Shown: positions 1 to 64,000 of the stretch, piece by piece
How positions within the stretch are numbered: the first letter of the stretch is position 1
Layout: each line of letters opens with the position of its first letter
Source of the DNA: Nodosilinea nodulosa PCC 7104
GTDB taxonomy: Bacteria; Cyanobacteriota; Cyanobacteriia; Phormidesmidales; Phormidesmidaceae
Assembly (NCBI RefSeq): GCF_000309385.1
Contig: NZ_JH976537.1
Coordinates: 4,117,785 to 4,181,784 of the forward strand
Reading direction: 5' to 3'
DNA length: 64,000 bases
Program-made: the position numbers and the translations under genes
Notes under the pieces: model-generated
The model's input: the letters and a program-made list of their open reading frames with translations, nothing else
Told to the model about the DNA's origin: nothing
The model's database searches: none

Positions 1-167
1 TAGTTGTCGACCTCGGTCAGGGAGATACGAGTTTCCCGATCGCCAGCATCAAATAGGCAGAGTTCAACAGCCGTTGCATTCTCCGAAAACAAGGCGAAGT
101 TGGTGCCCGTGCCATCCCAGGTGGCGCCGAGGGGATGGGGACGACCCGGCCAGACTTGCATTCCCAT
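1..167 (-). CDS. glgX: Glycogen debranching enzyme, 5' end only (partial)
   Basis: The first 55 codons of a minus-strand gene that runs off the left edge. The reading [19 protein letters not shown] followed by [19 protein letters not shown] is the typical start of GlgX-type isoamylases: the N-terminal carbohydrate-binding beta-sandwich (CBM48) that precedes the GH13 barrel. The family hydrolyses alpha-1,6 branches of limit-dextrin glycogen in the cytoplasm. The ATG at 167 is followed by a second in-frame ATG at 161, so the exact start is uncertain. The catalytic part lies outside the window, so intactness cannot be judged. Confidence 0.85.
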
Positions 168-401
168 GGTGAGCGCGGCTTCCTAATAACTCCAGACAGA
201 GGTGTAAGACTGAGTCGACTGTGTCTTCCCTAGGTTACCAGGCCTCAGTGACCAGCGTAGCAGCAGGTTTAGGTGCCCTAGCCTTATAAAACTTTTATAG
301 TCTTGCAGTAGTATTGCCCTCATATATAGGTTGTCGATCTGATTCTGTATCGATTAATACTAATTGGCTTTATAAACTCGACAAGGTAGGAGTGGTTAGC
401 A

Positions 402-1169
402 ATGCCTATTACAAAACGCTGTTTGGCCGAGTTTTTCGGCACGTTGTGGCTGGTGCTGGGCGGCTGCGGCAGCGCCGTTCTGGCAGGTAAATTTCTCGAT
501 GGCAGCGGTGCCTTCAACTTGGGCATTGGTTTTTTGGGCGTCGCTTTAGCCTTTGGTCTGACCGTGCTGACAATGGCCTACGCTATTGGCCATATCTCAG
601 GCTGTCACCTCAACCCAGCGGTGTCTTTTGGCCTGTGGGCCGCCGGTCGGTTTCCCAGTGGGGAACTGCTGCCCTACATCGCGGCCCAGGTGCTGGGCGG
701 TATTGTGGGGGCAGGTATTGTCTACCTAATTGCCTCGGGGCAACCTGGGTTTGCCATCGACCCCTCTGTCGGCAACCCCCTCGCTACCAATGGCTTTGGC
801 GCTCATTCTCCGGGTGGCTTTAGCCTGCTGGCCTGCTTCGTTTGCGAAATCGTAATGACTTTCTTTTTTCTGATGATTATCCTGGGCTCTACCGACTTTC
901 GTGCTCCCGTTGGCCTGGCTCCGGTGGCGATTGGTCTATCCCTGACGCTGATTCACCTGATCAGCATTCCGGTCACTAATACCTCTGTCAACCCGGCTCG
1001 CAGCACTGGCCCGGCCCTGTTTGTGGGCCTTCCGCTGATTGGTCAACTGTGGCTGTTTTGGGTGGCTCCCATTCTGGGCGCTCTGCTGGCTGGCTGGGTT
1101 TATGCCACTTTCTTTGCCGATGCTAGCGAAAAGACCGCCCGCACTGATCAGCCAAACACGGTGGCCTAG
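402..1169 (+). CDS. aqpZ: Aquaporin Z family water channel
   Basis: A 255-residue major intrinsic protein. Six hydrophobic membrane segments and the two half-helices are visible, each with the family NPA signature (HLNPAVSFG at about N71 and SVNPARS at about N197). The second NPA is followed by the selectivity-filter Arg (R200), the arrangement of water-specific AqpZ rather than glycerol facilitators. It should let water cross the plasma membrane during osmotic change. The last codons (about ten, from residue 247) fall inside the 186-bp tandem duplication that follows, so a second copy of the 3' end lies downstream, but the reading frame itself is intact. It is convergent with the zinc-ribbon gene. 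Confidence 0.93.
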
Positions 1170-1250
1170 CCTCATTCCTTGGGGCTGATCCACCGATCCT
1201 ACTGCGGCGGTTTGGGAAAGGAAATTTGAAGCTTGAGACGCTAACGTTAG

Positions 1251-1277
1251 CCGGGGGATGTCCTCTCCCGGTTTTTT
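1251..1277 (+). terminator. Rho-independent terminator, copy 1 (aqpZ)
   Basis: The stem CCGGG / CCCGG encloses a short loop and is followed by TTTTTT. It lies about 80 bases after the aqpZ stop codon and is orientated to end aqpZ transcription. It belongs to the first copy of the 186-bp duplication. Confidence 0.75.
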
Positions 1278-1436
1278 GAATTTTGAGATTTGAATGCTTA
1301 CCGAAGTTGATGACCACAGCTTCCACGCACTGATCAGCCAAACACGGTGGCCTAGCCTCATTCCTTGGGGCTGATCCACCGATCCTACTGCGGCGGTTTG
1401 GGAAAGGAAATTTGAAGCTTGAGACGCTAACGTTAG

Positions 1437-1463
1437 CCGGGGGATGTCCTCTCCCGGTTTTTT
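1437..1463 (+). terminator. Rho-independent terminator, copy 2
   Basis: Identical to the hairpin at 1251-1277, displaced by exactly 186 bp as part of the tandem duplication. Plus-strand reading from aqpZ now meets two terminators in series. Confidence 0.7.
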
Positions 1464-1483
1464 GAATTTTGAGATTTGAATGC

Positions 1484-2005
1484 TTACCGAAGTTGATGAC
1501 CACAGCTTCCACAAAAGCGATCGCTGGGGTCTACGGCGGTGCCGCACTGGGGGCAGAATTTTTTGGCATTAGAGACATTGGTGTTGTCCATACTAAGGGT
1601 CATCTCGCCCATCCGCATAGTCATGGGGCTGGCTGACATCTCCATATTGCCCATTTTCATCGGGCCCATAGGAGCCATGGGGGCCATGGTCCCCATGGCA
1701 GAGCCAACCTCAGTGGGCTGGAGGGGAACGGCCCGTTCATCTGGCCACTGGGCGGCGTTATCAGACAGAATCTGGGTGCCCTGCACCTGCCAAATAAACG
1801 CCCCTTGAGCCGTGACGCAGCGAATCAGCACGCCGTCGCCCACCTGTACTGCCCGGGGCACTTCAGTCCATACACCCGTGAGAATCTGGGTGCCCGACTG
1901 CTGTTGCTGCCCGGGACCACTGCTAGCAAGGGTAATGACAGTGTTAGGGGCGGGGTTATCAAGATATATCTTTTGGTGGGGGCCAAGATTGTACTGATAG
2001 CGCAT
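1484..2005 (-). CDS. Zinc-ribbon protein with Met-rich linker
   Basis: A 173-residue protein of unknown function. The C-terminus is a compact zinc ribbon, CPQCG and CGSCG spaced by about 13 residues, ending at HQLR. The N-terminal half (about residues 1-100) has no motif I know. Between them a stretch of about 36 residues holds 13 methionines, in patterns such as MAPMAPMGPMKMGNMEM. ATG at 2005 is chosen because a GAGG sits just upstream; a longer reading to 2053 needs a TTG. Met-rich segments of this kind bind Cu(I) or Ag(I) in some copper proteins, but that is inference here. Its last codons lie in the 186-bp duplication. Confidence 0.75.
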   Translation of the reverse strand: MRYQYNLGPHQKIYLDNPAPNTVITLASSGPGQQQQSGTQILTGVWTEVPRAVQVGDGVLIRCVTAQGAFIWQVQGTQILSDNAAQWPDERAVPLQPTEVGSAMGTMAPMAPMGPMKMGNMEMSASPMTMRMGEMTLSMDNTNVSNAKKFCPQCGTAVDPSDRFCGSCGHQLR

Positions 2006-2370
2006 AGTTAGCCTCGACAAACGCCGTGGGTTTTCTAGAGATGAACTACCCAAAGCTGTGTCTTTAGCGTGAGCGGTTCTACAGGTATGCTAGGGCAAAA
2101 TCTAGACCCTTGGGAGATCTGCAAGGTCTTTTTGGCCAGGATATAGGTTCTGTTTTGGATCGAACTCCGGTTCGCCAAGAGCCAGGTAGGGAATCCTTAA
2201 GGAAAATGCGATCGGACAATTTTTGGCCTGCCAGTTACAATCTGAAGGCCTGTGGAGTTCCTGGTTTAATGCTGTAACTGATCACGCTGCGAAGACAATA
2301 CGCCTAGGTTGAGCTAGATGGGCCAGGGTGTAATGCTTTGGCGGAACCTCCCCAAAAGGGAATCGCTTCT
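2006..2370. other. Intergenic region between divergent genes
   Basis: Separates the start of the zinc-ribbon gene (minus) from the Nudix gene (plus) and must hold both promoters. I see no RNA gene, strong hairpin or recognisable operator. Confidence 0.4.
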
Positions 2371-2844
2371 ATGGCTAAAAAAAGCGCCGGTCTACTGATG
2401 TACCGCACCCAGAGTAGCCGTCTAGAATTGCTGCTAGTACATTCGGGCGGTCCCTACTGGGCAAACCGCTGCTGGCAGGCCTGGACAATTCCCAAGGGCG
2501 AAATTGATCCCGGTGAAGATACCTTTGAGGCCGCGAAGCGCGAGTTTTTTGAAGAGACTGGGCAGTTCCCTACCGGCGACTTTCGCCCCCTAAGGCCGGT
2601 ACGCCAGGCCGGGGGCAAACTGGTGTTTGCCTGGGCCTTTGAAGGCAACTTTGATCCCGCCAATTTGCGCAGCAATACGTTTGTGCTGGAGTGGCCGCCC
2701 AATTCTGGAGTGCTGAAAGAGTTTCCTGAGGTAGACCAAGCGGCTTGGTTTAATTTAGAAGAGGCCAAGAAGCGCATTATTAAAGCCCAGGGCCAGTTCC
2801 TAGACGAACTGGTGCAGATGCTGGGCCATGTGCCCCTGTCCTGA
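2371..2844 (+). CDS. Nudix hydrolase (NTP pyrophosphohydrolase family)
   Basis: A 157-residue single-domain Nudix protein. A full Nudix box is present at about residues 43-64 (GEIDPGEDTFEAAKREFFEE), matching the GX5EX7REUXEEXGU rule, so the metal-binding glutamates are in place. The segment around WTIPKG before it and the AWAFEG strand after it resemble diadenosine polyphosphate or mutator-type members. The substrate, a nucleoside diphosphate linked to another group, cannot be read from sequence. The ATG at 2371 has an AGGG ten bases upstream and is preferred over a TTG at 2338. Confidence 0.87.
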   Translation: MAKKSAGLLMYRTQSSRLELLLVHSGGPYWANRCWQAWTIPKGEIDPGEDTFEAAKREFFEETGQFPTGDFRPLRPVRQAGGKLVFAWAFEGNFDPANLRSNTFVLEWPPNSGVLKEFPEVDQAAWFNLEEAKKRIIKAQGQFLDELVQMLGHVPLS

Positions 2845-2868
2845 GCGTCTAAACCTTTTTCTAAAGCT

Positions 2869-3255
2869 TTAAGATCTCGGCTGCTGCAAAAACTGCCGTA
2901 GCCGGGTCATGGCCAGGTTTTGGCCCAAATTTAGGGGCAGCGCTGAGACCCCCTCCAACCGCGACTGTACCCACTGGTCACCCCAATACCATTCGTGGAA
3001 ACCGTCAATACCACTCGACAGCACCATAGAAAGGCTGTAGTCGTTAACTTGCTTAACCTCGTGGTGAATTTCAATTGGGCCGATATAGCTATTAAAGCTG
3101 AGCCCGCTGTGCAGTTCACTGGGTAACCCGTGGCTGAAGCGCTGGGGCCAGAGCCAGTGGCTAAATTTACCGGGCTGCACCAAACTGGCCTGAATTTGCC
3201 CCTGGGTGGCCTCGACTTCAATGCGGAGGTGGCTGTGCTGAAATGTGCCTAGCAT
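2869..3255 (-). CDS. Conserved hypothetical protein, possible SRPBCC-like fold
   Basis: A 128-residue soluble protein starting MLGTFQHSHLRIEVEATQGQ. It is rich in aromatic residues and has alternating strands with one long C-terminal helix (NLGQNLAMTRLRQFLQ), a layout resembling SRPBCC or polyketide-cyclase-like proteins. I recognise no catalytic motif. The frame stays open to 3432, but the added residues look like non-coding translation, so the ATG at 3255 is used; no good ribosome-binding site precedes it. Divergent from hslO, with about 175 bases between. Confidence 0.55.
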   Translation of the reverse strand: MLGTFQHSHLRIEVEATQGQIQASLVQPGKFSHWLWPQRFSHGLPSELHSGLSFNSYIGPIEIHHEVKQVNDYSLSMVLSSGIDGFHEWYWGDQWVQSRLEGVSALPLNLGQNLAMTRLRQFLQQPRS

Positions 3256-3430
3256 AGGGTGGTGGGGCCGCAAACAACATCTCCCAGTATGCCAAAAGAA
3301 AACCAATGGGAAGGAGCTCCAGAGGATCGACTGAGCCATGGCCCCAGGGTCGGCAAACCCTCCCAACCCCGCATCCCCAAACCTTCTACAATAATTACTA
3401 AGCAATATTAAGTAAAGACTGGGGCAGCGC

Positions 3431-4342
3431 ATGGTAGATCAACTGATTCGGGCTACCGCCGCTGATGGCGGCATTCGGGTGGTCGGCGTCATCACCACAA
3501 AAATGACCGAGGTGGCCCGGCAGCGCCACGGACTGTCCTACGTGGCTACGGCGGCGCTGGGTCGTACACTCTCGGCGGGGTTGCTGTTGGCCTCAAGCAT
3601 GAAACAACCCCAGGGAAGGGTCAACATTCGGGTACGGGGCGATGGTCCCCTGGGCGGCATCCTAGTCGATGCTGGAATGGATGGTACGGCCCGAGGCTAT
3701 GTCGACAACCCGGCCATTGAGCTGCCGCCTAATGCCCAGGGTAAGCTCGACGTGGGCGGTGCTGTGGGCCGCAATGGCTATGTATATGTCGTACGCGACA
3801 TGGGTTATGGCTATCCCTACTCCAGCACCGTAGAGCTGGTTTCGGGAGAAATCGGTGACGACCTCACCCACTACTTGGTGAACTCTGAGCAAACCCCCTC
3901 TGCCCTGGTGCTGGGAGTGTTTGTTGGCGCCAACGGAGTGGAGGCCGCTGGGGGGCTGCTGCTGCAAATTTTGCCCCGTGCCGCTGAAGATGAGGAGATG
4001 GTATCTCTCATTGAAAGTCGCCTAGCGGGCCTAACTGGCTTTACCCCGCTGCTGCGGGCCAGCAAAACCCTGCCCCAAATTTTTGACGACTTGGTGGGCG
4101 ATTTGGGCCTGGAGATTTTGCCTGAAACCCAAATGGTGCAGTTCCAATGTCCCTGTTCTTTCGATCGCATGCTGCGGGCGCTCAAGATGCTGGGCGAAGA
4201 TGAACTCCAAGACATGATCGAAAAAGACGAGGGTGCCGAAGCAATCTGCCATTTTTGCAATGAGGTCTACCATACCGACAGCGATCAGCTGGCAGAGCTA
4301 ATTGAGGATTTGCGGGAGGAGCGCCAGGAGGCGAATCGGTAG
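3431..4342 (+). CDS. hslO: Redox-regulated chaperone Hsp33
   Basis: A 303-residue homologue of Hsp33. The N-terminal domain carries the family sequences VRGDGPLGGILVDA and NPAIELPP. The C-terminal redox switch has the four zinc-binding cysteines in CXC (C240, C242) and CXXC (C273, C276) arrangement. In the family, oxidation of these cysteines releases zinc and turns on holdase activity, protecting proteins during oxidative stress. The gene ends 24 bases before the convergent sugar-kinase-like gene. Full length, nothing unusual. Confidence 0.95.
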   Translation: MVDQLIRATAADGGIRVVGVITTKMTEVARQRHGLSYVATAALGRTLSAGLLLASSMKQPQGRVNIRVRGDGPLGGILVDAGMDGTARGYVDNPAIELPPNAQGKLDVGGAVGRNGYVYVVRDMGYGYPYSSTVELVSGEIGDDLTHYLVNSEQTPSALVLGVFVGANGVEAAGGLLLQILPRAAEDEEMVSLIESRLAGLTGFTPLLRASKTLPQIFDDLVGDLGLEILPETQMVQFQCPCSFDRMLRALKMLGEDELQDMIEKDEGAEAICHFCNEVYHTDSDQLAELIEDLREERQEANR

Positions 4343-4366
4343 CCTAAGGATGCAATGGCTGCCCTT

Positions 4367-5686
4367 CTAAAGCCCTGTCAAGCGGCGGTAGGCTACAGCC
4401 AGGGCCGCTTCATCTCCTACATTGCCAGGAAACAGCACCACGGGCAGGTCAGGAAACTGGGCATGGTCGGCGGGGGTGCGCACCACAGAGACCCCAGGCA
4501 AAATTTGACCCAGCAGGCGGGCCGTCCGTAGGGCCAGACCAGTGCTAAGGGTGTCGTTGGAGGTAATGCCCCCTTTGCTGATGAGAAAACCAATGTCATC
4601 GGGCAAACCTTTTATCACAGCCATCAGCAAAGCGGAAACCTCGACGCCAAAATCGAGACGGGCCTGCACGGTGTCGAAGGTGAGTTCGTCGCGGCTGGTG
4701 TAGACCGCAGGCACCTGGCCGCTGCTGTGGGCCGTTTCTACCTGGGCTAGAATGTCGGTGAGCAGCTCGCTGGAAGCCGTTTGGCCACCATCCCGCAGCT
4801 GGGTCACGTTTACTTCAATGCCGATTACCCCTGGCTCTTTCAGCAATTTGCCTAGCTGTTGAGTTGTTTTTTTGACGTGAGAACCGACGATGATAGCGCC
4901 AGGCCGTCCGTCACGCACGTAGGTGCCCATGTGGTCAGAATCGATGGGCTGGGCAGGAAGATCGGCCAGGGCGGTGAGAATGCTGGCGGCGCTGCGAAAC
5001 AAAAAGCGCTTGCCCCGGGCGGCTGCGGCTAATACGTCCTGGGCAAACTGGTCGAGGTCGGCCTGGGTTTCGCCATCGACAACACCGCAGATGTTATTCT
5101 GCAGAGCCATCAACCGCTTTAGGGATCCAGCCCGCATATCGGTCAGGGTAAAGCGCTCAACGGCCTTAGCCTGGATGCGCCCGGCGGTTTTTTCGGCTAC
5201 GTAGTCGGGCAGGTAGCTGGTGCTGTAGCCAAAGACAGAATCTTTGGCAAACTCGGTTTGGTGGACGGGAGTGGGGGTGCCATCTACCATCAGGTAGTGA
5301 ATGCTGTTGCGGGTGATGCGCCCCCCTTCAAAAAAGGCCGGCACCAAAAAGTGGGCATCGAAGGGGCCGAGTTCGTCTGCGATCGCGTCGGTTTCGACCG
5401 GGTAGTGGCCCCGCAAGGTAGAGTCGGAGCGGCTGACCACGAGGAAATCCTGGGTGCCTTCGAGGGCGATCGCCTGCTTTAAATTTTGGCAAACCTCGCG
5501 GGTCACTGCTTCAGCATCGCAAGGGGAAAGGGCACGGGTATTGGTCAGCACAAAGAAAATTGGCGACCTGTCTTGCAGCCCCTGGCGCAGGGTGTCCACA
5601 TCCCACTGCATGAGCAGCAGACAGCTGTGCACCGTTTGAGATCCGGTGGGGTCATCATCTAAAACAATAATCTTGGGCTGAGCCAT
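4367..5686 (-). CDS. Four-carbon acid sugar kinase family protein (DUF1537-type)
   Basis: A 439-residue protein with both domains of the four-carbon acid sugar kinase family. The N-terminal domain has DDDPTGSQ near residue 10 and SRSDSTLRGHYP near residue 90. The C-terminal nucleotide-binding domain has the KGGITSNDT motif near residue 380. Characterised members phosphorylate four-carbon acid sugars such as threonate or erythronate; the substrate here is unknown and no pathway partner is adjacent. The ATG at 5686 is preceded by GAGG. It ends tail-to-tail with hslO. Confidence 0.83.
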   Translation of the reverse strand: MAQPKIIVLDDDPTGSQTVHSCLLLMQWDVDTLRQGLQDRSPIFFVLTNTRALSPCDAEAVTREVCQNLKQAIALEGTQDFLVVSRSDSTLRGHYPVETDAIADELGPFDAHFLVPAFFEGGRITRNSIHYLMVDGTPTPVHQTEFAKDSVFGYSTSYLPDYVAEKTAGRIQAKAVERFTLTDMRAGSLKRLMALQNNICGVVDGETQADLDQFAQDVLAAAARGKRFLFRSAASILTALADLPAQPIDSDHMGTYVRDGRPGAIIVGSHVKKTTQQLGKLLKEPGVIGIEVNVTQLRDGGQTASSELLTDILAQVETAHSSGQVPAVYTSRDELTFDTVQARLDFGVEVSALLMAVIKGLPDDIGFLISKGGITSNDTLSTGLALRTARLLGQILPGVSVVRTPADHAQFPDLPVVLFPGNVGDEAALAVAYRRLTGL

Positions 5687-5770
5687 GGATGTTGGCCTCG
5701 GTAGGTTCAACAATTATCGCGGATGGCTAGGTGCACTATCGCCCATGGCGGGAAGTTGGCCAAGCCAGAA

Positions 5771-5812
5771 CAAAACAAAATGGGGTTCCCAGATTGTTCT
5801 AGGAACCCCATT
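5771..5812 (-). terminator. Terminator of the initiator tRNA
   Basis: Read on the minus strand, an ATGGGGTTCC / GGGAACCCCAT stem is followed by TTTGTTTTG. It begins a few bases after the CCA end of the tRNA and is its likely intrinsic terminator. Confidence 0.75.
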
Positions 5813-5818
5813 TGTGTG

Positions 5819-5895
<77 letters not shown>

Positions 5896-6002
5896 TCGGC
5901 TTATACAGTATAGCGATAAATGTTCCCAGATAACAATCTAATTTCCTCTAAGGGCAGACTTTTCTTCGTTGATCGCCCTCGATCCTTTTATGGGAGAGGC
6001 TT

Positions 6003-6965
6003 TCAGTACATCATGGGCAAATCGCCTACGACGTCAAGGCGCTTATAGTTGCCGATTTCCATGTAGGTTTCAGCCAGGGTGTCGGCCACCGTGGGCGATA
6101 GCCAACCCAGCTGCCGCAGGGTAAAGATGGCGCAGGCGTATTTGGCTCGCTTAGCCCCGTCAATTACTTTAATGGCTAGGCCAAGACCTTCCCCCACCCG
6201 GCCAATACACTGAATGCCCTCGGCTCCCGATTTGCTGACCAAGGCCCCGTTGGTTAAGTTCATCAGGACGGTGTCGAAGGCGTCGGGGCCGCCCACCATG
6301 TCGGGGTGGCTGGTCATGGCTCGCACAATGCGCTCCATATCCAGGTTGCTGCCCGAGGACAGCATGGCGTACAGCGTTGCCATCTGGCTCAGCTGCATGA
6401 AGTAGGTAGGGGCACCGCAGTCGTCGTGGGCGCAGATAAACTCGTCGGAGGGCATGCCCAGCAGTTCTGAAATGCGGGCCACGATCAGCTTTTGTACGGG
6501 GTGGTTGCGATCGAGGTAGCTCTCCAGCGGCCAGTTGCGCTGCTGAGAAACGGCCAGCATACCGGCGTGCTTGCCTGAACAGTTGTGCTCCAGGGGGCTT
6601 TTTTTGCCCGCCGGGGTGGGGCAGCGCAGGGCGGTGGTGTCGAGGTCAGCCTGCCAGAGAATGTGAAAAACCTGGCGCACCTGCTCGATGGTGCCCTGGT
6701 GGGAGCCGCACATGATGGCCAGATCGCGATCGTCGAGGTTGTAGCGCTCAAGGGCACCCGCCGCCGTCACCGCCAGAGCTTGAAAGGGTTTGAGGGCTGA
6801 GCGAATGAAGGTGCCCAGTTCACCGTTTCCGGCCACCGACAGGGTGCGGCCCCGATTGTCGCACACCGCTACGTGGGCCACGTGGTTGGACTCTACGATG
6901 CCCTCGCGCAGCAGCTGTATCTCTAGCTCTTTGGTTTGGTGTCGATTAACCCGACTGCTGGTCAT
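6003..6965 (-). CDS. L-asparaginase II family protein (PF06089 type)
   Basis: A 320-residue member of the thermolabile asparaginase family known from Rhizobium etli, distinct from the E. coli AnsA/AnsB fold. Visible family motifs are SALKPFQA near residue 60, MCGSHQGT near 90, HNCSGKHAGML near 125 and HDDCGAPTY near 180, including the serine, lysine and cysteine residues conserved around the active site. It would hydrolyse asparagine to aspartate and ammonia in the cytoplasm. It is the last gene of a minus-strand run after rsfS and ycf36. Many cyanobacteria keep a homologue, and its true substrate has rarely been tested. ATG at 6965 is chosen over a TTG at 7010. Confidence 0.85.
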   Translation of the reverse strand: MTSSRVNRHQTKELEIQLLREGIVESNHVAHVAVCDNRGRTLSVAGNGELGTFIRSALKPFQALAVTAAGALERYNLDDRDLAIMCGSHQGTIEQVRQVFHILWQADLDTTALRCPTPAGKKSPLEHNCSGKHAGMLAVSQQRNWPLESYLDRNHPVQKLIVARISELLGMPSDEFICAHDDCGAPTYFMQLSQMATLYAMLSSGSNLDMERIVRAMTSHPDMVGGPDAFDTVLMNLTNGALVSKSGAEGIQCIGRVGEGLGLAIKVIDGAKRAKYACAIFTLRQLGWLSPTVADTLAETYMEIGNYKRLDVVGDLPMMY

Positions 6966-7024
6966 AATAGGGGCTCTGCGGTGAACAACGGTGGAGCAGC
7001 GGGTGTGCAAAGGGACAAACTCCG

Positions 7025-7513
7025 CTATACAAGGGGCCAGACAGCCAGCCCCAGGGCCAGCAAAAGAGCCATTACCCCTAGGGTACGGCGAATGCGCTGG
7101 AGCACGGGCTGCACTTGATAGTCAACAATGAGGCGATCGCGGTTTGAAACCTCCTCTGGCTTAATCCAAAGCTGACCGTCGTACCAGCCCGACTCTTCGT
7201 AGGGTACCGTGGTTTGCCGGAGCCTTCCGCCCACATGGGCCCAGCCGACATAGAGCTGGAGCAGAGCCAGGGTGGGTAGCACCAGGGCTCCCATGGCGGC
7301 GCTGAGGCTGAAGGGCATGGGGTGCTTTGCTGGGGTAAAGCTGGCTGCGGCCATGGGACCGGCCACGGCCCAGCCAACTACCCAGAGTACTACCAAAGGC
7401 TTGAGGTATCCCTTCAAATTGCGGCTACCCCAGCCGTAGAACCAAGAATCTCGCACATCCTGGTATTCGTTGATGGGCTGTTGCTCAGCCGGTACCGGAC
7501 ATCGTTGAGGCAT
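7025..7513 (-). CDS. ycf36: CGLD27 / Ycf36 family membrane protein (DUF1230)
   Basis: A 162-residue protein with the N-terminal signature CPVPAEQQPINEYQ and SWFYGW that defines the DUF1230/Ycf36 family, conserved across cyanobacteria, algae and plants (CGLD27). Three hydrophobic segments are visible (about residues 40-62, 70-95 and 140-160), so it is a membrane protein, probably thylakoid or plasma membrane. Function is not settled; the plant homologue has been linked to iron homeostasis. It lies between rsfS and the asparaginase gene on the same strand. A GTG at 7525 could add four residues. Confidence 0.85.
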   Translation of the reverse strand: MPQRCPVPAEQQPINEYQDVRDSWFYGWGSRNLKGYLKPLVVLWVVGWAVAGPMAAASFTPAKHPMPFSLSAAMGALVLPTLALLQLYVGWAHVGGRLRQTTVPYEESGWYDGQLWIKPEEVSNRDRLIVDYQVQPVLQRIRRTLGVMALLLALGLAVWPLV

Positions 7514-7767
7514 TGCCACCGACACTATGCGAATCTAGCTCTAGACTAAACGAATTGCCTGCCAATAGGAATCTCTGCAAGGCAATTCGTTGTTCTCTAT
7601 GGCTGCCAGTACTGTCCTCAACCCTACCGTTGGCAAAGCCAGCACTGTCAGCCGCTTGCGAATCCCCGGCTGTGGGCCATTTGCCTTCAGAATTGCTCGC
7701 CATGGGAACACGTAAAAGAACTCCAGGTTTTTGCTATAGCCCTGCTGCTTAAAACTGACCCCGTTGC

Positions 7768-8235
7768 TTAAAACTGAGACGGACTGAAGTGCTGACCAGA
7801 GGGCTGATAGACGATTTGGTTGGCGTGGCCCCAAAAGGCCTCGAGGTCGTAGTAGTCTCTGGCCTCGGGCATGAAGATGTGGGCAATGACTTCGCCGTAA
7901 TCCATCACAATCCAGCTGCCTTCGCCCTGGCCTTCTACCCTCAGGGGGCGGCGGTTGTAGTTGGTTTCAAGGGTGGCTTCGATGGAGCGGGTAATAGCGC
8001 GCACCTGAACCGCTGAGAAGCCAGTTGCCACCACAAAATAATCGGCCAGATACGACACATCTCCCACCTGCAAAATCGTGATGTTGCCCGCTTTACGCTC
8101 ATCGGCGGCGGCGGCGATCGCGTAGGCCAGCTGGAGGGCGTCATCCTCGGTCTGATTGGGCTCAGGGCCAGGGGAGGCGCTTTCTAAGGGGATCACTGGA
8201 TGGGTTGCAGGCTGACGATGGGGAGAATGGGTCAT
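7768..8235 (-). CDS. rsfS: Ribosome silencing factor RsfS (Iojap)
   Basis: A 155-residue RsfS/Iojap protein. After a variable N-terminus of about 30 residues comes the family domain with DVSYLADYFVVATGFS, the RRPLRVEGQGEGSWIVMDYG block and the closing YYDLEAFWG. In the family this domain binds ribosomal protein uL14 on the 50S subunit and blocks subunit joining when nutrients are short. First gene of the run rsfS-ycf36-asparaginase, with a gap of about 250 bases before ycf36 in which I see no convincing gene. Confidence 0.93.
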   Translation of the reverse strand: MTHSPHRQPATHPVIPLESASPGPEPNQTEDDALQLAYAIAAAADERKAGNITILQVGDVSYLADYFVVATGFSAVQVRAITRSIEATLETNYNRRPLRVEGQGEGSWIVMDYGEVIAHIFMPEARDYYDLEAFWGHANQIVYQPSGQHFSPSQF

Positions 8236-8656
8236 ACGCAATTGGGTAATGGGGCAAGGAGATAGAGCAGATATCCAGGCCGATCCTCAAACCACACCTA
8301 TGGAACCCTTGGGAAACCATTGGCGCTGAAATTATTGGTGTGACGTATTGTCTGCCACCTGCTCCAGGGATCGTTAGCCCCATTGTAGGGGATGAGTCCC
8401 AGCGTCCGCAGGCCTAACGCCGACCATAGTCATAATCTGTTATCGAAACTTGCGGCTGCAGCGAGGAGAAAGTTCCTCCCAAACTGGGAACCTTGAGCCT
8501 GCCGTGGGATAAAGTTTCAGATCCCAAACTAGACTCAGCGTATATCATTGATCGTCAATATTTAGTAAGTAGCTGCTAAGACGGGGGCGGCAATTTTTGG
8601 CCTCCCGAGCGTAGATGCTCTGCGGCTCGGCTTTAATTTTTACAGGGGAAAATACG
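8236..8656. other. Intergenic region upstream of the coiled-coil gene
   Basis: About 420 bases between divergent rsfS and the coiled-coil membrane protein gene. It must carry promoters in both directions. I see no RNA gene or clear operator, only a GC-rich leader near 8580-8640 just before the downstream start. Confidence 0.35.
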
Positions 8657-10198
8657 ATGCCTCAACTCACGCAAGGTCTTATTATTGCTGTTTTAATTGG
8701 CCTGCTGCTGGCAATTATTGTGGGGTACTACCTGCGCCAGGGCCAGGTAAATGAGTTGAGCGAGGCTCTGCACCAGAGTCAAAAGCGCCAGGAGGATCTG
8801 GCGCAGGAGCATGAGCAGCGGCTGCGCGACGCCACCCTCCAGCTCCAAAAAGACTACGAAATGCAGCTGGCTGAAAATATGGAGCGCTACCAGGCTCAAT
8901 ACGATGAGCACCGCCGCCAGATCGAAGCTGAATATCGTGCTCGCCAAAGTATGGGGGGCACAGGGGCGGCCATCGATGCCGACAGCACCGCCGAGCAGCG
9001 CATTCGCAAGCAGTACGAGGCGCGCCTGAAGGAAGCTGCCGCCAAAATTCAGCAGGCTTACGAGCAGCACCTGCAAGAAAAGCTGGTTGAGGCGCGATCG
9101 CAGGCCCAGCAAGACTACGATCAACGCCTGGCTGAGGCGTTGGCCCCCTATCAGAATGAAGCCTCGGCTAGCCTAGCCCAAGACCCCAGCCCTCTGCCCC
9201 TCTCTGCCGCAGGGGTAGGGGCATCCGCGATCGGGAGTGTAGAGTCGTCAGCCCTGGCTGAGGTAGAGGCCCGCCTCCAGAGTGAGTATGACCAACGTCT
9301 AGCCGAGCGTTTGGCCGAGTATCAAGACGACATGAATCAGCGTCTGGCTCAGGTGGAGCAAGACTACCAGACCCGCCTGACCATGGCCCAGGGCACCCCC
9401 GCCCCTGACTCCACCGTCGCTGACCCCTCCCCAGAAGAATTGGAGCTCAACCTGCGGCGCGAGCTAGAGGCCAGCCTGCGGGAAGAGTATGAGCAGAAGC
9501 TAGCCGAAAAAATTGAGCATTACCAGGATGAGCTGACCCAGCGCACCCAGGAGCTAGAGCAAAGCTTTGAGGCTCGGCTTCAGCTGCTCCAGACCTCACC
9601 ATCTGACGCCCCTGCCCCCGCCGCATCTGAGTTTGACTTAGATACGGCCATTGCCGCCGCCAGCGCAGCTACCCTGGACGCCAGCGTAGAAACCGGCCTA
9701 AAGGGTGAGGAAGCTCTCTCCGCCGAACCCACCACGCCATCATCAGCTGTCGGTATGGATTTTGATGCCTTCGCAGCCAGCGATCTGGAGAACGCGCAGG
9801 CTGAGGAGTTCTCTCTAGACCCCAATGTCGACAATACACCCCCCGGCGCTAGCGGCATGGAAGCCGATCTAGACCTAGGCCTAGATGATGCTCAGGTCGA
9901 TGAGTTTGCTCTAGATCCTAACTTTGACTCTGGCAGTTTTGAGGCTACCGACCTGGAAGCTGACCTGGGCTTCGAGCCGGATCTTTCCTCGGAGCCAGGG
10001 CCATACCCCACCACTGATATGGGTTTTGACGCCCTTTTAGAAGATGATCTGGGCAGTGCACAGGCCGATGAATTGGGGCTAGACCCCGACTTCGATCCCG
10101 AAAGCCTCGATTTAGAGGCTCTGCTCAACGCCCCAGAACCCAATAACGCCTCTGAGGATCTGCTCAACGGCCTGGACGATATCAGCGATTTAAGCTGA
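8657..10198 (+). CDS. Membrane-anchored coiled-coil protein with acidic C-terminal repeats
   Basis: A 513-residue protein of unknown function. An N-terminal membrane helix (about residues 5-27, LIIAVLIGLLLAIIVGYYL) is followed by a long Glu/Gln/Arg-rich coiled coil to about residue 310. In it a phrase like YxxRLAExLxxYQ recurs at least four times (EYDQRLAERLAEYQDD, EYEQKLAEKIEHYQDE). The rest is highly acidic, with three or four imperfect repeats built around AQxxExxLDPxxD. The ATG at 8657 has AGGGGA upstream; a longer reading from 8615 lacks one. It probably faces the cytoplasm as an anchored scaffold, which is inference. Confidence 0.75.
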   Translation: MPQLTQGLIIAVLIGLLLAIIVGYYLRQGQVNELSEALHQSQKRQEDLAQEHEQRLRDATLQLQKDYEMQLAENMERYQAQYDEHRRQIEAEYRARQSMGGTGAAIDADSTAEQRIRKQYEARLKEAAAKIQQAYEQHLQEKLVEARSQAQQDYDQRLAEALAPYQNEASASLAQDPSPLPLSAAGVGASAIGSVESSALAEVEARLQSEYDQRLAERLAEYQDDMNQRLAQVEQDYQTRLTMAQGTPAPDSTVADPSPEELELNLRRELEASLREEYEQKLAEKIEHYQDELTQRTQELEQSFEARLQLLQTSPSDAPAPAASEFDLDTAIAAASAATLDASVETGLKGEEALSAEPTTPSSAVGMDFDAFAASDLENAQAEEFSLDPNVDNTPPGASGMEADLDLGLDDAQVDEFALDPNFDSGSFEATDLEADLGFEPDLSSEPGPYPTTDMGFDALLEDDLGSAQADELGLDPDFDPESLDLEALLNAPEPNNASEDLLNGLDDISDLS

Positions 10199-10385
10199 TA
10201 GTAAGCAGGCTAGTGGACTGCGATACAAGTGTGGCGACGACTATGGCCAATCGCGAGGGAGCAGGGGAGCTAGGGCGCCAAGCGAGACGCAACAAGCCCG
10301 AATCAAACCGGATATCCCCAGGGGCAAATAGCGGTTTGTCTCAATCAATGGGGTAGGCGGTTCAGAGTTTAGTATCAAACCCGAA

Positions 10386-10432
10386 ATAAAAAAGGATTCC
10401 TGATGTGGAGTGATGGCCAGACCAGGAATCCC
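10386..10432 (-). terminator. Terminator of nrdJ
   Basis: On the minus strand the stem GGATTCCTG / CAGGAATCC, with a loop of about 20 bases, is followed by TTTTTTATTT. It lies about 30 bases after the nrdJ stop codon. Confidence 0.85.
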
Positions 10433-10462
10433 TTGTCCTCTCTCTAACCTGGTCAGTCAAAT

Positions 10463-12646
10463 CTAGTCGGGCTTTTTCTCCGGCATCATGCACTTGTCAG
10501 AATCGCAGCCAGCAGGCCCAGCCTCAATGAGTTCGCCTGCGTCGTAGCGCGACAGAGCAGCGTGGAAGTTGTCGGTGCCGCGCCGGGCTTCTACCTGTTG
10601 TTTTTGAGCCTCAAAGGTGGCTTTGTCGATGGGTTCAAAGGGCAATCGGGGAAAGGTTTGCAAATCGTCAAACCTGGCCAGCAGGGCGGCAGAAATGTAG
10701 CCCTCATCGTTTTGGATGGTCTGGTAAATGCGCTCGGCCAGCGATTCCAGCTCCGGTTCGCGGAACTCGATAGTGGCGGAGGTGTTGTGGGTGGTGTAGT
10801 GCTTTTGCACCTGCATGTAGAAGTCGAACTGAGCCGCCGCCGAGAATTTCTCAATCGCGATTTCGTCGGCCCCCGGCAGGTTGGCCCAGGGCACCTCGAC
10901 GGGAATTTCGACCAGCCACTCGGTGCAGCGCGGGTCAAAGGGATCGTTGAGTAGGTTGCCGTTGTCGTCTTTGTCAGACTGGGATGGGACGATGGTGTAG
11001 CCGTAGTCGATGCAGGCCATCGCTACCGGGTCATTTTTGCGGAAGGTGATGCGGCGAATAAAGCGCTGGGCCTTGGGGGGATGCCAGCCGGGACTAGCGC
11101 CCGTGAGCAGGGATTTGGTGCCAGCGGGCTGCACGGTGGTGCAGCGGTTGGGAACCGCCAGGCCGTGGCGATCGCAGTACTCGCCCACCACGGCATGCAC
11201 AATACCCTTCCAGCGGGTCAGATACTCCCGCTCTCTTTCTTTAAATTCCACCCCCTGCATAGTGTCGGGGCGGCCGGCCTCCCACCAGCGCAGCCACTCG
11301 ACGCCAAAGGCCATGACGAAAAAGTCGAACAGCCCGGTAAACGATACGCCGACGATGGGATCTTCCAGGCGCGACTTTTGGTAGCGGGGTTCCTGGAACT
11401 GGTGATTTAGAAGCACCGCGACGGATAGGGCGGCGGCGGTAAAGGCGTCTTCTTGATCCTGAAGGTTTTCGGGATCTAGCTGGTTCAGGTGCACTTCCGC
11501 CAGGTTGCAGTGAAAGTTTGAGCCCAGAATTTCGCCGCAGGGATTGAGGCCGTAGCGATCGTCGCCGCCCGCCCGCCGTTTCGCTTCCCCGGCCCACTGG
11601 ATCGCGCCTTCGCCCGAGTAAAACTGCTTACGCACCGAGTCAATGCAGTCTTGCAGGCTGGGCTTGGTGTGGAAGACGCGGGTGTGGTTGGCCATGCGCA
11701 GCACGTCGCGCTCGGGGTCAATGCGCCAGTTGCCTTCGCTGTCCTGCTGCCAGAGGTTGTCTTTGGCGCTGGCGGCTAGGTCGTCATTGCTGTCGAACTG
11801 ACGCATGCCCGCGCTGCGACGGATATTGCCCGCCACCACGCAGGCGGCGGCTTCGTCGATCAGTAGGCAGCACTCGACCGAGTTGAGCTGGCGGCCCAGG
11901 GCTTTGTTGAGAATGGTGGCGCAGCGATCGTAGAGCAGCGACAGGCGTACGGGGTTGGCCACGCCGCCAAAGCCCTTCAGCTTTTCGCCAGCGGGGCGCA
12001 CGTCGCGCAGGTCAATGGTGACCTGGATATCGTCGGTGAAGCGATCGTCGGTGGACAGCTCCAGCAGGGTTTCGTAGGATTTTACCCAGCCCTGGCGGCT
12101 GTCGCCGACGCGAATGGTGACCTGGTTGCCCTCGGTGGTGACTTCGGTGGTTTCGTGCCGATCGCCAATAGGAGTTTCGCCAATGCCGCCCGCCATAGTG
12201 ACTATTAGGCGGTTGCGAATGGCCGGGATTTGGCTGATGTACTTGGGTTCGAGAATTGCCCCTGTGCCGCAGCCCATCATGGCCAGATCCATCATCAGGC
12301 CGAAGGCGCGCCAGTCAACGACGTTGGTGCTGGTGCAGTTGTAGGCCCCAGAAAAGTTTTCGGGCTGCTTGCTCCAGGCGGTGCCGCCCACCCACAGCCA
12401 GCGGCCGGAGGGGAGGGCTTTGACCTGGCGCTGCATGCGGTTGAGCAGGGCGGTTTCCTCGGGGGTGAGATCGCCCAGTTCGACCAGGCCGGCCAGGGTG
12501 CGATCGCACACCTGATCCCAGGTTTCGCGCTGCCCCTCTACCACCTCGCCCCGGCGGCTGTAGGTGCGGTAAAACACGGGAAACGCCGCTGGAGCTGCCT
12601 CAGGGAATGGCCCCTGCTGCCGGGTACGGGGAAGTTCTTGAACCAT
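10463..12646 (-). CDS. nrdJ: Adenosylcobalamin-dependent ribonucleoside-triphosphate reductase (class II)
   Basis: A 727-residue monomeric class II ribonucleotide reductase like the Lactobacillus leichmannii enzyme. It reduces ribonucleoside triphosphates to deoxy forms with a coenzyme-B12-derived thiyl radical and needs no oxygen. The redox pair is visible as C104 (YNCTST) together with a cysteine further in. The thiyl/catalytic motif NPCGEI has C370 and E372, and the C-terminal shuttle cysteines are C714 and C719 (GCDSDKC). Family length is about 740 residues, so it is complete. Upstream lie two phased palindromic motifs that may be a regulator site. Confidence 0.95.
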   Translation of the reverse strand: MVQELPRTRQQGPFPEAAPAAFPVFYRTYSRRGEVVEGQRETWDQVCDRTLAGLVELGDLTPEETALLNRMQRQVKALPSGRWLWVGGTAWSKQPENFSGAYNCTSTNVVDWRAFGLMMDLAMMGCGTGAILEPKYISQIPAIRNRLIVTMAGGIGETPIGDRHETTEVTTEGNQVTIRVGDSRQGWVKSYETLLELSTDDRFTDDIQVTIDLRDVRPAGEKLKGFGGVANPVRLSLLYDRCATILNKALGRQLNSVECCLLIDEAAACVVAGNIRRSAGMRQFDSNDDLAASAKDNLWQQDSEGNWRIDPERDVLRMANHTRVFHTKPSLQDCIDSVRKQFYSGEGAIQWAGEAKRRAGGDDRYGLNPCGEILGSNFHCNLAEVHLNQLDPENLQDQEDAFTAAALSVAVLLNHQFQEPRYQKSRLEDPIVGVSFTGLFDFFVMAFGVEWLRWWEAGRPDTMQGVEFKEREREYLTRWKGIVHAVVGEYCDRHGLAVPNRCTTVQPAGTKSLLTGASPGWHPPKAQRFIRRITFRKNDPVAMACIDYGYTIVPSQSDKDDNGNLLNDPFDPRCTEWLVEIPVEVPWANLPGADEIAIEKFSAAAQFDFYMQVQKHYTTHNTSATIEFREPELESLAERIYQTIQNDEGYISAALLARFDDLQTFPRLPFEPIDKATFEAQKQQVEARRGTDNFHAALSRYDAGELIEAGPAGCDSDKCMMPEKKPD

Positions 12647-12674
12647 GGGATCAGCCTTTTGCTAGAACAATTAA

Positions 12675-12734
12675 TGTGCTAACGCTAAATAAGGAGACAT
12701 TCAGATCGATTCCTTAAGATCTAACGCTATATCT
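12675..12734. promoter_or_regulatory. Candidate operator pair upstream of nrdJ
   Basis: An 18-bp imperfect palindrome AGATCTAACGCTATATCT (12717-12734) lies 71-88 bases upstream of the nrdJ ATG. A second partial copy sharing CTAACGCTAAAT begins 42 bases away (motif frame 12675-12692), i.e. four helical turns. The core CTATATCTAG resembles the centre of NrdR boxes (ACACWATATVTWGTGT), the usual repressor sites of ribonucleotide reductase genes, but the outer bases fit poorly. Assignment to NrdR is inference. Confidence 0.5.
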
Positions 12735-12902
12735 AGGCAAGTATAGATGGTCAAAAACTGAATGCAAGGACTACGATTGTCTCATGAGTATAACTTATGT
12801 AAAAAAGGCTTTAGTTAAGACCTGCTAATAGCCACCTTGGTGATAGTTTTCTCTCTCTCAAGAAGGAAAAAGCAGATCTTAACTGTGTAAGAGGGGCAAG
12901 CC

Positions 12903-13154
12903 CTATCGTGGAGGATGAATTAGTTCTCCAAGTGCTTTGACAAAATAGGTCAGGGCAATAATTACCCCTATAGCCATTGTCGTACTTGCGATAGGAGGGG
13001 TTAAGGAAGGGTTGGCAGGAAAACCCATTGGAGGTGCAGGAGCTACCGATTCATCTGTGCGGTATGAGAATCCGTTTGGATTATTAACATTGGCTTTGGC
13101 TAAAAACTCTAGCTTTGCTGTTGCAATTTTTGGGGAGTGGTGTAAGTTATTCAT
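12903..13154 (-). CDS. Small hypothetical protein with C-terminal membrane helix
   Basis: An 83-residue open frame starting MNNLHHSPKIATAKLEFL. The middle is Pro/Asn-rich and the C-terminus has one likely membrane helix (IASTTMAIGVIIALTYFV). I do not recognise it. It has no strong ribosome-binding site, and a GTG at 13214 would add 20 residues. The membrane helix is the main reason to think it may be real; a chance frame remains possible. Confidence 0.4.
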   Translation of the reverse strand: MNNLHHSPKIATAKLEFLAKANVNNPNGFSYRTDESVAPAPPMGFPANPSLTPPIASTTMAIGVIIALTYFVKALGELIHPPR

Positions 13155-13261
13155 GTTCACAAGGAATTGAGCGAGTAGGAAACGAGCTAGAGCACCCTTG
13201 TGCTTTCGGTTCACTCTTCATTGCAAGACTTGCACCTCTTGTAATGAGCTGACTTCCTCAG

Positions 13262-13295
13262 AAGGCGTTGAAGCTTAGGGCCTCAACGCCTTTTT
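13262..13295 (+). terminator. Plus-strand terminator without an obvious gene
   Basis: The stem AGGCGTTGA / TCAACGCCT around a short GC-rich loop is followed by TTTTTGACTTT, a good intrinsic terminator on the plus strand. No plus-strand coding frame of credible length ends before it; the nearest gene upstream is on the minus strand. It may end a small RNA or an antisense transcript. Confidence 0.6.
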
Positions 13296-13349
13296 GACTT
13301 TGAAAGTACTGATTCCCTAAGCACAGAGGCATCATAGCGGATCATTCTT

Positions 13350-13398
13350 AGATGTAGCGTCCAAAAATTGGATTTCAGGAAGATCTAGCGCTACATCT
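13350..13398. promoter_or_regulatory. Second copy of the AGATCTARCGCTAYATCT palindrome
   Basis: The 18-bp palindrome AGATCTAGCGCTACATCT (13381-13398) matches 16 of 18 bases of the site upstream of nrdJ. A half site AGATGTAGCG begins at 13350, exactly 31 bases (about three helical turns) before it. It lies between the terminator at 13262 and the DUF4278 gene at 13607, about 210 bases upstream of that gene. The protein that binds it is unknown. Confidence 0.45.
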
Positions 13399-13606
13399 GG
13401 GAGAACTGCCCCTAGCTGGCCAAGTCGATGGTCTCCTAATCAACAGCACTAGGGGTTTTCTCAGATTTCTCAGGAAGCCTTTACGGATACCTCAGGAACC
13501 CATCAGCGCTCTCTTAACCGCAGCCGAGACTATGAACCTGAAGCTAATCAACCGATGCCTTTGGTGCATGGCTTCTGTTGTGTTGACAGTCTCAGGAGTT
13601 TGAACC

Positions 13607-13786
13607 ATGCAACTTTCCTGCCTTGGCCAGCCCTATGCGGCTTCTGTTCCTACGGTGGAAGCCATCCCCAGCCTTGACACCTTTGTCTTTTTAGGGGTGT
13701 CTTACCCCGGCAAGCAGTTGAGCACCACTACTCAGCCGCGCTCTGCCGAGGCTCTGACCTACCGTGGCCACCGCTACAGCCGCTAG
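13607..13786 (+). CDS. DUF4278 family small protein
   Basis: A 59-residue protein with three short related phrases, LSCLGQPY, FVFLGVSY and LTYRGHRYSR. This repeated (L/Y)xGxxY pattern ending in TYRGHRYSR is characteristic of the cyanobacterial DUF4278 family. Function is unknown; members are small, probably soluble and often present in several copies per genome. AGGAG sits 8 bases before the ATG, and a terminator follows at 13876. Monocistronic. Confidence 0.75.
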   Translation: MQLSCLGQPYAASVPTVEAIPSLDTFVFLGVSYPGKQLSTTTQPRSAEALTYRGHRYSR

Positions 13787-13875
13787 CCCCACGACGAAAT
13801 CGGCCTCTGGTCTAGATCCGATTCCAGAGGGCTCGCTCTTTAAATGAGCTAGACGGATGAGTTGGTTGAACAAGA

Positions 13876-13920
13876 CCAAAGAAAAAGGCCGAGGTGTCTG
13901 TCCTCAGGCTTTTTCTTTGG
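13876..13920. terminator. Bidirectional terminator
   Basis: A long stem CCAAAGAAAAAG / CTTTTTCTTTGG with a G/C-rich top lies between the plus-strand DUF4278 gene and the minus-strand radical SAM gene. A and T runs on both arms let it work in either direction. Confidence 0.8.
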
Positions 13921-13939
13921 AGCTATGGGGCAGTCAAAT

Positions 13940-15553
13940 CTATCTGACGGGCATGGCTACAGACTCGGTGACAAGCGCCGCCTGTTCTGCCTGGCGCTTG
14001 GCGTCTAAATAGGCCGCGAGCTGCTCCTTAATGTTCTGCCGCACGATTTGGCGGAAGTCGATGAAGTGCTCGGCCTGGGCACATACAGAGATGTAGTTGG
14101 CCGTTACGGCTGGATAGCGCCACAGCATGATGGCCAAATTGATCCAAAATTGAAGGCGGGTTTTGCGCAGAACGCCCTGTCGCCACACCACGATGAGAAA
14201 GGCGCGAACGGTGACCCAGTTGATATCTGGTGTCCCCGCCGAGGTGGTGTGGTTTTTGTAGTTGCGCTTCTGGGCCTCGCCCAGCATGAGAAAGTGGCGG
14301 AAGGTGCGATTGAGAACCGTTAGGGGGTCGTAGAGATCCCAAAAGACCTGGATGTATTCTTCGGTGATCGCTTCGATGGGCCGGGTGGGCACAAAATTCA
14401 TCAGGGTCGTTTGGTTGATGTCGGCGCTCTTGCCCAGCAGGCGGCCTTCTTTTTCCAGGCGGTGCCACAGGGCGGTGTCGGGCAGGGCCTGCAGCATGCT
14501 CACCAGGGCGGTGGGAATGGCGGTCTGCTCCACAAACTGATAAATCCGCTGGCCAGCTCCGGCTTTTTCGCCGTCAAAGCCGACAATGAGTCCCGCCATT
14601 ACGCGCAGCCCCGCTTCAGCAATGGAAATTACCGACTCTGAGAGGGGGTCGCGCATGTTTTGAAACTTTTTGGTCAGACTCAGGCTGTCGTCATCGGGGG
14701 TTTCAATCCCTAAGAAAACGGTGCCAAAGTTGCAGTCGACCATCATCTGCATCAGCTCTGGATCTTGAGCCAGATCGACCGAGGCTTCGGTGGCAAAGGA
14801 GAAGGGATAGCCGTGCTCCTCCATCCAGGGCTTCATCGCCTTGAGCAGCAGCTTGACGTTGCGCTTGTTGCCAATAAAGTTGTCGTCCACCATGAAGATG
14901 CTGCGCCGCCAGCCCAGGTCGTAGAGGTACTGAAGCTCGGCCAGCAGCTGCTCGGGCGCTTTGGTGCGGGGCTTGCGTCCGTAGAGCACAATGATGTCGC
15001 AAAACTCGCACTGAAAGGGGCAGCCCCGGGAGAACTGCACCGACATTTCGGCGTAGGCGTCCATCTCCAGCAGGTCGTAGCGGGGGACGGGGGTGCTGGT
15101 GACGTCGGGCTTTTCGCCGCCGGAGCGAAAGGTGCCGCGCTGGTCGCCCCGCTCTACCGCTTCGACAAACATGGGCAGGGTAATTTCCCCTTCATCCAGC
15201 ACCAAAAAGTCGGCTCCAGCGGCCTCGGATTCGTGGGGCATGGAGGTGGGGTAGGGGCCGCCCACCGCCACCAGTTTGCCGTAGCGCTTGGCGGTTTGTA
15301 CGGCGTCTAAAAAGTCTGGGCGGTGGACAATCATGGCTGACACAATCACAATGTCGGCCCAGCGCCACTCGTCGTCGCGGACCTCCCGCACGTTGCGATC
15401 GACCAGTTTGTAATGCCAGGTTTGGGGTAATATCGCCGCTACGGTCACTAGTCCTAGGGGGGGGAGCTGAGCCTTCAAACCAACCAGCTCCAGAGTTTTA
15501 TCAAAAGACCAAAAGCTTTTCGGAAAACGTGGATAGACTAGAAGAATTTTCAT
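13940..15553 (-). CDS. B12-binding radical SAM protein with DUF4070 C-terminus
   Basis: A 537-residue enzyme with three parts: an N-terminal cobalamin-binding Rossmann-type domain (about residues 1-150), a radical SAM domain with the cluster motif CPFQCEFC (C178, C182, C185), and a C-terminal DUF4070-type region (about 400-490). Family members use S-adenosylmethionine and cobalamin to methylate unactivated carbons. Hopanoid C-2 methylase HpnP belongs to this architecture, so a lipid substrate is possible, but cyanobacteria carry several paralogues and I cannot assign one. No hopanoid genes are adjacent. A terminator precedes the IS element upstream only on the other side; the gene appears monocistronic. 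Confidence 0.82.
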   Translation of the reverse strand: MKILLVYPRFPKSFWSFDKTLELVGLKAQLPPLGLVTVAAILPQTWHYKLVDRNVREVRDDEWRWADIVIVSAMIVHRPDFLDAVQTAKRYGKLVAVGGPYPTSMPHESEAAGADFLVLDEGEITLPMFVEAVERGDQRGTFRSGGEKPDVTSTPVPRYDLLEMDAYAEMSVQFSRGCPFQCEFCDIIVLYGRKPRTKAPEQLLAELQYLYDLGWRRSIFMVDDNFIGNKRNVKLLLKAMKPWMEEHGYPFSFATEASVDLAQDPELMQMMVDCNFGTVFLGIETPDDDSLSLTKKFQNMRDPLSESVISIAEAGLRVMAGLIVGFDGEKAGAGQRIYQFVEQTAIPTALVSMLQALPDTALWHRLEKEGRLLGKSADINQTTLMNFVPTRPIEAITEEYIQVFWDLYDPLTVLNRTFRHFLMLGEAQKRNYKNHTTSAGTPDINWVTVRAFLIVVWRQGVLRKTRLQFWINLAIMLWRYPAVTANYISVCAQAEHFIDFRQIVRQNIKEQLAAYLDAKRQAEQAALVTESVAMPVR

Positions 15554-15728
15554 AAAGACCGTATGGGTATCCTCGCCATGCTACGGGAGTTAACTGAAAT
15601 AATCAAACGCAAAACTTAAGAATTTGATACCTACGGTAAGAGGCCTATAAAAAAATCGCTGATTGAATCCTTAAAGCATTAAGTCTGCTGATTTAGAATT
15701 GGGCCACAGAAAGGGATGGTGAGGCTGA

Positions 15729-16639
15729 GAGGGTGTTTGAAAAGTCGGTCCGTGGGTAAAAAAGCTCACTCCGTGTAAGTTGCAGATAGAAGTCAGCAAT
15801 GCCGGAGTGAGACGATGAGTAAAGACTACCCCAGCAATTTAACCCGTGCCCAATACGAGCTGCTGAGTGACTTGCTGCCTGAGGCCAAACCAGGCGGACG
15901 ACCCCGCAGCGTGGATCTGTGGGAGCTGCTCAATGCCATGATGTATCTCCTGGTAGAAGGGTGCCGTTGGCGGGCCTTGCCGGGAGACTTTCCGCCATGG
16001 CAGACGGTGTACACCTACTTCCGGAACTGGCGCAAGGACGGCACCTGGATCATCATTCATGACCACTTGCGCGAGTGGACTCGGATTGAGCAAGACCGAC
16101 ACCCTCAACCGTCAGAAGCCGTCATCGATAGTCAGAGCGTGAAAAGCGCGGCCATGGTGCATGAGGCCGTTGGCTATGATGCGGGCAAAAAGATTAAAGG
16201 ACGTAAACGGTTTCTGGGCGTCGATACCTTCGGCTTGGTGCTGCGGGTGCTGGTCACCGCCGCCAGTGTGCCGGAGCGTGAGGGGGGTAAGCAACTCCTC
16301 AAGCGCGTCAAAGCGATGGGGCCTGCCATCTCGAGACTGACCATTATTTGGGCGGATGGGGGCTTTGATGGCCCTGCTTTCATGATGTGGGTGATGGATA
16401 CCTGTCGTTGGATTCTCCAAGTCGTGCTGCGACCTCAACAAACTAAAGGGTTCGTGCTGCTCAAGAAACGCTGGGTGGTGGAGCGTACCCTCGGTTGGCT
16501 GATGGGGTGCCGACGTTTGGTGCGAGATTATGAACTGCTACCCGAAACCTCAGAGACCCTCATCTACCTGGCCATGATCCGTATTATGGTCAGGCGGTTG
16601 GCATAATTTTTGACCCCTCAGATCTTTTAAAACGTCCTC
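15729..16639 (+). mobile_element. IS5-family insertion sequence, complete
   Basis: A 911-bp element. The ends are inverted repeats, GAGGGTGTTTGAAAAG on the left and GAGGACGTTTTAAAAG on the right (13 of 16 identical). It is flanked by the 3-bp direct repeat TGA (15726-15728 and 16640-16642), the TNA target duplication usual in part of the IS5 family. The single transposase gene is intact. It inserted between two minus-strand genes, about 60 bases past the end of recQ, and disrupts no recognisable frame. Confidence 0.88.
15815..16606 (+). CDS. IS5-family transposase
   Basis: A 263-residue DDE transposase. The N-terminal part (LTRAQYELLSDLLPE to GCRWRALPGDFPPWQTVY) is the DUF4096-like DNA-binding region of IS5 proteins. 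The catalytic acidic residues are seen in VIDSQSVKS (first Asp), IWADGGFDG (second Asp) and RWVVERTLGWL (Glu). Full length with no frameshift, so the element may be active. It catalyses cut-and-paste movement through the terminal repeats. Confidence 0.93.
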   Translation: MSKDYPSNLTRAQYELLSDLLPEAKPGGRPRSVDLWELLNAMMYLLVEGCRWRALPGDFPPWQTVYTYFRNWRKDGTWIIIHDHLREWTRIEQDRHPQPSEAVIDSQSVKSAAMVHEAVGYDAGKKIKGRKRFLGVDTFGLVLRVLVTAASVPEREGGKQLLKRVKAMGPAISRLTIIWADGGFDGPAFMMWVMDTCRWILQVVLRPQQTKGFVLLKKRWVVERTLGWLMGCRRLVRDYELLPETSETLIYLAMIRIMVRRLA

Positions 16640-16702
16640 TGAGAGATCGGAGGTTTTGCTCCCTGGGGATCAGACGGAAACCGCGCTGGATAGTTCGATC
16701 GC

Positions 16703-18190
16703 CTACCGCGCGATCGCCCCGGTGGGCCGCTTTAATGCCTTCCGTGAGTAGCGATCGCAGTTGTCGCAGTGCCCGCAATTCCCCAATCGCTGGGCCTCAG
16801 TGCGAAAGCCAAAGGCCACCAGCAGGCTCTGCCAGCGGCACTGACGGCTGTGCAGAAACTGATGCATCTGCTGGCTGGCTGATGCCTGTAACCCTGAAGG
16901 GGGCTGGGGACTTGCCGTCAGCTGATACTGGAATGGGCTGACCCACTCGAGCTGTCCGGCGCTGTGCAGCCACGAGAGGGAAATGGCTCCGTGCTCAAAC
17001 TGCTGGGCAATGTCGCGCACGTCTCCGCTGGGGGGAATTTGGCCGATCAGCCGCTGGGCCTTCTGCTGTAAGATCTGAGTCTGGGACTCAAAAAAATTGG
17101 TTCGCTGGCGATCGCCCGGTTCCAGCCAGCCCGTGGGCTCGCTGACCAGGGTGAGCGCCTCGGCAGCGTTGCCGTCGCGCCCGGCCCGCCCGACCTCCTG
17201 CACGTATTCGGTGATCGTGCAGGGGGCCTGATAGTGGACAACCCAGCGCGTTGAGGATTTGTTTACGCCCATGCCAAAGGCCGATGTCGCCACGACAAAC
17301 TGGAGTTTGTCGGCCATCCAGTCGGCTTCGGTCTGGCGGCGATCGCGGCTGCTCAACCCAGCATGGTAGGGGGCCACGCGATAGCGATCGCCCAGCTTTT
17401 GGGCCAGCGCTTCGCTGTCTTTGCGAGTGCGCACGTAGACCAACCCGGCTTGCTCAGGGTGCTGGCTGAGGTATTGCTGCAAGGCGCTTTTACGCTGCCC
17501 TTCGCTTACTACGGCCTTGACCCGCAGCGTGAGGTTCGACCGATGGGGATTGAGCCGCACAACTTGAGGAGACTGAAGCTGTAGGACCTGCCGCAAAATG
17601 GTTTGGGCCGCAGGATCGGCGGTGGCGGTGAAGGCGGCGATCGGGAGCGTGCTGCCCGGCGGGCGAATGGCGAGGAGCGCCTGTCGTACCGCGCCAAGGC
17701 GTCGGTAGGCCGGACGAAACGTCTCCCCCCACTGCACCAGGCAGTGGGCTTCATCCAGGATCAGCCCGTTGAGGCGCAGGTTGGGCTGGCACAGCCGTTC
17801 CCACACGGGCGAGCTGAGCAGGGTTTCCGGCGATACATAGAGTAGTCGTAGCTCCTGCCGTTCGAGGGCCTGGAGGGTTTTACGGCGCTGGGGCGGCGGC
17901 AGCTGGCTGTGGAGAGTGGCGGCGGGCAGAGCTTTTTCGCGCAGCTCCTGGACCTGGTTTTCCATGAGCGCTACCAGGGGCGAGACCACCAGCGTCAGGC
18001 CCGACTGCAATAGCGCTGGCAGCTGAAAGCAAATCGATTTGCCCCCGCCCGTGGGTAACACCACCAGAACATCCCGATGCTCCAGCAATGCCCTGACGAT
18101 CGCATCCTGGGGAGGGCGAAAGTCGCTGTAGCCCCAAATTTGCTGGAAGGTCCGGCGCACCTCGCCCCAGGCTACAGACTGTTCTGCCAT
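16703..18190 (-). CDS. recQ: RecQ family ATP-dependent DNA helicase
   Basis: A 495-residue superfamily 2 helicase. Motif I is PTGGGKS (K51), motif II is DEAH (146-149) inside DEAHCLVQWGETFRPAYRRLG-type RecQ context, and later motifs include ATSAFGMGVNKS and QEVGRAGRDG. The C-terminus has a RecQ zinc-binding module with cysteines in RQC and CGHCDNC. The HRDC domain of E. coli RecQ is missing, as in many short RecQ proteins. It unwinds DNA 3' to 5' in recombination repair. The IS element sits just downstream. Confidence 0.92.
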   Translation of the reverse strand: MAEQSVAWGEVRRTFQQIWGYSDFRPPQDAIVRALLEHRDVLVVLPTGGGKSICFQLPALLQSGLTLVVSPLVALMENQVQELREKALPAATLHSQLPPPQRRKTLQALERQELRLLYVSPETLLSSPVWERLCQPNLRLNGLILDEAHCLVQWGETFRPAYRRLGAVRQALLAIRPPGSTLPIAAFTATADPAAQTILRQVLQLQSPQVVRLNPHRSNLTLRVKAVVSEGQRKSALQQYLSQHPEQAGLVYVRTRKDSEALAQKLGDRYRVAPYHAGLSSRDRRQTEADWMADKLQFVVATSAFGMGVNKSSTRWVVHYQAPCTITEYVQEVGRAGRDGNAAEALTLVSEPTGWLEPGDRQRTNFFESQTQILQQKAQRLIGQIPPSGDVRDIAQQFEHGAISLSWLHSAGQLEWVSPFQYQLTASPQPPSGLQASASQQMHQFLHSRQCRWQSLLVAFGFRTEAQRLGNCGHCDNCDRYSRKALKRPTGAIAR

Positions 18191-18256
18191 GACGTCATCC
18201 CGACTCGTGCCTCCAGGGTGCCCAGGCAGCGAACCGAAATCGAGCTGGGCCGGGGG

Positions 18257-18300
18257 GCTAAAAACCGAGGGGATCGCTGCTGCCAGCGATCCCCTCGGGA
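18257..18300 (-). terminator. Terminator of the exported barrel-like gene
   Basis: On the minus strand the very stable stem CCGAGGGGATCGCTG / CAGCGATCCCCTCGG is followed by TTTTTAGCC. It separates the upstream gene (18359-19156) from recQ. Confidence 0.85.
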
Positions 18301-18358
18301 CAAACCGTTTAACGCCCGCTGAGGCAGAGCCTCAGCAAACAGCTATTTCCTTCACGCT

Positions 18359-19156
18359 CTATTCAAAGATGAAGGGAAAGTTGTAGCCCACGCCCACGGA
18401 GATGCCCAGCGCGAAACCGTCGGTAACGCGGAAGTTGGCAGCACCATTGAGGGTGAAGTCGCGGGAGATGGGCACGTCAGCCCCAGCGTCGATCAGCAAA
18501 CCGACGTTACCGCTGGTGGGAATATCAACCCCGGCACCCACATAGGGCTGAGCGCGGAACCCCTGGAAGCTAAGGGTATTGAAGTTGTAGGTAAGGGGAA
18601 CGGTGAAGCTAGAGCGATCGTTGGTGATCGTAACCCCAGGCCGCAGGGAGAAGCGAGGCCCGAGGGAAATTTTGCTGATCACATTGAAGCCGAAGCTCGA
18701 TATGCCGCTTTGACCGCGATTGCCGATGCCGATGTTGCCACCCACGCCCAGGTAAGCCGGCGTAATTTCGTAGGCTGAACGGGTGCTTTGGGCCAGTTCG
18801 AGGGAGTCGGTGGCCTCAGGGGAGGTCTCCACAGTTGCGGCAAGCAGTGCAGAATTGATGTCGGCGTTGTTAAACATGTCGCTGCTAGCCACGGGAGCCG
18901 CCTCCGGCAGCGCCAGGAGGTTTGCTGCGCCAGCGGACATTTCTGTGGTTTCGATCGCCGCTTCGGTGCCGACAGCCTGCGATGAAACGGGGTTTGAAAC
19001 TGGGGACTCGACTGCTGCTGCGGGAGCAACCTCGACCTCCGCCAGGGGGGCTTGGGACAGGTCTAGTTCATCTAGATTTTGGGCCAGGGCAGGGCTTGCC
19101 GCTCCAGCAGCGGCTAGCAGACCCAGCGCCAGGGAAACTCGCTTGAGATACGCCAT
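18359..19156 (-). CDS. Exported protein, probable outer-membrane beta-barrel
   Basis: A 265-residue protein with a signal peptide (LKRVSLALGLLAAAGAASPALA, cut after ALA at about residue 23). A low-complexity Ala/Glu/Pro segment runs to about residue 120. The last 140 residues alternate hydrophobic and polar residues in strand-like blocks with many Gly and Asn (ITPAYLGVGGNIGIGNRG, FALGISVGVGYNFPFIF), resembling small outer-membrane barrels. The penultimate Phe fits barrel insertion signals loosely. Exact role unknown. ATG at 19156 has GAGGAG upstream. Confidence 0.7.
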   Translation of the reverse strand: MAYLKRVSLALGLLAAAGAASPALAQNLDELDLSQAPLAEVEVAPAAAVESPVSNPVSSQAVGTEAAIETTEMSAGAANLLALPEAAPVASSDMFNNADINSALLAATVETSPEATDSLELAQSTRSAYEITPAYLGVGGNIGIGNRGQSGISSFGFNVISKISLGPRFSLRPGVTITNDRSSFTVPLTYNFNTLSFQGFRAQPYVGAGVDIPTSGNVGLLIDAGADVPISRDFTLNGAANFRVTDGFALGISVGVGYNFPFIFE

Positions 19157-19463
19157 GATTTCGTTCACTCCTCAGATTTTTAATAGATAGGTTTCATCGG
19201 CCTAACGGCAGCGATGAATTACGCAAAACCAGTCACACTCGAAATCGTACTGCCATAGTCGGGATTGAGAAAGTTAAAATTGAGCCGTTCCCAGAGCTAT
19301 AGCTTCACACACCACGCTTGTCTCCGAAATTGGCTGAATTGTACCATCTTCAACCTGGGGACGAGACTGTAGTGACAACATTTTGCACTCATCAGGCATA
19401 GATGCGACTCTACTCTAGGGCAGATCAACGGGAGCACAGCACCAGTTGGCAAGGCGGGGAGAT
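19157..19463. other. Intergenic region
   Basis: About 300 bases between two minus-strand genes. It should hold the promoter of the barrel-like gene. No RNA gene, strong hairpin or repeat is visible. Confidence 0.35.
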
Positions 19464-20411
19464 TTAGCCTGGTGCTCCCATGGCGAGGGTGGCCTGGGCG
19501 ATTAGGTCCGCCAGCCGAGGCAGAATGTGGCGGTTCTGGCTGTGCTCGCGGCCCTCGGTAAAGGCTACCAGCAGGCCAGGAGTGCCGCTGGCCAGCTCAA
19601 AATAGACCGCGTCGTGGCGGACCTGGCTGGTGTAGCCAGCCTTGGAGTACAGCGCCGTGCCAGGGGGCAAGCCTGCCCCCAGAAAGCCTGTCACCTGGTC
19701 TTCTTCGCCAGGGTGGGGCGGATGGGAGGGCACAGTGCGCCGCATCAGGGTCAGCATGGTCTGCGATCGCGCCGCTGACACCGCCACTCCCCCCGCAATG
19801 CTGTGGATGAGGCGAGCGACGGCATTGGTGGTGAGCCGGTTGCGGTTTTCGTAGTGCTCGCCCACAAAGGCCCGCTCCCGTCCGTAGGGGCCGTCGCCCC
19901 AGGGCTTTTGGTTCATGTTTACCCCGATCAGCTCGGGCCACTGGAGCGACTGAAAAAAACGGTTGACAATGTTGCGCTGATGGCACCAGGTTTCAAAAGG
20001 CCCAGGGGGTAGCTCGGGGCCGCTGGTGGTGCCGCTGAGCATGTCAACGACCAGGGCCGTGGCGTCGTTGCCGGAATCGACAATCATGTCCTTCAGCGCC
20101 CGATCCAGCTCTGGGGAGGGGGGAATCATGCCCTGCTCCAACCACTCGTGGGCGGCCACCAGGTAAAACAGCTTCACCACGCTGGCCGGGTAGATCAGCT
20201 CGACCCCCCGGTAGCTGGCCCCGCGGGGACGGTGCTGCCAAAAGTCGGTGGCGCTCAGGGCACCGCCGGTATTGGTAATGTAGGGTGGCTCATAGGTGAT
20301 CCAGGTGACAGCGAGCTGAGTGGGCGTGAGGGCAAACTCGGTTCTCACCTGCTCTAGCAGCTGCTCCAGGGTCAGTTGCAGGGTGGGATCGGGGGCAAAA
20401 AAGGTTGTCAT
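19464..20411 (-). CDS. Serine hydrolase of class A beta-lactamase fold
   Basis: A 315-residue protein with the penicillin-recognising serine hydrolase motifs: SVVK (S77, K80) within YPASVVKLFYLVA, SGN (113-115) in place of SDN, and SKAG near residue 268 in place of KTG. No signal peptide is visible, so it is probably cytoplasmic or exported by another route, and antibiotic resistance is unlikely. The variant SGN and KAG boxes suggest another amide or ester substrate. The divergent dienelactone hydrolase gene starts about 95 bases away. ATG at 20411. Confidence 0.78.
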   Translation of the reverse strand: MTTFFAPDPTLQLTLEQLLEQVRTEFALTPTQLAVTWITYEPPYITNTGGALSATDFWQHRPRGASYRGVELIYPASVVKLFYLVAAHEWLEQGMIPPSPELDRALKDMIVDSGNDATALVVDMLSGTTSGPELPPGPFETWCHQRNIVNRFFQSLQWPELIGVNMNQKPWGDGPYGRERAFVGEHYENRNRLTTNAVARLIHSIAGGVAVSAARSQTMLTLMRRTVPSHPPHPGEEDQVTGFLGAGLPPGTALYSKAGYTSQVRHDAVYFELASGTPGLLVAFTEGREHSQNRHILPRLADLIAQATLAMGAPG

Positions 20412-20505
20412 GGCCAGCGCCTGTGTTCTAGGTAACCACGTGTTTCTCAAACCATCCTTCACCATAGCTGTAGATAGTTCTCTGTCCTAGGTCTGGAGTA
20501 GCCCT

Positions 20506-21261
20506 GTGCAAATACAGCGCCGCGAGGTGGGTTTGACCATAGACGATAGCCTGATGCGCCTCGCCATAGCGGAGCCTGCTGCCCCCGGTCCCTACCCTGG
20601 CATTCTGTTTTATTCCGACATCTATCAGCTGGGCGGGCCAATCCTGCGCCTGGCCGATCGCCTGGCGGGCTACGGCTATGTGGTGGCGGCCCCAGAGATT
20701 TTTCATCGCCTAGAGCCCATCGGCACGGCGATCGCGCCCAGCGATCTGGGTCGTCTGCGGGGCAACGATGCCGCCCGCCGCACCGCGATCGCCCAATACG
20801 ACGCCGACGCCACCGCCGCGATCGCCTGGCTTCAGAACGACAACGCCGTGGCCCCTAGCCAGATCGGTACGCTGGGCTTTTGCATCGGTGGCCATCTGGC
20901 CTGTCGAGCCGCCCTCAATCCGGCGGTAAAGGCGGCTGTGTGCTGCTATCCCACCGGCATCCACAGCGGCCAGCTGGGGCGCGATGGCGCCGATACCCTG
21001 GAGCGACTGGGGGACATAGCGGCATCCCTGCTGCTAGTTTTTGGGGATCGCGATCCCCACGTGCCCGCCGCAGGGCGCGAGGCTATTCTCACCGCCCTGA
21101 CGGCGGCAAACGTGGCCCACAAAACGCTGATCTACCCGGCCAACCACACCTTCATGCGCGACGACGGCTACCGCTACGATCCTGCCGCCACCGACGCCGC
21201 CTGGGCGGAAATGATCGCCTTTCTGGCTAGGTGTTTCGGTGGCAGCGCGCCGCATTCCTAA
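20506..21261 (+). CDS. Dienelactone hydrolase family protein
   Basis: A 251-residue alpha/beta hydrolase of the dienelactone hydrolase type. The nucleophile is a cysteine in GFCIGG (C126), with D183 (FGDRDPHVP) and H214 (PANHTFMRD) completing the triad. Family members open lactones or cleave esters, but no aromatic degradation genes are near, so the substrate is unknown. The GTG start at 20506 has GGAG 8 bases upstream. Soluble, complete. Confidence 0.88.
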   Translation: MQIQRREVGLTIDDSLMRLAIAEPAAPGPYPGILFYSDIYQLGGPILRLADRLAGYGYVVAAPEIFHRLEPIGTAIAPSDLGRLRGNDAARRTAIAQYDADATAAIAWLQNDNAVAPSQIGTLGFCIGGHLACRAALNPAVKAAVCCYPTGIHSGQLGRDGADTLERLGDIAASLLLVFGDRDPHVPAAGREAILTALTAANVAHKTLIYPANHTFMRDDGYRYDPAATDAAWAEMIAFLARCFGGSAPHS

Positions 21262-21560
21262 ACAGGCTGGGTATGCTAGGTCATGGCCGGGGCAGGGCGT
21301 TCTGTGCAAATCACAACTTTAACTGCCCTAGACCTGGGGTATACGGTTAGAGTGGTAGGTGTTTAGCGGGTCCACCACTGCCTTCGCCACGTCCTGGCGC
21401 AGGAGAAACAGCCTCGATTTGCAGTCCCCTGGGGCGGCTTTTTGGATACCTCCTTCGCCCCACCGCTACCGGGCGAAGGTGTCCCTATTTTTCAACTTAT
21501 CCAGGCGGCCGACTGCGCCACTGCTTTCGTTCCCATCTGCCACGCTTGAGTAGGGTTCCT

Positions 21561-24129
21561 ATGGCAACTCAGATCGATGGCCCCCTGGGGCCGGTCTTCA
21601 ACCAACGCAGCATGATTACCGCCCTGTCTCTGGCCAACCAGAACAGCTCTCTGACCAACCGGGTGCGGGATCTACCCACCCCTCAATTCATCAGCCTGCT
21701 CGACCAAATTACCGCAGAATTTGAGCATTTTTTGCGGGCCATCGACATGATCAACAACGAGTCGTTGGAGATCATGCTGGAGCAAATTTTAGAAGCCTTC
21801 ACCCTCAAGATTGGCCAAATTCTCCAGGCCGAACGCACCACCATTTTTATGGTGGATCAAGAAAAACAGGAGCTGTGGTCGAAAATTGCCCAGGGCGACG
21901 GGGAGCGATCGCTCGAAATTCGCGTCCCTATGGGCAAAGGTATTTCGGGCTTTGTGGCCACCCACGTGCTGCCGCTCAACATCCCCGACGCCTACGCTGA
22001 CGATCGCTTCGATCCCACCCACGATCAAAAGACCGGCTACCGCACCCGCAGCATTCTCTGCATGCCGGTACTGAGCAAAAAAAACCGACAATATCGTGGC
22101 CGTGGTGCAGCTGCTCAACAAGCTCAACAGCACTCCCTTTGACGAGCAGGACGAGCGCCACTTCAAAGAGTTTGCCGAGTCGCTGGGGGTAATTCTAGAA
22201 AGCTGCAACTCGTTTTATATCGCCGCCCGCAACCAAAAAGGCGTCGCCGCCCTGCTCAAGGCCATTTCGTCCCTAGAGCAGAGCCTGGACCTGGAGAAAA
22301 CCCTGCAATCGGTGATGGAGGAAGCCCGCCAGCTGATGCAGGCCGATCGCAGCACCCTGTGGCTGATCGACGAAGAGAGCGGCGACCTGTGGTCCAAGGT
22401 GAAGTCGGGCGACGGCAAGTCCCTGGTGGAGCTGCACAACCCTATCAGCAGCGGCATTGTGGGCCACGTGGCCACCACCGGCGAAATCCTCAACATCCCC
22501 GATGCCTACCAAGACCCTCGCTTCAACCCCGACGCCGACAAGCGCACCGGCTACACCACCCGCACCATTCTCTGCATGCCGGTATATAACTCTGGGGGCA
22601 AGCTGATCGCCGTCACCCAGCTGATCAACAAGGCCCAGGGCACCTTCACCACCTCCGACGAGGCCTTTATGAAGGCCTTCAACATCCAGGCCGGGGTCGC
22701 GCTGGAAAATGCCAAGCTGTTTGAGAGCGTCCTGGTCGAAAAACAGTATCAGAAAGACATTCTGCAAAGCCTCTCCGACGCGGTGATCTCCACCGATATG
22801 GAAGGCCGCATTGTCACCATCAACGACGCCGCTCTGGACCTGATTGGCTGCCCGGAAGATACCGATCACAGCCGCACCATTCGCGATCGCTGGCAAACGG
22901 CCCTGCTCAGCCGCCCCGTGTGGGACGCCATCCCCATCGAAAGCCTGCGCTTTCGCCTAGAGGACAGCCTCAAAAACGGGGCCCGCCACTACGTGCCCGA
23001 GCAGAGCCTGCGGGTGGCCGTGGCCCCCGGTCCCGGCACCGGGCTAGATCCCGTTTCTGAGCTGGCCCTAGCCGATCCGAACCATCCCGAAATCTATCGA
23101 GCCTGGGGCGATCCGTCCGCTCCGCCCCTGCCCGCCGATCTGGTACAGCGCATTGAGCGCAGCATCAACCTCACCGTCAACCCCCTGACCAACCCCGAAG
23201 GCGGGGTGCTCGGCGGCCTGCTGGTGCTCGAAGACATCAGCCAGGAAAAGCGGATGAAGAGCACTCTCTACCGCTACATGACCCCCGGCGTGGCCGAGCA
23301 GGTGATGGCCCTGGGCGACGATCTGCTCATGAAGGGCGAGCGCAAAGACGTCACGGTGCTGTTCTCCGACATTCGTGGCTACACCACCCTGACCGAAAAT
23401 TTAGAAGCCGACAAAGTGGTGGAAATGCTCAACGCCTACTTTGAAACCATGGTGGAGTCGGTATTCCACTTCGAGGGCACCCTCGACAAATTCATTGGCG
23501 ACGCGCTGATGGCGGTGTTTGGTGCCCCGCTACCCCTCAGTAACCACGCCTGGGCGGCGGTGCAGAGCGCTCTGGACATGCGGCGGCGGCTGGCAAAGTT
23601 TAACGCCGAGCGGGGGGTTTTGGGTCAGCCCGAGATTCGCTTTGGCATCGGCATTAGTTCCGGCGAGGTTGTTTCGGGCAACATTGGCTCCCAGCGCAAA
23701 ATGGAGTACACCGTCATCGGCGATGGGGTCAACCTCAGCTCTCGCCTGGAAGGGGTAACCAAAGAGTATGGCTGTGACATTGTTATCAGCGAATACACCT
23801 ATGCCCTCTGCGCCGACAAAATCTGGGTGCGCGAGCTAGACCGCACCCAGGTAAAGGGCAAACATCAAGCCGTCGGCCTCTACGAACTCATTGACAAGCG
23901 CGACACGCCCCTCAGTGCCGACACCGAAGCCTTTCTCGCGCTCTACGCCAAAGCCCGCAGCGCCTACACGGCCATGCGCTTTGACGAAGCCCTGAACCTG
24001 TTTGGCCAGGCCCAACAGATGCGCCCCGACGACAAGGCCGTAGCGGTTCATCTCAGCCGAGCTCAGCAGTATCGGGTGCAGCCGCCGCCGGAGAATTGGA
24101 ATGGTGTCTATGTGATGACCACCAAGTGA
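21561..24129 (+). CDS. GAF-GAF-PAS class III adenylate cyclase, frameshifted in this sequence
   Basis: Reads as one protein of about 855 residues if one base is removed from an A8 run (22077-22084). As given, the first frame stops at 22142 and the second opens from about 22096. Order: GAF 1 (about 60-220, interrupted by the shift after ILCMPVLSK), GAF 2 (about 230-390), PAS-like (ILQSLSDAVISTDMEGRI), cyclase catalytic domain, and a TPR-like tail. The catalytic domain keeps both metal aspartates (FSDIRGYT and KFIGDALMAVFG), the ATP-selecting Lys before FIGD and Thr in YTVIGDGVN, and the Arg in NLSSRLEG. It should make cAMP under GAF-ligand control. The shift may be a mutation, a sequencing error or slippage. 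Confidence 0.82.
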
Positions 24130-24395
24130 CCCCTCGCCCAGCGATGACGGCGAAATAAGGCATGGCTGCCGAGGGCTCAACCAGCGGGGTGCCAACCGGC
24201 GATCCGCTTTTCTGACGGAGAACCACCAGCGGTATTAACCTGCGCGGCACCGCTTCGATTGACGCTGCCAGGAACAGCTGCACTCCCCTGTGTCCGTCTA
24301 CCTATCGCAGACGGAGTAAACCCGCTAGGATGGAAGTTGTGTTCAAATTGGACACTTTGAGGTTGTTCCGCCGCCGTTGAGCCAACGCACCGCCC

Positions 24396-25340
24396 ATGTC
24401 TCTTTTTGACTGGTTTGCCAATCGCCGTAAGTCAGGCCCCATTAGCGAAGACCGCCAGGAGCGGGAAATTGCCGACGGCCTATGGACCAAGTGCGAGCAC
24501 TGCGACATTCTGACCTACACCAAGGATCTGCGCACCAATCAGTGGGTTTGTAGCGACTGCGGTCACCACCACCGTATTTTTAGCGATGAGCGTATTCGCC
24601 AGCTCATTGACGCCAACACCTGGCAGGCCATAGATACCCATATTCAGCCCCAGGATCCGCTCAAATTTAAAGATCGCAAGGGCTATGGCGATCGCCTGCG
24701 CGATACCCAAGCCAAAACCAAGCTGACCGATGCTGTCCAGACTGGCCTGGGGGAACTCGACGGCTTGCCCGTTGCCCTAGGGGTGATGGACTTTCGATTT
24801 ATGGGCGGCAGCATGGGTTCAGTAGTGGGCGAAAAACTCACCCGCCTGATCGAGCGCGGCACTGCCACTGGTCGCCCCGTCATCATTGTCTGCGCCTCGG
24901 GGGGAGCCCGCATGCAGGAGGGCATGCTCAGCCTGATGCAAATGGCCAAAATCTCCGGCGCTTTGCAGCAGCACCAGGCGACCAAGCTCATCTACATGCC
25001 GGTGCTCACCCACCCCACCACTGGCGGCGTTACCGCCAGCTTTGCCATGCTGGGCGATATTATTTTGGCCGAGCCCAAGGCCACTATTGGCTTTGCCGGT
25101 CGCCGAGTGGTCGAGCAGACCCTGCGCGAAAAACTCCCCGACGACTTTCAAACCGCTGAATACCTGCGGGACCACGGCTTTGTCGATCTAATTGTGTCGC
25201 GCACCCAGCTTAAGCAAACCCTGGCCCAGCTAATTCGCCTGCATCAGCCTGTCGCTGTCGCCGCTGCGTTGGACGGGCACGCTGCCTGGAGCAATGGCCT
25301 GGGAACGGCAGAGCCAACTCACATTGGCGTCGATTTATAG
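24396..25340 (+). CDS. accD: Acetyl-CoA carboxylase carboxyltransferase subunit beta
   Basis: A 314-residue AccD. The N-terminal zinc ribbon has C33, C36, C52 and C55 (CEHC and CSDC). The crotonase-like carboxyltransferase core includes [27 protein letters not shown] and the oxyanion-type GGVTASFA. With AccA, AccB and AccC it makes malonyl-CoA, the first step of fatty acid synthesis. Complete and of usual length. Partner genes are not nearby, as is normal in cyanobacteria. Confidence 0.96.
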
Positions 25341-25540
25341 AGGCGAAACATTGGGAATGGCCCCCTTCGGTGGCATGATAGACATTACGAGAAGGATTTG
25401 ATGGGGAAAGCTCCATTGAATTAGGTCTAATCCAAGCCCAGACCTGGAGGGTTTGCCTAACGGGCAATCACCAATCCCGATCTGGCCTTGGCAGAGCTGT
25501 GTTGATTTCATACCCAAGCCCTATACATTCGAGGAGAACC

Positions 25541-26047
25541 ATGTTGAAGAGATGCATTTGGCTAGTTGCGGTCGCACTCTTCTTTGTCAGCCACCTGGTC
25601 ATGGGAGACGCTGTCGCGGCTGAGCTAGATGAGGCTACCCGAACGGTTCCGCTTAACGCCCAAGGCGATAACTATGTGCTGTCGCTGGAGCAGATTACCC
25701 GTGGCCGTCGTCAGTTTAACTACGCCTGTGGCACCTGCCATGTGGGAGGAATTACCAAAACCAACCCTACCGTTGGTCTCGACCCTGAGACCTTGGAGGG
25801 TGCCCTGCCTCCCCGCGATAACATTGAAGCCCTGGTAGCGTACCTGAAAGAACCGATGACCTACGATGGTCTGACCGATATTTCTCAGGTTCACCCCAGC
25901 AAAAAAAGCGCCGATATTTATCCCAAAATGCGTAGTTTGACCGAAGAAGATTTAATCGCGATTGCAGGTCATATCTTGCTTCAGCCCAAGGTCATTGGCG
26001 ACATGTGGGGAGCCGGTAAGACCCGCTTCTCTGCTCCTCAGGTTTAG
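25541..26047 (+). CDS. psbV: Photosystem II cytochrome c-550
   Basis: A 168-residue precursor. The signal peptide ends at about residue 27 (AVAA, then ELDEATRTV, the known mature start). The single haem c site is CGTCH (C63, C66, H67). The C-terminal region DLIAIAGHILLQPKVIG...MWGAGK is typical of PsbV. It sits on the lumen side of photosystem II and stabilises the Mn4CaO5 cluster. GAGGAG precedes the ATG at 25541. It is followed by petE on the same strand, about 200 bases apart. Confidence 0.96.
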   Translation: MLKRCIWLVAVALFFVSHLVMGDAVAAELDEATRTVPLNAQGDNYVLSLEQITRGRRQFNYACGTCHVGGITKTNPTVGLDPETLEGALPPRDNIEALVAYLKEPMTYDGLTDISQVHPSKKSADIYPKMRSLTEEDLIAIAGHILLQPKVIGDMWGAGKTRFSAPQV

Positions 26048-26243
26048 GGATGGTTGGGTGATTTGAGGGCCGACTTAGCCTTGGGAACTGTTGTCAACAG
26101 CGCCTATTTGGTTGCCCAAAGGCGGCAATTACCCAGGCCACAGGCCCAAAGTTGCCGCACAAAGCAGGTTAATATGCCATAAGAAGGCCGTTCAACGGTC
26201 CTCTTGTTTGATTGAACTGGAGATACGAGCTTTAGAGGTAGTT

Positions 26244-26660
26244 ATGCAACGTGTATTTCGCGCCGCCCAGCGTTTGGGTCTGGTTATTTTGTCTGTTCTG
26301 CTAGTTGTGGGTACCCTGACCCTGGCTTCTGCCCCCGCTGCGGCCACCAACTACGATGTCAAAATGGGGTCTGATGCGGGCCTGCTGGTGTTTGAACCCA
26401 GCACTGTGACCGTTAAGCCCGGCGACACCGTGACCTGGATCAACAACAAAATGGCCCCCCACAATGTCGTGTTTGATGCTGCCAATGTGCCCGGCGACAA
26501 AGCCCTGGCCGACAGTATCTCCCATACCCAGCTGACCTTTGCCCCTGGCGAAAACTACTCCACCACGTTTACCGGCGATATGCCCGCTGGCACCTACACC
26601 TACTACTGTGCCCCCCACCGCGGAGCTGGTATGGTAGCCAAGGTCGTTTTGGAGAATTAG
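26244..26660 (+). CDS. petE: Plastocyanin
   Basis: A 138-residue precursor with a Tat/Sec-like signal peptide (cut near residue 34, APAAA then TNYDVKMG) and a mature cupredoxin domain. The copper ligands are H73 (APHNVVF), C122, H125 and M130 ([10 protein letters not shown]). It carries electrons in the thylakoid lumen from cytochrome b6f to photosystem I. GAGG lies just before the ATG at 26244. A strong terminator follows. Its place after psbV groups two lumenal electron-transfer proteins. Confidence 0.96.
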
Positions 26661-26708
26661 AGGCGCTTAGAGCCTTTGGCTTTGGGCATGGCTTTTTGAG
26701 CTGAAAGC

Positions 26709-26742
26709 AAAAAAAGAGCGTCTCTCGGGGCGCTCTTTTTTT
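26709..26742. terminator. petE terminator
   Basis: The stem GAGCGTC / GGCGCTC is flanked by seven A on the left and seven T on the right, so it can act in both directions. It lies about 50 bases after the petE stop. Confidence 0.88.
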
Positions 26743-26857
26743 GCGGTTAAGCTCTGCTGCTCCATCGGTGGCATGACAGCCGACGGGTAGGTGAGGACAT
26801 TTCTCAGAACCAGCGTTCGAATGTTTGAACGTTCTCAACGTCTCTCAATGTCCTAAC

Positions 26858-27055
26858 TAACCTGAGTTCGGGATCAGAAAAGACCTTGGCAAAGCAGGCC
26901 CACTGTCCCCTCCTTGGGAGGGGTAGGGGTGGGTTGTCTATGCCAGCATGGCAACTCACCCTATCTAGAAGCTTGTATTTTGCCGTAGGTTTAACCCACC
27001 CCGCCCTTCGGGCATCCCGCCAAGGAGGGGACAGCGTTATCCCGAACTGAGGTTA
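26858..27055. mobile_element. MITE-like palindromic element
   Basis: The outer inverted repeats are TAACCTGAGTTCGGGAT (26858-26874) and ATCCCGAACTGAGGTTA (27039-27055), with one mismatch. Inside lies a second perfect inverted pair, CTGTCCCCTCCTTGG (26903-26917) and its complement (27020-27034), plus a GGGTGGGTT/AACCCACCC pair. The 7-bp AACTAAC occurs at both edges exactly 200 bases apart (26855, 27055), overlapping the repeat ends, and may be or include a target duplication. It holds no gene. It abuts a broken gene on its right. Confidence 0.65.
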
Positions 27056-27060
27056 ACTAA

Positions 27061-27285
27061 CGTGACGAAGGCTATAAACGTCTATAACGAGGCGATGAGG
27101 CAGCGCAGTATCTGACCGTTCGTGATGGTGCGATCACCCGCTCCGATTGCGTCCGGCAGTATGGCAATCTCAAACGGGCCCTAGCGGCGCAGTATCCTGA
27201 AGACATCAACGGCTGCATGGATGGCAAAACTGAGGTTGTAAAGTCCATGGAGTATTGGGCGCTGCAATGGGGAGAATTGGTATGA
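27061..27285 (+). pseudogene. Remnant of a small conserved gene next to the MITE-like element
   Basis: The frame reads RDEGYKRL, stop (TAA at 27085), then RGDEAAQYLTVRDG and on through ITRSDCVRQYGNLKRALAA to the TGA at 27283, ending MEYWALQWGELV. The sequence looks coding, but it has no start codon after the internal stop, and upstream it runs straight into the palindromic element. Its stop overlaps the ATG of the OsmC gene (ATGA), so the two were probably translationally coupled. Function unknown. Confidence 0.55.
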
Positions 27286-27761
27286 ACAACGCTAAAAATC
27301 ACCTCTATCGGGTGGAAGTCCACTGGACTGGCAATACTGGACAGGGTACGGAAAGCTATCGCACCTACGATCGCGCCCACACGATTGGCGCAGCTGACAA
27401 ACCGATCATTGAGGCCTCGGCTGACTCAGCTTTTCGAGGCGACAAGACCAAATACAACCCCGAAGAGCTTTTGGTGGCGTCTCTGTCGAGTTGCCACATG
27501 CTCTGGTACCTGCATCTGTGCGCTGAAGCCAAAGTGATTGTCACCCGCTATGTTGACTATCCCATTGGCACTATGGTGGAAATGGAGGATGGTAGCGGCC
27601 AGTTCTCTAAGGTATTGCTGCGGCCAATCGTGACCGTTACCCCCCAGAGCGATGCGGCGGTGGCGGCCCAGGTTCATGGTCAGGTGCACCAGAAATGCTT
27701 TATTGCCCGATCTGTTACCTTTCCGGTGCAGTGCGAGCCGACGATTCAGCTGGAGTCCTAG
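27282..27761 (+). CDS. OsmC/Ohr family protein
   Basis: A 159-residue OsmC-fold protein. The two reactive cysteines of the family are seen in VASLSSCHMLWYLHL and in HQKCFIARSV. OsmC/Ohr proteins reduce organic hydroperoxides using these thiols. The chosen ATG at 27282 overlaps the stop of the upstream remnant; an upstream in-frame ATG lies within that gene. Cytoplasmic. Whether it is an OsmC or a general OsmC-like member cannot be settled. Confidence 0.85.
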   Translation: MNNAKNHLYRVEVHWTGNTGQGTESYRTYDRAHTIGAADKPIIEASADSAFRGDKTKYNPEELLVASLSSCHMLWYLHLCAEAKVIVTRYVDYPIGTMVEMEDGSGQFSKVLLRPIVTVTPQSDAAVAAQVHGQVHQKCFIARSVTFPVQCEPTIQLES

Positions 27762-27794
27762 GCCACGGCGACTCCAGATCTCAAGCCCCTGGAA

Positions 27795-28802
27795 TTATCG
27801 GCTTAACAGGTCGGCGATCGCCCCTTTGATGAATGCCTCATCCTCGGGGGTCTGGTAGGGGTTGCCCGCCCGGTGGCCCCAGATCGAGGGAATGGGGCGG
27901 TACTCGGCGTTGGGGATGAGCGCCGCCTCGGCCTCGCAATCCTCTGGCGTGAAGTACAGATCGGTGGTAGCGGGCATGACCAGGGTTTTGGCCGTAATTG
28001 AGCCCATCGCTTGGGTGTAGTCCCCCTGGTAGATGGGGTTGTTGCCCACGTCGCAGCGCAGCCAGGTATCGATCATAGCCAGCAGGTTGTGAGGATCGCG
28101 CTTGCGGTAGCCCGCCTCCCAGCCCCGCAGAATATAGTCTTCCAGCGAGTCGTAGCCCCAGGCCAGGTAGGGTTTGGCCCGGTAGTAGGCCTGGGAGGCG
28201 GCCCAGCTGGCGTAGATCTGGGCAAAGGTGTGAAAGCCGCGATCGGGCGTGCCCTCAAACCGTTCGCCGTTCCAGGCTGGGTCGCTGGTGAGGGCGGCCC
28301 GCAGGCTGTAGAGAAAGATTTTGTTGTGGTCGGTGGTTTTGGCCGTGCCGCAGAGGGCGGCCAGGCGCTGCACGCGATCGGGGTAGAGGGTTGCCCAGTG
28401 GTAGCCCTGCTGCGCCCCCATCGACCAGCCGTAGACCAGGGCCAGCCGGTCGATGCCCAGCTCCTGCGTCACCAGGGCGTGCTGGGCGCGTACATTGTCG
28501 TATTGGGTGAAATAAACGCCGGGCTGAGCCACGGCTGGGCAGTTGCTGGGCGAGGTCGAGAGGCCGTTGCCAAACATATTCACCATCACCACGCACCAGC
28601 GACTGGGGTCGAGGATGCCGTCGGGGCGCACCAGCCAGTCGACATCGGTGTGCTGCGCCCCGTAGGAGGTGGGGTAGAGAATAGCGTTGGTGCGCTCGCT
28701 GTTTAGCTCGCCGTAGACCTGGTACACCACCTCTGCCTCGGGCAGCACCAGCCCGCACTGCAGCGCAAAATCCTTCAGCCCAAACTGCTTCGGTGTGGCC
28801 AT
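27795..28802 (-). CDS. Alpha/beta hydrolase, MetX-like
   Basis: A 335-residue alpha/beta hydrolase related to homoserine O-acetyltransferase. The nucleophile elbow is GWSMGAQQ and the oxyanion-side segment is NMFGNGLSTSPSN. The acid lies in ATTDLYFTPED and the final His in SIWGHRAGNP. The differences from true MetX (shorter, different substrate loops) suggest another acyl transfer or hydrolysis. It is 9 bases downstream of the fatty acid desaturase gene on the same strand, so the two are probably co-transcribed, under the divergent GntR regulator. Confidence 0.8.
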   Translation of the reverse strand: MATPKQFGLKDFALQCGLVLPEAEVVYQVYGELNSERTNAILYPTSYGAQHTDVDWLVRPDGILDPSRWCVVMVNMFGNGLSTSPSNCPAVAQPGVYFTQYDNVRAQHALVTQELGIDRLALVYGWSMGAQQGYHWATLYPDRVQRLAALCGTAKTTDHNKIFLYSLRAALTSDPAWNGERFEGTPDRGFHTFAQIYASWAASQAYYRAKPYLAWGYDSLEDYILRGWEAGYRKRDPHNLLAMIDTWLRCDVGNNPIYQGDYTQAMGSITAKTLVMPATTDLYFTPEDCEAEAALIPNAEYRPIPSIWGHRAGNPYQTPEDEAFIKGAIADLLSR

Positions 28803-28811
28803 GCCTGCCTT

Positions 28812-29747
28812 TTAGTTAAAGTTGGCTACAATGCTGCGATTGACCTGTACATAGCCCGCGTCAACGCGCTGGAAATACGGCTTTAGCTGCCTGTGGGCCA
28901 TCGGTAGCGCCTGAAAGGGAATCGACGGGTACAGATGATGCTCGGCGTGATAGGGCATATTCCACATCAGCCAGCGCAGGGGCCAGAGGGTGAGGGTGGT
29001 GCGCGTGTTGAGCAGCGGATTTTCATCGTGGGGGCAGCCGGTGTGCTCGGCCAGCAGCACAAACCGCAGCAGGGGTTGACCCACCGCCAGGGGCAGCACC
29101 CAGTAGGTCAGCAAAAACCAGGGGTGGCCCAGCAGGCTCGAAACAGCAATTACCGCCGCGTAGGTTAAAAGTTGCAGGCGCAGCGATCGCACCACCTCGG
29201 TGTGAGAACTTTCAGGTAGATAATACAAGCCCTCCAGCTGGCCAAGGGCGACCCTGCTGTGGCAGCGAACCTTGCCCATCCACCAGGGAATACCGCTCAG
29301 CTGCCAAAGGTAGTCGCCCCGGCTGGTGGGCTTAGGATCGTCGAGTTCGGGGTCTTTGCCTGGAATCTGGGTGTAGCGGTGGTGCCACTTGTGGTAGCGC
29401 CGATAGAAGGTGCTGTTGTAAAACGACAGCAGCCCGGCCAGCCAGGCGGCGCCATCGTTCAGGCGGGGATTGGCAAAGGCGGTGCGGTGACAGCACTCGT
29501 GCATGGCGCAAAACATCAGGGCCAGGCTGACCCCACAGAGAACCAGGGCCGGCAGGGCCAGCCCTAAAGGAGCCGTAGCCCACAGGTAGCCACTGGCAAC
29601 GATTACCCCCAAATGGCCCAAAAACTGAGCGCCTCCCGCCCAGTTAGAGCGCTGGTTGAGGGTGGACAATGCCTCGGCTGATAAAATTTGGCGGGGTTGA
29701 GTAGGCAACGAACCCAGTTGGGCAGCAGGTGTAGTATTCGTAAGCAT
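28812..29747 (-). CDS. Membrane fatty acid desaturase/hydroxylase
   Basis: A 311-residue membrane diiron enzyme. The three histidine boxes are HECCH (83-87), HKWHH (119-123) and HAEHH (near 269). Hydrophobic segments flank them (about 42-80 and 190-235). The family inserts double bonds or hydroxyls in acyl lipids or carotenoids with O2 and ferredoxin. The exact substrate is not clear; it is not an obvious DesA, DesB or DesC. First gene of a two-gene unit with the MetX-like hydrolase. Confidence 0.82.
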   Translation of the reverse strand: MLTNTTPAAQLGSLPTQPRQILSAEALSTLNQRSNWAGGAQFLGHLGVIVASGYLWATAPLGLALPALVLCGVSLALMFCAMHECCHRTAFANPRLNDGAAWLAGLLSFYNSTFYRRYHKWHHRYTQIPGKDPELDDPKPTSRGDYLWQLSGIPWWMGKVRCHSRVALGQLEGLYYLPESSHTEVVRSLRLQLLTYAAVIAVSSLLGHPWFLLTYWVLPLAVGQPLLRFVLLAEHTGCPHDENPLLNTRTTLTLWPLRWLMWNMPYHAEHHLYPSIPFQALPMAHRQLKPYFQRVDAGYVQVNRSIVANFN

Positions 29748-29893
29748 GGTTAACGTTCTAGTAGAAAATGCCTTGGCAACATCAGATAATTGAAAAAGGG
29801 GGAGCAGCCCGTCTGGGCAACGCCCTAGGCTCTCAAATCACCGATCCACTGACGACCTGCTGACCGATGTAGTCAGCAAACGACCTCGCTTCA

Positions 29894-29909
29894 ACTTGTT
29901 ATGACAAGT
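29894..29909. promoter_or_regulatory. Candidate GntR-family operator
   Basis: The 16-bp palindrome ACTTGTTATGACAAGT has arms matching at 14 of 16 positions. It lies between the divergent desaturase and GntR genes, 75 bases before the regulator's ATG. HutC-subfamily GntR proteins commonly bind TTGT-N(3-4)-ACAA-type palindromes, so this is the likely autoregulatory site. Confidence 0.6.
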
Positions 29910-29983
29910 GAGTTTAGCACATTTACCTGGGGGTGTCCAAGCTGCGCTCGCAATGCCCGCCGCCCGTTGATGGTTTTCTGTCT

Positions 29984-30700
29984 ATGGCTACTCCGCTACA
30001 CATCAGTATTTCGAAAAAGCTGCGCCACCAGATTGAGTCGGGGGTGTATACCTCTGGCGATCGCCTTCCCAGCGAGCACCAGCTGATGGAAACCTATAAC
30101 GTCAGCCGCATTACCGCCCGCCAGGCGATGGCCAACCTGGTCAGCCAGGGGCTGGCGATCGCCTATCGAGGCAAGGGCGTATTTGTCACCCCGCAGAAAA
30201 AAGTCACCTATTCCCTCTCCAGCCCGCTGGTGTTTTTAGAGCAGGATATGGCCCGCCAGGGGGTCGCCTTTTCCTTTGAAAGCCTGACATTTGAGTCTAT
30301 CTGTGCCCCGGCTGAGGTGGCCGTCGCCCTGGAGATTTCGGCGGATACGCCGGTGTACCTACAGAGAAAGCTGCTCCGCATGGATGGAGCCGCTGGGGCC
30401 GTGGATGTGTCTTACCTGATTGCTGAACTGGGCCAGCGATTTGCCCCCCAGCTCGAACGTCAAATGACTTTTCCCACCCTGGCCCAAAATGGCGTGCCCA
30501 TTGAGCACGTCGATGCCATGGTGGAGTGCACCCACGCCGACTACGATCTCAGCGACCACCTGGAGGTGCCCCTGGGCCACGCGCTGATGGTGTATCGCTA
30601 CACGGCTTACTCCTGCGATCGCCAGCCGGTGCTGCACGGGGCCACCATTTCGCGGGCCGATCGCTTTTGCTACTCCCTCAGCATGCGCGCCGGAGAATAG
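29984..30700 (+). CDS. GntR family regulator, HutC/UTRA type
   Basis: A 238-residue regulator. The N-terminal winged helix (about 1-70) has SGDRLPSEHQLMETYNVSRITARQAM and GKGVFVTP, the classic GntR motif. The C-terminal UTRA domain (about 90-235) is the ligand sensor of the HutC subfamily. Divergent from the desaturase/hydrolase pair with a palindromic site between, so it probably represses that pair and itself until an unknown metabolite binds. ATG at 29984; an upstream frame extension looks non-coding. Confidence 0.87.
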   Translation: MATPLHISISKKLRHQIESGVYTSGDRLPSEHQLMETYNVSRITARQAMANLVSQGLAIAYRGKGVFVTPQKKVTYSLSSPLVFLEQDMARQGVAFSFESLTFESICAPAEVAVALEISADTPVYLQRKLLRMDGAAGAVDVSYLIAELGQRFAPQLERQMTFPTLAQNGVPIEHVDAMVECTHADYDLSDHLEVPLGHALMVYRYTAYSCDRQPVLHGATISRADRFCYSLSMRAGE

Positions 30701-30857
30701 CTGTCGCCATGGTGCTAGTTGACCTCGTTATACTGACAGTCCATGCCATCTATGCGCCATCTATGCGGGCGATGCTCCGCAGGTGCGCGGCAACATTATC
30801 CAAGGCAGCCCGTCCTTAGGTGATTAGATCGATTAGAGCACGCGGTTAGAGGTTCCC

Positions 30858-31379
30858 ATGCAACACCGACTCTTTGCGGCCATCACCTTAGCCAGCCTGG
30901 GCCTAAGCGCGCTAGCCGCCAGCCCTGGCCATGCCGCTGAGCAGGTTCGCCTCAACTATCGAGGCTTTAGCCGCACCGTCCCCGTTGCCCTGCTGGTGGC
31001 CCTCGCCGACACGGGCGAATCGTCCGGCGTGCTGGGCGGGCTGCTCAACCAAGCAGGGCAAGATGCCGGAGAACTGCGATCGCTGCTCACCGACCCGCTC
31101 CCCGCCGACCCGATCATCCTCGATCGCGCCCTCAACACTGGCCCCGGCGAGTGGGTGCTCGACTACCTGGGCGACTCCATCCACACCAGCGCGGGTGTGG
31201 CCGATCGTCAGGCGCTGCGATCGGCCCTGGTGCTCTCCGCCAGCGACGATAAACAAATCACGCTGCTGGAGGTGCTGCAAAACTACCCAACCGAAGAAGT
31301 AGTGCTAGAGGGCGACAACATTCAAGACGCCGTTAACCGCCTGGCCAGTTTTCTGCGCCCCCTCTCCATATTTCTCTAG
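30858..31379 (+). CDS. DUF1400 domain exported protein
   Basis: A 173-residue protein with a signal peptide (cut after GHA, about residue 27). The mature part is the cyanobacterial DUF1400 domain: LNYRGFSRTVPV, the LADTGESSGVL stretch, LTDPLPADPIILDRALNT, ADRQALRSALVLSASDD and ITLLEVLQNYPT. In longer relatives this domain precedes an alpha/beta hydrolase; here it stands alone. Periplasmic or lumenal, function unknown. The GAGGTTCCC before the ATG is a fair ribosome-binding site. Confidence 0.8.
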   Translation: MQHRLFAAITLASLGLSALAASPGHAAEQVRLNYRGFSRTVPVALLVALADTGESSGVLGGLLNQAGQDAGELRSLLTDPLPADPIILDRALNTGPGEWVLDYLGDSIHTSAGVADRQALRSALVLSASDDKQITLLEVLQNYPTEEVVLEGDNIQDAVNRLASFLRPLSIFL

Positions 31380-31419
31380 CGTTCTTCTCTAGCCCTTGGT
31401 CTGTATAGCTTTGGCCAGT

Positions 31420-31477
31420 GCGCTATGCGTGGATGCGCTATGCGTGGATGCGCATGGACGCATAGCGCATCCACGCA
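31420..31477. repeat. Perfect 20-bp inverted repeat with tandem 15-mers
   Basis: TGCGTGGATGCGCTATGCGT (31426-31445) is repeated as a perfect inverted copy at 31458-31477, with 12 bases between. The left arm is itself two copies of a 15-mer starting GCGCTATGCGTGGAT (31420-31449). No T run follows, so it is not a plain terminator. It lies between the DUF1400 gene (plus) and a small membrane protein gene (minus). Confidence 0.85.
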
Positions 31478-31534
31478 CAGCCATTACCCAGGAGTTACCT
31501 GTAAAGCGTCTCAACCTTTCTGGCCCTAGCTATG

Positions 31535-31717
31535 TCAACGCTTCAGCAGAGAAACCGCGATCATACCCACCACAATCGACACCACCAGCAGCGTCAGCGG
31601 TTCAAATTTGAACTTTGAATCATCCTTGCCGGGCGGACTTGTGGCGTAAAAAAACGCGAAAAACACAATTAGAATCACAACCAGATCGAGGCCAGTAAAC
31701 ACAGCGCTTTCTCCCAT
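31535..31717 (-). CDS. Small two-helix membrane protein
   Basis: A 60-residue protein with two membrane helices (about 8-25, LDLVVILIVFFAFFYATS, and 40-57, LTLLVVSIVVGMIAVSLL) joined by a charged loop of about 15 residues (PPGKDDSKFKFE). Not recognised. The clean amphipathic layout and ATG start favour a real gene, although the ribosome-binding site is weak. It faces away from gap. Confidence 0.6.
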   Translation of the reverse strand: MGESAVFTGLDLVVILIVFFAFFYATSPPGKDDSKFKFEPLTLLVVSIVVGMIAVSLLKR

Positions 31718-33101
<1,384 letters not shown>

Positions 33102-33119
33102 AGAGAATTGTTGAATTCA

Positions 33120-33155
33120 GAAACCCGGTTTTTTCAAAAAACCGGGTTTCTTTGC
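33120..33155 (+). terminator. gap terminator
   Basis: The stem AAACCCGGTTTTTT / AAAAAACCGGGTTT is followed by CTTTGC. It lies about 20 bases after the gap stop codon. Confidence 0.8.
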
Positions 33156-33354
33156 GGAGCCTTCCCTCCTCGGCTACTGCTTGTACACATCTCTATTCTT
33201 GGCTAAGCTCCCATCGTAATCCCCCCAGATTGACCCTTTCCCAGTTCCTCAATAAAACCCCCCTTGAAAAAGGGGGCGGTTTTCTCCCAGGGGTGGAAGG
33301 ATTACCTGCCGCTGGCAAATCAGGCTTTAATGGGGGCAGCGATCGCTCAGCACT

Positions 33355-34041
33355 ATGCCCAAAATTTTCATTTCCTACCGCCGCAGCGATAGCGAAGACA
33401 TCGCCGGACGTATCTACGATCGCCTGGCCGCCCACTTTGGCAAAGACTCGATTTTCTTCGATGTAGACGCCATCCCCTTTGGCGAAGACCTGCGCGACTA
33501 CATCAATGCCAGCCTTGACCAGTGCCAGGTGGTGCTGGCGGTAATTGGCAAAACCTGGCTGACGGTGACGGATGAAAACGGAAACCGCCGCATCGACAAC
33601 CCCGCCGACTGGGTGCGCCTGGAGCTAGAAGAAGCCCTCAACCGCAAAGGCCAGGTGAGCGTAATCCCTCTGCTGGTGAGCCGTGCCACCCTGCCTGCCC
33701 CCAACGATTTGCCCCCTAGTCTGGCTGCCTTAGCCTACCGAAATGCTGCTCAAGCCCGACCCAACCCCGACTTTCATGGCGATGTCAGTAGGCTGATCGT
33801 GCAGCTAGAGCGCTACTTTGACAGGCTAAATGCGCCACCAGCGCTTGTTTCAACACCAGCCATCAAACCAAACGCCACCGCTCGGAAGCCTCCCGCTGTC
33901 CCACAAACCTATCGCCAAGAAGCTGTAGGGTGGGCACCGCCCACCAGCCCTAACCCACAGCCCACCAACTCAACAGCGTGCTCTGGTAGTTGTGATCATC
34001 TTCTAGTCTGGCATGCCTTGATCTGGAATCTGAATGGGTAG
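33355..34041 (+). CDS. TIR domain protein with truncated C-terminus
   Basis: A 228-residue protein. The N-terminal TIR domain (about 1-145) shows IFISYRRSDSEDIAGRIYDRL, the DVDAIPFGEDL box and DWVRLELEEAL with the likely NADase glutamate E90. Bacterial TIR domains often cleave NAD+ or make signalling nucleotides in antiphage defence. After about residue 190 the frame reads through an intergenic-type repeat (GTAGGGTGGGCACCGCCCACC) and ends 39 bases inside the convergent DUF5615 toxin gene. The original C-terminal effector or sensor part is probably lost. Confidence 0.8.
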   Translation: MPKIFISYRRSDSEDIAGRIYDRLAAHFGKDSIFFDVDAIPFGEDLRDYINASLDQCQVVLAVIGKTWLTVTDENGNRRIDNPADWVRLELEEALNRKGQVSVIPLLVSRATLPAPNDLPPSLAALAYRNAAQARPNPDFHGDVSRLIVQLERYFDRLNAPPALVSTPAIKPNATARKPPAVPQTYRQEAVGWAPPTSPNPQPTNSTACSGSCDHLLVWHALIWNLNG

Positions 34042-34392
34042 TCGCCTTAGCCGATATCGACCGTCCTCTACCGTTAGTAGCGCTCCACCTCGCAGGGTTT
34101 CACCGCATTCTTCGATCACTGTGAATAGCCGTGAGGTTACAAAGCTAGGAACAGTTCTTTTGACTCTAAAGATGATCACGCTAGGCAACGGATTTGCTCC
34201 AGAGGCTAACAAATCCCCAAAATCCAGGTCAAAGGTCAGCACAATACGGTCTTCTAACCGAGCCTTTTCCAGAATCGCTGAGTCGGGCAAACGCTCCAAT
34301 CTTTGCTCGACTAAGTGAATTGCATCATATCCAGCTTGCCGCAGCGCCTGTACCGTCAGTGGCGAAACACCTACATCGGCTAAAAATCTCAC
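34003..34392 (-). CDS. DUF5615 (PIN-like) toxin
   Basis: A 129-residue PIN-like protein of the Mut7-C/DUF5615 type. MRFLADVGVSPLTVQALR gives the first acidic residue and VLTFDLDFGDL the second acidic cluster. It starts with a GTG that overlaps the antitoxin stop (GTGA), a tight coupling. Family members pair with DUF433 antitoxins and are thought to be RNases. Its tail overlaps the TIR gene from the other strand. Confidence 0.82.
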   Translation of the reverse strand: MRFLADVGVSPLTVQALRQAGYDAIHLVEQRLERLPDSAILEKARLEDRIVLTFDLDFGDLLASGANPLPSVIIFRVKRTVPSFVTSRLFTVIEECGETLRGGALLTVEDGRYRLRRLPIQIPDQGMPD

Positions 34393-34619
34393 GCTGCTGT
34401 TTCTATCAAGGAGTGAACTTCCTCGCTAGCCAAGTAGGCAGCGTACTCCAGGCAAGCCAAAATATCCTCGGCTTCCAGGTAAGGGTAAGCCTCTAGAATT
34501 TCTGCAAATGTCATACGATTTGCCAGCATGCTCAGCACCAAGGACACTGTGATACGCATGCCGCGAACGCAGGCTCGACCGCCCATGACATTAGAACTGA
34601 AGGTAATGCGCTCAAACAT
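34389..34619 (-). CDS. DUF433 antitoxin
   Basis: A 76-residue DUF433 protein: GGRACVRGMRITVSLVLSML, then ILEAYPYLEAEDILACLEYAA, the helix-turn-helix core of the family. It precedes the DUF5615 toxin and overlaps it by 4 bases. It likely binds both its own promoter and the toxin. ATG at 34619. Confidence 0.85.
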   Translation of the reverse strand: MFERITFSSNVMGGRACVRGMRITVSLVLSMLANRMTFAEILEAYPYLEAEDILACLEYAAYLASEEVHSLIETAA

Positions 34620-34661
34620 GGTAGTTACTAAGAGAGCTTAGAAGACCTCTGCTACTACATT

Positions 34662-35423
34662 CTAAAACGCGGCGCGGGTGGCCATGTCGCGGGGGCGCTT
34701 TTTGATCAGCGTGGGGTCGAGATAGGTGATGGCTTCGGCGCACGATCGCACCCGTTCGATCGGCTCAAATACATTCACCTGGTAGACGATCTGGTTGTCC
34801 CAGTCGAGGGCGGTGAGCCAGCCGCTGCGGGGGTGGTAGACGCCAGTGTCGATGTCGAGCCAGCCGCGCCCGGCGGCAATTTGGCCGGGGTCTACGCCGG
34901 GGAAGGTGAAGGTGATGGTGTGCCCCGTGATGATGAGTTTATCGGAGAAAAAGGGCGTCAGGCTGCTGTGGAAGGTTTCGCGAATCCAGCACATTTCGTA
35001 GCTGCTCTGCTCGGCGATAGGCAGCATGGGGTTGACCCCGGCGTGCACCAGCCACAGATCGCCCAGGTCGATGTAGAGGGGCAGCTGCCGCAGCCAGTCG
35101 AGGTGGTCTTCGAGGGTGGCGGCGGAGCCGTGGTAGCTGGTGAGAGTAGCCTGGCCGCCGCTGAAAATCCAGCCCTGGAGCGTGGGTGGGTTAATTTTGC
35201 CGTCGACAAAGGTGTCGAGAATGAGCTGCTCGTGGTTGCCGCGCACGCAGTTGGTGGCGTGGCACCGGACAAAATCGACCACATCGGCACTTTTGGGGCC
35301 GCGATCGATGAGATCGCCAACGCAGTAAATTTTGTCATCGGCCTCGGGGGCGATCGCATCCCATAGCCGCCTGAGGCCGTCGTAGTGACCGTGGATGTCG
35401 CCAATAAAGATTCTTCGGGACAT
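34662..35423 (-). CDS. Metallophosphoesterase (PPP-type phosphatase)
   Basis: A 253-residue calcineurin-like phosphatase. The metal motifs are all present: GDIHGH, GDLIDRG, GNHE, then HAG and GHT. The layout matches bacterial serine/threonine phosphatase PrpA/PrpE or Ap4A hydrolase ApaH-like proteins. The actual substrate, phosphoprotein or dinucleoside polyphosphate, cannot be told. Soluble, complete, monocistronic as far as visible. Confidence 0.87.
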   Translation of the reverse strand: MSRRIFIGDIHGHYDGLRRLWDAIAPEADDKIYCVGDLIDRGPKSADVVDFVRCHATNCVRGNHEQLILDTFVDGKINPPTLQGWIFSGGQATLTSYHGSAATLEDHLDWLRQLPLYIDLGDLWLVHAGVNPMLPIAEQSSYEMCWIRETFHSSLTPFFSDKLIITGHTITFTFPGVDPGQIAAGRGWLDIDTGVYHPRSGWLTALDWDNQIVYQVNVFEPIERVRSCAEAITYLDPTLIKKRPRDMATRAAF

Positions 35424-35639
35424 GGGGCAGGGACTCCGTTGATCTCATTATGCCTTAACCCCAAACTCAACTATCAATTTTCCGTAATGCTTACCTGGAT
35501 GAAGCCCGGTTAAAGATGTACTTCAACGCCCGATCGCGATCGGAGTTTTGCCCTAATAAAAGCGTTGATTTCGGGCGCTTGATCGGCGTTATTTTGATTA
35601 TTCTCAGGCATAATAAGGCCAGCTTAGAGCACCTACCCC

Positions 35640-36041
35640 ATGAGCCGTTCGCCTTCTCGCCGTTCGCTATCGACCTCCTCTCCTCCGCATACCCCGGTGC
35701 GTCGGCGCAGGCAGCATCCCCCTGACCGTCTGCGGCAGCTAGCCCGCCATACGCGGGCCTTTGAGCTAGGCGCGCGGCTAGGGGTAAACGTGTTTTTGAT
35801 TCTGGTGGCGGCGGTATCCCTGGGGCGGCTCGTCCCCTATCTGCAAGCCCAGGTGCAGCAGCTTGAGGCCGCCCGCGCAGAGCTGGCCCAGGCAGAGGCG
35901 ACCAATACTCGCCTGCGCTCTGACTTTGACCGCTATTTTGACCCGGCCCAGGCGGGCCGAGTAATTGAGGAGCAAACGGGCTACCGCACCCATTCAGAAC
36001 GGCAGGTGGTCTGGACCGACCAAGAGAGCGGGGAGAAATGA
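35640..36041 (+). CDS. Single-pass coiled-coil protein, DivIC/FtsB-like topology
   Basis: A 133-residue protein with an Arg/Ser/Pro-rich N-terminus (about 1-45), one membrane helix (LGVNVFLILVAAVSLGRLVPYL, about 47-68) and a coiled coil (LQAQVQQLEAARAELAQAEA, to about 100). The short tail contains RVIEEQTGYRTHSERQVVW. This is the topology of FtsB/DivIC septum proteins, and similar cyanobacterial proteins are conserved, but homology is not proven by what I can see. Confidence 0.65.
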   Translation: MSRSPSRRSLSTSSPPHTPVRRRRQHPPDRLRQLARHTRAFELGARLGVNVFLILVAAVSLGRLVPYLQAQVQQLEAARAELAQAEATNTRLRSDFDRYFDPAQAGRVIEEQTGYRTHSERQVVWTDQESGEK

Positions 36042-36161
36042 GCGCGGCGGCAGGCGCTGAACTCAACCCAGGCTAACCTGCCAGCACCTTGCCCACCCGG
36101 CAAAGCTCGGCGCGAGGTTAAAGCATCCCCCACGCTACGCACTCACCCACTGCGCCCGACC

Positions 36162-37226
36162 CTACGGGTAAAACGTGGTGGTGGGCAAACCGAGGCCTTC
36201 TTCTAGACCCATCATCAGGTTGAAGCACTGCACCGCCTGGGAAGCCTGGCCCTTCATCAGGTTATCGATCGCAGACATGACAATCACTCGCCCCGTACGC
36301 GGGTCGGTTTCGAGGCCGATGTAGCAGCGGTTGGTGCCCCAGGCCCACTTGGTTTGGGGATAGGTGCCGTTGGGCAGCACCGTTACCCAGGGAGAGGAGC
36401 GGTAGAAGGCGGTGTAGATGGTGAGCAGATCGTCGCGCACCAGGCCGGGGTCGCGCAGGGTGGCGTAGATGGTGGCCAAAATGCCCCGCACCATGGGAAT
36501 CAGGTGGGGGGTAAACTGCACCGTGACCTCGTGGCTGGCCAGGTGGGTGCAGATTTGCTCGATTTCGGGGGTGTGGCGGTGGCGGGTGACGCCGTAGGCC
36601 CCCAGGGAGTTGCTGGCTTCAGCTAGCAACATGCCGGTTTTGGCCACTCGCCCGCCGCCGGAGGTGCCCGACTTGGCGTCGATAATCAGGCTCTCGGGCT
36701 GAGCGAGGCCCTGCTTGAGCAGCGGCGCAATGCCGAGCAGGCTGGCGGTGGGGTAGCAGCCGGGGCAGCCCACCAACCGGGCGTCGCGGATGCGATCGCG
36801 AAACAGCTCGGGCAGGCCGTATACCGCTTCGGCAGCGGTGACCTGGTCGAGGCGCTCGCCGCCGTACCACGACTGATAGGTATTTAAATTCTCAAAGCGG
36901 TAGTCGGCGGACAAATCCAGCACCCGGCAGCCCCGCTCCAGCAGCGTGGGGGCCATGGTGTAGGCCAGCCCGTTGGGCAGCGAGAGAAATACGACCTGGC
37001 AGCGCTGGGCGATTTCCCCCAGGTCTACCGCTTCCACCGTCAAATTCACCGAACCTGCCAGGTGGGGATAGATATCGGTGTAGGGCTTTCCGGCGCTGCT
37101 GTCGCCCCCCAAATACACCAGCTCTACCTCGGGGTGCTGGGTCAGCAGGCGCACCAGCTGCACCCCTCCATAGCCCGATGCCCCGACAATACCGACCTTA
37201 ATTTTTCCTGCTGGTGAATCGCTCAT
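36162..37226 (-). CDS. argC: N-acetyl-gamma-glutamyl-phosphate reductase
   Basis: A 354-residue ArgC. The NADP-binding start is [18 protein letters not shown]. The catalytic cysteine is C157 in GCPGCYPT. The C-terminal [20 protein letters not shown] block contains the conserved His region. It reduces N-acetylglutamyl phosphate to the semialdehyde in arginine synthesis. Complete; no other arg gene lies nearby. Confidence 0.95.
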
Positions 37227-37507
37227 GGTTCTGGGGCTGTCTATTTTGGAAGGGTAGGACGGTGTGGGGTAGCGGCGGGTTGCCGGTCTTTTTTGGGATT
37301 TTGGGGGCGATCGCCAACGGCGTTAGCACCCCCTTTAGATAAGCACTGTAATAGTAAACCAGTAATCCCAGATCAACATGGTGGCTTGGGATGCGATAGG
37401 CCGCATTGTTCGCCACCTCAACTATTCCCCGCTCCGCCCCTGGGTGCGGGCATCCTTAGGGTGAAGGGCAGGCTGTAAAGCTAGAATTTTAAGAGTGAAC
37501 GTACTTT

Positions 37508-39283
37508 ATGAAGGCTAGCCCCACCGTGCCCGACCCAACAGCGGAGACGCCCGCCGCAAGCCATTCCCCCTCCGAGCTTCCCGCCGATTTCCAGTTTGAC
37601 TCCATTGAGTCGGCCCTTCTCGATCTGGCGGCGGGCAAGTCAATTGTGGTAGTGGACGACGAAAACCGCGAGAACGAAGGCGATGTGATCTGCGCCGCCC
37701 AGTTTGCCACCCCCGACAACATCAACTTTATGGCGGTGGAAGCGCGGGGGCTGATCTGCCTGGCCATGACGGGCGATCGCCTCGACGAGCTAGACCTGCC
37801 GCTGATGGTCAGCCCCAGCGCCTTTGAAGACGAAAACGAGCAGACCGCCTTTACCGTCAGCATCGACGCCGCCCTGAGCTGGGGCGTCACCACGGGCATT
37901 TCCGCCGACGATCGCGCCCGCACCATTCAAGTCGCCATCAACCCCAATGCTCGGCCCCAAGACCTGCGCCGACCGGGGCATATCTTTCCCCTGCGGGCTA
38001 AGGAGGGCGGCGTGCTAAAGCGGGCAGGCCACACCGAAGCCGGGGTTGACCTGGCCCGCCTGGCGGGCCTCTACCCCGCCGGAGTGATCTGCGAAATTCA
38101 AAACCCCGATGGCTCCATGGCGCGGCTGCCTGAGCTGGTTGACTACGCCAAAACCTTTAACCTGAAGCTGATCAGCATCGCCGACCTGATTCACTACCGC
38201 CTTCAGCACGAGCGCTTTGTGCAGCGCGAGGCGGTGGCCACCATGCCCACCCAGTTTGGTGAATTCAACATCTACGCCTACCGCAACCTGCTCGATGGCT
38301 CCGAGCATGTGGCCATGGTCAAGGGCGACCCCGCCACCTTCGCCGACCAGCCCGTGATGGTGCGCGTCCACTCCGAATGCCTGACCGGCGATGCCTTTGG
38401 CTCCCTGCGCTGCGACTGCCGCATGCAGCTCCAGGCAGCGCTAAAAATGATCGACGCGGCGGGGCGCGGCGTGGTGGTCTACCTGCGCCAGGAGGGGCGC
38501 GGCATTGGCCTGGTCAACAAGCTCAAGGCCTACTCCCTGCAAGATATGGGCCTCGACACGGTAGAAGCCAACGAAAAGCTGGGCCTGCCCGTAGACCAGC
38601 GCAACTACGGCATCGGCGCGCAAATTCTCAACGACATCGGCGTCCAGAAGTTTTGCCTGATCACCAACAACCCCCGCAAAATCGCGGGCATCAAAGGCTA
38701 CGGTCTGGATATGGTGAACCGGGTACCGTTGATTATTGAGGCTACTGCCCACAATTCAGGCTATTTGGCCACTAAAGCCCAAAAGCTGGGCCACCTGCTG
38801 GTGCAGACTTACCTGGTCACGGTGGCAATTCACTGGCGCGGCGGCGACCTGTCGGTGCAAGACAGCTACCCCAAGCTAGAGAGCCTGCGAGAGCTAGCCC
38901 ATAGCCAGGGATTGCTGCTGCAAGAGGAGGCCCGCCCCGTGGCGGCGGCACTGTTTAGCCAGCCCCATTTAATTGTAAATCTGGGGCTCGATGCCCCCCC
39001 GGTACCAGGGGCCGAGGCCTGGTATCGCGACTGCAACCAGCCCCAGATGAATGCGATCGCCACCCTGCTCGACAAACTCGCCGCCTGGCCCGAAATCGAC
39101 CAGCTTGCGTTCCTCATCTCCGGCGGCAGCGACCCCTTCAGCGGCTTGCAAGTGGGCCTCGATCGCCAGGTGTTTCACCACGATGCGGTGCCCACCCCCG
39201 AAACCGTCAAACCCTCCGACCTCTGCGGCAGCCTAGAAAGCCAGCGCATCTACGTCTTCTCCAGCCACCTTCCAGCCGATTAG
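37508..39283 (+). CDS. ribBA: Bifunctional 3,4-dihydroxy-2-butanone-4-phosphate synthase / GTP cyclohydrolase II
   Basis: A 591-residue fusion. RibB (about 30-235) has [14 protein letters not shown] and RRPGHIFPL. RibA (about 250-450) has the zinc cysteines in [17 protein letters not shown] and the GTP-binding RQEGRGIG. These start both branches of riboflavin synthesis. An extra C-terminal domain of about 140 residues after the cyclohydrolase occurs in many cyanobacterial RibBA proteins and has no known activity. No FMN riboswitch is visible in the 280 bases upstream. Confidence 0.93.
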
Positions 39284-39393
39284 CTAGAGACTATCTGTGT
39301 AATTGCCTTCTTGAGGGAAGTTATACGGCAACCCTCGGCATAATTAAGTTGTTAAGCTGTTAGTCCGTGTTCTGCCTGTAAAGAGAAGCATTT

Positions 39394-40719
39394 ATGAGCG
39401 ACAAGTCCCCCCTCTTTGTGAGTGCATTAGAATTAATGGCTCACGCAGTTGAAATATATGCAAGTAATGATCCAAAGAAAAATAAGTTCGTCATTCTTCA
39501 TCTTGCTAATGCCATTGAATTAATCCTGAAAGATTGTTTGGTCGATCAAGGCATCAGTATATATAAACATCCAAAAGAAACAATTTCTATTTGGTCGGCA
39601 ATTAGTGAAATCGAAAATCTTAGTATTGAAATTCCCATGAAGCCGATTATAGAGTTACTTATTGATGATAGAAACACAATACAGCATCGCTTTGGTTATC
39701 CTAGTGCTGAGACAACCTTTTATTACTTAGAAAAAATCGCAGAATTCTTTAAAAAATTTATAAGAGTACAATATAGGGCTGAATTGTCTTTAGTCCTAGA
39801 ATCTTATTTAAACAAGGATAATATTGCACTTATCGGTTTAATTCCTGAAGACCATGGATACTTCAAAAAGCTCTTTGAACTTTCTCCGGAAGCAGCAATA
39901 ACCCAGGCAGTAGATAAAATCAACAAAGAGGTTGAAAGTCTATTTGATTTCAAAAGTTCTTCTAACGCTGAGTTTGGCTATATTGACAGACTTCTGCTCG
40001 CTTTAGCCAAGAATGGATTTTTGTCTGAAGGAGTAGAAGGAGACTATCAACAACTCAAAGAAGCAAGAAATGTAGCATTTTCTAAGCCTGGCAAGAGTTC
40101 TGAGATTGCCTGGGATTCATCACTGCAAACTGCGATAAAAATATTGGATGCTATTTCGGAATTGTCACATACAAATCATGTTGACAGTAGTGGAAATTAT
40201 AGTTACTTGAAGACATTATTTAACCTTTCGCCTCAGTTGGCAATTCAGCAAGGCTTATCTGACATAGAAAATCAACTTGACAGAATTCGCTTACGCCCTA
40301 TATGGAGACTAAGAAGACAAAAGCAGAATGCAGGGCTAGGAGCTTTTGAAGAAATCTTATACTACTTATCGAGAAAGGGATATCTTCCCGACGAAGCTTA
40401 TCTTAATTATCAAGGGTTGAAAAAAACGGCAAAGGATAATTTTGGCTATATTAACTCTTCCAAGAACTCCGATTCAGAGAAGGATTTTCATGAAGTCATC
40501 CAAATTCTAGCAGCGATGGAGCGAGCGATTGATGATGGAATATTTAGCGGCAGAATAACAGAAAAGATCAAAGATATTGTTTTTGCTAGATGTGAAGGAA
40601 AATGCACAATTTGTGGATCAAGCGAAAACTTAGAAATTCATCATATTATTCCAATAGCAGAGGGAGGAGACTCTGGTATTGACAATTTACAAGTGGTGTG
40701 CGATCTACACAATAACTAG
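39394..40719 (+). CDS. HEPN - two HEPN-like modules - HNH nuclease fusion (candidate defence effector)
   Basis: A 441-residue protein, clearly more AT-rich than its neighbours. Residues about 7-125 look like a HEPN domain: KFVILHLANAIELILKDCL, then R93-NTIQ-H98, the R-x4-H RNase motif. Two copies of a second helical module follow. One has YFKKLFELSPEAAI (156) and LKEARNVAF (221); the other has YLKTLFNLSPQLAI (271) and LKKTAKDNF (342). Both lack the catalytic His. The C-terminus is HNH: C404/C407, HH at 416-417, N431 and H439. The protein ends two residues after H439, and the final zinc Cys is not in the usual place. Function unknown; two nuclease folds suggest a toxin or defence role. Confidence 0.72.
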   Translation: MSDKSPLFVSALELMAHAVEIYASNDPKKNKFVILHLANAIELILKDCLVDQGISIYKHPKETISIWSAISEIENLSIEIPMKPIIELLIDDRNTIQHRFGYPSAETTFYYLEKIAEFFKKFIRVQYRAELSLVLESYLNKDNIALIGLIPEDHGYFKKLFELSPEAAITQAVDKINKEVESLFDFKSSSNAEFGYIDRLLLALAKNGFLSEGVEGDYQQLKEARNVAFSKPGKSSEIAWDSSLQTAIKILDAISELSHTNHVDSSGNYSYLKTLFNLSPQLAIQQGLSDIENQLDRIRLRPIWRLRRQKQNAGLGAFEEILYYLSRKGYLPDEAYLNYQGLKKTAKDNFGYINSSKNSDSEKDFHEVIQILAAMERAIDDGIFSGRITEKIKDIVFARCEGKCTICGSSENLEIHHIIPIAEGGDSGIDNLQVVCDLHNN

Positions 40720-40876
40720 TCCTTATAGGCTAGCAATTTGTAATTAGTCTTAGCTCTTTAAAGATTGACTAACACCTCAGCACAGCGGTCGGTTGGAACT
40801 TTCTAATTGGATGCTGATGTTACTTGCCGCTGCTGGCTTTCGCCGTCATTATAACCACGAAACGAGAGTCTAGCTA

Positions 40877-41008
40877 ATGTCAAACATCATAATTGATGAA
40901 AATCAGCGCGACCCACTTAAATATCTTCGTCAAGTAGAGGCAGGTGAGACGCTTGTTATCTTTAGAGCTGATCAGGCGATCATTAAATTTAAACCCATCA
41001 CCATATAG
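40877..41008 (+). CDS. Phd/YefM-like antitoxin, short
   Basis: A 43-residue protein, MSNIIIDENQRDPLKYLRQV and on to EAGETLVIFRADQAIIKFKP. This is the start of cyanobacterial Phd/YefM-type antitoxins (pattern DPLKYLxxVEAGETLxI). It lacks the C-terminal toxin-binding part seen in full-length relatives, and no toxin follows. It is too short for most gene finders and may be a remnant or a mini-antitoxin. Confidence 0.55.
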   Translation: MSNIIIDENQRDPLKYLRQVEAGETLVIFRADQAIIKFKPITI

Positions 41009-41029
41009 AAATTGAGTTAGAGGTGGCTT

Positions 41030-41284
41030 ATGAGTGTCAGTCTCACCCCTGATCAAAAGCGTTTTGTTGAAATTAAGCTTCAATCTGGTAAATACCGCTC
41101 TACTGAAGAGGTTTTAGAAATTGCCCTGCGATTACTAGACGAGTACGATCGCTCCAAAGCAGAATGGGTCGAAGACGTGCGGGCCAAAATTGACGCGGCA
41201 ATTGAAGCCTCTAACCGCACAGACCCCGTTGATAGCGAAACCTTCGTAAATGGCATTCTAGAGCGTTTCCGGCAGACAAACTAG
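41030..41284 (+). CDS. parD: ParD-type antitoxin
   Basis: An 84-residue ribbon-helix-helix antitoxin: MSVSLTPDQKRFVEIKLQSG, KYRSTEEVLEIALRLLDEYD, with an acidic disordered C-terminus that would bind ParE. AGAGGTGG precedes the ATG. The partner parE gene right after it is broken, so this antitoxin is now an orphan. Confidence 0.83.
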   Translation: MSVSLTPDQKRFVEIKLQSGKYRSTEEVLEIALRLLDEYDRSKAEWVEDVRAKIDAAIEASNRTDPVDSETFVNGILERFRQTN

Positions 41285-41286
41285 CC

Positions 41287-41390
41287 ATGAGTCGCTATGT
41301 CATCAACGTTCCGTTCTTGCCAGCCAAAATCTCAACGAGATAGCCGACTATTTTGCTAAAGCTAGCATCAGCTTACTATGTAGTAGTTAA
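41287..41390 (+). pseudogene. parE: Truncated and frameshifted ParE toxin
   Basis: Starts ATG two bases after parD (MSRYVINVP). After a frameshift near 41315 it continues LASQNLNEIADYFAKASISLL, the typical ParE N-terminal helices. It then stops, so the catalytic beta-sheet is missing. The toxin is dead. Confidence 0.65.
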
Positions 41391-41403
41391 TGGAGATGGA
41401 ACC

Positions 41404-41733
41404 ATGAGCCTTGTCTTAGAGTTTGAGTCCCTACCGCTTACAGAAGATGCAGCAGGAGCAATTCGAGTCGGCAACTCAAGGGTTTTGCTAGAACTTGTGA
41501 TTCGAGCGTTCCAGGATGGTGCCTCTCCAGAAACCATTGTGCAAAGATATTCGACCCTTTCTTTGGCTGACGTTTACATGACGATCGGCTATTATCTTCG
41601 ACATCAGCAGGAAATAGAATCTTATTTGAGCGATCGCGAAAACCTAGCAGAATCGGTTCATCAAAAAATCTCCAAAAATCAGCCTGATCTGAGCATAATC
41701 CGCTCAAGACTCTTAGCCCAGCAAACCCTCTAA
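41404..41733 (+). CDS. DUF433 antitoxin, longer type
   Basis: A 109-residue DUF433 protein: IRVGNSRVLLELVIRAFQDG, SPETIVQRYSTLSLADVYMT, with the C-terminal helix KISKNQPDLSIIRSRLLAQQ as the likely toxin-binding tail. GGAG lies 8 bases before the ATG. It is followed by its DUF5615 toxin after 8 bases. Confidence 0.83.
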   Translation: MSLVLEFESLPLTEDAAGAIRVGNSRVLLELVIRAFQDGASPETIVQRYSTLSLADVYMTIGYYLRHQQEIESYLSDRENLAESVHQKISKNQPDLSIIRSRLLAQQTL

Positions 41734-41741
41734 ACGCTGAC

Positions 41742-42092
41742 ATGCTGAGGTTGCTGAGCGACGAAAACTTTAATGGCGACATTGGGCGAGGGCTATTTCT
41801 TCGCCAGCCAAGTCTCGACCTACTGCGTGTTCAAGATGTTGGGTTGCAAGAAGTAGATGATCCAGCAATTCTAGATTGGGCAGCCAGCAATGGGCGCATA
41901 CTCTTAACCCACGACCGCGCAACCATGCCGAACTTTGCTTACGAGCGGTTGTCTCAGGGGCAGCCAATGCCGGGGCTATTTGTAATCAACGATCGGATGC
42001 CCGTTAGACAGGTCATTGACGAACTGGTGCTACTGATTGATGCTAGTGGGCAAGATGAGTGGAACGGCCTCGTGCTGTACTTGCCTTTGTAA
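41742..42092 (+). CDS. DUF5615 (PIN-like) toxin
   Basis: A 116-residue PIN-like toxin: MLRLLSDENFNGDIGRGLF gives the first acidic residues and GRILLTHDRATMPNFAYERL the second set. It pairs with the DUF433 gene just upstream. Same family as the toxin at 34003-34392 but a different subtype (DENF start rather than LADV). Predicted RNase activity is family inference. Confidence 0.83.
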   Translation: MLRLLSDENFNGDIGRGLFLRQPSLDLLRVQDVGLQEVDDPAILDWAASNGRILLTHDRATMPNFAYERLSQGQPMPGLFVINDRMPVRQVIDELVLLIDASGQDEWNGLVLYLPL

Positions 42093-42101
42093 ACTCTAGC
42101 A

Positions 42102-42280
42102 GCGATCGCACGGTTGCAGACTTTGCCCAAGAGTGAGCAAAATGCGATCGCTCTCATCATCCTAGAAGAAACCAAGGAAGAGCGGGCTTAGGGTGAGCCT
42201 TTTTCTCGTTCCCCGGATCTATTAGCAAGATTTGCTACCTCGGCAATGGCTGAGTACTATGCAGAGGAAACTAAGAGTTG
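42102..42280 (+). pseudogene. Broken antitoxin-like gene
   Basis: One frame reads LQTLPKSEQNAIALIILEE, stop (TAG at 42189), then GEPFSRSPDLLARFATSAMA and ends EYYAEETKSW. This matches the small antitoxin-like proteins common in cyanobacteria (pattern LPxxEQxxIAxxIxEE...RSxDLLAxLAxxAxAEYxAGxT). An in-frame stop replaces the expected Trp, and no start is clear. It runs into the convergent PD-(D/E)XK gene. Confidence 0.5.
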
Positions 42281-42282
42281 GT

Positions 42283-42840
42283 TTACCAGGCTGCCGGTTG
42301 AAAGGTGGTGTCGTTGGCAATCAAAACCATGTCGCCAGTTTGTTTAATCACAAATAGCCCTCGCTGATAGGCATAGCGGTCTACTCCTTCATCCACCTCA
42401 ATACCCGCCACGGCTCCATAGATGCGATAGTCGCCGTAGTGGGGAAACGCCTGCCTAAAGCGATCTAGTCGGGCCAAAAAATCTTCTACATCCTGACGAG
42501 AGAGCCGCGATTTGACTTCAATAGCAACCGCCACATCCCCATCGACCGCAAAAATGTCGATCTCCATCTCTGCGCCCGGTCGCCGCGACCGCATGCGACG
42601 AGACGTTTCTTGCACCAAAATGCCCCGCTCCTGAAACAGGCGCACCACCGCAGGCTCAACCAGGTTCTCGACAAATTGCCCCCATCGGCTCGTCAGCCCG
42701 GCGACCTCTCGACTGGTATTGGCCGCGATGCGCTTTAGATCTTGCATCTGCCGCTCAGACTCGGCAAATATGCGATCGGCTTTTTCCTGGGAGGCTTGAA
42801 ACAAGGCGTAAATATCGGCAATGGTGACGGGTTCAGCCAC
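42283..42840 (-). CDS. PD-(D/E)XK nuclease-like protein (DUF3782 type)
   Basis: A 185-residue protein. An N-terminal coiled coil (about 1-45, QEKADRIFAESERQMQDLKR) is followed by a restriction-endonuclease-like core with EIDIFAVDGDVAVAIEVKS, i.e. D...ExK of the PD-(D/E)XK fold. Members are widespread in cyanobacteria in many copies. Their role is unknown and DNA cleavage has not been shown. Single gene. Confidence 0.78.
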   Translation of the reverse strand: MAEPVTIADIYALFQASQEKADRIFAESERQMQDLKRIAANTSREVAGLTSRWGQFVENLVEPAVVRLFQERGILVQETSRRMRSRRPGAEMEIDIFAVDGDVAVAIEVKSRLSRQDVEDFLARLDRFRQAFPHYGDYRIYGAVAGIEVDEGVDRYAYQRGLFVIKQTGDMVLIANDTTFQPAAW

Positions 42841-42903
42841 AGTCTGACTCCTGCCTTTGGATGCTCAATTCTATTATGCGTTTGAAGTCGCAAGCCTAAA
42901 GAC

Positions 42904-43182
42904 TTACCCGACTGGCTTTCTACTTTGACTATCAACGTAACCACGCAAAACTGAGTTGATTAGAGCTTTGTATTCTCCACCCTGAGCCTGAAACCACTGC
43001 AACACATCAGGCTCAATTTTCACAAGCTGCTGTACTTGTGTCGCTGGGATTCTGAGAGTCGCCTTCTCAAAAAACTCTTCCGTCAGTGGAGGAATGTCGG
43101 AATAGTCAATTCCTTCATCGTCTAGTGACTCTAGTGCTGCCCAGTTAGTACGGGAGGTATTGCTTAAGTCTTTGCCGCTCAT
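42904..43182 (-). CDS. brnA: BrnA family antitoxin
   Basis: A 92-residue BrnA protein: SDIPPLTEEFFEKATLRIP, then DVLQWFQAQGGEYKALINSVLR, the ribbon-helix-helix DNA-binding end of BrnA. Its start overlaps the 3' end of brnT by 38 bases. It neutralises BrnT and represses the operon. Confidence 0.88.
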   Translation of the reverse strand: MSGKDLSNTSRTNWAALESLDDEGIDYSDIPPLTEEFFEKATLRIPATQVQQLVKIEPDVLQWFQAQGGEYKALINSVLRGYVDSQSRKPVG

Positions 43183-43423
43183 GTCGGTTAGCCCTTCGTG
43201 CTGAAATAATCCGGATCACGTCGTTTTGGCGTTCCGTCCAAACCACAACTGCCACGCCATTGCCGAGAAGACCAATGCCAAACCAGCGGTCTTCGCCATA
43301 GTCAAAACGATCGTCTAGCTCAACTAGCATTGGACCTTCAAACATTTCAGGGACATCGCCAAAGTCAATCTCGTGTTTGCGGATATTTTCGAGATTCTTT
43401 GCCTCATCCCATTCAAACTGCAT
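43145..43423 (-). CDS. brnT: BrnT family toxin
   Basis: A 92-residue BrnT RNase toxin of the RelE fold: MQFEWDEAKNLENIRKHEIDF, then RQNDVIRIISARRANRHER and final KQYLPY. Catalytic Arg, His and Glu/Lys positions of the family are present. First gene of the toxin-antitoxin pair with brnA, in the toxin-first order usual for Brn. Confidence 0.9.
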   Translation of the reverse strand: MQFEWDEAKNLENIRKHEIDFGDVPEMFEGPMLVELDDRFDYGEDRWFGIGLLGNGVAVVVWTERQNDVIRIISARRANRHERQRLKQYLPY

Positions 43424-43489
43424 GAAAGCCTAGCAATGCTAACTGAGCTATCTGTATTTTAGGGCAAGGCTATTTCAATGTCGGCCTGT

Positions 43490-46153
43490 TTACGCTGGCC
43501 GACCGGGATCGAGGTGATCCAGCGCCTTCAGCACTGCGCCCACGTCCATCGACAGGTATTCGCCGAGGCGGAGGATGTCGTTGACCTGGGCGCGGCTGTC
43601 TTGGCCGAGGGGCTTTCTCGACACTGCTGCCTGTTTGAGCAGGGCAAACACCTGGCGGTTGAGGTGCTGGTAGTACAGCTCCTGGGGGCGCTCCAACGAA
43701 AGGCCCAGGTTGAGCTGCTGACCCAGGTTCACCAGCCGCCCCAGCCAATCCACATCGGCGGCGAGGGATTCTGTGGGTGCCTGGTTGAGGATTTGCCACA
43801 CCGATCGCCCGATCAGCCGCTCCAGCATGGGCTTGGCCGCCGCCAGCGAGAGGGAAGCATTGCAGGTGCTGGCTTCGGTGGCGATCGCCTCCAGCTCATT
43901 CAGGTAATCCTCACCCTGGCGCAGGGGGCTGGCGGCGGGGTCGCTGGTTTCGCGCTCCAGGGCTTGCAGCACCTCCATCGCCCGGTGGCTGAGGGCAATA
44001 TCTGCCGCCACTTGCAGCTCCTTGGGTACGGGCAGGCCGTCGCGGTGGAAGGCGCGCAGCACGCCGTAGTTGTCGCGGTAGACCTGGGCGTAGAGCTGAT
44101 CGAGGCGCAGCAGGGTGTCCTGGGAGAGCAGGCCCATCATGCGGTGGCGCTCTTCGGCAAACAGGTCTTGCAGGCCGTAGGTGTGGGGGCCAAAGGCGCT
44201 GTTGATGGCGAGAATGACCTGGGCGGCGCTGGCCTGCCCAAGGCTGTCAAAGACGGCGGCTTTGGCCCGGGTGTAGGCAAGGCGCGATCGCACCGTGGTA
44301 ATACCGCAGTGAAAGTCCCAGCCGCCCAGATGCACCACGGCAAAGGCCAGGTTGAGGCTCTCGCGGGTGATGGTGGAGGTGATTTCGACCTGGCCCACGG
44401 CCAGAGACATTGGCCCCATGCGCTGGCGGCGGTAGTCGTGCTGCTCGACGGTGTAGCAGTAGACGGTTTGCTCGCGGTGGTAGTCGGTGAACAGCGATCC
44501 CATGGCGTAGTGGGCCACCACCTGCTCCAGGGAAATGCGAGAGGGCTTGACCAGCGTTTTGTAGACCCCGGCCCCATCCTGAAAGTCGGTGACGTTGCTG
44601 GGGGCATGGCCGAGGCGCTGCACAAATTCCTGCTCCAGGGCAATCCCCGCTACTTCGCCCGCCAGCTCCATGGCGCGGGCAGCGTAGCGCAGAATTTGGG
44701 TGCCCTCGGGGCGGGAGAGTTCTTCAAAGAACCAGCCGCAGCTGGTGTACATAAACAGGGCGTGGCGCTGCATTTCGAGCAGTTGCAGGGCGGTGACCCG
44801 CTCGACGGGGGAGAGCTTGCGGGTTTGGTGGGCTTTAAAGAAGGCGCTGAGGCTGGCGGGGCTGCGATCGCCCATCACCGCCACGTAGGCATCCCGCGCT
44901 GCCCAGGGGTCGCGCAGCAGGGCCGCCCCGTGCTCTTCGTACACGGCCACGAGTTTGTCGCGCAGCCAGTCGAGGGTATCGCGCAGGGGCCGCCGCCACT
45001 GCTGGTGCCACTCGCCGCCCCCGCCGCAGCCGCAGTCATCCTGCCAGCGATCGACGCCGTGGGAGCAGCTCCAGGCGGTGACGGGCTTGAGTTCGGCTTC
45101 CCAGGTGGGCGGGTGGGTGGCCAGGTAGTGGGCGTAGTTGGTCACCGTCCAGCCCTGGCGGGGAAACTCTTCGGTGACGGCGTAGGCCAGGGCTTTTTCG
45201 GCCCCGCCCCGGTGGTGGCCAAAGGTTTCGCCGTCGGTGGCCACCGAAATCAGCTGGAAGGGGCGGTGGTCGCCGTGGATGGCCTGACCGATGCGGCCGA
45301 CAAAGTGCTGGGACGAACTCAGCACGTCGTTAAAGCCCATGTCGCGGGAGATCGGGCCGTCGTAGAAGAAAACATCTACGTAGCGGCTGGGATCAGGCGT
45401 TCCATCGGCGTGCTTGAGAAAGCAGCGATAGGGACGGCTGGGATCGATCTGGCCGCCGCCCACTTCTTGCCAGCTGTCGCGCTCGCCGTTGTAGCTGACC
45501 AGCGGGCGGCAGCGCTGCACCTGCGACGGGGCCAAAATGGTGAACTTGATCCCCTCGGCGTGGAGCACGTCCAGGGTGGGGTAGTCGATCGCGGTTTCGG
45601 CCAGCCAAATGCCCTCGGGCTGGCGGCCAAAGCGGCGGCGAAAGTCCTCAATGCCCCAGCGCACCTGGGTGACTTTGTCGCGCGGCTTGGCCAGGGGTAG
45701 AATGATGTGGTTGTAGACCTGGGCGATCGCGTTGCCGTGGCCGCTGAGCCGCTGGCAGCTGTTGCGATCGGCGTCGAGAATGCGCTGATAGGTCTCCAGG
45801 TCGTAGCGCTCCATCCAGCTCAGCAGGGTGGGGCCGAGGTTAAAGCTGATGTACTCAAAGGTATTGACGATGCGCACCACTTCGCCGCGATCGTTGAGAA
45901 TGCGGGCGTAGGCGTTGGGCCGGTAGCACTCGTGGTGAATGCGCTCGTTCCAGTTGTGGTAAGGGGCAGCGCTGGGCTGCTTTTCGATCGCGTCCAGGTA
46001 CGGGTTCTCGCGGGGCGGCTGGTAGAAGTGGCCGTGGACGCAGACAAACACCCCCGTGCTAACGGCGGGGATCAAGCCGTCGTGGGGGCCATCATAGGAA
46101 CCTTGGGCCGCAGGAGCAGCCTGCAATGCCGAATGCTGGAGTGAATCAGCCAT
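43490..46153 (-). CDS. Glycoside hydrolase family 57 protein with DUF3536
   Basis: An 887-residue enzyme. The GH57 N-terminal barrel begins VCVHGHFYQPPRENP (HGH at 40-42), and the catalytic glutamate lies in GIWLAETAID (E186). ATDGETFGHH carries another GH57 motif. The rest is the DUF3536 C-terminal region of large cyanobacterial GH57 proteins. The family acts on alpha-glucans (glycogen), as amylase, branching enzyme or glucanotransferase; which is not clear. The opposite strand stays open for 740 codons but is only a shadow. Confidence 0.85.
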   Translation of the reverse strand: MADSLQHSALQAAPAAQGSYDGPHDGLIPAVSTGVFVCVHGHFYQPPRENPYLDAIEKQPSAAPYHNWNERIHHECYRPNAYARILNDRGEVVRIVNTFEYISFNLGPTLLSWMERYDLETYQRILDADRNSCQRLSGHGNAIAQVYNHIILPLAKPRDKVTQVRWGIEDFRRRFGRQPEGIWLAETAIDYPTLDVLHAEGIKFTILAPSQVQRCRPLVSYNGERDSWQEVGGGQIDPSRPYRCFLKHADGTPDPSRYVDVFFYDGPISRDMGFNDVLSSSQHFVGRIGQAIHGDHRPFQLISVATDGETFGHHRGGAEKALAYAVTEEFPRQGWTVTNYAHYLATHPPTWEAELKPVTAWSCSHGVDRWQDDCGCGGGGEWHQQWRRPLRDTLDWLRDKLVAVYEEHGAALLRDPWAARDAYVAVMGDRSPASLSAFFKAHQTRKLSPVERVTALQLLEMQRHALFMYTSCGWFFEELSRPEGTQILRYAARAMELAGEVAGIALEQEFVQRLGHAPSNVTDFQDGAGVYKTLVKPSRISLEQVVAHYAMGSLFTDYHREQTVYCYTVEQHDYRRQRMGPMSLAVGQVEITSTITRESLNLAFAVVHLGGWDFHCGITTVRSRLAYTRAKAAVFDSLGQASAAQVILAINSAFGPHTYGLQDLFAEERHRMMGLLSQDTLLRLDQLYAQVYRDNYGVLRAFHRDGLPVPKELQVAADIALSHRAMEVLQALERETSDPAASPLRQGEDYLNELEAIATEASTCNASLSLAAAKPMLERLIGRSVWQILNQAPTESLAADVDWLGRLVNLGQQLNLGLSLERPQELYYQHLNRQVFALLKQAAVSRKPLGQDSRAQVNDILRLGEYLSMDVGAVLKALDHLDPGRPA

Positions 46154-46638
46154 AGGAGAAAAATGAGTGAGGAATTGAAGAAATCCTGAGCGCAGCCGCC
46201 AGCTTAGCGTTAGCTGGGCAGCCGCCGGGGATCGGGTTTTAGAAAAACTTGGGGCCGGGGATCGCTGCTCTGGGGGCGATACGGCAGATTGGTTAAGCGC
46301 TAAAAAGCCAAAATAAATGCCGCAGGATTACCTGGGGATCGATTGGAACAGCGATAGCAGCATGGGGGCTAAGGGGGGACCGACACAATCGCCAGGTTTG
46401 CTACCCATATTGACAATAGCTTTGCTGATTTTAACCCGCTTTTGAAAAACAGTCGGTCGCGCTTAATCTCCGTTGATGTTTCTCAAGTAGGGGCAAGGCA
46501 AATGCCCTACGTTCAAAATTATGGCAACCAGGCGATCGACCCATCCATCTTAAAGGGGAAGAAGAGTGGTGAACTTAGTGAGACTTTCCTAAAGACTGGG
46601 CGCATCTAGAGATTGGGGGACTACCAACCAAAGCTAGC
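46154..46638. other. Intergenic region upstream of the GH57 gene
   Basis: About 480 bases, more AT-rich than the flanking genes. It should hold the promoter of the GH57 gene. I find no gene or RNA in it; a repeat element follows at 46639. Confidence 0.35.
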
Positions 46639-46716
46639 GATCCCCCTAAATCCCCCTTAAGAAGGGGGACTTTGAAGCGGACTCAGGCTCCCCTTTTTAA
46701 GGGGGCAGGGGGGATC
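46639..46716. repeat. Palindromic G/C-run intergenic repeat
   Basis: An inverted pair, GATCCCCCTAAATCCCCCTT on the left and AAGGGGGCAGGGGGGATC on the right, with a second internal CCCCCTT/AAGGGGG pair. This type of mirrored C-run and G-run element is common between cyanobacterial genes. It may fold as a long hairpin and act as a terminator for the GNAT gene. Confidence 0.6.
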
Positions 46717-46737
46717 CCCTAGTCGTTGCATACGCCC

Positions 46738-47199
46738 CTAGAGACTGGTGGTAGGGTTGATCCAGACCATGGGTAGGCCCCATATGCCGTGCTTTAAGAA
46801 GCGATCGCCCCGGGGCTTAAAGCCTACCTTTTGATAAAAGCCCACCGCTGCCTCAGCGGCGTTGACCGTGACTGTGTCTAAGTCAACGGTGCACTGGCTA
46901 AACAGCGATCGGCCAATGCCCTGGCCAGCAAATTCTCGGCGGACGAACAACAACGACAGATGGTTGCCGCGCTTAAAGGCAATGAAGCCAACGACCACCC
47001 CATTCCAGGTAGCGACGCGCGTTTTTTGGTCGCTTAAAATTCGCTCTCTCAGCTCGTCTGGATGGCAGAGCTGGAGCCATTCAGCCACGCTGTCGGGGGT
47101 GCCGTCGGTGAGTTCCCACAGATCGGCAGCCGCCCACAGACATCCACTAATGGCGTATTCGTCTCCTAGCTGGGGCCGTCCATAGGCGATCGGAGTCAT
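46738..47199 (-). CDS. GNAT family N-acetyltransferase
   Basis: A 153-residue GNAT enzyme. The acetyl-CoA-binding motif is RREFAGQGIGRSLF, preceded by strand LSLLFV and followed by VNAAEAAVGFYQKVGFKPRG, the motif B region. Substrate unknown. Its start lies just 2 bases past the stop of the histidine kinase on the same strand, so the two are co-transcribed. Confidence 0.85.
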   Translation of the reverse strand: MTPIAYGRPQLGDEYAISGCLWAAADLWELTDGTPDSVAEWLQLCHPDELRERILSDQKTRVATWNGVVVGFIAFKRGNHLSLLFVRREFAGQGIGRSLFSQCTVDLDTVTVNAAEAAVGFYQKVGFKPRGDRFLKHGIWGLPMVWINPTTSL

Positions 47200-47200
47200 G

Positions 47201-48577
47201 CTATCCGCCCAATCCCCCCTGGGGCAGTACGACAGTTACCGTGGTGCCCTGCCCCGGCTGGCTGTCGAGGTGAATGTGGCCCCGGTGGGTGTCGACAATC
47301 ACCTTGGCGATCGCCAGCCCCAGCCCCGTGCCCTGATCCCCGCTGCGCAGCCGCGAGGGGTCGGCCCGGTAGAAGCGATCGAAGGCGTGGGCGATCGCCT
47401 TCTCGTCCATGCCAATGCCGGTGTCCTGCACCGTCACCTGCACCCCCGGTTGGCCCTGCTGCTTGGCGGGCTTTACCGTTACCGTCACGGTGCCGCCGTC
47501 GGGGGTGTACTGCACGGCGTTGCTGATCAGGTTGGTGAATAGGCGGGTGAGCTGGCCGGGATCGCCCAGAATTGTGGAGCTGGCGGTGGGGGCCATGGGC
47601 AGATGCTTGGTACCGGAGCGGTGTTTGCCGGAGCCATCCCCAGGCAGCTCAACCCGCAGGGCAATCTGCCGTTCGGCGGCCATCACCTGCTGCTCTTCCA
47701 CCACCTCCTCCAGCAGACCCTCCAGGCTGAGCGAAGCGGGGGTCAGGGCAATCAGTCCGCTCTCCTGGCGGGCGAGAAACAGCAGGTCGTCCACCAGCCG
47801 CCCCAGCCGCCGGGTCAGCCGCTCAATCACCTGAAACTGCTGCTGCTGAATCTCCACGTCGGGGTCGGGGTCCGACAGCGCCACCTGGGCGTTGGTCTGG
47901 ATCACCGCGATCGGGTTGCGCAGCTCGTGGGAGGCATCTGCGGTGAACTGCTTGAGCTGTTGGTAGGAGTCGCGCACTGGAGCCATGGCGATCCCCGAGA
48001 GCAGCCAGCCGATCGCGGCCACCGCTCCCACCATCAGGCTGGTGCCCAGGGCCAGATCCAGAATCAGGCGGCGGCTGGGTTTTGTCACCTCAAACCAGGG
48101 GTGACTGACCCGCAGGTAGCCCAGCACCTGGCCGTCGGCCTGCACCCGCTCGGTAATCTGGCGAAAGAATGTGTCTACCCCCACCTGTACCGTTTCGCCC
48201 GCTGGGTTGACGTGCAGGGGCACCGGCTGGAGATCCGTAAAGGTAGACCACAGCAATTGGCCATCGGGGCCAAACCACTCCAGGTCGATGTGGTCGTCTT
48301 CAACGGCGCGGGCGTTGTCGCGAAAGCTGGCCTCAACGTTGACCCGCAGGGGTGAACTACTGGCCCTAGCGGTGGCGAAGAGGTGATCCCCGGCGGTGTC
48401 GGGTTCGATAACGAGCGATCGCTCCACGATCTCCACCACATGGTCGAGGGTGTCATCCACCCGCTCCACCAGGGTAGTGCGCACGTAGAGGTAAAATCCG
48501 CTGGCAAACAGTAGCAGCAGCACCGCCGTCACCGCCGTATACCAGAGCGCAAGCCGCCGCCGAGTCGCCTGAAACAT
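47201..48577 (-). CDS. Membrane sensor histidine kinase, RppB/NrsS-like
   Basis: A 458-residue kinase. Two membrane helices (about 11-31 and 173-195) frame a periplasmic sensor of about 140 residues. The HisKA domain has H217 (DASHELRNPIAVI). The HATPase has NLISNAVQYTPDGG, DTGIGMD and GTGLGLAI. The N-terminus (RRLALWYTAVTAVLLLLF, RVDDTLDHVV) resembles Synechocystis RppB/NrsS. No response regulator is beside it; the gene is followed by the GNAT gene and preceded by a HEPN gene. Confidence 0.87.
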   Translation of the reverse strand: MFQATRRRLALWYTAVTAVLLLLFASGFYLYVRTTLVERVDDTLDHVVEIVERSLVIEPDTAGDHLFATARASSSPLRVNVEASFRDNARAVEDDHIDLEWFGPDGQLLWSTFTDLQPVPLHVNPAGETVQVGVDTFFRQITERVQADGQVLGYLRVSHPWFEVTKPSRRLILDLALGTSLMVGAVAAIGWLLSGIAMAPVRDSYQQLKQFTADASHELRNPIAVIQTNAQVALSDPDPDVEIQQQQFQVIERLTRRLGRLVDDLLFLARQESGLIALTPASLSLEGLLEEVVEEQQVMAAERQIALRVELPGDGSGKHRSGTKHLPMAPTASSTILGDPGQLTRLFTNLISNAVQYTPDGGTVTVTVKPAKQQGQPGVQVTVQDTGIGMDEKAIAHAFDRFYRADPSRLRSGDQGTGLGLAIAKVIVDTHRGHIHLDSQPGQGTTVTVVLPQGGLGG

Positions 48578-48583
48578 AGACCC

Positions 48584-48970
48584 CTAGGGCAATCTTTGAA
48601 TGACAAAGTTCAAAATTAATTCGGCCATTTCTATCGCCTGTCGAGCATCCTCTTCTTCAGGTTCAAGGGTATCTGAGGGGTAGCGAAACTCCGTGGCGTA
48701 GGGCGTTAACGTATCAGCGGCATCATCCCATCGCCTGAACTCTGAATCAAATTGGCAGCAGAGATCGAGCAAAACATCCAAGTCGTGCGTTTTGGGAAAG
48801 CCTGCACCCTGGTGCACAAGATAAGCTTTCAGCGCCTTCTCCGCCGACTGCTGACAATGGTAGGCAACATTTTCAAGTAATAGCTCTTTGAGAAGCACCC
48901 TGGCTGATTGCAAATCTCGTCTGCTGATGGTCAGCCATTTCTCCACCTCCGCTTGCCTAGCCTCAGCCAT
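48584..48970 (-). CDS. HEPN domain protein (toxin of a HEPN/MNT pair)
   Basis: A 128-residue HEPN protein: WLTISRRDLQSARVLLKE, NVAYHCQQSAEKALKAYLV, KTHDLDVLLDLC and ATEFRYPSD. It is the HEPN partner of minimal nucleotidyltransferases. In characterised pairs it is an RNase toxin that the MNT inactivates by adenylylation. It overlaps the MNT gene by 8 bases and is downstream of it. Confidence 0.87.
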   Translation of the reverse strand: MAEARQAEVEKWLTISRRDLQSARVLLKELLLENVAYHCQQSAEKALKAYLVHQGAGFPKTHDLDVLLDLCCQFDSEFRRWDDAADTLTPYATEFRYPSDTLEPEEEDARQAIEMAELILNFVIQRLP

Positions 48971-49283
48971 ATAAAACTTTTCCCTGGCGAAGCGCTTGAC
49001 AGACTAGGGAACTAACCACGTTCTTTTTGCGCTCGACCTCTTCGCGGGTCATCACCAAAATATCTTTAGGAATCCCCAACCCTCGTAGCGCTTTGTAGGC
49101 AACTCGCGCTCGCCGATAGCGGGGCTCGTCGGACTGCGAAACAATGACCAGCAGGTCGATATCGCTATCTTCATTGGGTTCGCCGTAGGCGTAGGAGCCA
49201 AACAAAATGATCTGCTCTGGCTGGAGGGCAGTTACTAGCCGCTGAGTTATTTGATGGAGTTGTTCAGTGGTTAGCTGCTGCAC
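48963..49283 (-). CDS. MNT domain nucleotidyltransferase (antitoxin)
   Basis: A 106-residue minimal nucleotidyltransferase with GSYAYGEPNEDSDIDLLV (G29, S30, and metal aspartates D41 and D43). It starts with GTG. It is first in the MNT/HEPN pair and overlaps the HEPN gene by 8 bases. Family members adenylylate a tyrosine of the HEPN toxin. Confidence 0.88.
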   Translation of the reverse strand: MQQLTTEQLHQITQRLVTALQPEQIILFGSYAYGEPNEDSDIDLLVIVSQSDEPRYRRARVAYKALRGLGIPKDILVMTREEVERKKNVVSSLVCQALRQGKVLYG

Positions 49284-49439
49284 TTAGATTCACCCACATA
49301 TTGAGACAGCCCCAGGTTTTTCTGCGGGGCTGCGATCGCATCTGCTGCAATGTTTCAATCCTAAACCAAGCGCAGACTGAATCTGCCATACAACAGCTCA
49401 AAGCGGCTACCCTGGCAATGGCCCCCATGCGATCGTGCT

Positions 49440-51125
49440 GTGGTAGATACCTCCCAGACTCAGGCAAAGGCAGCTCAATCCCGACGACGAGGCAAAGGCA
49501 AAGAGGACACAACAGACCAAGCTCCTCCGCTCACTCGCAAACAAGAGCGGGCGAAGAAGCGCCAGGCCCAAAAGGCGCGTAAGGCCTTGATTCAGTACCT
49601 GTCGGCCACGCTATTCGCGGCTGGGCTGATTGGGGTACTGCTGGCGCTGCTGGGGGAACCCAAGCTGGGGCTGGCGGCGGTGGTGGCGATCGCATGCCTG
49701 GCCCTCTCCTTCAAATACCCGCGCCAGGCCATCTACGGGCTGATTATCTACGTGCCCTTTAGCGGCACCATCACCTACGCCCTGGGGGGCAGCGGCATTT
49801 TGCAGCTGGCCAAAGACGCCATCTACATTCCAGCGCTGATTGGGGTGATTCAGTTTTGCCGCCGCACCAGGCAGCCGCTGATTATTCCACCCATGATCAA
49901 GATTCCGCTGCTGACGCTGCTGGGGCTGTGCAGCCTCACTCTGCTGGTGGTGAATGGCGGGCAGCAGCTCGATGCGGCGGCGGGGGAAGTGCCGATTTTA
50001 ATTGGGGTGCTGGGGCTGAAGGTGCTGATCGGCTACGTGCTGATTATTCCCTGTATTTATTACCTGCTGCGCGATCGCGAAGACGTTTACTTTCTGCTGC
50101 GCCTGCAGGTGATGCTGATCTTGGTCTGCTGCGGACTGGGCTTTATCCAGTTCTTAATGCTCAAAACGGGCATTTGCCAGGGTACCGTCGGCGAGGGCGA
50201 AGATCTATTTAAGGCGTCGCTTCAGGCCCGCTGCTTTGTCGGTGGGTCGCTGCTGTATTCCCCCTCCCAGGGGCAGATTCGGCTGCCGGGCACGTTCAAT
50301 GCGCCCTGGCAGTGGGGCTGGTTCTTGATCTCCAGCGGCTTTTTTGCCTTTGGTACGGCTTTTAGCGATCGCAGCCCGATCTGGCGTCTGGTCGGCCTGT
50401 TCTCTCTGGGTGCGGTGGGGGTAATGGCGGTGGTGTCGGGGCAGCGCATCGCCCTGGCCCTGGTGCCGGTGACCATCGTCGGCCTGCTGATTCTCACCGG
50501 GCAGGTGGCCAACCTCAAGCGCTTTTTGCCGGTGGGAATTGGTTTGGCCATTATTTTGACCGTGTTTGTGGTCAAAAATCCGGTGGTGGTGGGTGAACGG
50601 GTGGCCAGCTTTCAGGCCCGCTGGGCCGCCTCGCCGCCCCAGGAGTTTATTGTGCAGCAGTTTCAGTGGGCGCAAAAGCAGCAGCAGGGCATTTTGGGCC
50701 GGGGGGTGGGCCGCGCTACCAACGCCGCCCGCATTTTTGGCAAAACCGAGCTGGTCGAGACCTACCACCCCAAGCTGCTGTACGAAATTGGCCCCCTGGG
50801 GCTGCTGGCGACGCTGGCGGTGTATCTGACGCTGACGGTGGCCGCCTTTAAAGCCTACCGCTCGATTAAAGACCCCAACCTGCGGGGCTACGGCGCGTCG
50901 ATGTGGGTGTTTGTGCTGTTTATCAGCATTTTTCCCTACTACTATCCGCTGGATGTGGATCCGGTGAATGTGTACTACTGGCTGGCGGCAGGCATTGTGC
51001 TGAAGCTGCCGGAAATTGACCAGCGCGAGCGCTTGCAGCAGAAGCTGGAGAGCGCCAGAAGTCGCCGCAAACTCACCAAACGCGAGCAAAAGCAGCTCCA
51101 GCAGGAGACAATCGTGTTTGAGTAG
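49440..51125 (+). CDS. hpsL: O-antigen ligase-like hormogonium polysaccharide protein HpsL
   Basis: A 561-residue membrane protein with a Lys/Arg-rich start and about ten membrane helices. The sequences FKYPRQAIYGLIIYVPFSGT, RCFVGGSLLYSPSQGQIRLP, GTFNAPWQWGWFLI, SGQRIALALVP and GVGRATNAARIFGKTELVET match the HpsL type of O-antigen ligase/polymerase. In Nostoc, hps genes make the polysaccharide for hormogonium gliding. The GTG at 49440 is the start. A filamentous host is therefore likely. No other hps genes are in view. Confidence 0.78.
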   Translation: MVDTSQTQAKAAQSRRRGKGKEDTTDQAPPLTRKQERAKKRQAQKARKALIQYLSATLFAAGLIGVLLALLGEPKLGLAAVVAIACLALSFKYPRQAIYGLIIYVPFSGTITYALGGSGILQLAKDAIYIPALIGVIQFCRRTRQPLIIPPMIKIPLLTLLGLCSLTLLVVNGGQQLDAAAGEVPILIGVLGLKVLIGYVLIIPCIYYLLRDREDVYFLLRLQVMLILVCCGLGFIQFLMLKTGICQGTVGEGEDLFKASLQARCFVGGSLLYSPSQGQIRLPGTFNAPWQWGWFLISSGFFAFGTAFSDRSPIWRLVGLFSLGAVGVMAVVSGQRIALALVPVTIVGLLILTGQVANLKRFLPVGIGLAIILTVFVVKNPVVVGERVASFQARWAASPPQEFIVQQFQWAQKQQQGILGRGVGRATNAARIFGKTELVETYHPKLLYEIGPLGLLATLAVYLTLTVAAFKAYRSIKDPNLRGYGASMWVFVLFISIFPYYYPLDVDPVNVYYWLAAGIVLKLPEIDQRERLQQKLESARSRRKLTKREQKQLQQETIVFE

Positions 51126-51291
51126 ATCGGCTGGATGGAGCCGACGTCGCTGACCCGTTCGCTTAACTTAACTCGCCCTGGGGGGAAGGGGCGTGGTAAA
51201 ACTCAGGGAAAGCACAAGCGAATTATGTAGTACGCTTGAACCAAGCTAGACTGTACTCTCTTGCATCAATGGTTCTTACGGAGACAGCCCC

Positions 51292-51681
51292 ATGGCACAG
51301 GTAAAGGGTAATAGCGCGATCGCAGAAGCAGAAGCCCCAGATAGTCTGGAGGCAGATACCTCCGCTGCGATCGCTGACGACGGCGAAGACACCGCCGTAG
51401 ATGCGGTCGATGCTGAGCAGATTGACGATCTGTTCAAAGACCTCAAGACCCTGCTCAGCACCGTAGAGAAACTGCAAAAAGCCCGTCAGGATGTGGGCGA
51501 CATCAAGCCCCTGATTCTGCGGCTGCTCGATGGTGAGCTGCTCTCCGGCGACGAGCTAGAAGAACTGCGGGGCGGCATTGGCGGCCTATCCAAAATCCTC
51601 AAGCTCTACAACGACTACCAAGTCGCCCTGGAGCGCGCCCAGCCCGCTCGGGCCATTCTCGATCAGCTCCTGAAAGCCTGA
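51292..51681 (+). CDS. Conserved cyanobacterial hypothetical protein
   Basis: A 129-residue acidic protein. The N-terminal 50 residues are disordered (Ala/Asp/Glu-rich). The rest is helical: DLFKDLKTLLSTVEKLQKAR, DIKPLILRLLDGELLSGDEL, LSKILKLYNDYQVALERAQP. It looks like a small soluble helical bundle. I know no function. GGAG stands well placed before the ATG. Confidence 0.7.
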   Translation: MAQVKGNSAIAEAEAPDSLEADTSAAIADDGEDTAVDAVDAEQIDDLFKDLKTLLSTVEKLQKARQDVGDIKPLILRLLDGELLSGDELEELRGGIGGLSKILKLYNDYQVALERAQPARAILDQLLKA

Positions 51682-51858
51682 GGATTTGCAGAGCGTCATT
51701 CTAAGTTTCTGGACTCTGGCCGATCGCAAGGGGGCAATGGGGCTGGGGAACCAGGGGAATTGGAGCGATGGCCTGATTTCCGTCCAGCCGCACTGGAATG
51801 CTTCGCCTGTTTTCTGACGTTTGTGCCAGTGTTGCGTCCGGCTGTCAGCGGTTGAGCT

Positions 51859-52164
51859 ATGTCGCCAAAGGATCTGGGGCATTTAAACCGAACCCCCGCT
51901 GCAGAGGTCGCGATCGCCGCCCCAGACGGCATCGCCACAGATCTGGCCGCATTGTGGATGCTGTTTGAGGATGAGGACGCTCGGCAAGAGGCGATCGCTG
52001 CCTACGGTCCTATTTCCAGCGCTACCCTACAGCGGGCTAAAGGCTGGGCCATTTTGTTTGGCGTGGTGCTGCTGGACACGGGCTTGATGGATTACCCCCG
52101 ACAAGCTGCGATCGGCGAGCAAACCCTGCGCCGCATAGCCCAGGACGGAGAAAGTCGATCCTAG
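51859..52164 (+). pseudogene. C-terminal fragment of an aminoglycoside phosphotransferase-family gene
   Basis: A 101-residue frame. From about residue 25 it reads ATDLAALWMLFEDEDARQEA, then ATLQRAKGWAILFGVVLLDT and DYPRQAAIGEQTLRRIA. These are the last third of APH-family kinases (compare the usual ...RARGWALLFGLVLLD...PRHAAMGEATLRR). The N-terminal lobe, the catalytic HGD loop and the DFG-like motif are all missing, and upstream sequence offers none, so it is a remnant. Confidence 0.55.
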
Positions 52165-52205
52165 TGCCCATTCGGAATTCTCACTGCGAAAACCTCAATT
52201 TCCCG

Positions 52206-52344
52206 TAGGGTGTCATTAGGCGGCCCGCAGCTTCTGTAACCAAACGACCAGCCACCGCCCCGCCGTAATGCACCGCTTACGATAACGGGGCCATCCTTAA
52301 GAAGAAAGTCCCCCAGCGGTGCATCGCTGCGCGGATGCACCCTA
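52206..52344. repeat. Inverted-repeat intergenic element
   Basis: GTAGGGTG at 52206 and CACCCTAC near 52337 are its ends. Within it lies a hairpin GGTGCATC / GATGCACC (52318-52341). Such GTAGGGTG-bordered repeats with hairpins occur widely in cyanobacterial intergenic DNA; a related one forms the tail of the TIR gene. Confidence 0.5.
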
Positions 52345-52369
52345 CAACCGTGAGGATGCGGGAAGTCGG

Positions 52370-53653
52370 CTACCGCCCGTTCCACGCCGCCGCCGCATCG
52401 CTGACGGCTGTATCGACGGTTTTTTGGCCCAGCATCGAGGCCTGCAAGTTGTCGTAGATGATCGACTGAAGCTCCTTAATGCCATCCATCGCTGGCACCA
52501 GCACCTCGGCCTGATTCATCTGTTTGGCGCTAACCGCGCGGGCCTTGTCCACGCCTTTGGTGCCCTCGGCGGCGAAGTAGCTGTCCTTCAGCGCGCCTGC
52601 GGTGGAGGGCAGCACGTTGGCGGCTTTGGCGAAGCTGAGCTGGTTGGTGTCGTTGGTGACGTAGAGGGCAAAGTCCAGGGCGGCATCGGGCACATCCGTA
52701 GCGGCTGGAATCACCACGTTCATCACGGCGACGTTGGTTTTGCCGGTGTCGCCCGTAATTTGGGGGCCGCTGCCGGTGACGGCGGCAATGTCGGGCGCGT
52801 TGGCCTCAATGGTGGGAAAAAATTCGGCCCCAGTTGACAGCAGCGCCACTTCGCCCGACTGGTAGAGGTCGATCGCGCGGCGGTGGCCCTGGGTCAGCAC
52901 CTCCTGGGGCAGCAGTTCCTGCTGGTAGAGGTCGGTCCAGTATTGAAATACTTTTCGGCCTTCAGGGGTATCGAAGGCGGCCTGGCCCTGGTCATCGACT
53001 AGGGTGGCCCCCATCTGCACAAAGGATTGCAGCACGTCGGCGGAATCTTCGGGCACAAAGGTGGTGAAATAGGCGTACTTGCCGGTTTTGTCTTTCACCT
53101 GGCGGGCGACCTCGGCCAGCTCGGCGTAGGTGGTGGGCGGCTCCACCCCGGCCGCTTTTAGCAGGTCCTGGTTGTGCAGGGTAACGTTGGTGGTCAGGTA
53201 CCAGGGCAGGCCAAAGCTCTGGCCGTTGAGCGTGTTGGCCTGCCAGATGTTGGGCAGGTAGACCTGTTTAGCCTCGGCAGAGACCTTATCGTCCAGGGGC
53301 ATCCAGGCCTTGCGGCTGGCCAGCTGAGCGGCAAAGTCGGGGTTCAGGTTGACCACATCGGGGGCGGTACCAGCGGTGACGGCGGTGAGAATCTTGCTCT
53401 GCATGTCGGCCCAGGGCACATCGACCCAGCGCACGGTGATGCCGGGGTTTTGGGCTTCGTAGTCGGCGATCAGCCCGTTGAAGTAGTCGGTGAAGTCGGG
53501 CTGGAGCTGCATGGTCCAAAACTCGACTTCCTGGCTGCCATCGGCGGCGGGGGCGGTGGCCGTGGGTTGCCCGCTACCGCAGGCGACCAACCAGCTCACC
53601 ATCAGCCCCAGCAGGGCAAACAGACCAAAGCGGGCGTAGGGACGACGTCTCAT
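52370..53653 (-). CDS. Sugar ABC transporter substrate-binding lipoprotein
   Basis: A 427-residue extracytoplasmic solute-binding protein (family 1, MalE-like). A lipobox cysteine (C25 in SWLVACGSG) anchors it to the membrane. VEFWTMQLQPDF, VRWVDVPWADMQSKI and TGTAPDVV-like (AGTAPDVVNLNPDF) segments are typical of carbohydrate binders. No permease or ATPase gene is adjacent, so it is an orphan that must work with a transporter elsewhere. The ligand is unknown. Confidence 0.85.
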   Translation of the reverse strand: MRRRPYARFGLFALLGLMVSWLVACGSGQPTATAPAADGSQEVEFWTMQLQPDFTDYFNGLIADYEAQNPGITVRWVDVPWADMQSKILTAVTAGTAPDVVNLNPDFAAQLASRKAWMPLDDKVSAEAKQVYLPNIWQANTLNGQSFGLPWYLTTNVTLHNQDLLKAAGVEPPTTYAELAEVARQVKDKTGKYAYFTTFVPEDSADVLQSFVQMGATLVDDQGQAAFDTPEGRKVFQYWTDLYQQELLPQEVLTQGHRRAIDLYQSGEVALLSTGAEFFPTIEANAPDIAAVTGSGPQITGDTGKTNVAVMNVVIPAATDVPDAALDFALYVTNDTNQLSFAKAANVLPSTAGALKDSYFAAEGTKGVDKARAVSAKQMNQAEVLVPAMDGIKELQSIIYDNLQASMLGQKTVDTAVSDAAAAWNGR

Positions 53654-53923
53654 GGATTTTCCAGGGATAGGGCTACCGCAAACAGTCGATCTCACTCAGC
53701 CATGCGCCGGGGGCGCTGACGAGCCAATTGATTGCAAACCTCCATTCGGTCAGGACTGGCTTGACGCAGGGGCTTGCACTGCAATCCCCTGCCAGAGGAG
53801 GCCGCCAGTCAAAGATCTCAACCAAATCAACGGCTGCAATACGGTTGTTCATTTTCCCTCAAAGTGGGCGGCATTGGTGGAGCGACATGACCAGTCAGCT
53901 AAGAATTTGTTCCTTATTTCCTT

Positions 53924-55132
53924 TTAGAGGATGACCTGTACCTGCTCGGCGCAGGCGATCGCCCGCTCTTTAGCCTCCTCCACCGTGTTGCCCAGGGCCA
54001 GGGCCACCCCTAGGCGGCGGTTGGGGTGGGCCACGGGTTTGCCAAACAGCCGCACCTTGCTGGTGGGTACCTTCAGCGCTCGATCTAGACCGGCATAGTG
54101 GGGATTGTCGCTATTGCCGGGGGCCAGAATCACCGCCGAAGCCCCCGGCTGCACCATGGTAATTTCTCCGATGGGCAGGCCCATAATTGCCCGCACGTGC
54201 AGCTCAAACTCCGACTGGTGCTGGCTCACCATCGTTACCATGCCGGTGTCGTGGGGGCGGGGGCTGACCTCGCTGAAGTAGACCGTCTGGGGCTGATCTG
54301 GACTTCCGGCAATAAATAGCTCCACGCCAAACAGGCCCCAGCCCCCCAGGGCATCGGTGACGGCTTTGGCCATCTCCTGACAGGCGGCCAGCGTGTCGGG
54401 GTGCAGGGCGCAGGGCTGCCAAGACTCGCGGTAGTCGCCCGCCTCCTGGCGGTGGCCGATTGGGGGGCAGAAGTGGGTGCCATCGATCGCCCGCACGGTC
54501 AGCAGGGTGATCTCGGTGTCAAAGGGCACAAAGCCCTCGACAATGACGCGATCGCCCTTGCCCCGGCCAGCTTCCCCGGCGTACTTCCAGGCGGCCAGCA
54601 CCTCTGATTTGTCGCGCACGGTGCTCTGGCCCTTGCCCGACGAACTCATGATCGGCTTCACCACGCAGGGCAGGCCGATCGCCGCGATCGCCTCCAAATA
54701 CTCCGCCTCGGTGCCCGCAAAGCGAAAGGGCGAAGTCTTCAGGCCCAGTTCCGCCGCCGCCAGCCTGCGAATGCCCTCGCGGTTCATGGTCAGCTGGGTG
54801 GCCCGCGCCGTGGGAATGACCCGCCAGCCCTCGGCCTCCAGCGCCACCAGGGTATCGGTGGCGATCGCCTCCACCTCCGGCACAATTAGCCCGGGGCGCT
54901 CCTGCTCGACCACCCGCCGCAGCGCCGCGCCGTCCAGCATGTCGATAACGTGGCGGCGGTGGGCTACAGCCATGGCCGGGGCATGGTCGTAGCGATCGAC
55001 GGCGATCACCTCCAGCCCCAGCCGCACCGCCTCCAGGGCCACCTCTCGGCCCAGTTCGCCCGACCCCAGCAGCAGCAGGAGCTGGGCATCCTCGTTCAGC
55101 GGTGTACCCAGGGGCGGCAGGGAAGCAGTCAT
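53924..55132 (-). CDS. purT: Formate-dependent phosphoribosylglycinamide formyltransferase
   Basis: A 402-residue PurT of the ATP-grasp family. [20 protein letters not shown] is the N-terminal signature, [12 protein letters not shown] the ATP-binding loop, and FFSEV-type [17 protein letters not shown] the metal/phosphate site. It formylates GAR with formate and ATP in purine synthesis, an alternative to folate-dependent PurN. Complete; no adjacent pur genes. Confidence 0.95.
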
Positions 55133-55548
55133 GGTCAGTTACTCCAGGGGTAAAGAAAGATCGCTACAAAGCAATATTTTCTCAATATTAAGTGCTCACT
55201 TTTCAGAATTGTGTGTAACATCGCTGGTGATACCGGGCCGTCGGTTGCTCGATATTCCCTCGGGAGCAGGGGGCCAACCATTGGGTGCAGGATCAGGAGA
55301 TGCGTTCTTGTCTGTCTTCATAGACTAGAAAACTATCGCTTAAACAAGAAAAGTGGAAAAACTGAATTAAATTGTGTACCATTCGTTAGCACTTTTCCCC
55401 CAGGGATAATTGCAGGGCCGTTCAATCCCTCCTAAAGCTGCCTAAATCAGGCCTTTTGCAGGGGTGAAAATGGGCTCGTTTGGGTCTGCTTGGTTGTCGT
55501 TAAACCGGGCAGGTTTTCTGGTTACCCACCTGTTTTTCGGATACTGCC
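55133..55548. other. Intergenic region upstream of the pil operon
   Basis: About 415 bases between divergent purT and pilM. It should hold the promoters of purT and of the pilMNOQ operon. I see no riboswitch or strong palindrome. Confidence 0.35.
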
Positions 55549-56649
55549 GTGGATAGTCTCAAAGCCATTTTTAGTCGCAAGCCTCGGGGAGTTGGTATTG
55601 AACTCACCCCCGAGAAAGTTAACTTGGCCCGCCTGAAAAAGCAGGGAACTGCCCTTAAGTTAGAAACCCTGGCTTCGGTAGAACTGGCCGAGGGCGTCTA
55701 CGAAGAGGGGCAAATTTTAGACACCGCTGCCATGGCCGACGCCATTCAAACGGTGCTCGCCGAGAGCAAGCTCAAGGTCAAGCAGGCTACAACCGCCATT
55801 CCGGGGCGAGCGATTACCCGCGTGATTCCGGTGCCCGCCGAGCTGGATGACGAAGAGCTCAGGGAAATGGTGCTCAACCAGGAGGCCAGCCTCTATCTGC
55901 CCTTTCCCCGTGAAGAGGCCGATGTGGACTATCAAAAGCTGGGCTACTTCGTTGATGAAGACGGCATTGAAAAGGTGCAGGTGCTGCTGGTGGCGGTGCG
56001 CAAAGACCTCACCGACCCCTACATCGAGGTGTTTCAGCAGGCGGGGCTGATGCTCAACGTGCTGGAGACCTCCAGCTTTGCCCTAATTCGCACCATCCGA
56101 GAGCAGCTGCGGCAGTTTACCCCCCAGGAAGCCGCCGCCGTGGTCGACATCGAGTTTGAGAACACCGAAATTTCCATCGTGGTGGACGGGGTGCCCCACT
56201 TTTCGCGCACCGTGCCCATCGGCACTTTTCAGATCCAGAGCGCCCTCAGCCGCGCCATGAATCTGCCCCCCTCCCGCAACACCGAGCTGCTCCAGGGCAT
56301 GACAGTACCGATTCAGACGATGGACACCGTGGGCGCGCCCCAGATGGGCAACACCAACCCTGGCACCACGGCCATGCTGCGGGTTTTGGGCGAGCTTTCC
56401 GACGAACTGCGCCGCTCCATCGACTTTTACCTCAACCAGGGGGAAGACATGGAGGTGGCCCAGCTGCTGCTGGCCGGACCAGGGGCATCGATTGGGCAGC
56501 TCGACGAATTTCTGGCCCAGCGGCTCAGCCTGCCCGCCAGCCAGATTGACCCGATTTCGGCTCTGTCTTTGGAAGTCGCTGAGGACATTCCTGAGAGTCA
56601 GCGGGCTGGGTTGGCGACGGTGATTGGCCTTGGCCTGCGGGAGGTATAG
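55549..56649 (+). CDS. pilM: Type IV pilus assembly protein PilM
   Basis: A 366-residue actin-like protein. The N-terminus GVGIELTPEKVNLARLKK and the TTAIPGRAITRVIPVP, EASLYLPFP, VVDIEFENTEISIVVDG and LLAGPGASIGQLDEFLA blocks are PilM motifs. In the cytoplasm it binds the PilN N-terminus and connects the motor to the alignment complex. The GTG at 55549 is the start. It begins the operon pilM-pilN-pilO-pilQ. Confidence 0.93.
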   Translation: MDSLKAIFSRKPRGVGIELTPEKVNLARLKKQGTALKLETLASVELAEGVYEEGQILDTAAMADAIQTVLAESKLKVKQATTAIPGRAITRVIPVPAELDDEELREMVLNQEASLYLPFPREEADVDYQKLGYFVDEDGIEKVQVLLVAVRKDLTDPYIEVFQQAGLMLNVLETSSFALIRTIREQLRQFTPQEAAAVVDIEFENTEISIVVDGVPHFSRTVPIGTFQIQSALSRAMNLPPSRNTELLQGMTVPIQTMDTVGAPQMGNTNPGTTAMLRVLGELSDELRRSIDFYLNQGEDMEVAQLLLAGPGASIGQLDEFLAQRLSLPASQIDPISALSLEVAEDIPESQRAGLATVIGLGLREV

Positions 56650-56651
56650 CT

Positions 56652-57431
56652 ATGTACGGTCTTGATATCAATTTCCTGAAGGACCGCGAGGTTCGGGTCT
56701 TTGAGGCTAGGCCCCGAGCTCGGGGGGGTGGGGCGGTGGCCCAGAGCGATCGCCAGGCGCTGTACTTAGGTGCAGCGGCGGCGCTGGTGCCCCTGGCCCT
56801 GGTGGGCGGCTTTTGGGCCGTAACCCGAGGCCAGGTGAATCAGCTCCAGGCCCGCAGCGCCGCCCTGGATGCCGAAACGGCGCAGCTGCAGGGTCAGCTT
56901 CAGGAAATCAGCGGCATTCAGGGGCAGATCGACCTGGTCAAGGCCGAAAATAACGCGTTTGTCTCGGTGTTTAACGAGATTGTCCCCTGGTCAGCCCTAC
57001 TGCAAGACATCCGCACCCGCACCCCGGCCAGGGTGCAGATTGTGAGCCTGAATCAGACGCCGGGCGCCCCCCTGGAGGTTGACCCCAGCGTTGTCCCGCC
57101 GCCAGCGGGGGGCATTTCCATTGAAGGGGTGGCCTGCTCCTACGACGGCGTCAACGACTTTGCCCTGGTGCTTCAGCGATCGCCCCTGCTGCAGTCGCAG
57201 ACTGTAGCGATTAGCGAGGCTCAACAGCAGCCCACCCTGCTGGACCCTCAAACCCAGGGGCGCTGCCCGGGCACGGCGGTAGGCGACCCCGACTATTTAA
57301 TCGACTACACCATTGGCGCCAACATCACCAGTACCCCGTCCTCGCAGCTGATCGATGAACTGGAGCGCCAGGGGACGGTCGGTTTAGTAACTCGCCTTCG
57401 GGCCCTGAGAGAAAAAGGAGTGATCGAATGA
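56652..57431 (+). CDS. pilN: Type IV pilus assembly protein PilN
   Basis: A 259-residue bitopic protein. The short cytoplasmic start (MYGLDINFLKDRE) carries the PilM-binding INFL motif. A membrane helix lies at about 37-57 (LYLGAAAALVPLALVGGFWA), followed by a coiled coil and a ferredoxin-like periplasmic domain. It begins 2 bases after pilM and overlaps pilO by 4 (ATGA), so it is translationally coupled. It joins the alignment complex of twitching motility and DNA uptake. Confidence 0.92.
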   Translation: MYGLDINFLKDREVRVFEARPRARGGGAVAQSDRQALYLGAAAALVPLALVGGFWAVTRGQVNQLQARSAALDAETAQLQGQLQEISGIQGQIDLVKAENNAFVSVFNEIVPWSALLQDIRTRTPARVQIVSLNQTPGAPLEVDPSVVPPPAGGISIEGVACSYDGVNDFALVLQRSPLLQSQTVAISEAQQQPTLLDPQTQGRCPGTAVGDPDYLIDYTIGANITSTPSSQLIDELERQGTVGLVTRLRALREKGVIE

Positions 57432-58357
57432 CCGCGACAGGTGACTTCCTTCCCGGTGAAGATAACCAGGGCCTAGAGCAGGTAGGGCCGACCTATCCTA
57501 CGGCTTTTGGAATTGAGCTGACGCCCAGGGTGCAGGCGCTGGCCATAGGTGTGCTGGGCCTGGTTGGAGCCTTCGTGCTTTACAACTTTGTGGTGAAACC
57601 CGTGCAGGAGCAAAAAGTTGCCCTGGAAGCGGAGGTGGCTCAGAAGCAGGCCCAGGTTGACCAGCAAAAGGCCAGCCTGCAAGATCGAGCGGCCCTCCAG
57701 GCCCAGCTCAATTCGGTCCTTGAGCAGCGGGTTGGCATTTACAGCCTTTTAGGCACCCCCGAGACCATAGATACGCTGCTGCTCGACATCAACCAGCAGA
57801 TTCAGAACAGCAATGCCGCGATCGCCGATGTGCTGCGCGCCGATCCCGCCCGCCTCGACAATGCTCAGCTGGCGGCCCTAGGCCTTACCCGCGAACAGGT
57901 TCAGCGAGTCAAAACTGAGTTTTCTGGTAGCCCTCAGCTCCAAAAAATGCTCTACACCTCCGAGCTGCTCAGGTTCAACCCCAGCCCTTCGGTGCTGGTT
58001 ACCGATGGCCCTGCCGAGCTCAACGGCAAATTGGAGCGCTACACCGTAGATGTCTCGATGCGGGCACTGTTTCCCCAAACGCTGAGCATCATGCGCAACA
58101 TTGAGCGCCTAGAACCGCTCATCATCATCAAAGACGTGCAGCAGAGCATTGCGCCGCCGCCGGAGGGGGTCAGCGAAGAGCAGCTCCTGGGCGTTAGCCG
58201 CCTGCTGTTGACCGACTTTACTCTGCAGGTGCTGGTGCCCGTTGGCGACCCCAGCGTAGCCCCGCCGCCGCCTGCCCCCGAAGCCCCTGCTGATGGGTCA
58301 GCTCCTGCCGACGGGGCAGCCCCCGCCGATGGGTCAGCCCCTCCTGAAGGGGGTTAA
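57428..58357 (+). CDS. pilO: Type IV pilus assembly protein PilO
   Basis: A 309-residue PilO. A membrane helix (about 38-57, LAIGVLGLVGAFVLYNFVV) is followed by a coiled coil with KQAQVDQQKASLQDRAALQAQ. A periplasmic ferredoxin-like domain follows. The C-terminus is a Pro/Ala-rich repeat (ADGSAPADGAAPADGSAPP) not usual in other phyla. It pairs with PilN in the alignment complex. Start overlaps the pilN stop. Confidence 0.92.
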   Translation: MTATGDFLPGEDNQGLEQVGPTYPTAFGIELTPRVQALAIGVLGLVGAFVLYNFVVKPVQEQKVALEAEVAQKQAQVDQQKASLQDRAALQAQLNSVLEQRVGIYSLLGTPETIDTLLLDINQQIQNSNAAIADVLRADPARLDNAQLAALGLTREQVQRVKTEFSGSPQLQKMLYTSELLRFNPSPSVLVTDGPAELNGKLERYTVDVSMRALFPQTLSIMRNIERLEPLIIIKDVQQSIAPPPEGVSEEQLLGVSRLLLTDFTLQVLVPVGDPSVAPPPPAPEAPADGSAPADGAAPADGSAPPEGG

Positions 58358-58467
58358 CTCAGCCCTTTGGAGCCCCATGTCCGCTGCCACGCCGTGGCTC
58401 AAATCTACCCACCTAGCCCAGTTAAACCCCGCGCGGCCCTGCCGCATCTGTGATGGAGGAGTGAACC

Positions 58468-60699
58468 GTGAACCGCCTGATGAACCTGCACCCGATTTTG
58501 CTTGGCAGCACCCTAGTTGCCCTGGCTGCCCAGCCTGGCTTAACGGCCCAACCTGGCTTGACCAGTATTACCAATGTCCGCCTTAACCCCACCGCCACCG
58601 GGCTAGATCTGGTGTTTGAAACCCAGGGCGGCGATAACAGCAACGTTTTTACCGTCAACCAGGGCAACAGCCTGGTTGCCGACATCACTCGGGCTCAGCT
58701 GAATCTGCCCAGTGGGGAAAGTTTTACCCAGGCTAATCCTGCCCCTGGCATTACCCAAGTCTCAGTCGTTCCCCTCGACGCCAACAGCGTTCGGGTGACC
58801 ATAGATGGCGCCAGCGAGGCTCCCGTGGGCGAGGTGGCTTCTAGCGGCGATCGCGTCGTACTGTCCATCCATAACGATGGCGGCACCGCCCAGGCGCCAA
58901 CCCCCGTGCCTGACGAGCTGGTGACCGTCCCTGGCCCCGCCGCAGATGCCACGGTAGCCCAAGCAACTCCGGCTCCGGAGGCCTCTCCAGAGACCTCTCC
59001 CCAGGCGGCCCCAGAGGTGCCAGCCTCGGCCAACCCCGACGTGCTGGTGCCCAACCCCGAGATCACCATCGACGGCAACCCGGTCCCCCGCCCCCAGGTG
59101 CAGCAGGCTCCGCCTTTCTTGCCCCGCGCCGTTGCGCCCCCGGTGGGCGATATTTCCGTAGCCGAGGGGGTGCCCTCTTTTAACAGCATCAACCTGGGCA
59201 GCAACGAGCGCATTCCCAAACTGCTGCTGCGCGATGCCCCCGCCCGCGAAGTGCTATCGCTGCTGGCTCGGGCGGCTGGGCTAAACCTTGTCTTTACTCC
59301 TGGGGAAGCCGCCGCCGCTGGCGCTCCGGGACAGCCGGAGGTCAATACCAGTGCAGACGGCCCTCCGGTCAGCCTAGATATTGAAAACGAATCGGTGCAG
59401 GATGTCTTTAACCACGTGCTGCGAGTCACTGGCTTGCAGGCCAACCGCGTAGGCCGCAGCATCTATGTGGGTTCGTCGCTGCCCGTTTCCGCTCAAAATA
59501 TTACGGCCCGCACTCTGCGCCTAAATCAGGTTGACTCCACCGTCGCGACAAACTTTTTGGTGGCACTGGGGGCAGAGAGTGCCGTCAGCCGCGAGCGACT
59601 GGTCACCAACGTCAACGCAGTTGCGGTCGAAGATGGGACTCCCCCCATTACCCAAACCCAGACCTCGACGGTGGACCAAGTTGAAGTCAACCGGGTTGAC
59701 TACCAAGATAGCCAGGGCATTCTGCGGGGGTTGCAGGTGGTCTCTGACGAGCGCACCAACTCGGTCACCCTGGTGGGCCGAGCCGACCTGGTGGCGATCG
59801 CCACCGAGCAGCTCACCCGCATTGACCTGCGGCGGCGGCAGGTGGCCGTCAATGTCAGGGTCATTGACATCGACCTCAACTCCCTCGATGCCATTGGCAC
59901 CAGCTTCTCGTTCCGAACCGGATTGTTTGGGATACTCAACTCCGGCGGTCTAGGCATTCTCAATATTGGTGATGGGCGTACGCCATCAACCTCTAATCCA
60001 TCTACTGTTCCCAATACATCACCCATTTTGCCACGGCCTTTAGGCGGTCCTGGAGCTAATGCTACGTCCGATAATTTTCTACTTCAGCTGTTAGGTGCGG
60101 TGCAAAACGGCAACGGTAAAATCATTACCGACCCAACTCTTATTGTTCAAGAGGGTCAGACCGCGACCGTTCAGCTGACGCAGCAGGTGGTTACCAACAT
60201 CACCTCGACCGTTGAAACTACCCCCAGCGGCAACATCACAACCCAGGAAATTGAGCAAGACCCAGCGGGCCTGATTCTGCAAATTGATGTCAATCGTATT
60301 GATGACAATGGGTTTGTGTCTCTGTCGGTGGCTCCCAGTATTTCGGCTCCGACCGATACCTTTACCGACGGTCAAGGCAATACATTCTTCCTGCTGTCTG
60401 AGCGGCAAATTAGCTCTGGCCAGGTGCGGGTTCGCGACGGGCAAACCCTGCTGCTGTCGGGTATTATCCAGGAGTCGGAGCGCAACAGCGTCACGAAAGT
60501 ACCCATCCTTGGAGATATTCCCATCCTGGGTGCCCTGTTCCGCAGCTCAACCGTCGATAGCCAGCGCCGCGAGCTAATTGTGCTGCTGACCCCGCAAATT
60601 TTGGATGACTCAGATCAGTCGGCCTTTGGCTACCAGTACACCCCCAGCGAAGAAGTTCAAGATATTTTGGAAAATCGAGGTAATCAGCAAAGGCAGTAG
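58468..60699 (+). CDS. pilQ: Type IV pilus secretin PilQ
   Basis: A 743-residue secretin precursor. After a short export signal comes an AMIN domain (about 35-130), a Pro/Ala-rich linker, an STN/secretin N-domain (about 240-330) and the C-terminal secretin domain (about 430-720, ending VPILGDIPILGALF and RRELIVLLTPQIL). It forms the outer-membrane pore for the pilus. The start is GTG with GGAGGAG 7 bases upstream. A small repeat, AQPGLT twice, lies near residue 21. No pilP is present, as is normal in cyanobacteria. Confidence 0.92.
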   Translation: MNRLMNLHPILLGSTLVALAAQPGLTAQPGLTSITNVRLNPTATGLDLVFETQGGDNSNVFTVNQGNSLVADITRAQLNLPSGESFTQANPAPGITQVSVVPLDANSVRVTIDGASEAPVGEVASSGDRVVLSIHNDGGTAQAPTPVPDELVTVPGPAADATVAQATPAPEASPETSPQAAPEVPASANPDVLVPNPEITIDGNPVPRPQVQQAPPFLPRAVAPPVGDISVAEGVPSFNSINLGSNERIPKLLLRDAPAREVLSLLARAAGLNLVFTPGEAAAAGAPGQPEVNTSADGPPVSLDIENESVQDVFNHVLRVTGLQANRVGRSIYVGSSLPVSAQNITARTLRLNQVDSTVATNFLVALGAESAVSRERLVTNVNAVAVEDGTPPITQTQTSTVDQVEVNRVDYQDSQGILRGLQVVSDERTNSVTLVGRADLVAIATEQLTRIDLRRRQVAVNVRVIDIDLNSLDAIGTSFSFRTGLFGILNSGGLGILNIGDGRTPSTSNPSTVPNTSPILPRPLGGPGANATSDNFLLQLLGAVQNGNGKIITDPTLIVQEGQTATVQLTQQVVTNITSTVETTPSGNITTQEIEQDPAGLILQIDVNRIDDNGFVSLSVAPSISAPTDTFTDGQGNTFFLLSERQISSGQVRVRDGQTLLLSGIIQESERNSVTKVPILGDIPILGALFRSSTVDSQRRELIVLLTPQILDDSDQSAFGYQYTPSEEVQDILENRGNQQRQ

Positions 60700-60778
60700 C
60701 TTTTGCCCACAAGTCGAAAATTTCAGCGATGGGCTAGACCAGGCGATCTGTTTGCCTGGGTGAGCAGGTGAATCAAAA

Positions 60779-60816
60779 GAGCAGGTGCGAAGCATAGGGC
60801 ACCTGCTCTTTTTTTA
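60779..60816 (+). terminator. pil operon terminator
   Basis: The stem AGAGCAGGTGC / GCACCTGCTCT with a loop of about 9 bases is followed by TTTTTTT. It lies about 80 bases after the pilQ stop. Confidence 0.9.
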
Positions 60817-60880
60817 CGCTGGACGCGATCGGCCGCAGGACCCGGTTGTCAAGCTGCGGCATGGTCTAACCCATGGGTCA

Positions 60881-61486
60881 CTACTGAATAAAATAAGATC
60901 CATACATGATGTAGTCATCGTTTTGGAGCTTGGTTTCGTCGGTGTAAAACGCTATTTCCATAGAGGTTGTAGCGCCGTTGGCATCGACCTTAGGCATCAG
61001 CTTGATGTACTGGTTGCGGGTGTCGTAAAAGCTGGGGTCGGCCTCAAGCCTGAGCACGTAGCCACCCTCCGTGCTGACCAGGGTATAGGCGCTAGTCTGC
61101 CCGCTGCCCCACTGCACCTGGGTGGGGGTCAGGGTCATGGGGCCAAAGGTAAGCAGCACGTTGCTGAGGGGCTGCCACTCGTGGATGAGGGTGTTGGGCA
61201 GAGCCGCCGAAGGGGTGTTTGAAGGGGCGGCTGGAGTTTTCTCGGGGGTTTTCTCTGGAGTTTTTTCGGGGGCCGTCTCCGGGGCCGCCTGCGGTTTTGG
61301 AGGCGGGGCTGCGGAGGTATCGGGAACTGAGTCTGCGGGAACGGTCGGATCGGGGGGAATGCCTTCGGTCGGGGGCGGCGTATTGGGCCGACACCCCGCG
61401 ATCGCAATTCCTGCCACCCCGGCTAGCACCCACCCCGCCAGCACGGGATAGCGCTGAAGCGGCGGCTGGGGAGGTTTTGCGACCAT
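60881..61486 (-). CDS. Lipoprotein with Pro/Lys/Thr repeat
   Basis: A 201-residue lipoprotein. The lipobox is AGIAIAGC (C32). A linker follows with EKTPEKTPEKTP, three tandem copies of a 4-residue unit, and then a globular C-terminal domain (about 105-201, TLIHEWQPLSNVLLTFGPMT to DYIMYGSYF). It is anchored to the plasma or outer membrane. I know no function. It ends tail-to-tail with pilQ across the terminator. Confidence 0.72.
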   Translation of the reverse strand: MVAKPPQPPLQRYPVLAGWVLAGVAGIAIAGCRPNTPPPTEGIPPDPTVPADSVPDTSAAPPPKPQAAPETAPEKTPEKTPEKTPAAPSNTPSAALPNTLIHEWQPLSNVLLTFGPMTLTPTQVQWGSGQTSAYTLVSTEGGYVLRLEADPSFYDTRNQYIKLMPKVDANGATTSMEIAFYTDETKLQNDDYIMYGSYFIQ

Positions 61487-61765
61487 ACTTGCACTCCAAA
61501 GCAATACTCTGGTGTCATAGTAGCGTTTCGCTGGCTTTTCGATAGGGCTTGTTTTGGGCCTCCAAGGGCAGAGCTAAGCCAGCGCACTGGGGGCGAAGGC
61601 GGGCTTTTTTTAAGATGGGATGCTGCGGCGATCGCTGAGGTGGGTAAAGTAGATGCAGTATCACCCTGGGGCAGGAGTGCGGCTGAGTCTAAGGTTGTGG
61701 CGCCAGCGACTTGTATATCCCAGGTGCGATCGCTAAAGTTGGGGTGAACCTAAGGAGATAGGGCG

Positions 61766-62893
61766 ATGGCTCAAACGGTTCAGGCGACAGCAGTAGCGCC
61801 GACAACAGAAACCCAGCCCGACGTCGAACTGCGCCAGGTGCTAAAAACCTTTGGGGCAGAGGTGGCGGTGCGCCAGCTTGACCTGAGGGTGCAGCCAGGC
61901 GAATTTTTTAGCATTCTAGGCCCCTCTGGCTGCGGCAAAACGACCATCCTGCGCATGATTGCGGGCTTTGAAAGCCCCACCGCTGGGGAGGTGCTCATTC
62001 AGGGGGCCAACGTTAGCCGGGTACCCGCCCACCGCCGGCCCGTCAACACCGTGTTTCAGAGCTATGCCCTGTTTGACCACATGACCGTCAGAGACAACAT
62101 TGCCTTTGGCCTCAAAATTCGCCGCATGGGGTCGGCCCAGGTGCGCGATCGCGTTGCCGAGGCCCTGCGGCTGGTACGTATGGAGCCGATGGCCAATCGC
62201 TATCCGGCTCAGCTCTCCGGCGGGCAGCAGCAGCGAGTTGCCCTGGCCCGCGCCCTGGTCAACCATCCTGCGGTCATGCTGCTCGACGAGCCCCTGGGCG
62301 CTCTAGATCAAAAACTCCGCAAGCAGATGCAGGTGGAGCTCGCCAACCTGCACCGCCAGCTGGGCATAACCTTTATTATGGTCACCCACGATCAAGAAGA
62401 AGCCCTGTCCCTCTCCAGCCGCATCGCCGTGATGAACAACGGCCAGATCGAGCAGGTGGGCACCCCCAGCGATATTTACGACCGGCCTCATACTCCCTTC
62501 GTAGCCGACTTTATTGGCGATACAAACCTGTTCCCAGGCCGCGTCGATCGGGTTTACCCTGCCCAGGTTCAGGTCACCACCGAAAGTGGGCTACGGGTAC
62601 TGGCCCCGGCCATGACCCCGGCGGCCTCCCCCCTGCAAAACATTGTGGTGAGCGTGCGCCCCGAAAAAATCAACCTTAGCCTCAGCGCTCCCGGCAGTGA
62701 GGGGAACTGCTACCAGGGCCAGGTCAGCCACTTGATGTATCTGGGGACCCACCTGCACTGCGTGGTGCGCCTCAGCTCCGGCGAAGCCCTCACCGTACGC
62801 CAGCCCAATCGAGCCGAGGGGGCACTGGCGGTGGATACCCCTGTCTATGTGCACTGGGCCGCCGCCGACTGCCTGGTGCTAGACGCCGCCTGA
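61766..62893 (+). CDS. potA: Polyamine ABC transporter ATP-binding protein
   Basis: A 375-residue ATPase of the PotA/MalK type. Walker A is GPSGCGKT (52-59), the signature is LSGGQQQR, Walker B is VMLLDEPLGALD, and the H-loop is MVTHDQEEAL. The C-terminal TOBE domain spans about 290-370. It powers uptake of spermidine or putrescine, supported by the PotD gene 180 bases downstream. Permease genes are expected beyond the window. Confidence 0.92.
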   Translation: MAQTVQATAVAPTTETQPDVELRQVLKTFGAEVAVRQLDLRVQPGEFFSILGPSGCGKTTILRMIAGFESPTAGEVLIQGANVSRVPAHRRPVNTVFQSYALFDHMTVRDNIAFGLKIRRMGSAQVRDRVAEALRLVRMEPMANRYPAQLSGGQQQRVALARALVNHPAVMLLDEPLGALDQKLRKQMQVELANLHRQLGITFIMVTHDQEEALSLSSRIAVMNNGQIEQVGTPSDIYDRPHTPFVADFIGDTNLFPGRVDRVYPAQVQVTTESGLRVLAPAMTPAASPLQNIVVSVRPEKINLSLSAPGSEGNCYQGQVSHLMYLGTHLHCVVRLSSGEALTVRQPNRAEGALAVDTPVYVHWAAADCLVLDAA

Positions 62894-63075
62894 CGAGAAT
62901 AGAACAATGCCCTGCCTGAAGAGAGTCTCAACTGTGATCCCGCCGCCCGCCGCCCCCGCATCCGTCCGGAGCACACCGTCAGATCGACCTCGTATCCTGA
63001 GACACTAAAGACAGACCGGGAATGCTTCCATCTCACCGTCCCCTTGCCCACCGAATCAGCCACCTGGAGAATACC

Positions 63076-64000
63076 GTGTCCGCAAAGCGACCCCTAACTT
63101 CCCCCCCCTCGCGCCGTCCAGCCCTGAGTCGGCGGCGATTTTTGCAAGGGTCGGCGGCGGTTATGGCTGGCCTTGCTGCCGCCAACTGCCGCCAAAATTT
63201 GGCCGGACCGCCCGCTGGGGGCGGTGGGGGCGATGGCAGCCTGCATATCTACACCTGGGCCAACTACACCGATGACGGTTTGGCCGCCGCCTTTACGGAG
63301 CGCACGGGCATTCCGGTGGTGATCGATATTTTTGACTCCAACGAGGTCATGCTGACTCGCCTGCAGGCGGGTGGCGGCGATGCCTACAGCATCATTTACC
63401 CCTCCGACTACATGGTGTCGGAAATGATCGACCTAGGCCTGCTCACCGAGCTAGACAAGGAGCGCCTCAGCGGTCTAGAAAACCTTAAGGCCAAGTGGAG
63501 AAACCCTGCCTACGACCCCGACAACGCCCACAGCGTCCCCTTTTGCTGGGGTACCACTGGCCTGCTCTACAACCGTGAGGCCGTTCCGGGCACCCCCACC
63601 GACTGGGATTTTCTTTGGAAAAACCAGGCCGCCCTCTCCCGCCGCATCACGATGCTAGATGACATGCGCGAAACCCTGGGGGCCACCCTCAAGTCGCTGG
63701 GCTATTCCTACAACTCTAACAACCCGGCGGAAATTGAAGCCGCCTACAAGCGCCTGCTGGAGCTCAGACCTGACATTGCCGCCTTTAAGACTACTGGCTT
63801 TGAGAACGAGCTGCTGGGCGGTGACCTGAGTGTGTCGATGGCCTACTCTAGCGATGCGATCGCCCTCACCCTTGAAGACAACCGGATGGAGTACATTATT
63901 CCCGCCAGCGGAGCCTCACTGTGGACCGATACCCTGGCGATTCCGGCCACCGCCCCCAACCCCGACGCCGCCTACCAGTGGATCAACTTTCTGCTAGAGC
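63076..64000 (+). CDS. potD: Spermidine/putrescine-binding protein PotD (partial)
   Basis: The first 308 codons of a gene cut by the window end. A twin-arginine signal (LSRRRFLQG) is followed by a lipobox-like LAAANC, so it may be a Tat-exported lipoprotein. LHIYTWANYTDDGLAAAFTE, DIFDSNEVMLTRLQAG and DAYSIIYPSDYMV are typical PotD family. It binds polyamines outside the plasma membrane and hands them to the PotA-powered transporter. The GTG at 63076 has GGAG 7 bases upstream; an in-frame ATG at 63022 is weaker. Confidence 0.9.
   Translation, partial: MSAKRPLTSPPSRRPALSRRRFLQGSAAVMAGLAAANCRQNLAGPPAGGGGGDGSLHIYTWANYTDDGLAAAFTERTGIPVVIDIFDSNEVMLTRLQAGGGDAYSIIYPSDYMVSEMIDLGLLTELDKERLSGLENLKAKWRNPAYDPDNAHSVPFCWGTTGLLYNREAVPGTPTDWDFLWKNQAALSRRITMLDDMRETLGATLKSLGYSYNSNNPAEIEAAYKRLLELRPDIAAFKTTGFENELLGGDLSVSMAYSSDAIALTLEDNRMEYIIPASGASLWTDTLAIPATAPNPDAAYQWINFLLE

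What the first reader, a model, noticed from the sequence alone, without database searches (positions are those of the whole stretch)
22077..22084. Adenylate cyclase split at an A8 tract: mutation, error or slippage
The GAF-GAF-PAS-cyclase gene reads through only if one A is removed from AAAAAAAA. All catalytic residues downstream are intact, so decay looks recent if real. Long A runs are sites of polymerase slippage, which in some bacteria makes both truncated and full proteins.
Basis: partly seen in the sequence, partly recalled or inferred. Interest (0 to 1): 0.5.

Follow-up and report, generated by a model that had tools for sequence, protein, structure and literature searches.

The report
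One-base frameshift splits a cyanobacterial cyclase
In this one cyanobacterial genome a conserved adenylate cyclase gene carries one extra A in a run of A's that cuts it in two; it looks like a recent, strain-specific slip (or a sequencing slip), not a designed switch, although mobile elements in the same genome keep similar A runs that hint such runs may be partly read through.

Summary
A8 lies at 22077-22084; the ATG ORF (21561) stops at 22140-22142, and the GAF-B/PAS/cyclase part continues in the +1 frame to 24129. In 23 same-genus loci none has eight A's, 12 have A7 and 11 an interrupted run, all one base shorter; 48 of 48 relatives' loci keep one frame across the site. So this genome alone carries a +1 A. 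Constraint downstream looks normal (omega 0.05-0.09; 0.068 mean between relatives): the change is very recent, an assembly error, or leaky. Programmed slippage is not supported. Accidental rescue is possible but unshown: two IS630-type families here have A8 with the same frame requirement; in one, 8 of 9 junction-spanning copies from four genomes have A8 and the ninth A9. The error test is partial: 58 of 60 long coding runs are in frame after two ordinary gene pairs are set aside; the other two are this gene and a nitrate transporter split at C8. Reads are needed. Known kind; modest interest.

The parts
21561..22142 (+). First ORF (ATG, 193 aa): N-terminal region and most of GAF-A, then about 19 residues of wrong frame
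   Evidence: 1ykd match at 1.3e-52
22077..22084 (+). A8 tract, one A longer than in relatives
   Evidence: 0 of 23 same-genus loci have 8 A; 12 of 23 have A7
22087..24129 (+). Downstream +1 frame: end of GAF-A with NKFDE-type motif, GAF-B, PAS, class III cyclase domain, stop at 24127-24129
22096..22107 (+). Possible restart codons GTG 22096, 22102, 22105 in the downstream frame (next ATG 22315)
   Evidence: use as starts is inferred, not shown
22140..22142 (+). Stop codon of the zero frame, after 18 codons counted from 22086

Best explanation
A CyaB1/CyaB2-type adenylate cyclase gene (GAF-GAF-PAS-cyclase), single-frame in the relatives examined, gained one A by replication slippage in an A7 run in this strain's recent history (shown: the extra base relative to relatives; inferred: that it is real, recent and made by slippage). 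The main product would be a 193-aa GAF-A fragment with no catalytic domain. A little full-length enzyme may still arise when RNA polymerase drops one A or adds two, or by a +1 ribosomal shift (inferred); a -1 ribosomal slip would enter the wrong frame. A 677-aa protein without GAF-A could also start at GTG 22096-22105 (inferred). It is an accidental, perhaps leaky, frameshift, not a programmed switch.
For: 0 of 23 same-genus loci have 8 A's and 12 of 23 have A7 (these are 23 of the 25 other same-genus genomes searched, two had no match). 48 of 48 relatives' loci keep one frame across the site. The neighbours on both sides are kept in 14 of 19 named loci. Omega downstream, own against 12 relatives, is 0.050-0.090; between relatives it averages 0.068 over 66 pairs, range 0.021-0.100. 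All 7 two-sided coding tracts of 9 or 10 nt are in frame, so gross homopolymer miscalling is not seen, though 7 is few. The C-run of a nitrate transporter differs in length and breaks the frame in two genomes, C8 here and C6 in G023. Frame table: zero frame stops at 22140, -1 frame at 22190, +1 frame open to 24127. For the leak only: two IS630-type families of this genome have A8 with the same requirement; in one, 8 of 9 junction-spanning copies have A8 and the ninth A9. Baranov et al. 2005 (PMC1088944, passages) infer that slippage is productive on eight A's in Nostoc sp. PCC 7120 IS elements.
Against: No reads or RNA were available, so the extra A could be an assembly error. A second conserved gene is also out by +1 at an 8-base run, and twelve runs of exactly 100 N lie in the stretches examined (scaffold gaps, or stretches the service withholds). 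Own-only residues downstream number 10, more than in 11 of the 12 relatives, which could be slight relaxation. Against the leak: Baranov et al. also A's a non-slippery pattern when describing pseudo pseudogenes; in E. coli and Buchnera insertions, not the deletion needed here, predominate in homopolymer runs (PMC5574713, passages); and in plastids a +1 A is corrected mainly by ribosomes, with no RNA polymerase slippage seen above 5% (PMC8254509, abstract and one section).
Confidence: 0.55

Rival explanations
1. Assembly or sequencing error: the strain has seven A's and an intact gene.
For: The only two frame-breaking long tracts confirmed by comparison with relatives are both +1 at 8-base runs. 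Selection is not clearly relaxed. Twelve 100-N runs lie in the stretches examined.
Against: 58 of 60 two-sided coding tracts of 8 or more nt, and 7 of 7 of 9 or more, are in frame. In the 864 kb, 32 A/T and 53 G/C 7-mers lie inside one coding frame; one G/C 7-mer was flagged and is judged an ordinary gene junction from its layout, not checked in relatives; 26 7-mers at coding edges were not resolved. An independent frame break at the same nitrate-transporter run in another genome suggests that long runs do vary, unless that draft is wrong too.
Confidence: 0.35
2. Programmed or selected transcriptional slippage: the A8 is kept on purpose to make both a short GAF-A protein and the full enzyme.
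For: IS630-type elements of the same genome have A8 or A9 junctions (5 of 27 DDE_3 places); the downstream part stays constrained.
Against: 0 of 23 same-genus loci have an out-of-frame run, and in 11 of 23 the run is broken by other bases. 48 of 48 relatives' loci keep one frame across the site.
Confidence: 0.04
3. Functional split or shortening: the downstream ORF is expressed from a GTG restart and gives a cyclase without GAF-A, with looser cAMP control.
For: Three GTG codons lie in the overlap, 35-44 nt before the upstream stop. In Anabaena CyaB2, GAFb without GAFa binds cAMP with 16-fold lower affinity and less selectivity (PMC4411481, passages).
Against: No ATG before 22315. The relatives examined offer no version split here (48 of 48). 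No expression data.
Confidence: 0.06

Closest known systems
CyaB1/CyaB2 adenylyl cyclases of Anabaena (PDB 1ykd is the CyaB2 tandem GAF)
   Same: Tandem GAF and C-terminal class III cyclase; 1ykd is the best PDB match of both ORFs. That CyaB1/CyaB2 also have a PAS domain is recalled
   Different: Here the gene is split inside GAF-A by one extra A
'Pseudo pseudogenes' of Baranov et al. 2005 (PMC1088944, passages)
   Same: A one-base extension of an A run breaks a conserved gene and lengthens the run, so that some full protein may still be made by slippage
   Different: Theirs go from 8 (called non-slippery) to 9 A's; here 7 to 8; no slippage measured here
Oenothera I-iota atpB, +1 A in an oligo-A run (PMC8254509, abstract and one section)
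   Same: Single A inserted in a coding A run
   Different: Run of 11 A; rescue there is mostly ribosomal; organelle, not a free-living cyanobacterium
IS630-type transposases with A8 junctions (this genome); IS630 of Roseiflexus is named in the review PMC5009743 (passages)
   Same: A8 run, full protein needing net -1 A (or +2)
   Different: There the out-of-frame run is shared by copies in four genomes; in cya it is unique to one genome

Membership tests
CyaB1/CyaB2-type adenylate cyclase | Two N-terminal GAF domains, a PAS domain and a class III cyclase domain | tested here: met
   Pfam GAF in ORF 1; GAF, PAS (weak), Guanylate_cyc in ORF 2. Named relatives L031-L045 have one ORF of 850-913 aa (stop to stop) matching both parts; Pfam was not run on them
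CyaB1/CyaB2-type adenylate cyclase | Adenylate-type catalytic residues present | tested here: met
   FSDIRG, LDKFIGDALMA, YTVIGDGVNLSSRLE align with 3r5g, 1wc1, 6fht and 2w01 (2w01 has E for the K); role of each residue recalled
Programmed transcriptional slippage gene | Out-of-frame slippery run conserved in homologues | tested here: not met
   0 of 23 same-genus loci; 48 of 48 relatives' loci in one frame
Pseudo pseudogene (Baranov 2005) | Frame-breaking extension of a coding A run in a gene intact in relatives | tested here: met
Pseudo pseudogene (Baranov 2005) | Run length slippage-prone in the organism and full protein made | not testable with these tools
   Only indirect: A8 kept in 8 of 9 IS630-type copies, A9 in the ninth; no RNA or protein data
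Assembly artefact | Reads disagree with the assembled run length | not testable with these tools
   No reads; indirect census only
Decaying pseudogene | Relaxed constraint or further disabling changes | tested here: not met
   No further stop in the downstream frame; omega within the range of relatives, although own-only residues are on the high side (10, second of 13)

The most novel reading that the evidence does not exclude
The new A8 has turned the cyclase into a low-level, noise-driven dual producer: RNA polymerase of this lineage, which IS630-type elements appear to exploit at A8, makes a minority of in-frame mRNAs, so cells hold a GAF-A fragment, a little full enzyme and perhaps a GAF-A-less cyclase, and cAMP signalling is retuned by one base that can revert by replication slippage.
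Probability: 0.1. Interest if true: 0.45.

Novelty: new member of a known kind. Interest (0 to 1): 0.22.

Why it matters
If the A is real, it is a clean one-base test case for whether cyanobacterial RNA polymerase rescues A8 frameshifts in ordinary genes, with an internal yardstick (IS630-type A8 junctions) in the same genome, and for how easily cAMP signalling tolerates loss of a GAF domain. If it is an error, it warns that genes at 8-base runs in this assembly (here a cyclase and a nitrate transporter) may be wrongly called pseudogenes.

Tried and rejected
Recombination near the tract: protein identities of the two parts of the gene point to different nearest relatives, but sliding DNA identity shows no step at the A8; dropped.

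Ribosomal -1 frameshifting on the A run: rejected as the rescue route because the -1 frame ends at 22190-22192; +1 ribosomal shifting is not excluded.

Widespread frameshifting. Two further tracts flagged by the census (L182 C8, L200 G8) are ordinary neighbouring gene pairs with overlapping stop and start; relatives' loci were fetched but not aligned at the site.

Limits of the census: tracts within 300 nt of a stretch's end and repeats of the same context were dropped before the count; it did not place the IS630-type junctions in the two-sided class; 44 of 176 tracts with coding on one side only were not resolved. Only the first 100 listed places of each run type were shown, so about the last third of the genome was not examined.

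The plasmid collection gave no match in 'near' mode. Paper searches for a cyanobacterial cyclase frameshift (2 papers, by their titles not on this) and for a guessed strain name (9 papers listed, none opened) gave nothing used; the strain was not identified. The paper searches supplied the papers cited.

Full report
What is there. The run AAAAAAAA is at 22077-22084. The ORF from ATG 21561 (193 aa) carries a GAF domain and stops at 22140-22142. The frame that continues the protein opens after a stop at 22072 and runs to 24129; it carries the end of the first GAF domain, a second GAF, a PAS (weak but over one model's cut-off) and a class III cyclase domain. Both ORFs have 1ykd as best PDB match; PMC4411481 (passages) names it as the Anabaena CyaB2 tandem GAF structure. 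Catalytic motifs align with solved cyclases. The NKFDE-type motif of GAF-A (NKLNSTPFDE, read against the motif named in PMC4411481) lies beyond the A run, so the first ORF lacks it. The own genome has 14 Guanylate_cyc matches in all, so this is not its only cyclase-type gene.

What relatives say. The window's genome is G000 (6.89 Mb, 2 contigs). The 19 named related loci carry names such as Nodosilinea, Leptolyngbya and Phormidium, so the organism is a leptolyngbyoid cyanobacterium; the strain was not identified. Of 57 genomes searched with the 5' part of the gene, 39 matched, the window's own included. Loci came from 23 of the 25 other same-genus genomes (G018 and G021 had no match): 0 of 23 have eight A's, 12 have exactly seven, 11 have a run interrupted by other bases, and all 23 align with one base fewer at the site (my count from the printed rows). 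Of the 29 non-own loci fetched, 27 gave an alignment there; L027 and L029 did not, and the four more distant rows (L025, L026, L028, L030) align with gaps. Of 48 relatives' loci (29, 19, with some genomes probably in both sets), 48 keep one frame across the site. The loci were cut by their flanks and reach at most 584 of the 680 downstream residues. Two loci (L019, L046, probably one genome) end early further downstream. The dienelactone-hydrolase-like gene and accD flank the gene in the same 14 of 19 named loci. So this genome carries a +1 A that none of the relatives examined shares.

Age. Omega for the downstream block, own against 12 relatives, is 0.050-0.090; the 66 relative pairs average 0.068 (range 0.021-0.100). 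Own-only changes there are 8/3/16 at codon positions 1/2/3, with 10 own-only residues: second highest of 13 rows, after L037 with 13/7/15 and 13 residues. This is no clear sign of relaxed selection.

Error or mutation. I took 40 stretches of 20 kb and 76 shorter ones of the own genome, 1,112,464 bases with the window and some overlaps, aimed at 8-base runs. Of 176 runs of eight or more that were scored, 62 have coding signal on both sides; 58 are in frame and 4 are not. Two of the four are ordinary gene overlaps. The other two are this gene and a NarK-type nitrate transporter (best NCBIfam match of both halves TIGR00886, each half below the whole-protein cut-off) split at C8 in L068:7119-7126. 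Of 11 relatives aligned there, 10 are in one frame; one (L139, genome G023, a draft) has C6 and is also out of frame. All 7 two-sided coding runs of nine or ten are in frame. An error-prone technology should have hurt the longest runs most, which tilts me to a real mutation; but 7 is few, and two +1 events at 8-base runs, with twelve 100-N runs (scaffold gaps or withheld stretches), keep an assembly error likely enough that reads must decide.

Slippage. The net change needed is one A fewer (or two more). A -1 ribosomal slip gives the wrong frame, ending at 22190. A DDE_3 search of the own genome gave 27 places. Five of them lie beside an A8 or A9, two beside an A7, and 20 show no run of seven or more A's. 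One family (3 copies, ORFs) and one single element (ORFs) have A8 between two ORFs with the same frame requirement as cya; L289 has A9 and needs the opposite shift. For the first family, 9 copies span the junction: own 3, G011 4 and G022 1 with A8, G024 1 with A9 (87-100% identity). The alignments of three G011 copies and of the G024 copy contain a one-base gap elsewhere, which I did not follow up, so not every copy need be active. The first family shows HTH and DDE_3 domains; the single element's second ORF passes the NCBIfam IS630 cut-off. Baranov et al. 2005 report Nostoc sp. PCC 7120 IS elements with 8-10 A's, infer that slippage can be productive on eight A's there, and describe 'pseudo pseudogenes' made when an 8-A run, which they call non-slippery in that passage, becomes 9 (PMC1088944, passages). 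Against rescue: in E. coli and Buchnera insertions predominate in homopolymer runs, whereas here a deletion or a double insertion is needed (PMC5574713, passages); and the plastid atpB case shows ribosomal, not transcriptional, correction (PMC8254509, abstract and one results section).

Judgement. A lone, probably recent +1 slip in a conserved CyaB-type gene, possibly leaky; assembly error the main rival; programmed slippage unsupported by relatives. It is one more member of a known kind.

Noticed in passing
L068:6499-7996 (G000:C1 about 902.9-904.4 kb), tract 7119-7126: A NarK-type nitrate transporter is split by +1 at C8; of 11 relatives aligned, 10 are in one frame and one (L139, G023) has C6 and is also broken: a possible variable tract in a nitrate transporter.
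   Followed up: partly
L077:4051-5122, L104 and L106 (own genome); L111, L121, L127, L131 (G011); L112 (G022); L113 (G024): IS630-type transposase split into HTH and DDE ORFs at A8 (A9 in L113), full protein needing net -1 A or +2; several copies in other genomes also have a one-base gap elsewhere.
   Followed up: partly
L094:1024-2074 and L289: Two further IS630-type (DDE_3) elements split at A8 (same requirement) and A9 (opposite shift).
   Followed up: partly
L019 and L046 (probably one genome): The orthologous cyclase ORF ends early, after about 378 residues of the downstream part, before most of the cyclase domain.
   Followed up: no
window 21561-24129 against L002-L049: Protein identity of the two parts of the cyclase points to different nearest relatives (96.5% up with L031 and L003, 94-95% down with L005 and L013), without a DNA breakpoint.
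   Followed up: partly
L064, L071, L072, L073, L076, L090, L092, L097, L099: Twelve N runs of exactly 100 bases in the own-genome stretches examined: unknown-length scaffold gaps, or stretches the service withholds.
   Followed up: no
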